Source: Rhodothermus sp. (GTDB taxonomy: Bacteria; Bacteroidota; Rhodothermia; Rhodothermales; Rhodothermaceae). From it: a stretch of 42,711 nt of DNA. The stretch's first letter is position 1; every line of letters begins with the position of its first letter. The notes below the pieces were generated by a model. It searched no databases and was not told where the DNA came from. It saw nothing but the letters and a program-made list of their open reading frames with translations. Both the position numbers and the translations under genes were made by a program. The stretch is taken from positions 1 through 42,711 of the forward strand of contig WFPM01000144.1 in the NCBI GenBank assembly GCA_015487635.1. Reading direction: 5' to 3'. Shown here piece by piece: positions 1 through 42,711 of this stretch.

Positions 1-591
1 CTGGTGGCCAATCCGGGCTGCTTCGCCACGGGGCTGGCGCTGGCGCTCTGGCCGCTGAGCCGACACCTTGAGACTGCTACGGTCGCCGTCACCGCCCTGA
101 CCGGCGCCTCGGGTTCCGGTACCCGACCGAAAGCCGCCACGCACTTTCCCGAACGGGACGGGAACGTCCGCGCCTACAAGGTGCTGGTCCATCAGCACCT
201 GCCCGAAGTGCAGCAGGTGGTCGGCCCCGGCCTGCGCATCGCGTTCGTACCGGCCTCAGGTCCATGGACACGCGGTATCTGGGGCACGGTGCACGTAACG
301 CTACCGGAGGGCATCACTGCCGGCGAGGTTGACGAATGGTATGCAACCGCCTACGATCAGGCTCCCTTCGTACGTCTGTGGCCCAACCAGCTTCCCGAAT
401 TGCGCTATGCCGTCCACACGCCGTTTTGCGACCTGGGCTGGATCGTACGCAATCGCGCGCTGGTCGTGGGCTTTGCGCTCGACAACCTGCTCAAAGGTGC
501 TGCCAGCCAGGCCATCCAGAACCTGAACCTGCTGCTGGGACTGCCGCAGACGGCCGGTCTGCTCCCTGTTTCTACCGAAACGGCCGTCTGA
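1..591 (+). CDS. argC: N-acetyl-gamma-glutamyl-phosphate reductase, 5'-truncated by window edge
   Basis: Frame open from base 1; VANPGCFATGLALAL contains the NPGC active-site motif; followed by argD, argF'-like and argB genes. Confidence 0.9.
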   Translation: MVANPGCFATGLALALWPLSRHLETATVAVTALTGASGSGTRPKAATHFPERDGNVRAYKVLVHQHLPEVQQVVGPGLRIAFVPASGPWTRGIWGTVHVTLPEGITAGEVDEWYATAYDQAPFVRLWPNQLPELRYAVHTPFCDLGWIVRNRALVVGFALDNLLKGAASQAIQNLNLLLGLPQTAGLLPVSTETAV

Positions 592-724
592 GCCGGCACC
601 GGGCCCCTATCCACCCGACTTTTTTCATGCTGAAATTCAAACAGACAGCGCAGGGGCACTCCCCGGGTTTGCCCGCAGGGTGAACGCAACAAGTAGAAAA
701 AAACCCACCAGGCTGCTTCGATAG

Positions 725-1891
725 ATGAACACGCAGGAAGTCATTCAACTGGAAGACACGTTTCAGATTCCGACCTACCGAAAATATCCGGTCGCGCTTG
801 TGCGCGGCGAAGGGTGCTACGTGTGGGATGCCGAAGGCCGCCGTTACCTGGATTTTTACGGCGGTCACTGCGTCACCCTGCTGGGACACTGCCCGCCGCG
901 CGTCGTCAGCGCGCTTCAGGAGCAGGCGGCCCGCCTGCTGTTCTACTCGAACGTGGTCTACAGCCCGGTGCGGGCACGGGCCGCCGCCCTGCTGGCCGAA
1001 ATGGCGCCCGAAGGACTGCGCCATGTGTTCTTCTGCAACTCGGGCACCGAGGCCAACGAGACGGCACTCAAGCTGGCCCGCGCCTGGACGGGCAGGCCCG
1101 GCCTGATCGCCCTGGAACGGGACTTTCACGGGCGCACGCTGGGCAGCCTGGCCGCCACCGAACCCATCGGCTACCGCAAGCCCTACCTGTCGGTGCTGCC
1201 CCCCACGCATTTTGTGCCGATGGGCGACCTGGAGGCCGTCGAGCGCCTGCTGACCCGGCACAACGACATCGCGGCCATCATCCTGGAGCCCATCCAGAGC
1301 ATGGCGGGCGTTTATGAGGCCCCGGTGGATTACTACCGGGAGCTGCGGCGGCTGTGCGACCGCCACGGTGTGGTGCTCATTTTCGACGAGGTGCAGACAG
1401 GCGTCGGCCGCACCGGCACTTTTTCCATTTCGGAGCAGTACGGCATCCGTCCGGATCTGATCACGCTGGCCAAAAGTCTGGGCTCGGGCGTGCCGGTGGG
1501 CGCCGTGCTGGTTTCCGATGCCATTGCTGCCCACGTCAAACCGGGCGACCAGGGCACCACGTTCGGCGGCGGTATGCTGGCCATGGCGGCCGTGACGGCC
1601 ACGCTCGAGACGATCCGGGACGAAGGGCTCATGGCGCGTGCGCCGGTCATCTTCGAACGTATCCGTCGGGGCGTGGCCGACCATGTGGTGGCGGTGCGGG
1701 GACGTGGCTGCCTGATCGGGCTGGAACTGGATCGCCCGGCGGCGCCGGTGCTGGCCCGACTGCGTGAGCAGGGCGTGCTCGCCGGAAGCGCCAGTCACCC
1801 GAACGTCATCCGGCTCATGCCCCCGCTCAACACGCCGGACGACGCCCTCGACGCCTTCCTCGAAACGTTCCTGCAAATCCTTGCCAACTAG
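725..1891 (+). CDS. argD: Acetylornithine/succinylornithine aminotransferase (class III, PLP)
   Basis: 388 aa; FCNSGTEANETALKLAR, IFDEVQTGVGRTG, TLAKSLGSGVPVGA motifs; arginine cluster context. Confidence 0.92.
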   Translation: MNTQEVIQLEDTFQIPTYRKYPVALVRGEGCYVWDAEGRRYLDFYGGHCVTLLGHCPPRVVSALQEQAARLLFYSNVVYSPVRARAAALLAEMAPEGLRHVFFCNSGTEANETALKLARAWTGRPGLIALERDFHGRTLGSLAATEPIGYRKPYLSVLPPTHFVPMGDLEAVERLLTRHNDIAAIILEPIQSMAGVYEAPVDYYRELRRLCDRHGVVLIFDEVQTGVGRTGTFSISEQYGIRPDLITLAKSLGSGVPVGAVLVSDAIAAHVKPGDQGTTFGGGMLAMAAVTATLETIRDEGLMARAPVIFERIRRGVADHVVAVRGRGCLIGLELDRPAAPVLARLREQGVLAGSASHPNVIRLMPPLNTPDDALDAFLETFLQILAN

Positions 1892-1911
1892 CCAGAAACC
1901 CCGACGGTCTG

Positions 1912-2955
1912 ATGGAAGAACTTCCGCCTCCCCGGCATCTGATCGACTGGCAATACATCGACGAGGAGACCTGGCAACGCTGCCTGACGCGCACGCTGGA
2001 GCACTATCGCCAGGGGAAACATGCCTGGAGTCAGGCGGCCCGTCATCGAAGCCTCGGACTACTGTTTTTTAATCCCTCACTGCGCACACGCACGTCCATG
2101 GAGCTGGCGGCCGTGCATCTCGGCGCCCATGCCACCACGCTGGTGGCTGGCCAGGGCACCTGGCAGATCGAGTGGCGCGACGGCGCGGTCATGGACGGTG
2201 CGGCCGCCGAGCACATCCGCGAGGCCATCGGTGTGCTCTCGGAGTACTACGATGCGCTGGGTGTACGCATCTTCGCCTCGCAGACCGACTACGTGCAGGA
2301 TCGCGATGAGGTGCTGCTCCGGGCGATCGTCCGCGCCGCCACGGTGCCGGTCATCAACCTGGAGTCGGCCTTCTACCATCCATGCCAGGCGCTGGCCGAT
2401 GCCGCCACCATCCTGGAGCACCTGGGCGGCACCGTGCAGGGCCGCCGCTTCGTGCTGAGCTGGGCCTACCATCCGCGCCCGTTGCCGATGGCCGTTCCCA
2501 ACTCGGCGCTGCTGATGGCCGCCCGTCTGGGTATGGAGGTCGTCGTAGCCCATCCACCGGGTTTCGAGCTGGACGAAGGTGTCATGGCGCGGGCGCAGGC
2601 CGACGCCGCCGCCCATGGCGGACGCGTGACGGTGGTGCACGACCAGGCCGAAGCGTTTGCAGGAGCCGAGATCATCTATGCCAAGTCGTGGGGCAGCCGG
2701 CTATGCTACACCGCACCCGACGACGAGGCGGCGCTGCGGGCCCGGTACCGCCACTGGCGGGTCACGCCCGAGCTGATGGCCCGCACGCGCCAGGCCGCTT
2801 TCATGCACTGCCTGCCCGTCCGCCGCAACGTGGTGGTGGACGATGCCGTGCTCGACGGTCCCCGGGCCATTCACCTGAAGCAGGCCGCCTTTCGGCTCTA
2901 TGCCCAGAAAGCCATCCTGGAGTACGTGTGGCACCTGCCTCCCTTCGACTCATGA
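1912..2955 (+). CDS. N-acetylornithine / N-succinylornithine carbamoyltransferase (ArgF'-type)
   Basis: 347 aa; carbamoyl-P motif FFNPSLRTRTS, HCLPVRRNVVVDD; located between argD and argB. Confidence 0.85.
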   Translation: MEELPPPRHLIDWQYIDEETWQRCLTRTLEHYRQGKHAWSQAARHRSLGLLFFNPSLRTRTSMELAAVHLGAHATTLVAGQGTWQIEWRDGAVMDGAAAEHIREAIGVLSEYYDALGVRIFASQTDYVQDRDEVLLRAIVRAATVPVINLESAFYHPCQALADAATILEHLGGTVQGRRFVLSWAYHPRPLPMAVPNSALLMAARLGMEVVVAHPPGFELDEGVMARAQADAAAHGGRVTVVHDQAEAFAGAEIIYAKSWGSRLCYTAPDDEAALRARYRHWRVTPELMARTRQAAFMHCLPVRRNVVVDDAVLDGPRAIHLKQAAFRLYAQKAILEYVWHLPPFDS

Positions 2956-3737
2956 GTACCCGCCCGATCGTGGTCAAAATCGGCGGCACCCTGCTCGAAG
3001 CGTCCGAAGCACTCGACGCCTTCTGGGAAGGCGTCGCCGACCTGCGCAGGCAGGCGCCCGTCGTAGTCGTGCACGGCGGCGGCCCACAGGCCACGGCGCT
3101 GGCCCGTCGGCTCGGTCATCAGCCCCGTATCGTGCAGGGCCGCCGCGTGACCACCGAACTGGACCTGCAGATTCTCCAGTGGGCGCTGCGCGGCGAACTG
3201 AACCTGCGCCTGGTGGCCGCCGCCCTGCAACGTGGCCTCCCGGCCGTCGGGCTGGCGGCCGCCGACGGCGGCACGCTGCGCGTGCGTCGCCGCCCACCCT
3301 GGACGATCGAAGGCGAAACGGTGGACTTTGGTTTTGTCGGCGACGTGGAGCGCGTCGAGCCGGCGTTGCTGCAGCACCTGCTGGAAGGCGGTTATGTACC
3401 TGTGGTGGCGCCGGTCGGCATCGACGACGAAGGGCAGCTCTACAACGTGAACGCCGACACGGTGGCCTGCGCGCTGGCCGAGGCGCTCCAGGCCCATACC
3501 TTTCTGCTCGTAACCGAGACCGGTGGCGTGCGTCGCGACCCGGACGATCCGGCGAGCCTCCTCCCCTGCTGCGACCGGGTCACCCTCGAGGCCGGGTTGC
3601 GCGACGGCTGGATCGGCGGCGGCATGCGCGTCAAGCTGGAGGTGGCCTTTCAGGCCCGGGATCGGGGTATTCCTGAGGTGTACATCCTGGCCCCCGACGA
3701 CCTGCGCACGCGTAGCCGGGCCACCCGCGTGGTATGA
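2952..3737 (+). CDS. argB: Acetylglutamate kinase
   Basis: MSTRPIVVKIGGTLLEA..VVVHGGGPQATALARRLG; ATGA overlap with the preceding gene (start inside the longer listed ORF). Confidence 0.92.
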   Translation: MSTRPIVVKIGGTLLEASEALDAFWEGVADLRRQAPVVVVHGGGPQATALARRLGHQPRIVQGRRVTTELDLQILQWALRGELNLRLVAAALQRGLPAVGLAAADGGTLRVRRRPPWTIEGETVDFGFVGDVERVEPALLQHLLEGGYVPVVAPVGIDDEGQLYNVNADTVACALAEALQAHTFLLVTETGGVRRDPDDPASLLPCCDRVTLEAGLRDGWIGGGMRVKLEVAFQARDRGIPEVYILAPDDLRTRSRATRVV

Positions 3738-3739
3738 GG

Positions 3740-5200
3740 TCAGGGCCGCGCCCAGACGGGCACCACCCCGGGTTGCACGCCCAGTACCACCGGCAGCAGC
3801 ATAAAGGCCAGCAGCGTCAACAACCCGATAAACAGCAGATTCAGCCAGAAGCCGGCCCGCACCATCTCGCCCATGGAAATATGCCCGGTGCTGTAAACGA
3901 CGGCGTTGGGCGGCGTGGCGACCGGCAGCATGAAAGCACAACTGGCCCCCAGCGTGGCTGACACGGCCAGCAGCAACGGGTTCTGCCCCAGCCCGACGGC
4001 CGCCGAGGCCAGCACCGGCAGGAAAGCGGCCGTCACGGCCGTATTGCTGGTGATCTCGGTCAGAAAGACGATGGTCCCCGTGGCCAGCAGTACGATCAAA
4101 AGCGGCGGCCACCCGGCCAGGCTGCCCACCTGCTGGCCGATCCAGCGCGCCAGCCCTGTATCGGTGATCGCGTCGGCCATACTGAGCCCGCCGCCAAAAA
4201 GCAGCAGGATACCCCACGGCAGGTGCCGGGCCGACGCCCAGTCGAGCAGTCGCTGTCCCTGACCGGCCGGCAGCAGAAACAGCACCAGCGCCGCCCCTAT
4301 GGCGACGCCCGCATCCGAAAGCCCCGGCACCCAGCGGCTCAGCAGCGGCCGTCCGATCCACAGCAGCGCCGTCACGGCAAAGATCCAGGCCACACGTCGC
4401 TCGGCCGGCTGCACCGGTCCCAGTGCTTTCAGCTCCGCCTGAATCAGCTTCCCGGCTTCCACCTGAAGCTGCCGCCCCTCCGGAAACAGCCCGTAGACCA
4501 GCAGCAAATAGGTTGCCAGTAGCCCCACGGCTACGATCGGAAGTCCCAGCAGCAGCCAGGCGGCAAAGCTCAGCTCGTAGCCGTAGGTCTCGCTCAGGAA
4601 ACCTGCCAGTAGCGCGTTGGGCGGGGTGCCGATAAGCGTGCCCATGCCGCCGATGTTGCAGCCATAGGCGATGCTGAGCACCAGCGCCGCCTCGAAGGCC
4701 CGGAGTGTCGGCTGTCCGGTCGCCTGCTCTTCCAGCAGCTCCAGCACCGACAGCGCAATCGGCAGCATCATCAGCGCCGTGGCCGTGTTGCTGACCCAGA
4801 GACTGAGGAACGCGCCGGCCAGCAGAAACCCCAGCACCAGCCGCGCCGGCCGTGTTCCAATGCGCCGGATGATGTGCAGCGCCAGCCGCCGGTGCAACCG
4901 CCAGCGCTGCATGGCCTGCGCCAGCAGAAAGCCTCCCATGAACAGGAAAATGATCGGATGGGCATAGGGGGCCGTCGCTTCGCCGATCGACCGCACGCTC
5001 AGCACCGGAAACAGCACGATCGGCAGCAGCGCCGTGGCCGGAATCGGAATGGCCTCGGAGATCCACCAGACGGCCATCCAGAGGCTGACGGCCGCCACGC
5101 GCCAGGCCGCTACCGAAAGCGCCTCCGGCTGCGGCACCAGCCAGAAGCTCAGAAAAACCAGCGGGCCCAGCCAGAATCCCAGTCGTTGCCGGCGGGTCAT
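3740..5200 (-). CDS. SLC13/DASS family sodium:anion (dicarboxylate/sulfate) symporter
   Basis: 486 aa, multiple TM helices; WWISEAIPIPATALLPIVLFPVL, LFMGGFLLAQAMQRW, ITSNTAVTAAFLPVLA motifs. Confidence 0.88.
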   Translation of the reverse strand: MTRRQRLGFWLGPLVFLSFWLVPQPEALSVAAWRVAAVSLWMAVWWISEAIPIPATALLPIVLFPVLSVRSIGEATAPYAHPIIFLFMGGFLLAQAMQRWRLHRRLALHIIRRIGTRPARLVLGFLLAGAFLSLWVSNTATALMMLPIALSVLELLEEQATGQPTLRAFEAALVLSIAYGCNIGGMGTLIGTPPNALLAGFLSETYGYELSFAAWLLLGLPIVAVGLLATYLLLVYGLFPEGRQLQVEAGKLIQAELKALGPVQPAERRVAWIFAVTALLWIGRPLLSRWVPGLSDAGVAIGAALVLFLLPAGQGQRLLDWASARHLPWGILLLFGGGLSMADAITDTGLARWIGQQVGSLAGWPPLLIVLLATGTIVFLTEITSNTAVTAAFLPVLASAAVGLGQNPLLLAVSATLGASCAFMLPVATPPNAVVYSTGHISMGEMVRAGFWLNLLFIGLLTLLAFMLLPVVLGVQPGVVPVWARP

Positions 5201-5320
5201 TTCAGTGCCCTCGCTGTGTTAACCAGTACAGCAGCCATGGGACGTTGAAAGCATGCGTCCAGCCAAAAGTGTGCACAAGCCAGTTTTTCATGCTGCAGGT
5301 ACTGGCCATTTTTGCTCGCG

Positions 5321-6637
5321 CTACTGTCGCAGGCCGACCTGCACGTCCATCACGTTCGTGTGCGTGGGGCCGGTAAACAGCAGTTGATCGAGCGCCTTAA
5401 AGAAGGTGTAGGCGTCGTTGTTGTCGAGGTAGGCCTGCGGATCCATGCCGCAGGTGCGGGCCCGGGAGGCCGTGTCGGGCGTGGCCCAGGCGCCGGCCGC
5501 ATCGGTGGGGCCGTCGCGGCCGTCGGTCCCGCCACTGAGCAGCACGGCCTCGGCCTCCCAGCCGTCCATGGCGAGTGCGGCCGCCAGGGCCAACTCCTGG
5601 TTGCGTCCGCCCCGTCCGCTGCCCCGCACGGTTACGGTGGTCTCTCCTCCCCAGAGCAGGCATACCGGTCGGTCTTCACGCCCCTCGCGCAACGCCGTCA
5701 CCAGACGCACGGCCACTTCTCGCGCCTCGCCGGTCAGCCGATCTGTTACGATGCGCACCGAATAGCCACGCTGTCGGGCTTCGTCGGCAGCTGCTTCGAG
5801 CGCCCGCCGGTTCGTACCGATCAGGCGCGTTACGACCCGGGCAAACCGGGGATCGGCCGGCTTGGGGGTCTCCAGCGACGGATCGGTGACGCCGGCTTCC
5901 AGGCGCACGCGCACCGACGCGGGTACCCGGTGCCACAGGTCGTAGCGTCGCAGCACGGCGATGGCCTCGGCAAACGTAGTGGGATCCGGCACGGTCGGTC
6001 CGCTAGCAATGACCGACAGATCGTCGCCCACGACGTCGGAGATGACCAGCGCCAGCACGTCGGCCGGCGCGGCCGCCTGCGCCAGGCGCCCGCCGCCGAT
6101 GCGCGACAGGTGCTTGCGCACCGTGTTGATCTGATGGATGTCGGCACCGCTTTCGAGCAACAGCCGAAACGTGCACTGCGCATCGGCCAGCGTCACCGGC
6201 GGCTCGAAGTCCGCGCACAGCGACGAGCCGCCCCCGGAGATGAGCACCAGCAGCAGGTCATGGTCCGCGCACGCCTCGGCCAGCGAGAGGATGTGTCGGG
6301 CCGCCCGTACGCTGTGTTCGTCCGGCACGGGATGCCCGGCCTCCAGCACCTCGATGCGTCGGGGTGGCGGGCAATGGGGCGGAGGCGTCTGCGTGTGGCC
6401 ATGCGGGACCACCACCGCGCCTTCGGCGACCCGCTCGCCCAGCTGCTGTTCGACCATGCCAGCCATGGCCATGGCGGCCTTGCCCATGCCGGCCACCACC
6501 ACGCGCCGATACTGGTCCAGCGATTTCGGGGCCCAGGTGGTCCAGGGCGTCTGCGTGAGCAAAACGTCGGCCTGTGCGCCGCGCACGGCTGCCCGGAAGA
6601 TGGCCTGCGCGTCGGCTACAAGGTCTGGATGACTCAT
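5321..6637 (-). CDS. Glycerate 2-kinase (GckA/MOFRL family)
   Basis: 438 aa; VAGMGKAAMAMAGMVEQQLG, LISGGGSSLCADFEPPVTL, GGTDGRDGPTDAAGAW motifs. Confidence 0.9.
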   Translation of the reverse strand: MSHPDLVADAQAIFRAAVRGAQADVLLTQTPWTTWAPKSLDQYRRVVVAGMGKAAMAMAGMVEQQLGERVAEGAVVVPHGHTQTPPPHCPPPRRIEVLEAGHPVPDEHSVRAARHILSLAEACADHDLLLVLISGGGSSLCADFEPPVTLADAQCTFRLLLESGADIHQINTVRKHLSRIGGGRLAQAAAPADVLALVISDVVGDDLSVIASGPTVPDPTTFAEAIAVLRRYDLWHRVPASVRVRLEAGVTDPSLETPKPADPRFARVVTRLIGTNRRALEAAADEARQRGYSVRIVTDRLTGEAREVAVRLVTALREGREDRPVCLLWGGETTVTVRGSGRGGRNQELALAAALAMDGWEAEAVLLSGGTDGRDGPTDAAGAWATPDTASRARTCGMDPQAYLDNNDAYTFFKALDQLLFTGPTHTNVMDVQVGLRQ

Positions 6638-6642
6638 GCGGC

Positions 6643-7194
6643 TTACTCGGTTGCGGCGTGATCTCCCAGGAAATGCGCCAGCTGCGTGGCCCGCGCCTCG
6701 GCCGCCTGCAGCACGTCCTCCAGCAGGCGACGCGTGCCGTGCTCGTTTAATTCCAGCGCCAGCGCAATGCTACCCCGAAGCTGAATGCACAGCTCCCGTT
6801 CGGCCCGCAGGTCGTGCTGCAGCATGGCCGCTACTGCATAGACGCCCTCCGGCTCGTGCGTCAGAAACGAGCGCCTGATCAGCTCCTCCGGGTGACAGGT
6901 GGGCACGCCGCCCAGCAATGTGATCCGCTCGGCAATGCGATCCAGGCTCGCGTGCACCTGCTCGTAGCACTCCTGAAAGAAGCGGTGCAGTTCCATGTAG
7001 TTTTCTCCCTCGACCAGCCAGTGATGCTTGTGATACTGGTGATAGAGCACCCAGAGCGAAGCCTGGAAGGCGTCCAGATGCGGGAGCAATTGCTCGACCA
7101 CCGGTCGGGGCAGTCCCACCGTGTTCATGCGCACCTTCGTGCGCAGCCGCGCCGGCTCACCAAAGACCTGCGGTAGTTTTTCAACCCCTTGCAT
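6643..7194 (-). CDS. dps: Dps/ferritin-like DNA-binding stress protein
   Basis: 183 aa; YHQYHKHHWLVEGENYMELHRFFQECYEQ matches the Dps ferroxidase-type motif. Confidence 0.82.
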   Translation of the reverse strand: MQGVEKLPQVFGEPARLRTKVRMNTVGLPRPVVEQLLPHLDAFQASLWVLYHQYHKHHWLVEGENYMELHRFFQECYEQVHASLDRIAERITLLGGVPTCHPEELIRRSFLTHEPEGVYAVAAMLQHDLRAERELCIQLRGSIALALELNEHGTRRLLEDVLQAAEARATQLAHFLGDHAATE

Positions 7195-7450
7195 GGCATA
7201 TTCATCTGCTTCAGGAATTTAATCGACAGGGCTCCAGATTTCGTCGGATTCCTTCAGGAGTACCGACTCCGTTTCTGGCCACCGAAAGAAATAGAATTTC
7301 ACGGGTTATCTCGCTTTTGATGATGATTCTGTCCATTTTCTGTCGCCCGGTTGACAACGGACGATAGAAGTCTATCTTATGGCGAAAAGTTGCCGGAAGG
7401 CACCGAGTTTTTAATATCTGTAACACGAGAACGCTTTCCAAGGGGGTCCC

Positions 7451-10129
<2,679 letters not shown>

Positions 10130-10154
10130 TTGTCTCAGACAGCAGGCCATCACG

Positions 10155-10190
10155 AAAGGCCGCCGGTTGTCTACCAGCGGCCTTTTTTCT
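10155..10190 (+). terminator. Intrinsic terminator after ppdK
   Basis: AAAGGCCGC-(loop)-GCGGCCTTTTTTCT stem with T tract, shortly after the ppdK stop. Confidence 0.8.
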
Positions 10191-10411
10191 TTGAAATCCC
10201 GACAACTTCCGTACAGGATATTTTGCAAGACGAATAAGCGGTGCGGTGATCCGGCGAGACCTGCTCCATTTAAGCTCAGGGTACCGGCAGCCTTTCATTA
10301 CCGATAAATCCTTACTGATCCGGTCCTGTGTTTTCAACAACAATCTTTCTTGGGCGCCCTTTCATTGTTAAATTACCTACGTAATCATACGTACCAAGCT
10401 TCTCGAAAAAG

Positions 10412-10912
10412 ATGGGCCCTATGCAAAAGAAGCTGCCTTCTATTCTGCTTGGTGGCGCCGTTCTGGCCGTCGCCCATACCCTTCTCTATGTCCTGCTGGC
10501 GCATTTCATGCTGCAGCAATCTCCCATGATGCTGCTTGTAAGTTGCCTGAGCTGCTTCATCAGTCCGACAGCGGGCTTGCTGGCCGTCTGGCACTACGTG
10601 GAGACGCATCAGGTGACCATTCCGGGCAGGCAGGGCGCAGGTCTGGGATTTCTGGCCGGTGTCACAGCGGTCATTCTCAGCGACCTTCTATCCGGCCTGT
10701 TGAACTGGATGGGCCTGCTCCCGGACATCAGGGAGCTCGTTGGAACTGGCAGGCCGGCTTTCAACCCGAGCTGGTATCTCAAAGTGTTCGCTCAGGTGGT
10801 CACCATTGCTCTATACGGACTGTTCGGGTTGATCGGCGGGGTCCTTGGCGCTGCCTTCTTCAAGAAGGGATCATCGCAAACGGATACCTCCCTGAAGTCG
10901 GATGTCACTTAA
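10412..10912 (+). CDS. Hypothetical integral membrane protein
   Basis: 166 aa ORF with about four hydrophobic segments. Confidence 0.6.
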   Translation: MGPMQKKLPSILLGGAVLAVAHTLLYVLLAHFMLQQSPMMLLVSCLSCFISPTAGLLAVWHYVETHQVTIPGRQGAGLGFLAGVTAVILSDLLSGLLNWMGLLPDIRELVGTGRPAFNPSWYLKVFAQVVTIALYGLFGLIGGVLGAAFFKKGSSQTDTSLKSDVT

Positions 10913-11460
10913 TCCATACCGGACAGGCCGTGCTCAGGGCGGGTGGATCCATGCGATCAGGACGCGGCTTCCCGGGTGATATTCCGGGGGCATCCAGGCC
11001 CCCAGAAGCCTCACTGGCCAACATGCGCCCCCCCGCACGGTCGCCTATGCGGCTGTGCTTTCCCATGGCGACCCACACCAAAGTGATATGTGTTTGCTAA
11101 TCTACGGGTACATGAGGATGCCCCCCATACGCCCGACAATGTGTCCCAGGCACAACAGTTTGAACGCTGCCGTCCGCCGCTCCAAGATGGGAAGAATGTG
11201 GTCTGTCCGGGAGGGCGTACCACCGTTGTGCCCGTGCTTTCCGCCCGGAAAATGAGCGGCGCCAACCGCCCCGCCGGCTTCCCGCACGTCGGCGCGGAAC
11301 GCACCAGCTTGGGCCCTCCCCTTTCCCCCCTCCCTGCCAGGGGGAAGTACAAGGAAAAAACACTGGCGGTGGTGCTGACGCACATGCCCCGCCAAACGTC
11401 GGTCCGCAGAGCTAAGCGCCTGCGTTGAATCCAGCACCGCACCGGCCTTTACGAACACGC

Positions 11461-11507
11461 TCCCCCCTGCCAGGGGGAGCTGCCGCGAAGCGGCGGTGGG
11501 GGTTCAC
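11461..11507. repeat. REP-like hairpin element (unit 1)
   Basis: TCCCCCCTGCCAGGGGGAGCTGCCGCGAAGCGGCGGTGGGGGTTCAC: two nested inverted repeats. Confidence 0.55.
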
Positions 11508-11512
11508 AAAAA

Positions 11513-11558
11513 TGCCTCCTTCCAGGGGGAGCGGGCCCGAAGGGCCCGAGGGGGTGTT
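11513..11558. repeat. REP-like hairpin element (unit 2)
   Basis: GCCTCCTTCCAGGGGGAGCGGGCCCGAAGGGCCCGAGGGGGTGTTC: same architecture as unit 1 with a different central hairpin. Confidence 0.5.
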
Positions 11559-11660
11559 CGTTCAGGGAAAGTTGGTATCCGGTTTCACGGCCCGAGCAAA
11601 ATGAGCAGACACGTCAGTCTGTCCCTACCATACGGGTAAAAAACGGCCAGACGTTTCGGT

Positions 11661-14231
11661 TCACTTTGAGCGGCGGCTGCGCGTTCGTTTTCTGCGGGCA
11701 GCCTTCTTTTCCAGCAGGGCCAGCGCTTCTTCCAGCGTGATGGCTTCGGGCGCGCGTCCTTCGGGGAGCGAGGCGTTCGTGCGGCCATGCTTCACATAAG
11801 GCCCATAGCGGCCCTCCCAGACCTCCACCGGCTCGCCGGTCTCAGGATGCGTCCCCAGTACGCGAAGTGGCCGGCTCCGTGCTTCCTTTTCGGCCAGCAG
11901 TTCCAGCGCCCGCTCCAGATCAATCGTGAACACGTCGTCCTCTTCCTTGAGCGAGGCGAACGTCCGCCCGTGCTGCACGTAGGGTCCGTAGCGGCCGATG
12001 CCCACCAGCACGGGCTGGCCGGTTTCGGGATGGGTGCCCAGCATGCGCGGCAGTTTCAGCAGCGTCCGTGCCGTTTCCAGGTCCACCACGGCCGGTTCCA
12101 TGCCCGGTGGCAACGCCACCCGCTTCGGCTTGCCGGCCTGTTCATCGTCGCCGAGCTGCACGTAGTAACCGTAAGGGCCACGGCGGAGCAGCACGGGCAT
12201 TCCGGTTTCCGGATCGATGCCCAGCACCCGGTCTTCGATCTGTCCTTCGCGCAGGATCTGCTCCAGCTTCTCGCGGGTCACGTCTCCGGGCGCCAGGTCG
12301 GGCGGCAGCGAGGCGGTCACAATCTGCCCGTCCACCGGGCCTTCGACGTACGGCCCGTACTTCCCTACACGCACCACGTAGGGCTCCCACTGCGGAAAGC
12401 GAATCGTCGAGACCTCGCGGGGATCCACGCGCCGCAGCGCCTCGACGATCATACGCTCAAGCCCTTCCTCGCCCTGATAGAACTGACGCAGGTAAGGGAC
12501 CGTCTTCTGTCGGCCGCGCGCGATCTCGTCAAGCGCCTCCTCCATCTGGGCCGTGAAGCCCAGGTCTACCAGCTTCTCGAAACAGGCTTCCAGCAGGTTG
12601 TTCGTGGCGAATGCCATGAATGTGGGCACAAGCTGGTTGCCGCGCCGCACGGCATAGCCACGCTGCAGGATGGTGTCGATGATCGTTGCGTAGGTGCTCG
12701 GCCGGCCGATCCCTTCCTGCTCAAGCGTCTTGACGAGGGTGGCTTCGGTGTAGCGGGCCGGCGGGCGCGTCTCGTGCCGCCGGGGCTCGACCTGCACACA
12801 ACGCGGCCGGTCGCCTTTTTTCAAGGGCGGGAGTGGCTGATCGCGGTCTTCAAGGGCGGCCTCCGGATCGTCGCTGCCCTCGACGTAGGCCCGGAAGAAG
12901 CCCGGAAACTCGACGGTCCGGCCCGAGGCGCGAAAGCGGGCGATCGGCTCCCGGTCGCCAGCCTCCAGATGCACCGTCAGCAGCCGGAGCCGCGCATCGG
13001 CCATCTGCGAGGCCACCGTGCGCTTCCAGATCAGGTCGTACAGCGCCGCGTCGATGCCGGTCAGGCCCAGCTCTTCGGCCGTTTTCATCTCGCGACCGGC
13101 GGGCCGGATGGCCTCGTGCGCCTCCTGTGCATTGCGGACGCGGCTCTGATACTGACGCGGCTGCGGGCTCAGGTATTCCTTTCCGTAGCGTTCGACGATG
13201 GTCCGGCGACTGGCCTCAAGGGCTTCCTGCGACAAGTGCGTCGAGTCGGTGCGCATGTAGGTAATGTAGCCCTGCTCGTAGAGACGCTGGGCGATCTGCA
13301 TGGTCTGCCGTGCCGACAGCCCCAGCTTACGGCTGGCCTCCTGCTGGAGTGTGGAGGTGATGAACGGCGGGGCGGGCGATCGGGTCACGACGCGTTCTTC
13401 GACCTCGGCCACCACCCAACCTTCGTGACGAAGTCGCTCGGCCAGCTCGCGGGCCTGCGCCTCGTCGAGCAGGATCACGTCGCGGCCGGGCACCAGCCCT
13501 TCCTTCAGCCGGCCGGTGTGTTCGTCGAAGTCCTTGCCGCCGGCCACCCGGATGCCCCCCACGTGCGTCAGCACCGCCTCGAACGTCTGCCCCTCCTGCT
13601 CCAGCAGCGCCTTCAGATCCCAGTAGGTGGCCGGGACGAACGCGATGCGTTCTTTCTCGCGCAGCACGAGCAGCCGCACGGCCGCGCTCTGGACACGTCC
13701 GGCCGACAGCCGCGGCGCGATCTTGCGCCAGAGCACGGGCGAGACCAGGTAGCCCACCAGGCGGTCCAGAATGCGCCGGGCTTCCTGCGCCTCGACCAGG
13801 TTGTAGTCGATGTCGCGCGGATTGCGCAGCGCCTGTTCGATCGCCTCCCGCGTGATCTCGTGGAAGACCATGCGGCGAACCGGCACCTTCGGTTTGAGCA
13901 CCTCGACCAGGTGCCAGCCGATGGATTCGCCCTCACGGTCTTCGTCGGTGGCGATGTACAGCTCGTCGGCTTCCTTCAGCGCCGCTTTGAGCTGCTGCAC
14001 TACCTTTCGCTTGTCGCGCGGAATCACGTAAAGCGGCTCAAAATCGCGATCGATGCGCACGCCCAGCCGCGCCCACTCCTCGTGCTTCAGGTGGGCGGGC
14101 ACTTCGGCCGCCGAGGCCGGCAGATCGCGGATGTGTCCCATGCTGGCCTCGACCCGGAAGCCGTCCTTCGGCAGAAAATTGCGGATGGTGCGTGCTTTCG
14201 TCGGCGACTCGACAACGACCAGGCGCTTCAT
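11661..14231 (-). CDS. topA: DNA topoisomerase I (type IA) with C-terminal [11 protein letters not shown]..GRYGPYV repeats
   Basis: [33 protein letters not shown] active site; repeated topoisomerase C-terminal modules; Lys/Arg-rich tail. Start chosen at the internal Met. Confidence 0.95.
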
Positions 14232-14256
14232 AACGATCGGGCTGCTTCCGTACAAA

Positions 14257-14285
14257 AAACCGCCCGGCTATCGGGGCCGGGCGGG
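14257..14285 (-). terminator. Intrinsic terminator for the minus-strand DUF433/DUF5615 pair
   Basis: minus strand CCGCCCGGC-CCCGATA-GCCGGGCGGTTTTTTG. Confidence 0.75.
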
Positions 14286-14290
14286 CAGTC

Positions 14291-14316
14291 TCACGCCTAC
14301 CGGCAGGCAACGTTCC
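14291..14316. repeat. 26-bp direct repeat, copy 1
   Basis: TCACGCCTACCGGCAGGCAACGTTCC, identical to 14916-14941. Confidence 0.9.
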
Positions 14317-14330
14317 GGAAAGGAGTATGC

Positions 14331-14663
14331 TCAGACCAGCAGCAGGATACCAATCGCCTCGCTCTGCACAAGCTCCGCCACGAGTTCGTAGTTTCGGCGC
14401 AGAATTTCCTCAATTTCACGAGTAGAGCAGTTACCACGTCCGATCCAGATTACCTTGGGAGGAAAGCCATAAAGCGCACTCATTTCGGCAAAATCAGCAT
14501 CTTTGCTTACGAGTACATAGCCATGGGCCCGAGCGAACTCCCATACCTCAACATCCAGCGCCTGCTCCAATCCCACTTCAGAGACGTGTGCGGACCCGGG
14601 ATAGCAGTCGGCAAGTCGGGCAACCAGGCGCGGCGAAAGATTCTGGTCGAACAGCAACTTCAT
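14331..14663 (-). CDS. DUF5615 PIN-like protein (putative toxin)
   Basis: 110 aa; MKLLFDQNLSPRLV...LVSKDADFAEMSALYGFPPKVIWI. Confidence 0.85.
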   Translation of the reverse strand: MKLLFDQNLSPRLVARLADCYPGSAHVSEVGLEQALDVEVWEFARAHGYVLVSKDADFAEMSALYGFPPKVIWIGRGNCSTREIEEILRRNYELVAELVQSEAIGILLLV

Positions 14664-14884
14664 GCGGGAGCCATCAACGTATGCCGTTCACGAACCGCCG
14701 CATATTCCAGACAGGCCAGAATGTCTTCCTTTGTCAGATAGGGAAAGTCTTCTAGAATCTCGTCATATGACATGCCCGAGGCCAGATAGCTGAGCACATC
14801 GTAAACGGTAATCCGCATACCCCGAATGCAGGGCTTACCGCCACGTTTGCCGGGTTCGATGGTAATACGATCCCGATAACGCAT
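14660..14884 (-). CDS. DUF433 family protein (putative antitoxin)
   Basis: 74 aa; ITIEPGKRGGKPCIRGMRITVYDVLSYLASGMSYDEILEDFPYLTKEDILACLEYA; ATGA overlap with DUF5615 gene. Confidence 0.87.
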   Translation of the reverse strand: MRYRDRITIEPGKRGGKPCIRGMRITVYDVLSYLASGMSYDEILEDFPYLTKEDILACLEYAAVRERHTLMAPA

Positions 14885-14915
14885 CGCAAAAAAGCACTAT
14901 CGCTTTTTCGCTGTT

Positions 14916-14941
14916 CACGCCTACCGGCAGGCAACGTTCCA
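14916..14941. repeat. 26-bp direct repeat, copy 2
   Basis: Identical to 14291-14316. Confidence 0.9.
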
Positions 14942-14965
14942 AGCAGGCTCCGGGTTGGCGTGGCA

Positions 14966-14996
14966 TAAAAAAGGGGACCGGCCGAAACCGGTCCCC
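14966..14996 (-). terminator. Intrinsic terminator of the beta-oxidation operon
   Basis: minus strand GGGGACCGG-TTTCGG-CCGGTCCCCTTTTTT. Confidence 0.78.
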
Positions 14997-15017
14997 TGCT
15001 GTGCCTGCTGCGTGCGG

Positions 15018-17522
15018 TTACGATTCGGTCGCGACCGCCTCATGGCTGCCGTCGCCGGCCGTCTCTATGCCGGCCGGCGGCGCATTGTAGTAGCGCCGGT
15101 ATTCCTCGAGCGTGAAGGCATCGACTTGGATGGCATCCCAGCGGGCCGCTTCAGCCTCCTGGATAAGGCCGGCCTCCTCGGCCGTGATGATGCCTTTTTC
15201 GACGGCCTGGCGCACGAGCTGCTCCGGCCGCGCTTTGGGCAGCTCGCCCCTTTTGACGGCTGCGTAGATCTTCCTGAGCAGCTCGTCCTCCTGGTAGGCC
15301 AGCCGGAAGGCCCGTTCCAGGCGACCGAGCGCTTCGTTCGGATCGGACGGCACGTACATGCCGGCCGTCATACGCTCCCGCTGCTCGCCCGGCGTCAGCA
15401 TGAGCTGAGCCACCCGATGCCCCAGCCGGTCCGAAGGCGGCGCGCTCAGGCGGTTCAGACGCGACCACCAGGCGGCCGGCCCCCGCAGGAACCAGGTCAG
15501 CCCCGGAATGCGCAGGTTGTCGAAAAGACCGTCGAAGGCCTGCTGCATCCGGTGAAAGGCATACTGCATGGCCCAGTCGAAGAACGGGCGGTCTTCTTCA
15601 TGCCGGCCCTCGGCCTCGAAGCGCCGCATGGTGGCCGTGGCCAGGTACATCCAGGAGAAGATGTCGGCAAAGCGGCCCGTCAGCTTCTCCTTACGTTTCA
15701 GGTTGCCGCCCAGCGCGGCCATGGCCAGATCGGCCAGGAAAGCGAACGAAGCCGAGGCCCAGGCCAGCTTCCGGGCATAGCGGGCGGCCGGACCCGAAAC
15801 GCCTGTGCGCGCCAGGCGTCCGCGCGACAGGCTCAGCAGCAGCGCCCGCGCGCCGTTGCGCACCACCAGGCCGACGTGCTTCCAGAAAGCGTCGTCGAAC
15901 GCCTTCACGTCGCCGCGCTCCAGCGCCGAGATCTCTTTGTAGGCGTAGGGATGGCAGCGGATGGCCCCCTGTCCGAAGATCATCAGCGTGCGCGTCAGAA
16001 TGTTGGCCCCTTCGACGGTGATGCCGATCGGCGCGGCGATGTAGCCGTGGGCCAGCAGGTTGCGCGGTCCGCGCGAAATGCCGTTGCCGCCCAGAATGTC
16101 CATGCCGTCGTTGATGGCCTGCCGCCCCAGCTCGGTCGTGTTGTACTTCATGATGGCCGAGACGACGGCCGGCTTGGCGCCCCGATCCAGCCCACCGCAC
16201 GTGTAGACGCGCCCGGCCTCGACCAGGTAGTTGAAGCCGCCGATGCGGGCCAGCGGCTCTTCGATGCCTTCAAACATGCCGATGGGCAGCCCGAACTGAC
16301 GCCGCACGCGGGCATGCGCCGAAGTGACGCGGTAGACCAGCTTCAGGCCGCCCGCCGACGAAGCCGGCAGCGAAATACCACGCCCGGCCGCCAGCGACTC
16401 CATGAGCATGCGCCAGCCTTTGCCGGCCCACTCTGGTCCGCCGATGATCGCATCGATGGGCACCACGACGTCGTGGCCTTCCACCGGGCAGTTGTAGAAG
16501 GGCACGCTCAGCGGATCGTGCCGCATGCCCAACTTGACGCCCGGCGTACTGGTCGGAATCAGCGCGCATGTGATGCCCAGATCCTCACCTTTACCCAGCA
16601 GGTTGTCCGGGTCCCGGAGTTTGAAGGCCAGCCCCAGCACCGTCGCAATGGCGGCCAGCGTGATGTAGCGCTTCTGGAAGTTCAGCCGGATGTAGAGCTT
16701 GCCGTCCTCGCCCCGGAACACGACGCCGCTGGCCTGGATGGCTCCGGCGTCGGACCCGGCGCCAGGCTCGGTCAGCGCAAAGGCCGGGATTTCCTCACCC
16801 CGGGCCAGCCGGGGCAGGTAGTAGTCGCGCTGTTCCTGCGTGCCGTAGTGGATGAGCAATTCGGCCGGTCCCAGCGAGTTGGGTACCATGACCGTCGTGG
16901 CCAGCGGCCCGCAACGCGAGGCCAGCTTCTGCACGACCGCACTGTTGGCCAGCGCCGAAAAGCCCAGCCCGCCGTATTCTTTCGGAATGATGATGCCCAG
17001 AAAGCCTTTCTCCCGGATGAACTGCCACACTTCCGGCGGCAGATCGCGCCGGCGCCAGACCTCCCAGTCGTTCACCATCCGGCAGAGTTCCTCGACAGGC
17101 CCCTCCAGGAAGGCTCGTTCCTCTTCGGTGAGCGAGGGATAGTTCGTTTCGCGAAGCAGCCGCTTGAAGTTTGGCTTGCCGGCAAACAGTTCACCTTCGA
17201 CCCAGACGGTGCCGGCTTCGATGGCCGTGCGCTCGGTATCGGAGATCTTCGGCAGAAAGCCGGACGCCCGCATGAAGGCCATGAGCGGCCCAGAGACGAG
17301 CGTCCGCCGCAGCGGCTTCAGGTTGAAGACCACGGCCAGCACGCCGAAGACCACCCAGAGCCACAGGGGAGCTCCCAGCCCGTAGAGCGCAACGGCCGTC
17401 GCCAGCGTCCAGAGCCCGAGTGGCGCGCCCGTGAAGGCCAGCGCCAGCGCCACCACAAGCGCGCCGAGCACGATCCAGCCGGCGCCTACAGGGTCCAGAA
17501 AGTGATAAAACGGCAGGTTCAT
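15018..17522 (-). CDS. fadE: Long FadE-type acyl-CoA dehydrogenase
   Basis: about 834 aa from MNLPFYHFLDPVG, RBS GGAGGGGATC; FALTEPGAGSDAGAIQA, KYNTTELGRQAINDGMDILGGNGISRGPRNLLAHGY. Confidence 0.88.
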   Translation of the reverse strand: MNLPFYHFLDPVGAGWIVLGALVVALALAFTGAPLGLWTLATAVALYGLGAPLWLWVVFGVLAVVFNLKPLRRTLVSGPLMAFMRASGFLPKISDTERTAIEAGTVWVEGELFAGKPNFKRLLRETNYPSLTEEERAFLEGPVEELCRMVNDWEVWRRRDLPPEVWQFIREKGFLGIIIPKEYGGLGFSALANSAVVQKLASRCGPLATTVMVPNSLGPAELLIHYGTQEQRDYYLPRLARGEEIPAFALTEPGAGSDAGAIQASGVVFRGEDGKLYIRLNFQKRYITLAAIATVLGLAFKLRDPDNLLGKGEDLGITCALIPTSTPGVKLGMRHDPLSVPFYNCPVEGHDVVVPIDAIIGGPEWAGKGWRMLMESLAAGRGISLPASSAGGLKLVYRVTSAHARVRRQFGLPIGMFEGIEEPLARIGGFNYLVEAGRVYTCGGLDRGAKPAVVSAIMKYNTTELGRQAINDGMDILGGNGISRGPRNLLAHGYIAAPIGITVEGANILTRTLMIFGQGAIRCHPYAYKEISALERGDVKAFDDAFWKHVGLVVRNGARALLLSLSRGRLARTGVSGPAARYARKLAWASASFAFLADLAMAALGGNLKRKEKLTGRFADIFSWMYLATATMRRFEAEGRHEEDRPFFDWAMQYAFHRMQQAFDGLFDNLRIPGLTWFLRGPAAWWSRLNRLSAPPSDRLGHRVAQLMLTPGEQRERMTAGMYVPSDPNEALGRLERAFRLAYQEDELLRKIYAAVKRGELPKARPEQLVRQAVEKGIITAEEAGLIQEAEAARWDAIQVDAFTLEEYRRYYNAPPAGIETAGDGSHEAVATES

Positions 17523-17556
17523 GATCCCCTCCGTTGTATGGTTGGCGGTTGCTGCC

Positions 17557-18744
17557 TCAGCGTTGCAGGTTTTCGATGATGCCAGCGGCGCCCATGCCGC
17601 CGCCCACGCACATCGTGCAGAGGCCGTAGCGGCCACCCCGCCGCCGCAGCTCGTACAGCAACGTGGCGGTCAGTTTGGCCCCCGTGCAGCCGAGCGGATG
17701 GCCCAGCGCGATGGCGCCACCGTTCACGTTCACTTTCTCCTCGTCGAGCCCTACCTCCCGGATGACGGCCAGCGCCTGCGGGGCAAAGGCTTCGTTCAAT
17801 TCGATCAGGTCGATGTCGTCGAGCGTCAAGCCGGTCTGCCTGAGCACCTTATGGATGGCCTCGACGGGGCCGATGCCCATGATCTCGGGCGGCACGCCGG
17901 CCAGCGCAAAACCGATGAGCCGGCCCATGGGCTCGACGCCCAGCTCCCGTACCATACGTTCGCTCATGACCACGGCCGCGGCCGCCCCGTCTGACTTCTG
18001 CGAGGCATTACCGGCCGTCACGGTCCCGTTTACCTTGAAGACGGGCCGCAATGCGGCCAGCGCCTCCAGGCTCGTGTCGCGACGCGGCCCTTCGTCCACG
18101 CGGAATTCCTTCTCGACGGTGCGCGTCTGGCCGTTCTCATAGACCACCTCACACACCGGGACGGGCACGATCTCTTCGTCGAACTTGCCGCTGTCGATCG
18201 CCTCGATGGCCCGCTGGTGCGAGCGCAGCGCGAAGCGGTCGGCCTCCTCACGGGTGATGCCGTAACGCTCGGCCACATTTTCGGCGGTCAGCCCCATCGA
18301 CAGGTACACGTCGATGTCGCGCTCGACCAGTTCGGGATCGGGCTGGAAGAAAAAGCCCGTCATGGGCACCTGGCTCATCGACTCGGTGCCGCCCGCCACG
18401 ATCACGTCGGCGTGCCCGGCCATAATGGCCTGCGTAGCCATGGCGATGGTCTGCAGCCCCGACGAGCAGAAGCGGTTGACGGTGGCACCGGGCACGCTGT
18501 CGGGCAGGCCGGCCTTCTGGGCCACGATCCGACCCATGTTCATGCCCTGGGGCCCTTCGGGGAAGGCGCATCCCATAATCACATCGTCGATCAACTCGGG
18601 CTCCAGTCCTTTCACGCGTCGAACGGCTTCGCGCACGGCAATGGCGCCCAACTCCTCAGGACGCACGTTGCGCAGCGATCCCTTTTCGGCCTTGCCGACG
18701 GCCGTACGCACAATGCTGACGATATATGCTCCGTTAGCCTGCAT
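17557..18744 (-). CDS. fadA: Acetyl-CoA acyltransferase (thiolase)
   Basis: 395 aa; [54 protein letters not shown]. Confidence 0.93.
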
Positions 18745-18771
18745 GGCAGTTGTCTTTTTCAGTTTCGGGGT

Positions 18772-21183
18772 TCAGTTACGCAGCGGTTTGTTGGTCTGCA
18801 GCAGGTGCATGATGCGCTCCTGCGTCTTGGGCTGACCCAGCAGGTGCAGGAAGACCTCACGCTCGAGGGCCAACAGATAGTCCTCGGAGACTTCCTGCGG
18901 ATGAGTCAGATTGCCGCCCGTCATCACATAGGCGAGCTTCGAAGCCAGATACTGGTCGTATTCGGTGATGAAGCCGCCCTTACGGTATTGATCGACGCCC
19001 ACCATGAGCGCCGCGTAGCCCGGTTTGCCCAGCACCTTGACGCGGGTGGGCTTTGTCGGCGGCTGGTAGCCCTGCTCCGAAAGCCGGAGCACCTCCTGCT
19101 TGGCCACGAAAAGCCGACGGTCTTCGTGCATAACGATGCGGGCGTGCGGCGGCAGGAAGCCCATGACCTGTGCCTGGCGGGCACTGGTGGCCACCTGCGC
19201 CATCGCGACGGTCTCGAAGTACTTCTGAATCCAGGGCAGAATCTCGCTGGGATGGCCGTGCGGCACCTGCTCGGCCGCCTTCACCACCAGCCGCGTGGTG
19301 CCCGTCCCGGCCGGAATCAACCCCACGCCCAACTCCACCAGTCCCAGGTAGCTTTCGGCGGCGGCCACCGGGTTCGGGCAGGCCATCACCATCTCGCAAC
19401 CCCCGCCCAGTGCCCGCTGGTGCACGGCCACCACGACAGGCTTCGTGGCGTAGCGAATGCGCTGCATTACCTCCTGGAATTTTTCCAGGAAGGTCTCCAG
19501 CAGCTTGAACTCCTGCTGTGCCACGGCCATGACTGCCTCGCCCAGATTGGCTCCCACCGAGAAGTGCCGTCCTTCGTTGCCGATGACCATGCCCCGGATG
19601 TTCGGGTCACTTTCGACGCGGTCGAGCACCTCCAGCAACCCTTCCATCACCCATTGCCCCAGCGCATTTGCCTTGGAGCGAAACTCGTAGAGCACCACGC
19701 CGTCGCCCAGGTCGAGCAGCGCGGCCTCGGCGTTCTGCCAGAGCGTGCGCTGCGGGTCGGCTTTGATCACGGCCAGCCGGATCTCGTCGGCCGGGACCGG
19801 ATCGTCCACATAGCGGCCTTCGACGGGATGATAGACCTGTGGCCGGCCATCTTCCTGACGATAGAAAGACGTGGCACCCTTCTTTGGCATCTCCTCCACC
19901 CAGACGGGCAGCATATAGCCCAGCTTGCGGCAGCCCTCCACCACCTGCTCAAAGCCGAGCGCGTCCCAGATCTCGAAGGGACCCAGCTCCCAGCCAAAGC
20001 CCCAGCGAATGGCGCGGTCCACGTTGGCCGGGTTGTCCGTAATCTCCGGAATACGACGGGCCGCATAGGCCAGCAGGTCCAACGTGGTCGTGCGGAAAAA
20101 CTCGCCGGCCCGTCCCTCGTCGGCAAAAAGCGCCCGCAGCCGCTCCTTCAGATCCGGAATCGACTTGATGCGGTCCAGATCGCCCAGGTTGAGCGGCCGC
20201 GGCGGCTCGTACTGGCCGGTTTCGGGGTTGATCGACTTGATCACGCCGTCCTCTTTCCTGTAAAAACCGGCCCTGGTCTTCTGACCGAGCGCGCCTTTCT
20301 CGACAAGCGTCTCCAGAATCTTGGGCGGCTTGAAAGCTTCGCGGCTCTCGTCGTTTGTGGCCTTCTCATACAGGTTTCGGGCCACGTCGAGCATGACGTC
20401 GAGCCCCACCACGTCGGCCGTGCGGAAAGTGGCCGACTTCGGCCGGCCCACGAGCGTGCCCGTGAGCGTGTCGATTTCTTCGATCGTGTAGCGCCCCTGT
20501 TCAAAGAGCGCGATCACCCGCATCATGCCGTAGACGCCGATGCGGTTGCCGATGAAATAGGGCACGTCGTTGGCCACCACAATCCCTTTACCGAGGCAAA
20601 AGCGGCCGAACCAGGCCACGCGGGCCAGCACCTCAGGGTCGGTGTCGGCCGTGGGAATCAGCTCGAGCAGCTTCAGGTAGCGGGGCGGATTGAAGAAGTG
20701 CGTGCCCAGGAAACGACGCCGGAACGCCTCGGAACGCCCTTCGGCGATCTCCCGGATGGGCAGGCCGCTCGTGTTTGTCGAGATGATCGCGTCCTCGCGA
20801 GCCACCTCCTCCACCCGCGCCATCACCTGGCGTTTGATGTCGAGCCGTTCAACGACGGCCTCGATGATCCAGTCGGCCTCGCCCACCCGATCGAAGTGCT
20901 CGTCGAAGTTGCCCAGCGTGATCCGTTGCTTCGCAGCCTCGTCGAAGAACGGATCGGGCTTCATCTTGAGCGCCTTCTGGAATTGCTGCTCCACGATCGC
21001 GTTTTTCGGCCCTTCCTTGGGCGCGATGTCGAGCAGCAGTACCTCAACGCCCGCATTGGCCAGGTGGGCGGCGATCTGCGCACCCATCGTACCGGCGCCC
21101 AGCACGGCCGCCTTGCGGAACGGCCGGAAATGCCAGGGCCGCAGCTCCAGCAGATTTCGGGGGGTTACCGTGGTCGTTTCCAT
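18772..21183 (-). CDS. 3-hydroxyacyl-CoA dehydrogenase / enoyl-CoA hydratase fusion (HAD N-terminal, ECH C-terminal; FadN-like order)
   Basis: 803 aa; AAVLGAGTMGAQIAAHLANAGVEVLLLDI near the N-terminus; crotonase region VVAVHQRALGGGCEMVMACP near the C-terminus. Confidence 0.9.
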   Translation of the reverse strand: METTTVTPRNLLELRPWHFRPFRKAAVLGAGTMGAQIAAHLANAGVEVLLLDIAPKEGPKNAIVEQQFQKALKMKPDPFFDEAAKQRITLGNFDEHFDRVGEADWIIEAVVERLDIKRQVMARVEEVAREDAIISTNTSGLPIREIAEGRSEAFRRRFLGTHFFNPPRYLKLLELIPTADTDPEVLARVAWFGRFCLGKGIVVANDVPYFIGNRIGVYGMMRVIALFEQGRYTIEEIDTLTGTLVGRPKSATFRTADVVGLDVMLDVARNLYEKATNDESREAFKPPKILETLVEKGALGQKTRAGFYRKEDGVIKSINPETGQYEPPRPLNLGDLDRIKSIPDLKERLRALFADEGRAGEFFRTTTLDLLAYAARRIPEITDNPANVDRAIRWGFGWELGPFEIWDALGFEQVVEGCRKLGYMLPVWVEEMPKKGATSFYRQEDGRPQVYHPVEGRYVDDPVPADEIRLAVIKADPQRTLWQNAEAALLDLGDGVVLYEFRSKANALGQWVMEGLLEVLDRVESDPNIRGMVIGNEGRHFSVGANLGEAVMAVAQQEFKLLETFLEKFQEVMQRIRYATKPVVVAVHQRALGGGCEMVMACPNPVAAAESYLGLVELGVGLIPAGTGTTRLVVKAAEQVPHGHPSEILPWIQKYFETVAMAQVATSARQAQVMGFLPPHARIVMHEDRRLFVAKQEVLRLSEQGYQPPTKPTRVKVLGKPGYAALMVGVDQYRKGGFITEYDQYLASKLAYVMTGGNLTHPQEVSEDYLLALEREVFLHLLGQPKTQERIMHLLQTNKPLRN

Positions 21184-21206
21184 GATGCGTTTTCGTTGTT
21201 TTTTAT

Positions 21207-23099
21207 TCAGGATTCAGGGGTTGTCGCTTCCGGTGCTTCGGCCTCGGTGCCCTCGTAGAGCGCCCGGATCTGGGCCTCGTATTTTTTGTAGAGCGCCGAG
21301 CGCCGCACTTTGAGCGTAGGCGTCAGCGTGCCTTCCTCAATGGAAAGCCGCTCGGGTACCAGCAAAAAGCGCTTGATCGTGGCCCAGGGGTCCATCCCCT
21401 CGTTGGCGCGATCGACGAGCTGCTGGTAGACTTCCAGGATCTTTGGCTCGCGCACCAGTTTTTCGAGCGGCTGGTTGGCGTCGAGCCCGAGCCGCCGCGC
21501 CAGCCGTCGAAGCGCTTCTTCGTCCGGGAAAATGAGCGCTGCCGTGAACTTGTAACCGGGTCCCACCACCAGCGCCTGCTCGACAAGCGGGTCGGCCGTC
21601 AGGCGCTGCTCCAGGGGCTGGGGCATCACGTACTTGCCCGTCGAGAGCTTGAACAGATCTTTTTTGCGGTCGGTGATGACGAGAAAGCCCTCTTCGGTGA
21701 AGTAGCCGATGTCGCCCGTGTGGAACCACCCCTCTTCGTCGATCACCTCGCGCGTGCGCTCCGGATCTTTGTAGTAGCCCAGCATGAGGTGCGGGCCGCG
21801 CGTGAGAATCTCGCCGTCCTCGGCGATCTTCACCTCCACGCCCGGAATGGGCACTCCCACCGTGCCGGCCCGGTTCAGTTCGGGGCGGTTGTAGGTGATA
21901 ACCGGGCTGGTCTCGGTCAGACCGTAGCCCTGAAGGATCGGGATGCCGGCCGCCGCGAAGATGTTGGCCAGCTCGGCCGAAAGGGCTGCCCCGCCCGCGA
22001 TGATGAAGGCGATACGCCCACCCATGGCCTCCCGCCACTTGCTGTAGACCAGTCGGTCGGCCACGGCCAGTTGCACCCGGTAAAGACCCCGCGGCTCGCG
22101 CCCCAGCTCGCAGCGCCGGGCCAAGTCCAGCGCCCAGCGGAAGATCCGCCCCTTCAGGCCGGACATGGCGGCTGCCCGCTCCACCAGCGCCCCGTAGATC
22201 TTCTCGAGCACGCGCGGCACCGTGGCGAACGCTGTGGGCCGCACCTGCCGGAGCGCATCACGCAGGGCATCGGGCGTCGTGAAATAGACGCTGGTGGCAT
22301 GGTACAGATAGCCGTAGAAGAGCGTCCGGGCGAAAACGTGCGTCAGCGGCAGAAACGACAGGGCCACCTCGCCGTCCGGCCCCGGCCGGTACTGTTTGAT
22401 CCCGCTGAAAGACGTAAGTGCGTTGAACGAAATGTTTTCGTGGGAGAGCATCACGCCTTTGGGACGCCCCGTCGTACCGCTCGTGTAGATGATGGTGGCC
22501 AGATCGCCTGGACGGATCTGCGCCCGCAGCCGTGCGATGGCTTCCGGATCGGCCACCCGGCGTTGCCGCCCTGCTTCCAGCAATTGTGTGAAGGTGTAGA
22601 GCGGCCGCCCTTCCACCCGATCTGCGTCCAGCCCGATGGCGTCGACCACCACGACGAACTGCACACCAGGCAGGTCGCATAAAAGCGGCGCGATGCGTTC
22701 GAGCAATGCTCGGTTCGAGACGATGAGCGCCCGGGCCTCGGCGTGCTCGATGACGTAGTGTATCGACTCGGGCGCGTGCGTCAGATAGATGGGCACGTCG
22801 ATCAGGCCGCCGATCAGGCAGGCCATGTCGGCCAAGCAGAAGTAGGCGTCGCTTTCCATGTAGAAGGCCACGTGGGCGCCTCGCTCCAGTCCCATCGCAT
22901 GCAGGCCCAGCGCCAGCGCCTCGGCCTGCTCGGCAAAATCGCGTAGCGAGATGGGCGTCCAGCGCCCCGGTCCGGCCGGTTGATTCAGGAAGGCCGGGTT
23001 CTCGTAGCGCGCCAGCGCTTCGTAGAGCACGTCCGGCAGCGTCTTACCGAGGACCGGCGTGCCCGTATCGGGTGGCGCCGTGTAGATGCGTTCGCCCAT
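21207..23099 (-). CDS. Long-chain acyl-CoA synthetase (AMP-forming)
   Basis: 630 aa; IIYTSGTTGRPKGVMLSHENI, QGYGLTETSPVI, GWFHTGDIGYFTEEGFLVITDRKKDLFKLSTGKYV. Confidence 0.93.
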   Translation of the reverse strand: MGERIYTAPPDTGTPVLGKTLPDVLYEALARYENPAFLNQPAGPGRWTPISLRDFAEQAEALALGLHAMGLERGAHVAFYMESDAYFCLADMACLIGGLIDVPIYLTHAPESIHYVIEHAEARALIVSNRALLERIAPLLCDLPGVQFVVVVDAIGLDADRVEGRPLYTFTQLLEAGRQRRVADPEAIARLRAQIRPGDLATIIYTSGTTGRPKGVMLSHENISFNALTSFSGIKQYRPGPDGEVALSFLPLTHVFARTLFYGYLYHATSVYFTTPDALRDALRQVRPTAFATVPRVLEKIYGALVERAAAMSGLKGRIFRWALDLARRCELGREPRGLYRVQLAVADRLVYSKWREAMGGRIAFIIAGGAALSAELANIFAAAGIPILQGYGLTETSPVITYNRPELNRAGTVGVPIPGVEVKIAEDGEILTRGPHLMLGYYKDPERTREVIDEEGWFHTGDIGYFTEEGFLVITDRKKDLFKLSTGKYVMPQPLEQRLTADPLVEQALVVGPGYKFTAALIFPDEEALRRLARRLGLDANQPLEKLVREPKILEVYQQLVDRANEGMDPWATIKRFLLVPERLSIEEGTLTPTLKVRRSALYKKYEAQIRALYEGTEAEAPEATTPES

Positions 23100-23131
23100 A
23101 GGTATGCACCAAAAAGTGCTTCCCGTCCGTG

Positions 23132-23755
23132 TTATTTTGCAGCCATCTGCGGCAGAGCCTCAGGGGCCAGCACCCCGCGCAGCAGTGTCCGAATGGTCGT
23201 GTCGATAAAGGCTTCCGGATCGATCCGTACATCCAGACGACGAGCCAGCAGCAATGCCACAGCTCCATGCAGAGCCGCCCAGGCGGCGCTGGCCGTTACG
23301 CGCGGATCCTCGATGGCAAACAGGCCCATTCGGCGACCCTCTTCCAGCGTCTGAATGGAAAGCTCCAGGCCACGACGTGCCCGGCGATACTTTTCCGGCG
23401 GGTATCGCTCCATGCGCTCCGGGTGCAGCATGAACATGATTTCGTAGTATTCTGGATTGCGCAACCCAAAGGCCACATAGCGTCGCCAGAGCGCCTCCAG
23501 CCGGGCCACCGGATCGTCGTGACGGGCTGCCTCTTCCCGCAGTTCCTCGTAGAGCAGCCCGAAGCCCTCGTCGATCAACGTATGCACCAGCGCATCCTTG
23601 TTCTGAAAATACAGGTAGATGGCCGTCGGGCTACAGCCGATCGCCCGCGCGATCTTGCGCATGGATAGACTCGTGTAGCCCTCGGCCACCAGCAGGTGGC
23701 GCGTGGCGTCGAGAATACGCCGTCGCAGCGTGCCGTCTGATCCGGCCTTCGTCAT
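23132..23755 (-). CDS. TetR family transcriptional regulator
   Basis: 207 aa; RRILDATRHLLVAEGYTSLSMRKIARAIGCSPTAIYLYFQNKDALVHTLIDEGF HTH; first gene of the beta-oxidation set. Confidence 0.9.
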   Translation of the reverse strand: MTKAGSDGTLRRRILDATRHLLVAEGYTSLSMRKIARAIGCSPTAIYLYFQNKDALVHTLIDEGFGLLYEELREEAARHDDPVARLEALWRRYVAFGLRNPEYYEIMFMLHPERMERYPPEKYRRARRGLELSIQTLEEGRRMGLFAIEDPRVTASAAWAALHGAVALLLARRLDVRIDPEAFIDTTIRTLLRGVLAPEALPQMAAK

Positions 23756-23770
23756 GGCTCTTTGCGCTGG

Positions 23771-23783
23771 TTAACGCTGTTAA
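23771..23783. promoter_or_regulatory. Putative TetR operator
   Basis: Perfect inverted repeat TTAAC-GCT-GTTAA followed by GTTAAAC, 16 bp upstream of the TetR start. Confidence 0.55.
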
Positions 23784-23968
23784 GTTAAACACAAAATGCA
23801 TTCGCTGTCAAGTTTTTTCGAACAGAGCGAACAGGCGTTCAACAGCTACCGGCAGCGGAGCGGACGGATTAGCAGGTGTTCATCCGAGATCCAGATGGCA
23901 GTTGCCAGCATATGTGCGAATCGACCCTGCCAACACGATGCGATATGCAGGTGCGGTGCGTTTTTCGG

Positions 23969-24862
23969 TCACAGGCGACGAATGGAGACGTTGCCCAGGC
24001 CGGCTTCCAGACGCAGAGTTGGTCCTCCGCCGTTAATCGTCCCCCGGGCTTCGGCGCTGATCCAGTCACGGTCAATGCGCACCTCGAAGTCGGAGCTGAC
24101 CGAGCCGATCCCCGTGGAAGCGTCCAGCACGAAACCGGCCCGGGCCGGCACGAAGACGGTTACATTGCCTGCGCCGGATTCGAAGCGGCTGTCTTTTTCG
24201 GGCGACGCGACAAATTCGGCCGTGATGTTACCGGCGCCCGTTTCCACGTCGGCGCTTCCGCGCAGTCCTTTCACCGTAATGTTGCCGGCGCCCGTTTCCG
24301 CTTCCAGGTGTCCTGCCAGCTCCGTCACTTCCACATTACCGGCCCCGGTGCTGATCTGCACTGTCCCCCGAAGGTTGCGAAGCGTCACGTTCCCCGCGCC
24401 GGTTTCGCCTTCAACGGTGCCTTCCAGATCGCGAATGTCCACATTACCTGCGCCGGTCGCAAAGGTCACGTTGAAGCGCCGTGGGACCCGGACCCGGATT
24501 TCCACCCGGATGCGGGTATGTTTGCGTTTCCAGAAGTGCCAGCTTCCGTCCTTGGAAAGCTGCGATTTGATGTAGATCGATTCGCCTTTCTGTTCGAACG
24601 TGAGTTGATGGTCTTCCAGCAGCCGCTCGGCCTCCTCGCGGCGCTCGGTCTGCAGTGTGCGAATGACTTCAACGTAAACGGCTGCTTCCGCGGTTGTGGT
24701 GATTTCCACGTTCCCCCGGTCCATCTCCAGTTCCAGATGCCCTCCTGGAGTCGCCTTGAAGGCGCGCTTCACCACGTCGGTGATTTCCACCAGCCCTTCG
24801 GCCCGGACGGTGCCGACCAGCAACAGCCATCCTACCAGTAACAGACAGACAGATCGACGCAT
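23969..24862 (-). CDS. Secreted DUF4097-type beta-repeat protein
   Basis: Signal peptide MRRSVCLLLVGWLLLVGTVRAEG; successive TGAGNVxxxxLxGxxxxE repeats. Start chosen at the internal Met. Confidence 0.75.
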   Translation of the reverse strand: MRRSVCLLLVGWLLLVGTVRAEGLVEITDVVKRAFKATPGGHLELEMDRGNVEITTTAEAAVYVEVIRTLQTERREEAERLLEDHQLTFEQKGESIYIKSQLSKDGSWHFWKRKHTRIRVEIRVRVPRRFNVTFATGAGNVDIRDLEGTVEGETGAGNVTLRNLRGTVQISTGAGNVEVTELAGHLEAETGAGNITVKGLRGSADVETGAGNITAEFVASPEKDSRFESGAGNVTVFVPARAGFVLDASTGIGSVSSDFEVRIDRDWISAEARGTINGGGPTLRLEAGLGNVSIRRL

Positions 24863-25082
24863 TGTGGCGAGGGGTAAACTGGGTTTCGTTGCGCGATAGG
24901 CTACGAGAAAAGCCACGTTCAGGTTACACACAGCGCTTCATTTTTACCCTGCCGATTTCGCATTCACCCGGAGTTTTTTCTCCAGCTCTCCTCAGCGAGG
25001 CTATCTGCGCCGTTTCATTGTGCGGCACTCGGATTGGACGGTTTTCTGATATCCATCCCTGACACAAACAGACGGTAGTACT

Positions 25083-25859
25083 ATGTGCCAGAAGTGGGCA
25101 AGCTGGGCCCTGGCGCTTTCGTTGCTGATCGCCTCGCCCCTGAAAGGCCAGCAGTTCTTCACCGACTGCATCAGGGATACCGACAACAATGCGACGCTGA
25201 CCATCCCGCTGGAGACGCCGCCGTTGCTTAACGGCGAGCCCATTTCACCGGGTAGCGAGCTGGCAGCCTATACGCCGGAAGGCATCTGCGCGGGCGTGGC
25301 CGTATGGGATGGCCAGCAACCGCTGGTACTGACGCTCTGGGGCGACGATCCGCTGATCACACCCGACACCAAAGAAGGCTTCGCGCCCGGCGATACGATT
25401 CTGTTGCATCTGTGGGATCGGGCGCTGAACCAGCACTTCGGTCCGGATAACGGTCGTTTCGAAGTGCAGTACGCATCGGGCAGCGTGTTTCTGGATCGCG
25501 GAATCTATCAACCCAATGCTCTGTACAAGGTGGCTCGCCTGGCCATCGTGCCGGAGCAACCCACGCCGGTGGAGCCGATAGCCGAGCGGCTTCCGGACGC
25601 CACGCGCCTGCATCCGGCCTATCCCAGCCCATTTCGCACGCACACCACGCTGCAGGTGGATCTGTCGGAAGCTACGCGAGTCCGTCTCGCAGTGTACAAT
25701 CTGATAGGCCAGGAAGTAGCGCGGCTGTTCGAAGGGGCGCTGACCCCGGGCGTCTATCGCTACAGGTGGCGCCCGCAAGGCCTGCCTGCGGGACTGTACG
25801 TTGTCCGATTGGAAGCAGGCGCCCGGCGCTTTCAGCAGGTGATCGTTTACGTGCCCTGA
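25083..25859 (+). CDS. T9SS type A sorting domain-containing secreted protein
   Basis: 258 aa; signal peptide; C-terminal AYPSPFRTHTTLQVDLSEATRVRLAVYNLIGQEVARLFEG..GLYVVRLEAGARRFQQVIVYVP. Confidence 0.82.
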   Translation: MCQKWASWALALSLLIASPLKGQQFFTDCIRDTDNNATLTIPLETPPLLNGEPISPGSELAAYTPEGICAGVAVWDGQQPLVLTLWGDDPLITPDTKEGFAPGDTILLHLWDRALNQHFGPDNGRFEVQYASGSVFLDRGIYQPNALYKVARLAIVPEQPTPVEPIAERLPDATRLHPAYPSPFRTHTTLQVDLSEATRVRLAVYNLIGQEVARLFEGALTPGVYRYRWRPQGLPAGLYVVRLEAGARRFQQVIVYVP

Positions 25860-26170
25860 GCGTCGCGCGTCTCGATGAGACCCTGCGCCTGCAGATCGCG
25901 CATGAGGGCCAGCACGTCCTCGGCGCACTGCTCGAAGGTCACCTCGTACTCTTCGAGCAGCACCTCGCACACCTGACGCACGGAGCGCGGCTCCTGGATG
26001 AGCTCCCAGATGCGGGTGCCGATGGGGTCCAGTCCGTAGTAGACCCCGTTGCGAAGGTTCAGAATAACTACCTCATCGCCCAGCTTCGAGGAGACCTGCT
26101 CGGGAGAAGCGACGACAACGGTTTCCAGCGTCAGCACGGCGTGCGCCATCGGTGTGTCCGTTCGGCTCAT
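25847..26170 (-). CDS. PqqD-family / RiPP recognition element protein (lasso B1-like)
   Basis: 107 aa; VSSKLGDEVVILNLRNGVYYGLDPIGTRIWELIQEPRSVRQVCEVLLEEYEV typical PqqD fold motifs. Confidence 0.87.
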   Translation of the reverse strand: MSRTDTPMAHAVLTLETVVVASPEQVSSKLGDEVVILNLRNGVYYGLDPIGTRIWELIQEPRSVRQVCEVLLEEYEVTFEQCAEDVLALMRDLQAQGLIETRDAQGT

Positions 26171-26189
26171 AGGAATTCAGGAGTTAAAA

Positions 26190-28070
26190 CTACTGTCTTT
26201 TATCGGCACCCGGCAAGAAAACTTGCGCGGGAAGATCGGACGCCTCCGGCTCATAGTGTTGCCGCATCTGCCGCCGCCAGGAGGCGGCGTAGTGGCCGTT
26301 CAGGGCCAGCAGCTGATGGTGCGTGCCCTGTTCGATGACACGCCCTTCGTCCATCACGTAGATCAGGTCGGCCCGCATAGCCGTGGTGAACCGGTGCGTG
26401 ATGATCAGCGCGGTGCGGCCGCGCACCAGCTCGCCGAAGCGGTCCATCCACTCGGCCTCGGTCCACGAATCCATCGCACTGGTGGGTTCGTCGAGCACGA
26501 CGATGGGCGCCTGCCGGTAGAACGCCCGGGCCAGCGAGACCCGCTGCCACTCACCGCCGCTGAGTTCGGCTCCTTCTTCCGTAAACCATTTGCCCAGCAT
26601 TGTATCGTAGCCGTGCGGTAGCTTGCGGGCGATCTCGTCCACCATGGCGCTGCGGGCCGCCCGTTCGATCGCCTCGCGGGTGGGCGGCACCTTGAGGTCA
26701 CCCAGTGCAATGTTGCGGGCCAGCGTATCCTGATAGGGCACGGGAAATTGAAAGAGCACGGTGATGGCATCGAGCAGTTCGCGGCGGTGGAAGCGTCGCA
26801 GGTCGATCCCGTCGATGGTGACGCGTCCTTCGTCGGGGTCATAGAAGCGGCACAGCAGTTTGATGAGCGTGCTCTTGCCGGCGCCGTTGGCGCCTACGAT
26901 GGCGACAGTCTTTCCGGCCGGAATGAGCAGGTCGAGCTCTCGGAGAACCGGGCGGTCGCTGCCGGGATAGCGGAAGGTGACCTTTTCGAAGCGGATGCCT
27001 TCCCGGAGCCGCCGCGGCATGGGCACCGGGTCGTCCGGTTCGGGCAGGACGGTCTGAATTTCCAGAAAAGTAAACAGGTGCTCCAGAAAGAGCGTGTTCG
27101 CGTACATCTGTCCGGCGCTGCTGAGCAACGCACGCATGAGGCCCTGCCCCTGGTTAAAGGCCTGGTAGAACAGGGCCAGGTCGCCCAGTGAGGCCAGGCC
27201 GCGCAGCGCCCGCCCCACCATCCAGACCATCACGAGCGCGGTGGCCAGCAGACCCACCAGTCCGGCCCCGAGGCTGGCCCAGGCCTGACGGCGCATCAGG
27301 TCCAGGCGTCCTTCCCGGAGTCGCCGTCGCACCTCCTGGTACCGCTGCCGGAAGTGGTCGGCCAGATCGAACACGCGCACTTCCGGCGCAAAGAACGCCA
27401 TGGTCAGCAGGCGGTCGAAGTAGCCGGCGCGGCGTTGATCGACGGTGTGGGCCGTCCACCAGGCATGCTCGCGCCGGTGGTGGTGCACCACGACGAACAG
27501 CGCCGGCAGCGTGGTGATGAGCAGCGCCAGCGGGAGCCAGACGCTGTAATGCACCAGAATGGCCGCGATGCTAATGAGCGTGACGCCGTTCTGGAGCAGG
27601 CTGCCCAGGTTATCCAGCAGCGAGAGCGAGCGGCTGGCCGCCTCGCTGTTGGCCCGTTCCAGGTGGTCGTAGTAATCCGGGTTGTCGTAGAAGGCCAGAT
27701 CGACCTCGGCCGCCTTGGCGTGGATCAGGCTTTTCACATGATCCAGCACGTGCTCGGCCTGTGCTGTGCGGATCCAGCTCGTCAATCCGCTCAGCCCCTG
27801 CGAGAGCAGCAACACGCCCCCCATGAGCAGGGCCGGCCACAGGACGGGCTGCACGGTCTCCCAGGAAAGGCCGGTGCCGATGGCGGCCGCCACGGCATCC
27901 ACCAGGTGCTTTGTCAGGTACACCAGGGCGGCCGGCAGCACGCCTCCGATCAGGAGCAACAGCAGCCAGAGCAGTGTCCAGCGGCCCGTCGCTTCCCAGA
28001 TGAGTCGCAGCGCCCGTATCAGATAGGTCGTCTTCAGACGCGCTTCCTGAAGCATCCAGCGCCACGACAC
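26190..28070 (-). CDS. ABC transporter, fused TMD-NBD exporter (lasso D-like)
   Basis: 626 aa; VGANGAGKSTLIKLLCRFYDPDEG Walker A, LSGGEWQRVSLARAFYR signature, IVVLDEPTSAMD Walker B; no C39 peptidase domain at the N-terminus. Start could be GTG at 28070 or ATG at 28055. Confidence 0.9.
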   Translation of the reverse strand: MSWRWMLQEARLKTTYLIRALRLIWEATGRWTLLWLLLLLIGGVLPAALVYLTKHLVDAVAAAIGTGLSWETVQPVLWPALLMGGVLLLSQGLSGLTSWIRTAQAEHVLDHVKSLIHAKAAEVDLAFYDNPDYYDHLERANSEAASRSLSLLDNLGSLLQNGVTLISIAAILVHYSVWLPLALLITTLPALFVVVHHHRREHAWWTAHTVDQRRAGYFDRLLTMAFFAPEVRVFDLADHFRQRYQEVRRRLREGRLDLMRRQAWASLGAGLVGLLATALVMVWMVGRALRGLASLGDLALFYQAFNQGQGLMRALLSSAGQMYANTLFLEHLFTFLEIQTVLPEPDDPVPMPRRLREGIRFEKVTFRYPGSDRPVLRELDLLIPAGKTVAIVGANGAGKSTLIKLLCRFYDPDEGRVTIDGIDLRRFHRRELLDAITVLFQFPVPYQDTLARNIALGDLKVPPTREAIERAARSAMVDEIARKLPHGYDTMLGKWFTEEGAELSGGEWQRVSLARAFYRQAPIVVLDEPTSAMDSWTEAEWMDRFGELVRGRTALIITHRFTTAMRADLIYVMDEGRVIEQGTHHQLLALNGHYAASWRRQMRQHYEPEASDLPAQVFLPGADKRQ

Positions 28071-28148
28071 GGCCAGTATCAGGCTTTACATTAAAAATTT
28101 CGTTGAGGTGAGACGCCGGGAAATACCAGACGGTTTCAGGCGCCCATC

Positions 28149-28367
28149 TCAGAGACCGCTCAGGTCGTCATACGGGCAGCGGTTGTTATGGTGATGATGC
28201 CACCAGTGATGACGACGTCGGCCACGACCACCTCCCCTGTGTTTCCAGCCTCCACCCGGCAGCCCTGGAGGATGCCCCCAGCCCGAACCGGTCATCGTCT
28301 CCAGCGAACCGAATTCCGTCAGTCTGGGACGCGCCCACGACTTCTTGGGCACTACAGCGTCCGACAT
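28149..28367 (-). CDS. Putative RiPP precursor A3 (lasso-type leader, Gly/His-rich tail)
   Basis: 72 aa MSDAVVPKKSWARPRLTEFGSLETMTGSGWGHPPGLPGGGWKHRGGGRGRRRHHWWHHHHNNRCPYDDLSGL; W..P.L...G.....T leader signature; directly upstream of the ABC exporter. Confidence 0.72.
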   Translation of the reverse strand: MSDAVVPKKSWARPRLTEFGSLETMTGSGWGHPPGLPGGGWKHRGGGRGRRRHHWWHHHHNNRCPYDDLSGL

Positions 28368-28476
28368 AGTTGTTCTTTTTTAGTGCAGAGGATCGAAGCT
28401 GCTTTTAATTTCAGAAAGGCGTCCTTCAGAAACCAACAGGCTTTCCCGCGCCGAAGATGCGCTTCTGGCGCAATCC

Positions 28477-28517
28477 AGAAAAGGCGTGATGCCCATTACC
28501 GGCACCACGCCTTTTCT
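28477..28517 (-). terminator. Intrinsic terminator after precursor A2
   Basis: AGAAAAGGCGTGGTGCC-GGTAATG-GGCATCACGCCTTTTCT on the minus strand; 17-bp stem with a single G.U wobble; bidirectional A/T flanks. Confidence 0.75.
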
Positions 28518-28537
28518 CAGATGAACATCCCGTGTCC

Positions 28538-28732
28538 TTACCGGCAGTCGCTGAGCGTACCGGGACCCAGCTCGGCGTCATATCGACCGCCATGCTTCCC
28601 GTACCAGCAGTCACCCGCTGTGACCTCGGCGGCCTTGCCGTGCATCACAAGCATGGGCTTTTGCCAAGGCCGCTTGATCGTTTCACCCTTCATGGCAGCA
28701 GCAAGTTGTATGGTTAATCGGGATGGGGTCAT
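28538..28732 (-). CDS. Putative RiPP precursor A2
   Basis: 64 aa as listed (or 51 aa from internal Met at 28693): MKGETIKRPWQKPMLVMHGKAAEVTA-GDCWYGKHGGRYDAELGPGTLSDCR; W..P.L...G.....T leader; paralog of A1. Confidence 0.78.
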   Translation of the reverse strand: MTPSRLTIQLAAAMKGETIKRPWQKPMLVMHGKAAEVTAGDCWYGKHGGRYDAELGPGTLSDCR

Positions 28733-28739
28733 CTCCTAA

Positions 28740-28895
28740 TTACCGGCAGTCGCTGAGCGTACCGGGACCCAGCTCGGCGTCATACTGCCCCCCCTTTTTT
28801 CCGTACCAGCAGCCATCACTGCTAGCCGTAATCTTCTGCGTTTTGCCGTGAATGGTCAAAACCGGCGTCTTCCAGGAGCGTTTCGTGTTACGCAT
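28740..28895 (-). CDS. Putative RiPP precursor A1 (not in supplied ORF list)
   Basis: Read directly: 51 aa MRNTKRSWKTPVLTIHGKTQKITASSDGCWYGKKGGQYDAELGPGTLSDCR; GAGGTG RBS upstream of ATG; tandem paralog of A2. Confidence 0.8.
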   Translation of the reverse strand: MRNTKRSWKTPVLTIHGKTQKITASSDGCWYGKKGGQYDAELGPGTLSDCR

Positions 28896-28997
28896 AACAG
28901 CACCTCACAACATTGATGACAGGTTTCGGTAGTAAAGATGCAAATGCCCTTGTGGCCATCCGTACCAGGAATGGCGGCACTTACATGCGCTTTTGGC

Positions 28998-31034
28998 TCA
29001 CCCATCCTGCGCCAAGACGGGAACACCAAGGTCAGCCTTCAGCCACTGAATAAGAATCAAACACAGATACAACGCCATATCCACCGAAGGATCGGTGTCT
29101 GCCTGATGCTGCTGCATATGCTCCCATGCCCGACGCAATCGTTCCGGTTCCACGAAAGGCTGCAATTGCGAAGCGGAAACAATCAGACGAACGATGCGCG
29201 CTTTTTCAAACTGCAGCAATCCAGTCGTGAACCCGTATCCGATATTGGCTTTTGAAGACCGCCACTGCACTTCTGGGGGCAGGATCCCCTCAAGCGCCCT
29301 GCGCAACAGATAGCGTGCCCATCCGTTGCGCAGCTTCCAAGACAGCGGCAAATGCATGCTCAGCGTAACGAGGCGCCGATCAAAGAAGGGAAACCGCTCC
29401 TCCACCTGGAGCCACCCGATCCGCGCATTGGCAAATTCAAGGACCCACTGCCAGATGCCTCCTGTCAACTGCTCCCAGTGATCTCTGCGGGGATGCCAGA
29501 CCTTCGGTCGCGTGGCCGGCTGACGCGCCAGCCAGCGGTCCAGCAACGGCGACAGGTGATAGGCGTCTGTAAAATGCGCGAGCAGCTGCTGCCGACGCAG
29601 GCGTCGGCGCGCGCGTCGTCGTCGCCATCCGGCGGGAATCCACGGCCGCACACCCGACTCCACCAGCAGCCTGCTGAACGCCAGGTCGAACCGGCGGTGC
29701 AGGTACCGCCCCCCTTCCCAAAAGTCCCGCCACCGCAGGGAACGGGCCCATCCGCTCAGCACCGCCCCACCGAACTTGTGCGCAAGGCGCTGCGGTGAAA
29801 GCCCCTCGACTTGTGCGAACACCTCTACCTCCTGTGCAAACCGTTCCCATTGCTTTTGGTAAAAAAGATCGGCCAGATGCGCCCATCCGTAGGTCAGTAC
29901 ACTGTCGCCATCCAGCCCACTCAGTACGATCCGCACCCCGTGTGACTGCATGGCCTGCGTCACACCAATGGGGATGTGATAATTTGCCGAAAAAAAAGGC
30001 TGACCGTACAGTTGAAGCATCATGTCCAGATTCATCAGAGGGCTCACCCGATCCGCCTGAAATACATGATGACACAGATTGGGAAAGCGCTGAATCACAG
30101 CAACGGCATACGATCGTTCGTCCACAGTCGCCCGCCACTCGTCGGGCACCTCTTCAAAAACGGCCGTACCGGCATGCAGCACCTGATCTCTCATAAGATG
30201 AGCCGCCATCCCGGTCACTGAGGAAGAATCCAATCCGCCACTGAGCTGTGCGCCCACGGGAAACGCACTGCGGAGCCGGCACCGGACGGCCTCCTCGAAA
30301 CAGGCGCGAAAGGCTTCCACGTACTCGGCTTCCGTCCTAAAATGCACCTCCTGCTCCAGATCGACCTGCCAGTAACGCCAGCAACGTAGCTCCCGGGCAT
30401 CCACCTGTAGCGCATGACCACCGGGCAAGCGCCGAATTGCCCGGTAAAACGTCCGCACGTTCTCCGTATCAAGCTTCAAGGCCAGATAACGCAGGATCAT
30501 TTCTTCGTCGATCTCCTGCGGCACCTCGGGCAACAGACGCACGGCCGGAAGCAGCGTGGCAAAGGCAAAGCGCCGGCCTTCGTGGAAGTAATAGAACGGT
30601 CGCACGCCCATGCCGTCGCGGGCGGCAAACAGCCGCCGGTGCTGCCGATCCCAGATAGCAAAGGCAAAATCGCCGATGAGCCGATCCGGGCAGTCGGCGC
30701 CCCAGCGGCGGTAGGCAGCCAGGATCAGCTCGGCATCTGTCACCGGTCGCTCGGCGGTCGATCGAAGACGCAGTGCTGCCAGCAGTTCGTCGCGGTTGTC
30801 GATCCGGGCATCGGCCACCAGCACCAGATCGCCTTCTGGAGCAACAAGCGGCTGCTGTTCGTGCAGCGACTCCGGCGTCGTATGGAGCATCCAGTGCGCC
30901 AGTAGCACGGACCCCTCGTGCCAGCAACCCTGGCCGTCCGGTCCCCGATGGGCCAGCACGTCCAGCGCCGGCCGTAGCGCTTCGGGGTCGATCGGGTGTC
31001 CGTCGAAATGGATCAGCCCAAAGATGGCACTCAT
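28998..31034 (-). CDS. Asparagine synthetase-like protein (lasso cyclase C-like)
   Basis: 678 aa; MSAIFGLIHFDG..LAHRGPDGQG; PP-loop LSGGLDSSSVTGMAAHL; no Cys at position 2; ATGA overlap with HPr-kinase-like gene. Confidence 0.87.
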   Translation of the reverse strand: MSAIFGLIHFDGHPIDPEALRPALDVLAHRGPDGQGCWHEGSVLLAHWMLHTTPESLHEQQPLVAPEGDLVLVADARIDNRDELLAALRLRSTAERPVTDAELILAAYRRWGADCPDRLIGDFAFAIWDRQHRRLFAARDGMGVRPFYYFHEGRRFAFATLLPAVRLLPEVPQEIDEEMILRYLALKLDTENVRTFYRAIRRLPGGHALQVDARELRCWRYWQVDLEQEVHFRTEAEYVEAFRACFEEAVRCRLRSAFPVGAQLSGGLDSSSVTGMAAHLMRDQVLHAGTAVFEEVPDEWRATVDERSYAVAVIQRFPNLCHHVFQADRVSPLMNLDMMLQLYGQPFFSANYHIPIGVTQAMQSHGVRIVLSGLDGDSVLTYGWAHLADLFYQKQWERFAQEVEVFAQVEGLSPQRLAHKFGGAVLSGWARSLRWRDFWEGGRYLHRRFDLAFSRLLVESGVRPWIPAGWRRRRARRRLRRQQLLAHFTDAYHLSPLLDRWLARQPATRPKVWHPRRDHWEQLTGGIWQWVLEFANARIGWLQVEERFPFFDRRLVTLSMHLPLSWKLRNGWARYLLRRALEGILPPEVQWRSSKANIGYGFTTGLLQFEKARIVRLIVSASQLQPFVEPERLRRAWEHMQQHQADTDPSVDMALYLCLILIQWLKADLGVPVLAQDG

Positions 31035-31999
31035 GCGTTTTCCTGCTGCATGAAGGTTTCGATGGCGGCCACCACGTCGGGTAACTGTTCCAGTGCAGGC
31101 GGACGCTCCAACGCCAGTAAGGGTACGTAACGGGCCAGATGGCCCACCTGCTGCAGGTGGCGCGCCGTGGCCCGCGTCTGCTCCAGCAGCACCCGCGTAT
31201 AGGTATGCAGCAATAGCTCCAGAAAGGCTTCCTGGCCCCGCAGCGGAAGAATCCGGACGTTATCGCCCGGGCGCAATGCAAACAATGCGGCCAGTGGCAG
31301 CGGACGATCCACGCCGTCCGGCAACCGGGCCACGCGTTTTTCGATGGCCGGATGTACACGCGGCAATCCGTCGAGCGCCATCTCCAGGGTCTGCGCGAGC
31401 GCATCCGGCCAGAGCTTGAGTTGCGGATAGGCAGGCAGAACCAGCGGCGGCCCATCCGGTCGCTCGTCCAGCACGAGCACATCGTCGGTCACCAGTGGAT
31501 AGCCCCGCGCATGCAGCGCGGCCGCCATGGTCGATTTACCGTGCCCTTTTTCGGCAATGAACGCCACCACCCGATCCCCCATGGCCACGGCACTGGCATG
31601 CAGCACCAGATGGCCCCGCTGGTGCATCAGAATGCCCAGTCCGATGCCCAGCAGAAGTACACGAAGCGTCTCGTCGGGCAGTTCAGGCGGCACGTCGTAG
31701 GTAATGCACCGTCCGTCCTCGATACGCAACAATCCGACTTCGTCGTAAATCAGCAGCGCTTCAGTGGGGGTCACGCGCAGGCGATTTCCCTGCCGCTCCA
31801 GCCCTTCGGCCATCGGTGCCAGCGCCTCCCGGTAGATGTACACATTCCCTGCAGCCGGAGCCGCTGGCCTGAGTTCGGGAAGCGGGACATCCGAACAGAC
31901 ATGCAGTCCGAAGACGTTGTAATGGTAGGGCCACGCCTGCCGGGCCCCCGGTTCTGGCTTCGATGTGACCGATACGGACGGGTTGCTTGCCATAAGCAT
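31031..31999 (-). CDS. HPr kinase-like P-loop protein (RiPP/lasso precursor kinase-like)
   Basis: 322 aa; FIAEKGHGKSTMAAALHARGYPLVTDDVLVLDE; overlaps the cyclase-like gene. Confidence 0.8.
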   Translation of the reverse strand: MLMASNPSVSVTSKPEPGARQAWPYHYNVFGLHVCSDVPLPELRPAAPAAGNVYIYREALAPMAEGLERQGNRLRVTPTEALLIYDEVGLLRIEDGRCITYDVPPELPDETLRVLLLGIGLGILMHQRGHLVLHASAVAMGDRVVAFIAEKGHGKSTMAAALHARGYPLVTDDVLVLDERPDGPPLVLPAYPQLKLWPDALAQTLEMALDGLPRVHPAIEKRVARLPDGVDRPLPLAALFALRPGDNVRILPLRGQEAFLELLLHTYTRVLLEQTRATARHLQQVGHLARYVPLLALERPPALEQLPDVVAAIETFMQQENA

Positions 32000-32061
32000 T
32001 TACGCTCGGAAAATAACGACCCTCACTGTTCTCCTGTTCAAATTATCAAAAATCCACCCCT

Positions 32062-33204
32062 TCAGGGATGCGCCGATGGCGCATCGAGCGGGCAAGTTTC
32101 GGCATTATCTGAAGTCCAGCGCCAGCGCAGGCGGGCGATCACTGGCCGGTGATCTGAGAGTTCGGCGGCCGGCACGGCGCCGTCGAGCACTTCCCATTCG
32201 TGGCTGACCAGCACGTGGTCGATGCGCACCAGCGGTCGCGCCGCTGGCCAGGAAGGCGCCGCAACACCACCGAGCCGTCCGGCCGCCCGCAATCCCCGGG
32301 ACAGCCAGCCATAAAACCACTGGTCGGGCGTGCTGTTGAAGTCGCCGCTCAGGATGATCGGCAGTCGTTCCTGATCGATCCAGGCGCGGAGCTGCCGGAC
32401 CTGCCTGGCCCGCTGGAGCAGGGCCCGGCGATAGGCCCCCAGCCACCGACGCCAGTTCGCCGGATGCTTCCAACCACCATCGCGTAGCACTTCCCAGGGT
32501 TTAACGGGGCCGTACGACTGCAACCGCACGTTGTAGTGCACGAAGGGGCGGCCTTTCCAGCACAGCTCGCTCCGCACGGCCTGGTAGATCAGCCCTTCGG
32601 GGCCGCGGGCCAGCGGACGGATTTCCTGCCACACGACCGCCAGGCGCGTTAGCGTCACCACCTCGGCGAACATCGGCCCGCGTCCTAGATCAGGCACCGA
32701 AAACCGATAGCCCTGCCGTTCCACCAACGGCCGAAGATGCCCGATCAGGCGTACTGTGGACGGATGTCCCCGCTGTCGGTAGCGCCAGACGCCCACTTCC
32801 TGAAAGCCGATGAGCTGGGGCCGGGAGCGCAGCACCAGCGCTTGCAGCGAATCGCCCAGTGCAGGCCGACGACTTTCCGGCACGTTGTAGGTCATGACCA
32901 CGAGCGTATCGTCCGACGCCGCCGCAGTCGAAGCGCTCCCTTCCGTCCAGCCATGCCGCAGGCCGTAGAGTAGCAGCGCCAGCAGCACGCCGCCCAGCAG
33001 GAGCCAGCGGCGCTGCCAGAACAGCACCAGCGCCAGCACGCACAGCACCGCCACCAGCAGGGGCAACCCGACCGCCAGCAGCTGCAGCCACCAGGCCACC
33101 TCCGGTGGAATCCAGTAAGCTGCATACGCCAGCCCGAACAACCCCAGCAGGCTGCCGGTCATGATCCGAAGCGCTGTGGCCGAGATGCCCTGAACATGAG
33201 CCAT
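32062..33204 (-). CDS. Membrane-anchored endonuclease/exonuclease/phosphatase (EEP) family protein
   Basis: 380 aa; N-terminal TM helices; VVMTYNVPESRR, IGFQEVGVW, ILSGDFNSTPDQW, IDHVLVSHEWEV, LSDHRPVIARL. Confidence 0.87.
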   Translation of the reverse strand: MAHVQGISATALRIMTGSLLGLFGLAYAAYWIPPEVAWWLQLLAVGLPLLVAVLCVLALVLFWQRRWLLLGGVLLALLLYGLRHGWTEGSASTAAASDDTLVVMTYNVPESRRPALGDSLQALVLRSRPQLIGFQEVGVWRYRQRGHPSTVRLIGHLRPLVERQGYRFSVPDLGRGPMFAEVVTLTRLAVVWQEIRPLARGPEGLIYQAVRSELCWKGRPFVHYNVRLQSYGPVKPWEVLRDGGWKHPANWRRWLGAYRRALLQRARQVRQLRAWIDQERLPIILSGDFNSTPDQWFYGWLSRGLRAAGRLGGVAAPSWPAARPLVRIDHVLVSHEWEVLDGAVPAAELSDHRPVIARLRWRWTSDNAETCPLDAPSAHP

Positions 33205-33211
33205 GTAACCC

Positions 33212-34414
33212 TTACTGCGAAGCCGGCGCTGTCGGTTGTTCTTCCACGGCCTTTTTCAGGCGTACCCGTTCCAGAATAGCCCGCCAGGCGCGCAGTGCCA
33301 GCGTATCGGGGAGCTCCACGTCGTCAAAGCGAATCAGTTCGCCGGGCTCGATGTCGCGGGTCAGCACGGCATCGGCCATCAGACCGATCGGCACGTGATC
33401 GGGCTCGTCCAGAATGCGCACGGCCTCTCCCCGCACGTCAAAGCTTCCAATGCCGCGGTCAATGCGCGTACCTTTCGGCAGGCGTCGTTTGGCGATGGTG
33501 GCCACGCTGATGCGCGGGTGGGTTGTGTTGTTCAGCAGAATGCGCCGTTCGAAGAGCACGCGCCGGATAGTCTTCTGGATTTCCAGGTGGCATAGATGGA
33601 ACGGCCGCAGCAACACGTAATACGGACCGTCGCCCAGTTTGAGATATTGCAGGTAGTCGCGCTGATAGTCGTCGTGCTCGGCGGCAATGAATACGCCGGC
33701 CGGCGCGCCCGGCGAAAGCACGTAGTCGCTGATCGGATGTCCGAGGCGGCGGGCTCCGTCGGCCAGCGTGCGTGCGCCCACTTCGACATCTGGCGACTGA
33801 ATCCCGAGCATGCCGCGCACGGCAATGTCGGCTCCCAGTCCGTTGGCCACCAGCGTCTGCTCGATCTGCACCTTGGTGCCATCGGTAAAGGCCGTCACCT
33901 GCGGAAGCGTGATGCCCTGCTTCCGCGCCCAGAAGTGCATCTCTTCGGGCGAGGGATTATGATTCAAGTAGCGTTTGATGTTGCCATAGACCAGCGGTCG
34001 GAAGCCCATCTGGAGAATATCTTCCCGCAGCGCGGCCAGACAACCCGGCTGGTCACCCTCCGCTTCGGTCAGCAGTCCGCGATCGACAAAATAGGAGCCT
34101 GTCGTGATGTGAAATTCGGCGTCCATCGTCACCACCGGGAGTCCTGCTTCCAGGACCCGGCTGATCACTTCGGTAGCATGGAGCACGTCGCCGCTGCACT
34201 CAACCACCAGATCGGCGTGCTCGATCAGATCGTCCAGGCTGTTCGTGAGCAGTTCCGGCCGGGGAAAGTCCGGACGATTGCGGATGTCGGTGCGCGTCAG
34301 CACACGCGTCACGCGCAGATCTTTCACATGCTGCATTGCCATCACGAAGCCGCGGGCGATGAAGCCGCTACCCACAACTCCGATGCGAAAGGAATCCGCC
34401 ATAAACATCCTCAC
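33212..34414 (-). CDS. NAD(P)-binding homoserine dehydrogenase-like oxidoreductase with C-terminal SAF-like domain
   Basis: 400 aa; IGVVGSGFIARGFVMAM Rossmann motif; RLPKGTRIDRGIGSFDVRGEAV...LTRDIEPGELIRFDDVELPD. Confidence 0.72.
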   Translation of the reverse strand: MRMFMADSFRIGVVGSGFIARGFVMAMQHVKDLRVTRVLTRTDIRNRPDFPRPELLTNSLDDLIEHADLVVECSGDVLHATEVISRVLEAGLPVVTMDAEFHITTGSYFVDRGLLTEAEGDQPGCLAALREDILQMGFRPLVYGNIKRYLNHNPSPEEMHFWARKQGITLPQVTAFTDGTKVQIEQTLVANGLGADIAVRGMLGIQSPDVEVGARTLADGARRLGHPISDYVLSPGAPAGVFIAAEHDDYQRDYLQYLKLGDGPYYVLLRPFHLCHLEIQKTIRRVLFERRILLNNTTHPRISVATIAKRRLPKGTRIDRGIGSFDVRGEAVRILDEPDHVPIGLMADAVLTRDIEPGELIRFDDVELPDTLALRAWRAILERVRLKKAVEEQPTAPASQ

Positions 34415-34415
34415 T

Positions 34416-36059
34416 TCAGGTCAGACGGGTTCTTAGATGATCGGCAAGCCGCAAGGTCAGTGCCACAATAGTCAACGTCGGGTTTGCAAAACCGGCGGTC
34501 GGGAAAACGGACGATCCGGCCACGTACAGGTTCTTTACACCATGCACCCGAGCGTCGGGATCCACCACGCCCTCACGAGGACTGGCATGCATGCGCGTGG
34601 TGCCCATGTGGTGAAATCCGCCCGTGATGCCATCGGGCGGAATGCGCCGAAATTCTTCTTCCTGCACGCTGCCCCACCCTAGCCGAGCCAGCTCCTGCGC
34701 CACCAGGTGTTGTGCCCGCTGCAAACTTTCCACATCCTGGCGGCTGATCTGCCAGTGCAGTTCCAGCCGTGGCTGGCCGAACGCGTCCCGGCGCCGGGAA
34801 AGCCGCACCCGGCTTTCGGGATGGGGCGCTTGCTCGGTCATGTGATGTAGCACGAAGGCGACCGGCGTCCGCGTCGCAGTCGTCGGTTTCCCCTTCAAAG
34901 CAAGGAGTCGGGTGGTGGCCCAGGGAACGAGTCGCGGCATGTCGTGCACCAGCTGGAAAAGGTGGCGGGGCAGATCTTCGGGCCAGGTGCGATGCCGGAC
35001 GGCTTCGCGCAACACGCGGAGTGCTTCAAATCCGCCCCAGAGCAGCGGGTTATTGCGGCGAGGCAATGCCAGGCGATCGGTCGGCCAGAGTGCCACGCAG
35101 TAGTTCAGCAGTCCCTCTCGCCGCACCACCTCCTCTTGCAGGGCCAATTTGCCCATCACCCACATGCCTTCATGCGCATGCAGTCGGTAAAAACCCAGTT
35201 GTGGAATCAGCGTCCGGTCGGCCGGCACGAACAGGCCCGAAAGAAAATGCAGGTGCTCCATGAAAAAACGCCCCACCCGATCGTAGGTGTTGCCCAGCCC
35301 GTTCGGGCAGACCCGATTCGAAAGCAGGAGCAGCCGCGCATTCTCCAGGCCACCGGCCGCCAGCACCACACAGCGCGCGCGTACGGTGACTTCGCTCCGA
35401 TCCGGCCGGGCTACTCGGACGCCTTTCACCACTTCGCCGGTATCATTCGTCAGCAGCTCCAGCGCATGCGCGTGCAGGCACACCGTCACGTTCGGATCGG
35501 CCAGCAACGCGGGCCCGTAGTCCCGATAAAATCGAGCGGGATCGCCAAACTGAAACAATGCAGTCCGCAGCACCGCACTTCCTTCCGACAGCAGCGGGCG
35601 TTCCGTAGCCGAAGCCCATGCCTCGGCCGTGTAGGGACGGTCTTCCAGCCCGAAGAAAGCCTGCGCTCGGCGATAATACGGCGCCAGCGTCTCGTACCCG
35701 AACGGCCATCCACTGAAGGGGACCGCTTCGCGCCGCTCGAAGTCGATCGGATCAAGCGGCCGCAGCCGGATACGGCACACACCGGGCGCCACTTCGTAGT
35801 CCCACAGATGGCTGGAACCTCCCAGCGCCCGCGCCCGGACCATGTCCAAGGGAAAGTAGGGATACCCTGTGATGTCGCCCCGGCTGAGCCGGGCACTCTC
35901 CGGATCCGGCCGTTCGCCGCCACTTTCCAGCACGCAGATGCCCAGCCCGCTGTCGCGCAACGCCCAGGCCAGCGTCAGTCCGGCCACCCCGCCCCCTACA
36001 ATGCACAGATCGTAGGGACCCAGCTCCGATCGATCGAACGCTTTCAGATCGATTTTCAT
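34416..36059 (-). CDS. GMC-family FAD-dependent oxidoreductase
   Basis: MKIDLKAFDRSELGPYDLCIVGGGVAGLTLAWALRDSGLGICVLESG; GSSHLW; C-terminal HHMGTTRMHASPREGVVDPDARVHGVKNLYVAGSSVFPTAGFANPTLTIVAL. Start chosen at internal Met with ATGA overlap. Confidence 0.88.
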   Translation of the reverse strand: MKIDLKAFDRSELGPYDLCIVGGGVAGLTLAWALRDSGLGICVLESGGERPDPESARLSRGDITGYPYFPLDMVRARALGGSSHLWDYEVAPGVCRIRLRPLDPIDFERREAVPFSGWPFGYETLAPYYRRAQAFFGLEDRPYTAEAWASATERPLLSEGSAVLRTALFQFGDPARFYRDYGPALLADPNVTVCLHAHALELLTNDTGEVVKGVRVARPDRSEVTVRARCVVLAAGGLENARLLLLSNRVCPNGLGNTYDRVGRFFMEHLHFLSGLFVPADRTLIPQLGFYRLHAHEGMWVMGKLALQEEVVRREGLLNYCVALWPTDRLALPRRNNPLLWGGFEALRVLREAVRHRTWPEDLPRHLFQLVHDMPRLVPWATTRLLALKGKPTTATRTPVAFVLHHMTEQAPHPESRVRLSRRRDAFGQPRLELHWQISRQDVESLQRAQHLVAQELARLGWGSVQEEEFRRIPPDGITGGFHHMGTTRMHASPREGVVDPDARVHGVKNLYVAGSSVFPTAGFANPTLTIVALTLRLADHLRTRLT

Positions 36060-37246
36060 GAAGCCCTGCCGGGATGCAACCGCTCTACCAGCACACGTAC
36101 CGGGCGAATCACCGGATAGAGAAAGGTAAGGCGTTTCGGCAACCGACAGAACACTCGATCCTTTTCTGTAGGCGCCAGTGCCAGTTTCAGGTGATGGCCC
36201 AGGTAGCCGAAGCGATGACGCCAGCGCTCGCGTTCCCGAAAGTGATACCAGAACATGGGCCAGAAGGCGCGCACGTTGGCGTCGTCCCGAAACATCCAGC
36301 GCGTGACCACCTCGCGAGTCATACGCCGGGCTGCTCGCCGCTGGCGAAGTCCTCGTTGCAGCACGTCCGGCACCGGTGCGCCCAGCAGCTCGGCGGCCAG
36401 CGTACATCCGATGGCCAGCACGCGCATTGTCCCCAGACGATGCGCCTGTTGCAGCACGGCCGCTCCGTCCAGGTCGGGACAGCGACGCAGCAGTTCGGCC
36501 ACGTCGGCCACCCAGTTCAGTTTCAGCCAGCGATGTTTGTTGCCGTGAATGACCAGATAGAGCAACAGGTCCTCGGGCGCCATGGTGCGTAGCCTTCGTC
36601 CGGCAAAGGGAACCTGCCGGTGTCGTGCCCAGATCGCCTCGGGATCCAGCGGCAGGTCGTAGATCGTGTAGAAAAAGGCCCAGTGCAGCTCAACGACAAA
36701 GTCGCGGCTTTCGTGAACAAATTCAAACCCGAGCTGCGTGTCCAGATAGGCTTCTGTTTCGGCCTCCTCCAGTTTTTTATGGGCCCGGTAGCCCAGCGAC
36801 TCGAGGACCCGTCGGGCTTTCCAGAAGTCGCTCCGTTTTACCAGCAGGTCGATGTCCACATAGACCCGCGCCGCCGGATCCCCGTAGATGAGCGCGGCTA
36901 GGGCCGGCCCTTTGAAGGGAATTACCGGAATCCCCTCGGCCTCCAGCCGATCGACCAGCCGCAGGAGTTCTTGCGTCTGATGCAGGTTGTGGACGGTCAG
37001 CGCCCGCGCCTCAGCCTCCAGCCGGGTACGCCACGGCTCCGGCACGGCCTCGGGTACCGCCGCCAGCAGGTTCCGGTATACCGGCGCCACCACGCCATGC
37101 CGTAGTGTCCACCGGTACAGCCGTTCCCAGTCGAGCGGTTGTGCCAGCAGCGCCTGCAACTGCGCAGCAGCCGGCGGATCCAGACGGGTTCGCGCCGCCA
37201 GCGTCAGCACCCGTGCTTCCGGTGAAAGGGACGAAACGAGCGACAT
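36056..37246 (-). CDS. Nucleotidyltransferase family protein (PF14907-like)
   Basis: 396 aa; VIPFKGPALAALIYGDPAARVYVDIDLLVKRSDFWKARRVLESLGY, ELHWAFF, LLLYLVIHGNKHRWLKLNWVADVAELL. Confidence 0.82.
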   Translation of the reverse strand: MSLVSSLSPEARVLTLAARTRLDPPAAAQLQALLAQPLDWERLYRWTLRHGVVAPVYRNLLAAVPEAVPEPWRTRLEAEARALTVHNLHQTQELLRLVDRLEAEGIPVIPFKGPALAALIYGDPAARVYVDIDLLVKRSDFWKARRVLESLGYRAHKKLEEAETEAYLDTQLGFEFVHESRDFVVELHWAFFYTIYDLPLDPEAIWARHRQVPFAGRRLRTMAPEDLLLYLVIHGNKHRWLKLNWVADVAELLRRCPDLDGAAVLQQAHRLGTMRVLAIGCTLAAELLGAPVPDVLQRGLRQRRAARRMTREVVTRWMFRDDANVRAFWPMFWYHFRERERWRHRFGYLGHHLKLALAPTEKDRVFCRLPKRLTFLYPVIRPVRVLVERLHPGRAS

Positions 37247-37252
37247 GGCGAC

Positions 37253-38365
37253 TCAGGAAGAAAGGGGCAACGGTGCAACTTCTTCAGACGCGGGAGGCAT
37301 GGATTTTACCGACAGATCCGGCACCGCATGCCGAAACAACTCCTCCGGATAGTTGGGAACGGGTTTGCGCCAGAACCGGCTGCGCAGCCAGCGCACCCCG
37401 CGCGAGATCCAACTCCCCGATGGTCCCAGCCAGGTGAGGACATAGCCCACGCTGCTGCGCAGCGTCCGCCGCAAGCGCAAAGCCTGCCGTAACCGTTCCC
37501 GTGCGGCCTTTCGTTGACCGATGCTCAGCAGCGTATTTCCATAAGTGGTCAGCGCGTAAGCCATGCGGGCTTCGAAGACCGACCGGTACGGCGCCAGCGC
37601 CGGATCCTTCAGAAAATGCCGGTAGCAGAACAGCTCACCCTCGAATCCGTAGAGACGCCAGTGCCAGCTCCGACTGACCCCTCCGGGTTGCCAGCGGCAA
37701 CTGGCCAACCGCTGCGGCACGTAGTAGGCACCACCCTGCTGCGCGCACCGATACAGCAGCCACAGGTCCACCATGGCCCGCGACTCGTCGGCCAGAAACG
37801 TGGGGTGTACAGACGCCCGTCGGAACAACACGGCCCCGATGAACACGGACCGATCGATCAACGCCACCCGCAGAAAATCATCCACCGGACCTTCCGGCAG
37901 GCGCGCGCGTCGCCAGCGCCGGGTGTTGCGATCACTGTCATCCGGAAGCCGCCGTCCTTCGCTGTCCATAACCCAGTGATCACAGAAGGCCAGCACCAGG
38001 CGTGCATCCTGACGAAGCGGTTGCAGCAGCGTCTCCACAAAAGCCGGCTCCAGCGTGTCGTCGTCGCCCAGAAAACAGAAAAAGTCGCCGCGGGCCATTT
38101 CGACGCCCTGTCGCCAGTTGGCCACCAGCCCCCGGTTTCGGTGATTACGTACGTACAGAATGCGATCGTCCCGCACCTGAAAATTCCGGACCACCGCCGG
38201 AGTGTGATCGGTGCTGGCGTCGTCCAGCACGATAATCTCCAGGTTCGGATAGGTCTGCGCACAGGCGCTCGCCAGCGCCGCCTGTAGATAGCCGGCCCGG
38301 TTAAACGTCGGGATCAGAATGCTGACCACGGGCCCCCCGTGCTCTTGGCGGCTGATCTGTTGCAT
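37253..38365 (-). CDS. GT2-family glycosyltransferase
   Basis: 370 aa; VSILIPTFNRAGYLQAALASACAQTYPNLEIIVLDDASTDHTPAVV..FFCFLGDDDTLEP. Confidence 0.92.
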   Translation of the reverse strand: MQQISRQEHGGPVVSILIPTFNRAGYLQAALASACAQTYPNLEIIVLDDASTDHTPAVVRNFQVRDDRILYVRNHRNRGLVANWRQGVEMARGDFFCFLGDDDTLEPAFVETLLQPLRQDARLVLAFCDHWVMDSEGRRLPDDSDRNTRRWRRARLPEGPVDDFLRVALIDRSVFIGAVLFRRASVHPTFLADESRAMVDLWLLYRCAQQGGAYYVPQRLASCRWQPGGVSRSWHWRLYGFEGELFCYRHFLKDPALAPYRSVFEARMAYALTTYGNTLLSIGQRKAARERLRQALRLRRTLRSSVGYVLTWLGPSGSWISRGVRWLRSRFWRKPVPNYPEELFRHAVPDLSVKSMPPASEEVAPLPLSS

Positions 38366-38521
38366 GCGCCCCCCTGAAAATGGAACTTCGAATGCACGCC
38401 CGTAGCAATACTACGGCGCACGCATCAAAAAGATTAGGGCGCTGCTCGAATTGAGACACACCGGTTTTGACCGATCCGGTATGCGCCAATGGCGCAAGCT
38501 ATCCGTCCGGATACAGCCCGA

Positions 38522-41212
38522 CTACTGCTGCACGATCAGCAAGCGCGTGGCTTCGTAGGGCCCGGCCTGCAACCGGTACACGTAGCGTCCACTGGCCAGC
38601 GAGCGCACTTCCAAAACTACCTGATGCAAGCCGGCCGGTTGCACCGCATCGGTTACTACCGCCACCCGTCGTCCGAGCAGGTCGAAAACTTCCAGTCGAA
38701 CCGGAAGCCTCCGGGGCAGGGTGTACGGAATCGTCACGTTGTAAGCCGCCGGACTGGGATAGGCCTCGCCCAACGAGAAAGTCCATGAGGTCGGCTTTTC
38801 GGAGGACGTGGGGGTTTCGCCTTCGTCGAGGAAGAACCGTTCCCAGTTCCCGCCCGGTGAGATCGCCTCCCAGAAGCGGGCCACGCTGTCGAGCAGCGTT
38901 GGACGCACACCCGCGCACTGCGCGTTGTAGAGATACTGCATGAAGGCCCGGTTCTTCCAGTCATTGATCTGAACGCCGGCCGCCGGATGGCCGTCCTCCG
39001 TACATTTCTCCTGCGGCACGTCGAAGACGGTCTCCGGCGGTTCAATCCCCCTCGAGCCGCCCACGCGCGTGTTGCCATAAAGCGATTGCCAGTGCCGCAG
39101 GTCATAGCGGGACGCCTCAATGAACCAGCTCCGGAGCAGGTTCTCCGTGATCATCCGGAGCGTGTCCCGGCTGAGCTCCCGGAACCCGTTCGGTATATAA
39201 TGCGCCCCGAACCACGTAAGCGGCGAGCCGGTCTTCATCATGCGCACGCCGAGCCGCCGCGTCGTCCCCCACCCCGGCGTAAAGCCCTCCTCGGCATACC
39301 ACGACGTGTGGGCCTGCATCGCGGCAATCACGTAGTAGAGATGGCCGATCGTGTGATCGCGTCCGTACTTCTCCAGCGCCCTCCGGCTCTGCTCGAAGAT
39401 GTAGGACCAGTCGATCGCGCCGCCACTCGGATTGTCGGTTCGGAGTTTCGGGGTGAGTACGGTGGCCAGGTGCCACCACGAAAGGTCTTCGTATTTCAGC
39501 CGCGCCATGGTTGGAAACGGCGCAGCCGCATATTTCTCATTCTTTGAGAGCCGATGCATCGTCTGATCCATCAACCACGGCCCGGTGAGCAGCAGCGCCC
39601 GATCGGCTTTCTCCATGGGAATGCCGCGCACGTTATCCCCGTACACATCGGCGTAGCGGTCCTCCAGCTTGTATTCCATCTGGAGCTCCCACATCTTCAT
39701 CAGGAACCAGCGCGCCACGGCGATGTGCGCCATACGACCGAGCGGATGCGTCGGGTAACGTCCGCCCCACTCCGGCGGCGGGCTCAGGTCCTCGTGGTCG
39801 TTGTGCTTCGGGTTGAGGCGGAAGTTGTAATCGGCAAAGAGTTTGGCCAGTCCCTCGTCCCATTTCGGCGAGTTGCGGCTCCGGCGCTGCCGCTCGATGT
39901 AGTATTCAGGACCGTTCGTCTCGAGCAGCTGTTTGATCTTCTCGTAGTTCTGGTAATACTTCGAGCTGAACCAGACGTCCGCCGGGAAGAAGTCGCCCGG
40001 GTAGATCTGCGGCCACCAGGCGAAGATGTCCGGCAGTTCGAAGGCCACGGGAATGTCCGCGAGCACAAGGGTCGAGTCCATGCGCCAGTAGCGCTCCACA
40101 TTGGACCAGGACAGGTCCGCTTCCGGATGGAGGGCCCCGGGCTCGGGCACGCCCCGAAGTGCGTCCAGCTCGGCGCGGAAGCGCGCGCTCGGCGCCAGGA
40201 AGGCCAGCATCTGGCGGTCCGAGCTGAGCACCCACCTGCGTCCGGCACCGGCCGCCCAGCACTCCACGGGGCGTTTAGAAAGTCCGGGACCGGGCTGGTA
40301 GGGCGGGTCCCAGGGCCGGCCGCCACAGCTCGCGACGGTCTCGCCCTCGGGGAGCCTCAGATCGATCGAGCGGATGTAGGCCGCGATCTTTTTGCCCTCG
40401 TCCTCCGAAAGTCCATGAAACTTTGCCCGCTCGATGATGGCGTGATTGGAAAAGTTGAAGTACTTCAGGTCGAAGCCGCTCGTGGCGTGGCAGTCGGCGC
40501 AGGCAGCCACGATCGGAACGGGTTCACGGGAGCTCTTCAGCAGGATACGTCGGCTTTTCCAGAGCCGCTCCCCCTCTACGATGGCTTCCGGGGTGTCGTA
40601 GCCCTCGGGCGGTCCCCAGGTCGCGGGGTCATCCCACACGAAGCGCGTTCCTTCGAGCACGCTCTGTCCGTTTCGTCCACCCCGCCGCAGGTCCAGTTCC
40701 AGTACGCGGTAGCCCGAAGCGATCCCCTCCGTTCCGTTGAAGCGGAACTCGATCACGTTGCGTCCGGGCTTCAGCGGCCCGGTCTTCCGGATGGAGATCA
40801 TACCGCGAAGCGTCTGGTAGGGCCCACCGATCGGGCCGGTGAGCGGCGGGGCGTACATCTTTGATTCGGGGTAGAAGGCTTTGAAGTGCGCATTATCTAT
40901 CGGAATCCACGCTCCGCCGTTGATGCGGAAGCTCGCCTTTCTGTCGTAGTCCGGGCTGTCGTCCAGTTCGGGCACGTATTTGTAGCCCAGGTTGTGGGCC
41001 TTCAGATACATCGAGTCGACCCCGGTGGTGTCGGAGACGTACACCTCGACGGCCACTGTATAACCGTCCGGGCCGATCACTTCGATGGGAAGCGTCACGA
41101 CCACCTCCTCTCCGGCCTGGAGCTTCTGGGAAGGGGACATCAGCATCCAGCTCCCGACCAGTACCAGTGCGCCCCAGACGAGCACAGACAGCGAACGACG
41201 GCAGTACTGCAT
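38522..41212 (-). CDS. T9SS-secreted protein with single CxxCH heme motif
   Basis: 896 aa; signal-like N-terminus; CADCHATSGFDLKYFNFSNHAI; C-terminal AYPSPAAYNVTIPYTLPRRLPVRLEVFDLLGRRVAVV..GRYVYRLQAGPYEATRLLIVQQ. Confidence 0.75.
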   Translation of the reverse strand: MQYCRRSLSVLVWGALVLVGSWMLMSPSQKLQAGEEVVVTLPIEVIGPDGYTVAVEVYVSDTTGVDSMYLKAHNLGYKYVPELDDSPDYDRKASFRINGGAWIPIDNAHFKAFYPESKMYAPPLTGPIGGPYQTLRGMISIRKTGPLKPGRNVIEFRFNGTEGIASGYRVLELDLRRGGRNGQSVLEGTRFVWDDPATWGPPEGYDTPEAIVEGERLWKSRRILLKSSREPVPIVAACADCHATSGFDLKYFNFSNHAIIERAKFHGLSEDEGKKIAAYIRSIDLRLPEGETVASCGGRPWDPPYQPGPGLSKRPVECWAAGAGRRWVLSSDRQMLAFLAPSARFRAELDALRGVPEPGALHPEADLSWSNVERYWRMDSTLVLADIPVAFELPDIFAWWPQIYPGDFFPADVWFSSKYYQNYEKIKQLLETNGPEYYIERQRRSRNSPKWDEGLAKLFADYNFRLNPKHNDHEDLSPPPEWGGRYPTHPLGRMAHIAVARWFLMKMWELQMEYKLEDRYADVYGDNVRGIPMEKADRALLLTGPWLMDQTMHRLSKNEKYAAAPFPTMARLKYEDLSWWHLATVLTPKLRTDNPSGGAIDWSYIFEQSRRALEKYGRDHTIGHLYYVIAAMQAHTSWYAEEGFTPGWGTTRRLGVRMMKTGSPLTWFGAHYIPNGFRELSRDTLRMITENLLRSWFIEASRYDLRHWQSLYGNTRVGGSRGIEPPETVFDVPQEKCTEDGHPAAGVQINDWKNRAFMQYLYNAQCAGVRPTLLDSVARFWEAISPGGNWERFFLDEGETPTSSEKPTSWTFSLGEAYPSPAAYNVTIPYTLPRRLPVRLEVFDLLGRRVAVVTDAVQPAGLHQVVLEVRSLASGRYVYRLQAGPYEATRLLIVQQ

Positions 41213-41328
41213 GATCCTGCCTCGCTGAGTAAGTGGAACAAGCGCCCAGGAACACGCAGAAGCCGAGTAGCTCGTGGATGATCGGGGAAGGGATACGCCG
41301 GCCTGAACGTGATCGAGGCATGAGGACC

Positions 41329-42711
41329 TTATCGGATCACCACCATCTGTCCGGCAGCGCGATGGCGTCCGGCTTTCAGACGGTAGAAATAGGTGCCACC
41401 GGCCAGATCACGCGCGTCAATGACCAAGCGATGGACGCCGGCTTCCTGATATTCGTCCACCAGGGTCACCACCCGACGGCCCAGCAGGTCGTATACCTCC
41501 AACCGCACCCTGGTGGCCTCGGGAAGTTGATAGACAATTGTAGCGCGTTCGACAACCGGATTCGGATAAGGCGCCTGCACGTCAAACTCCAGGGGCAGGC
41601 CTTCCACCTCGACTGCCCACACCTGGTCCGGCATAAATTGCAGGGCGGCCGGGCGCTCCTGTTCGGTGAGTACATCCATCACCCGCTGCACTTCGAGCCG
41701 TCGTGCTTCATCTTCGTCCACCCACCACAACGTCAGCTCCTCCCCGACCTCGGCACCCTCGCGCACTTCCGTCAGTGGCTCATCCCCCCGGACCACCACG
41801 GCCACCCTGCCCGTCCGCACCACGCCTTCCCCGACCACTTCGCCTCCCGCCGTCCGCACCTGCACACGTCCGCCCTCCGGCAAGCCCTCCAGAATCAGCA
41901 CGCTGCTCAGCACCGCCGCACCATCCTCCACAGATGCTACCGTCAGACTCCGCTTGCCGCTTCCCGAAGCCGGATACGTCAGCGTCGCCGCACGGCTCAT
42001 GTACACCTTGTAGCCCCGGCCCGGCTCCAGCGTCTGCAGTGTGTAGATCTCATAGTCCGGGAAATAGAGGCGCCCCTCCAGGTCCTTCACCAGCACCAGC
42101 GACGAGCCCAGCGAGCCCAGCGCCTTCGAGACCGGCATCGGCGTCGACGGCCAGTAGGGAATAAGATTCCATCCCGCTTCCAGGCCGATGCTTACCCCCT
42201 CTGGAATGGCGTGGCCTTCGACCGTCCAGTCTGTCGGCTCGGTCACGAAGATCATGTAAGCGCGGCGCCAGTCCCAGCGGCCGATCTGATCGACACCCAG
42301 CTCGGGACTGTAGACGCGTCCCTCTTCGTCCTTGACCAACACCAGGCGATCGCGAATGGGCGCCAGCAGGTCGTCGAGGCGATCGCTCATAGGCTGCACG
42401 TGCAGCGCAACCAGGTTCCAGCCGGCCTGGAGTGCCAGCGTCTGCCGCGTGGTGTCCGCATTCATGAAGAACCGCTCCCAGTTCCCTCCCGGACTTATAC
42501 GCTCCATGAAGCGCGCCACGCGGTCGAGCACAGCCGGATCCACCCCGTAGCACTGCGCCTGATAGAGAAACTGCAACATGGCCTCGTCCTTGTACCAGTT
42601 CGGATTCAGTGGTACAGGGTGGTTGCAGCTTTTGCGGCGCACATCGTAGGTGGAGTCGGCCGGCAGCAGGATCTTGTGCTTGGCGTTGCGTTTCCAGTTT
42701 CGAATCCACTC
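41329..42711 (-). CDS. T9SS-secreted paralog of the preceding gene, truncated at window edge; contains two GWNL-type repeats
   Basis: Frame open to the window end (EWIRNWKRNAKHKILLPADSTYDVRRKSCNHP...); FLYQAQCYGVDPAVLDRVARFMERISPGGNWERFF aligns with YLYNAQCAGVRPTLLDSVARFWEAISPGGNWERFF; C-terminal sorting domain. Confidence 0.78.
   Translation of the reverse strand, partial: EWIRNWKRNAKHKILLPADSTYDVRRKSCNHPVPLNPNWYKDEAMLQFLYQAQCYGVDPAVLDRVARFMERISPGGNWERFFMNADTTRQTLALQAGWNLVALHVQPMSDRLDDLLAPIRDRLVLVKDEEGRVYSPELGVDQIGRWDWRRAYMIFVTEPTDWTVEGHAIPEGVSIGLEAGWNLIPYWPSTPMPVSKALGSLGSSLVLVKDLEGRLYFPDYEIYTLQTLEPGRGYKVYMSRAATLTYPASGSGKRSLTVASVEDGAAVLSSVLILEGLPEGGRVQVRTAGGEVVGEGVVRTGRVAVVVRGDEPLTEVREGAEVGEELTLWWVDEDEARRLEVQRVMDVLTEQERPAALQFMPDQVWAVEVEGLPLEFDVQAPYPNPVVERATIVYQLPEATRVRLEVYDLLGRRVVTLVDEYQEAGVHRLVIDARDLAGGTYFYRLKAGRHRAAGQMVVIR

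Follow-up and report, generated by a model that had tools for sequence, protein, structure and literature searches.

The Rhodothermus DNA analysed here encodes, between two lasso peptide precursors and an exporter, a third precursor-like open reading frame (A3), and the question that this locus raises is what kind of peptide A3 specifies. We favour, with moderate confidence, the explanation that A3 is a third precursor of the lasso cluster which is itself non-lasso and gives a linear, leader-directed RiPP. The window (the whole stretch analysed, 42,711 nucleotides) is contig C144 of a Rhodothermus draft genome of 3.03 Mb (G000), and the genes that bear on the question are the following:

36056..37246, minus strand: nucleotidyltransferase-like gene of the lasso/LPP type, upstream of the kinase, assigned without a profile scan from its appearance and from relatives beside lasso genes
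31031..31999, minus strand: HprK-like kinase, with LHAS...GHGKST...TDD as its His-Lys-Asp-Asp signature
28998..31034, minus strand: lasso macrolactam cyclase (C), NF033535
28740..28895, minus strand: A1, a rhodolasso precursor matching NF033534
28538..28693, minus strand: A2, a rhodolasso precursor matching NF033534, with the ATG at 28693 chosen by alignment and a longer start at 28732 possible
28149..28367, minus strand: A3, a precursor-like peptide of 72 aa with an ATG start, with homologues in 7/7 genomes of the genus and under purifying selection
26190..28070, minus strand: MsbA-type ABC exporter (D), 84-96% identical within the genus
25847..26170, minus strand: PqqD-like RRE (B1), lasso_PqqD_Bac NF033536

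In the order of transcription on the minus strand, a nucleotidyltransferase-like gene, a GMC oxidoreductase, a SAF-domain-like gene, an endonuclease/exonuclease/phosphatase-like gene and the HprK-like kinase are followed by the cyclase, A1, A2, a terminator, A3, the ABC exporter and the PqqD-like RRE. The SAF-domain-like, endonuclease/exonuclease/phosphatase-like and nucleotidyltransferase-like genes are named from sequence appearance and neighbours only. The lasso assignments come from model scores: A1 and A2 reached 98 bits with NF033534 'rhodolasso' (cut-off 30), the cyclase reached 813 bits with NF033535 (cut-off 525) and the cluster RRE 80.7 bits with NF033536 (cut-off 80). The exporter ORF starts at 28070, approximately 80 nt downstream of A3, and is followed by the RRE gene (26170..25847). 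B1 and C are both present in the window and no B2 leader protease was found within it; each genome of the genus has one B2-type protease gene, encoded away from the lasso cluster and adjoining a second PqqD.

A3 consists of a leader, MSDAVVPKKSWARPRLTEFGSLETMTG, and a 45-residue tail, SGWGHPPGLPGGGWKHRGGGRGRRRHHWWHHHHNNRCPYDDLSGL. The sequence-only reading had described it as an ORF with a lasso leader and a long tail which lacks acids until near its C-terminus, and this was confirmed, the only acids of the tail being Asp67 and Asp68. We compared A3 across seven genomes of a single genus, several of which are drafts broken into contigs at the A3 locus. A homologue adjoining the ABC exporter-RRE pair was found in 7/7 Rhodothermus genomes searched: in six genomes A3 has the lasso precursors/cyclase on one side and the exporter on the other, and in G004 only 17 nt of contig precede A3, after which come the exporter and RRE. 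Loss of this position in relatives had been named beforehand as a finding that would count against A3 as a substrate of the cluster; A3 is kept beside the exporter and RRE in every genome of the set, even where cyclase identity drops to 51-57%. Outside the genus, a profile search of a 396-genome phylum sample found no homologue in the other 390 genomes, a single-sequence search of GTDB contigs gave no matches, an alignment-based search returned a Rhodothermus MAG as its sole match, and in other genera 20 extended regions surrounding lasso-type RREs contained lasso precursors and no A3-like companion. Literature searches turned up neither A3 nor any rhodolasso product.

The A3 protein is under purifying selection. 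The frame and stop are intact in all homologues, most of which have the other five frames broken, and whole-protein dN/dS was approximately 0.06-0.5 for most pairs and low in leader and tail alike; the highest value, 0.78, came from one of the most distant pairs. An ORF on the opposite strand (28188-28739, plus strand) was rejected as spurious, with the antisense frames broken in most homologues. It should also be noted that G006 has two cyclase-precursor modules on separate contigs (L027 and L028) with A3 after each, one of them cut by the contig end, and that one G006 precursor (L027:2474-2650) has Ile in place of the leader Thr.

We then considered how A3 may be expressed, for which three features between A2 and A3 and upstream of A1 are relevant:

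28473..28522, minus strand: intrinsic terminator-like hairpin between A2 and A3 with a 17-bp stem, from folding and shuffles
28457..28469, minus strand: upstream element GCCAGAAGCGCAT, just downstream of the hairpin and ending 89 nt before the A3 ATG
28985..28997, minus strand: the same element, GCCAAAAGCGCAT, ending 89 nt before the A1 ATG

The hairpin has a folding energy of -35 kcal/mol (z -6.2; no shuffle equally stable), and G003 has a sequence-divergent equivalent in its A2-A3 gap (z -5.3). Together with the gene map, this bears out the placement of A3 after a terminator and before the exporter and RRE which had been read from the window. The element, GCCARAAGCGCAT, is a short dyad which was spotted by eye in the alignment; in G000, G001, G002, G003 and G005 it precedes the start codons of both A1 and A3 by 87-94 nt (0-2 mismatches), and in G006 it is found at this spacing in one contig with 2-3 mismatches and is missing from the second. 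Each genome has 2-5 exact copies, and a sigma-70 promoter scan gave nothing above chance. Since a terminator stands upstream of A3 and the element is at equal distance from A1 and A3, A3 is probably transcribed from a separate start and controlled together with A1; the element itself may be only a promoter part. The earlier suggestion of separate A3 expression is therefore likely as far as the upstream region can tell.

We do not claim a regulon for this element, as most of its other copies are inside long ORFs and one recurring copy looks like a terminator, being a hairpin and then T's upstream of a 65-aa ORF. This ORF (MERPNERMAQAFRQL...GWIAYRHFNCPFGESEMACRIWVRFRQYTTRN) is conserved in several genomes of the genus (L098, L102, L105, L112 and L117) and has upstream of it ATGCGCCARAAGCGCATGTTTTT, the dyad also found before A1 and A3, here followed by T's.

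Within A3, leader and tail differ strongly in how they are conserved:

28287..28367, minus strand: A3 leader, residues 1-27 (...KKSWARPRLTEFGSLETMTG), with the motif WxxPxL...G...T
28152..28286, minus strand: A3 tail, residues 28-72, with conserved ends, a variable middle and no acid at core positions 7-9

The leader residues K8, K9, W11, R13, P14, L16, G20, T26 and G27 are invariant in the seven A3 homologues. Searching all six frames of the window for the strict motif W..P.L...G.{5}T gave three hits, namely A1, A2 and A3, compared with 7 occurrences in 100 base-shuffled windows and 43 in 200,000 residue shuffles of A3 itself. In profile comparisons A3 matched A1/A2 with E 3.5e-6 over 25 leader residues, and lasso precursors from related genera with E 1e-6, the match being essentially confined to the leader. 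These motif counts and profile matches bear out the proposal that A3 carries a lasso-type leader, and A3 also has both the [Y/W]xxPx[L/V/I/F/A] motif and the Thr at the penultimate leader position by which lasso precursors are recognised. Against family models, A3 of the window did not match NF033534 (threshold 30 bits) and its G001 homologue gave a leader-only match of 16.7 bits; the NF033528 leader model matched A3 weakly (12.6 bits, cut-off 33) and NF033521 (lasso_leader_L3) did not match up to E = 1. The NF033521 proteins have the same general lasso-leader architecture as A3, and precursors from relatives in the order do match that model.

Small orphan ORFs were also found away from cyclase genes, at L156 (G000 contig C95), L023:15145-15300 (minus strand), L026:14905-15060 (minus strand), L153 and L094; their leaders are lasso-like (FExPRLxxxGRL...T and similar) and their tails very short (GGFVFS, GGSFNFS).

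The tail is of low complexity and ranges from 35 to 48 aa in the genus. Its start (SG[W/F]G.PP..P) and the stretch near its end (LS(G)L) are conserved, and its middle is Arg/His-rich in G000, Gly-rich in G003, His/Pro-rich in G004 and G006 and Pro/Trp/Asn-rich in G001. One explanation for such a protein is a leader-bearing regulator or decoy, which would occupy the RRE, and perhaps the exporter, and so tune lasso output, with the tail mostly a solubility or degradation handle. The same leader and RRE class as for A1/A2, the high variability of the tail middle in length and composition, and the location of A3 within the exporter-RRE unit behind a terminator and a putative promoter of its own would all suit a decoy; the conserved tail ends and the purifying selection on the tail, however, would be unneeded by a mere decoy, and we consider this explanation unlikely.

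If A3 were instead a genuine lasso precursor whose ring is unusual, formed for instance through a C-terminal Asp or from another core start, the leader, the locus and the cyclase in common with A1/A2 would be accounted for. Lasso cores require an Asp or Glu at position 7-9 for the macrolactam (PMC9266682). With Thr26 taken as position -2 and the core starting at Ser28, this ring acid is absent in 7/7 A3 homologues; the G001 tail, SGFGNPPWLPFNWKPPHWRPPNWPPGPNSGNGGTNQPIPLGGPNLSGL, contains no Asp or Glu anywhere, and elsewhere most acids are ≤6 residues from the C-terminus, which leaves no tail to thread. Judged by its residues, the A3 tail is not a lasso core. A1 and A2 also lack an acid at 7-9 when counted from Thr+2, which lends the unusual ring some support, but A3 is conserved where the cyclase diverges and we regard a lasso fate for A3 as very improbable.

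As an observation on the rhodolasso cores themselves (28538-28895), the absence of an acid at positions 7-9 counted from the leader Thr+2 is accompanied by an invariant Asp at about 13-16, in GKxGGxxD, which would imply either a later core start (GKxGGxYD, giving a ring of 8) or an unusual ring.

A functionless relic of a duplicated lasso precursor with a drifted core would explain why the leader, and perhaps the C-terminus, look inherited (DDLSGL in A3 compared with DLTFSGPLH and DDLTFSVCS in related genera), but such a relic is hard to reconcile with a gene intact in 7/7 genomes, with dN/dS well below 1 and with conserved termini and cis element, and the probability that we give it is very small. 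A secreted peptide which binds metal (Zn, Cu or Ni) through its His/Trp/Cys tail is the least probable explanation, since the eight His of G000, G004 and G006 and the one Cys near the C-terminus in 6/7 homologues are set against four His in G002 and G005, three in G003, and a single His with Cys absent in G001. Because the His cluster varies between species in this way, metal binding cannot be what the tail does in general; the metal-binding role first read into the tail was thus not borne out, and the search for homologues that combine a lasso leader with a His-rich tail recovered the leader in 7/7 and failed to recover the His-rich tail as a conserved trait.

The preferred explanation, that A3 is a linear leader-directed precursor, requires that its leader be read by the machinery of the cluster. 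The Trp of WxxP is invariant in A3 (7/7) and in A1/A2-type sequences of Rhodothermus (10/10), and precursors of related genera have an invariant Tyr at the first motif position (YxxP, 9/9). In Bacillota this Trp versus Tyr choice is the main discriminator and the RRE residue LppB N33 / PbaB1 G42 contributes (PMC13381572). At this site the Rhodothermus cluster RREs have Asp (6/6 compared) and the RREs of relatives have Asn (11/11); the second Rhodothermus PqqD (contig C28 type) also has Asn. This co-variation of Trp and Asp in Rhodothermus suggests that A3 changed together with A1/A2 and the cluster RRE, and from the leader Trp and the RRE selectivity residue we infer that the cluster RRE may bind A3; it should be noted that, for RRE sharing, the co-variation is a single evolutionary event in one genus and is suggestive. 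We rejected a paeninodin-type, Trp-selective assignment for the cluster RRE, in which Asp stands at the positions of PbaB1 Gly42 and Gln79; because Asp is kept at the LppB D70 site, the cluster RRE is not of the paeninodin type.

The closest known kind to A3 is that of the linear polyphosphorylated peptides (LPP) of Bacillota (PMC13381572). LPP precursors, like A3, have a lasso-like leader without a lasso core, a conserved leader and a variable C-terminus, and are found beside lasso clusters; the core of the studied LppA is 45 aa (PMC13381572), compared with 35-48 aa in the A3 homologues, and the LPP accessory set of HprK-like kinase, RRE, NTP transferase and MsbA-like exporter is present at the A3 locus. 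LPP clusters have their own RRE, the leader YxxPxVLxHQxIxFETxxS and a SipW-like signal peptidase (PMC13381572). The A3 leader, WARPRLTEFGSLETMTGS, departs from that consensus with Trp for Tyr and FG for HQ; the archaeal-type (SipW-like) signal peptidase (TIGR02228) was found in 0/7 genomes of the genus, with positive controls; and where LPP have an RRE of their own, that of A3 is apparently common with the lasso precursors. On these three grounds we do not file A3 as an LPP member, although it may work like one. Paeninodin-type clusters resemble the A3 cluster in their WxxP leaders, HprK-like kinase, nucleotidyltransferase and conserved Ser near the C-terminus, and differ from it in that paeninodin has a ring acid and a C-terminal Ser and that its RREs have Gly, not Asp, at the selectivity site. 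The rhodolasso precursors A1/A2 (NF033534) share with A3 the WxxPxL...G...T leader, the locus, the upstream element with its spacing and a near-C-terminal Leu-Ser, whereas the cores are unrelated, with two Cys and an invariant Asp in A1/A2 and a Gly/Pro/Trp(/His/Arg)-rich sequence without a ring acid in A3.

For A3 as a linear precursor, we propose the following route. A3 would have a promoter of its own, and the common upstream element would keep its transcription in step with that of A1/A2. The RRE (B1) which reads A1/A2 would also bind the A3 leader (26-27 residues) via KKxWxRPxL, and a B2-type protease, encoded beside the second PqqD, would cut A3 near Thr26-Gly27; that the window itself encodes no leader peptidase weighs against the explanation. 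The tail would stay linear, as it could not form a macrolactam, and the exporter encoded directly downstream would secrete it. The HprK-like kinase could possibly phosphorylate the conserved Ser28 or Ser70. This kinase step is suggested by the kinase signature, which is that described for HprK-like kinases (PMC9266682), by the Ser near the end of A3 and of A1/A2, and by analogy to lasso and LPP kinases: the HprK-like enzymes of lasso pathways target the Ser at the C-terminus (PMC9266682) and HprK-like kinases modify core Ser of LPP precursors. Every A3 homologue has Ser28 and Ser70 (7/7), and a near-C-terminal Ser is found in 9/10 A1/A2 sequences; Ser70 is third from the end of A3, compared with the last residue in paeninodin.

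We further propose, tentatively and with slightly more doubt than conviction, that a single RRE and a single exporter handle two products, one a cyclised lasso peptide and the other a linear peptide rich in Gly/Pro/Trp(/His), with the common element co-regulating both. If this is true, lasso machinery has been extended to linear cargo outside Bacillota by an added precursor, without the RRE duplication and re-specialising seen in LPP. Recent work has argued that lasso and LPP RREs diverged to avoid interference; Rhodothermus appears to be the opposite, with one leader type and one RRE for the lasso set and a non-lasso peptide, making the A3 cluster a clean, testable case of RRE sharing. It would also mean that genome mining which demands a ring acid misses real substrates in lasso clusters.

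The B2 genes of the genus have a setting of their own. At L029 (G000 contig C28, 8687-11560, minus strand), and also at L088-L092, B2 is found with its own PqqD and without a cyclase, and most of these loci also contain an HprK-like kinase and a nucleotidyltransferase, which together make up an LPP-like gene set in which B2 replaces the signal peptidase.

Follow-up and report, generated by a model that had tools for sequence, protein, structure and literature searches.

The ring of a lasso peptide is normally closed by an Asp or Glu at core position 7, 8 or 9, and the locus described here raises the question of which residues a lasso-type cyclase might join in precursors that carry no acid at these positions. 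The window, that is the whole stretch of DNA analysed, comprises 42,711 nt from Rhodothermus sp. (assembly GCA_015487635.1, contig WFPM01000144.1, forward-strand positions 1 to 42,711).

The gene cluster and its enzymes

The genes of interest are all located on the minus strand, in the order HPr-kinase-like protein (31999-31031), cyclase (31034-28998), A1, A2, A3, ABC transporter and B1. The precursor genes A1 (28740..28895) and A2 (28538..28693), each encoding 51 amino acids, lie on the minus strand where the sequence-only reading had placed them. With 98.1 and 97.9 bits, respectively, against NCBIfam NF033534 "rhodolasso" (cut-off 30), both are members of this family. The longest A2 ORF is open from 28732; because its relatives begin at MKGETIKRPW and have no start further up, the true start of A2 is likely to be 28693. 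The family is present in six of the seven Rhodothermus genomes searched, A1 is kept in the genus, and the cores show a dN/dS of about 0.03-0.19 in the between-species comparison, indicating purifying selection. Chance or non-coding ORFs are ruled out by this selection together with the conservation in six Rhodothermus genomes, and the low dN/dS and the membership of NF033534 mark both ORFs as real genes. No other genome among 399 of the phylum has a precursor over the NF033534 cut-off, and the phylum-wide searches gave no full-length family member outside Rhodothermus; the related cluster L074 emerged from the search of the order.

A3 (28149..28367) is a small ORF with a lasso-type leader in common with A1 and A2, W-ARPRLTEFGSLETMTG, followed by a Gly/His/Arg-rich, acid-poor core ending DDLSGL, and has no match to a Pfam or NCBIfam family. 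Relatives of A3 are found in L014 (7442-7660), L015 (8114-8332), L016 (8357-8575), L017 (8044-8259) and L065 (2753-2950). The cores of this family change fast, are rich in Gly, His, Trp and Pro, and finish with LSGL or LSGP. In the L014 form the core is devoid of both Asp and Glu, and is therefore unable to form a lasso ring. Another lasso-type leader, FEPPRLxYQGRLTEQTGGSFNFS, precedes a tiny acid-free core in L015 (13060-12905, minus strand) and L016 (13435-13145, minus strand), with no cyclase directly beside it.

The macrolactam cyclase (28998..31034, 678 amino acids) scores 813 bits against NF033535 (cut-off 525), is the only lasso cyclase of the genome and lies directly upstream of A1. 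It has the asparagine-synthetase fold, with the SGGLDSS loop at 265, DGDS at 375 and Lys595 kept, and a Ser occupies the position of the glutaminase Cys of asparagine synthetases. Its predicted fold is nearest to TsnB9, asparagine synthetase (AsnB) and beta-lactam synthetase, in an AlphaFold model that, with a mean pLDDT of 69, is not precise enough for conclusions about the pocket. Lasso cyclases convert the ring acid to an acyl-AMP, which is then attacked by an amine (PMC9266682). Rhodothermus cyclases carry TLLP at 160-163, as against SExK in almost every other lasso cyclase of the order; as a clue to mechanism this clade-specific change was considered and points to none.

The HPr-kinase-like protein (31031..31999) is probably a lasso tailoring kinase, possibly PadeK-like, judged from weak HprK matches below the cut-off and from a His-Lys-Asp-Asp motif formed by His134, Lys155 and Asp172-Asp173; its homologues adjoin most lasso cyclases of Rhodothermales. 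The ABC transporter (26190..28070), in which no peptidase domain was matched, is the probable exporter. The PqqD-type leader-binding protein B1 (25847..26170) scores 80.7 bits against NF033536 lasso_PqqD_Bac (cut-off 80) and 76.8 bits against Pfam PqqD. A nucleotidyltransferase-family gene (NTP_transf_5, 36056..37246, minus strand, Pfam 211 bits) may also take part in tailoring, and its homologues are found near many lasso cyclases of Rhodothermales. The minus-strand stretch 33212-38365 contains a GMC oxidoreductase, a SAF-domain oxidoreductase, the nucleotidyltransferase and a GT2 gene in an order that is kept in other Rhodothermus; homologues of several of these genes are close to lasso genes in L073 and L075. 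Given this conservation, the cluster may extend beyond the recognised genes.

The cluster thus possesses a lasso cyclase, a PqqD/RRE-type B1 and leaders of the form aromatic-x-x-P-x-L-...-G-...-T, and lacks both an Asp or Glu at core positions 7-9 and a B2 transglutaminase-like protease of its own. Scans of the cluster proteins against Pfam and NCBIfam profiles revealed neither a B2, so that one hidden within the cluster is ruled out, nor an ATP-grasp ligase. One B2 gene (PF13471) is present per Rhodothermus genome searched; in the present genome it is unlinked, located in a PqqD-kinase-B2-nucleotidyltransferase operon on contig 28 (L003 8687-11560) in which there is no recognisable precursor or cyclase. 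PqqD at least adjoins B2 in the other Rhodothermus genomes examined. It is presumably this unlinked B2 that acts in trans on A1, A2 and A3.

Failure of the ring rule and the invariant core block

The start of each core was set by the leader motif P-x-L-x3-G-x5-T-x, with the cut two residues after the leader Thr. The A1 core SSDGCWYGKKGGQYDAELGPGTLSDCR (28743-28823), whose leader ends in T-A, has acids at positions 3, 15, 17 and 25, and the A2 core GDCWYGKHGGRYDAELGPGTLSDCR (28541-28615) at 2, 13, 15 and 23; the recount agrees exactly with the positions first read from the sequence, and none falls at 7-9. The comparison set consists of 61 precursors beside lasso cyclases, 12 from Rhodothermus and its sister cluster in Salinibacteraceae and 49 from other Rhodothermales, Chloroflexota, Acidobacteria, Sumerlaeota, Deltaproteobacteria, SAR86 and plasmids. 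An acid at 7-9 is lacking in 11/12 clade members against 7/49 outside (p 8e-7, a guide only, since the set was assembled from motif searches with inspection by hand and its related sequences are non-independent); conversely, it is present in 42 of the 49 outside precursors and in one inside the clade, where L074b carries Glu9. Failure of the rule in this clade is inherited, under purifying selection and beyond chance.

The sister member of the clade is the cluster L074 (= L108, SLED01000010) of a Salinibacteraceae MAG. In a tree built from 30 cyclases this cluster adjoins Rhodothermus on a long branch, and support for the placement is moderate (86/81). Its gene order, kinase-cyclase-A-A-ABC-B1, is that of the window, followed by a B2. 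L065 is a second Rhodothermus-type cluster in which Ile replaces the leader Thr; an Ile at -2 is processed in another lasso system (PMC10368454).

In the alignment of the 12 clade precursors, W, P, L and G of the leader are invariant and the Thr is kept in 11. In the core, invariance is limited to C, K, G and D, arranged as C-x(1-8)-K-x-x-G-x-x-D, and a second Cys follows downstream of the block in every member, so that the two conserved Cys noted earlier hold throughout the alignment. The block KxxGxxD, which reads KKGGQYD in A1 (28779..28799) and KHGGRYD in A2 (28577..28597), is free of insertions, which flank it on both sides. The span from K to D is constant at 7 residues, while D, counted from the cleavage site, is residue 13, 15 or 19 (15 in A1, 13 in A2, and 19 in L018 and L074) and the C-to-D spacing varies between 8, 10, 11 and 15. 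KxxGxxD is the sole spaced triple common to five divergent cores, and 3000 shuffled sets yielded no common triple at all, a test that overstates independence since the precursors are related. Among the acids of A1 and A2 only the Asp of YD is invariant. Closure by the Glu two residues after it or by the Asp of SDC is ruled out, as neither residue is conserved among relatives; a cut immediately before the first Cys is ruled out too, as the Cys-to-Asp span is inconstant (9, 11, 12 or 16 residues).

Outside the clade, K-x5-D is found in 6/7 precursors lacking an acid at 7-9 and in 7/42 canonical ones (p 7e-4, based on seven rule-breakers only and on a pattern noticed prior to testing). L106 (KVLGLGD), L133 (KVYGSSD) and L134 (KQPGSQD) from Acidobacteria and L107b (KKIGGDD) from Sumerlaeota are such rule-breakers. 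Three of the seven, L105b, L107b and L186, have an acid at 10 and Gln at 1, and could be ordinary 9-rings with the cut one residue later. The acidobacterial rule-breaker L132a has Arg for Lys, and its block is located three residues further on than in its paralogue L132b. In the canonical L105a (G-KMPGPKD) and L132b (S-KAGGSTD) the block stands right after T-x, from K2 to D8, and an 8-ring closed by the alpha-amine is expected. These observations speak for shifted cleavage, the rival reading treated below. Further regions, of Acidobacteria and others, yielded no new precursor, and the plasmid searches gave mostly ordinary asparagine synthetases plus L187 (normal) and L186 (archaeal, acid at 10). 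The latter (6030-6191 of Halopiger xanaduensis plasmid NC_015658) is an unannotated precursor accompanied by PqqD, B2 and cyclase, with its first acids at 5 and 10.

Candidate amines for ring closure

The genes and their conservation, the failure at 7-9 and the invariant block are established directly; the chemistry that links them is approached below in graded terms. The interpretation tentatively favoured here is an internal ring between the invariant Lys and Asp, with the flanking Cys joined. A1 and A2 would be expressed and would serve as substrates in a divergent system with a lasso-type cyclase, in which B1 would bind the leader W-x-x-P-x-L-x-x-H-G-x5-T-x and the unlinked B2 would cut past T-x. 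The cyclase would activate the Asp of KxxGxxD, and the attacking amine would most likely be the side chain of the invariant Lys six residues upstream, because the new N-terminus lies 12-18 residues from the Asp. The result would be a 26-atom internal ring with an arm on its N-terminal side and a tail on its C-terminal side; the Cys of the arm and that of the tail would probably form a disulfide, and the ring may be threaded. A Ser/Thr close to the tail may be phosphorylated by the kinase, and the product may be exported by the ABC protein. The fuller version, in which the lasso cyclase makes a two-armed lasso with the arm-tail disulfide passing through the ring and the KxxGxxD precursors of Acidobacteria and Sumerlaeota are independent or ancient, is possible but doubtful.

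As judged from the aligned precursors, Lys is the only donor with a constant spacing to the acceptor. A side-chain ring from Lys(i) to Asp(i+6) is computed to contain 26 atoms, as many as a Gly1-Glu8 lasso ring, and this match and the K-x5-D association outside the clade are among the supporting facts. The Lys reading also keeps the leader Thr rule, retains both Cys in the product and accounts for the invariance of Lys. Usual cleavage is backed by the leader Thr in 11/12 precursors and by L074, which has its own B2 within the same gene order. Against the Lys reading stand the Arg in place of Lys in L132a, the block at its normal place in L105a and L132b, the Glu9 of L074b and the lack of an in-cluster B2. 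We know of no precedent for a lasso cyclase using a Lys side chain. The options listed in the sequence-only reading (large ring, shifted cleavage or other chemistry) still stand, but that list omitted the Lys side-chain donor.

The main rival to the Lys reading is shifted cleavage, in which a further protease strips off the stretch with the Cys; the core would then start with Gly or Cys and form a conventional lasso ring of 8 or 9 residues. The sequence-only reading had pointed out that an 8- or 9-residue ring closing on the Asp of YD needs a core beginning at G(KxGG) or Y, which leaves the Cys in the leader, and the start at Gly is a live possibility, as Gly directly precedes Lys in 8/12 clade members. 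A Gly (Cys in L065) is located 7 or 8 residues ahead of the Asp in all 12, giving candidate rings such as GKKGGQYD, GKQGGKGD, GDKQNGRGD, GLKTAGRAD and CLKPSGVGD; the first position of such rings accepts Gly, Cys, Ser, Ala and, in a single case, Asn (PMC12670498). Shifted cleavage uses known chemistry, and L105a and L132b present the block directly past T-x as a normal 8-ring, with the Arg-containing block of L132a displaced from that of its paralogue. However, the invariant first Cys would be discarded in 11 of the 12 precursors, the leader Thr would no longer be at -2 but far upstream of the cut, and a second protease would be needed, of which none is seen. It also gives no reason for the invariance of Lys, and its ring would start at an inconstant distance from Lys or Asp. 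Shifted cleavage is considered unlikely, though a serious contender.

A large N-terminal macrolactam, formed after the normal cut from the alpha-amine to the Asp of YD, would preserve both Cys, comply with the leader Thr rule and rely on known enzyme chemistry. Its ring of 13-19 residues would be locked by the disulfide, either as a giant lasso resembling class III, whose members have a ring-tail disulfide (PMC9266682), or as an unthreaded branched ring. Ring size would have to be 15 in A1 and 13 in A2 within one genome and 19 in L018 and L074, that is 40-58 atoms, whereas a change of one residue usually lowers the yield (PMC13352647). Because of this variation, a simple large ring ranks last in likelihood among the three options first proposed, and is quite improbable. 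That no Asp-based macrolactam is made on A1 and A2, the cyclase acting elsewhere and the two being disulfide-looped linear or phosphorylated peptides, would fit the kinase-like gene and the A3 relatives, in which the same leader precedes cores poor in or free of acids, an indication that lasso leaders can carry ring-unfit cores, but is very unlikely given that the single lasso cyclase of the genome lies directly upstream of A1 and that K, G and D are invariant.

Relation to known systems

The system is lasso-type by its enzymes and leader, and its product is not to be filed as a lasso peptide while the ring is undefined. Clusters of paeninodin and pseudomycoidin, in which tailoring is by a kinase and a nucleotidyltransferase (PMC9266682), resemble the window in that HPr-kinase-like and nucleotidyltransferase genes are found near its lasso genes too; A1 and A2 differ in having no C-terminal Ser and in failing the ring rule. 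Lasso clusters of Rhodothermales and Chloroflexota with an NF033535 cyclase are alike in cyclase, B1, kinase, exporter and leader motif, but their cores have an Asp or Glu at 7-9 past T-x, which those of the window do not. By sequence A1 and A2 belong to NF033534 "rhodolasso", annotated as 'lasso peptide'. The literature searched gave no structure or product for this family, whose definition apparently includes neither the failed ring rule nor the tie to L074.

Genome mining presumes that the leader Thr is followed by a ring acid at core position 7-9, and precursors like A1 and A2 may for this reason be overlooked or mis-drawn. If the trimming explanation is true, a second processing step has gone unrecognised in lasso biosynthesis. 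Should the Lys reading be true, lasso cyclases can form rings within a chain, and two-tailed interlocked peptides become open to design. The bond of the Lys-Asp ring would be of the type found in graspetides, which possess side-chain rings from Lys, Ser or Thr to Asp or Glu; graspetide rings are built by ATP-grasp ligases, whereas the enzyme of the window is a lasso cyclase of the asparagine-synthetase fold.
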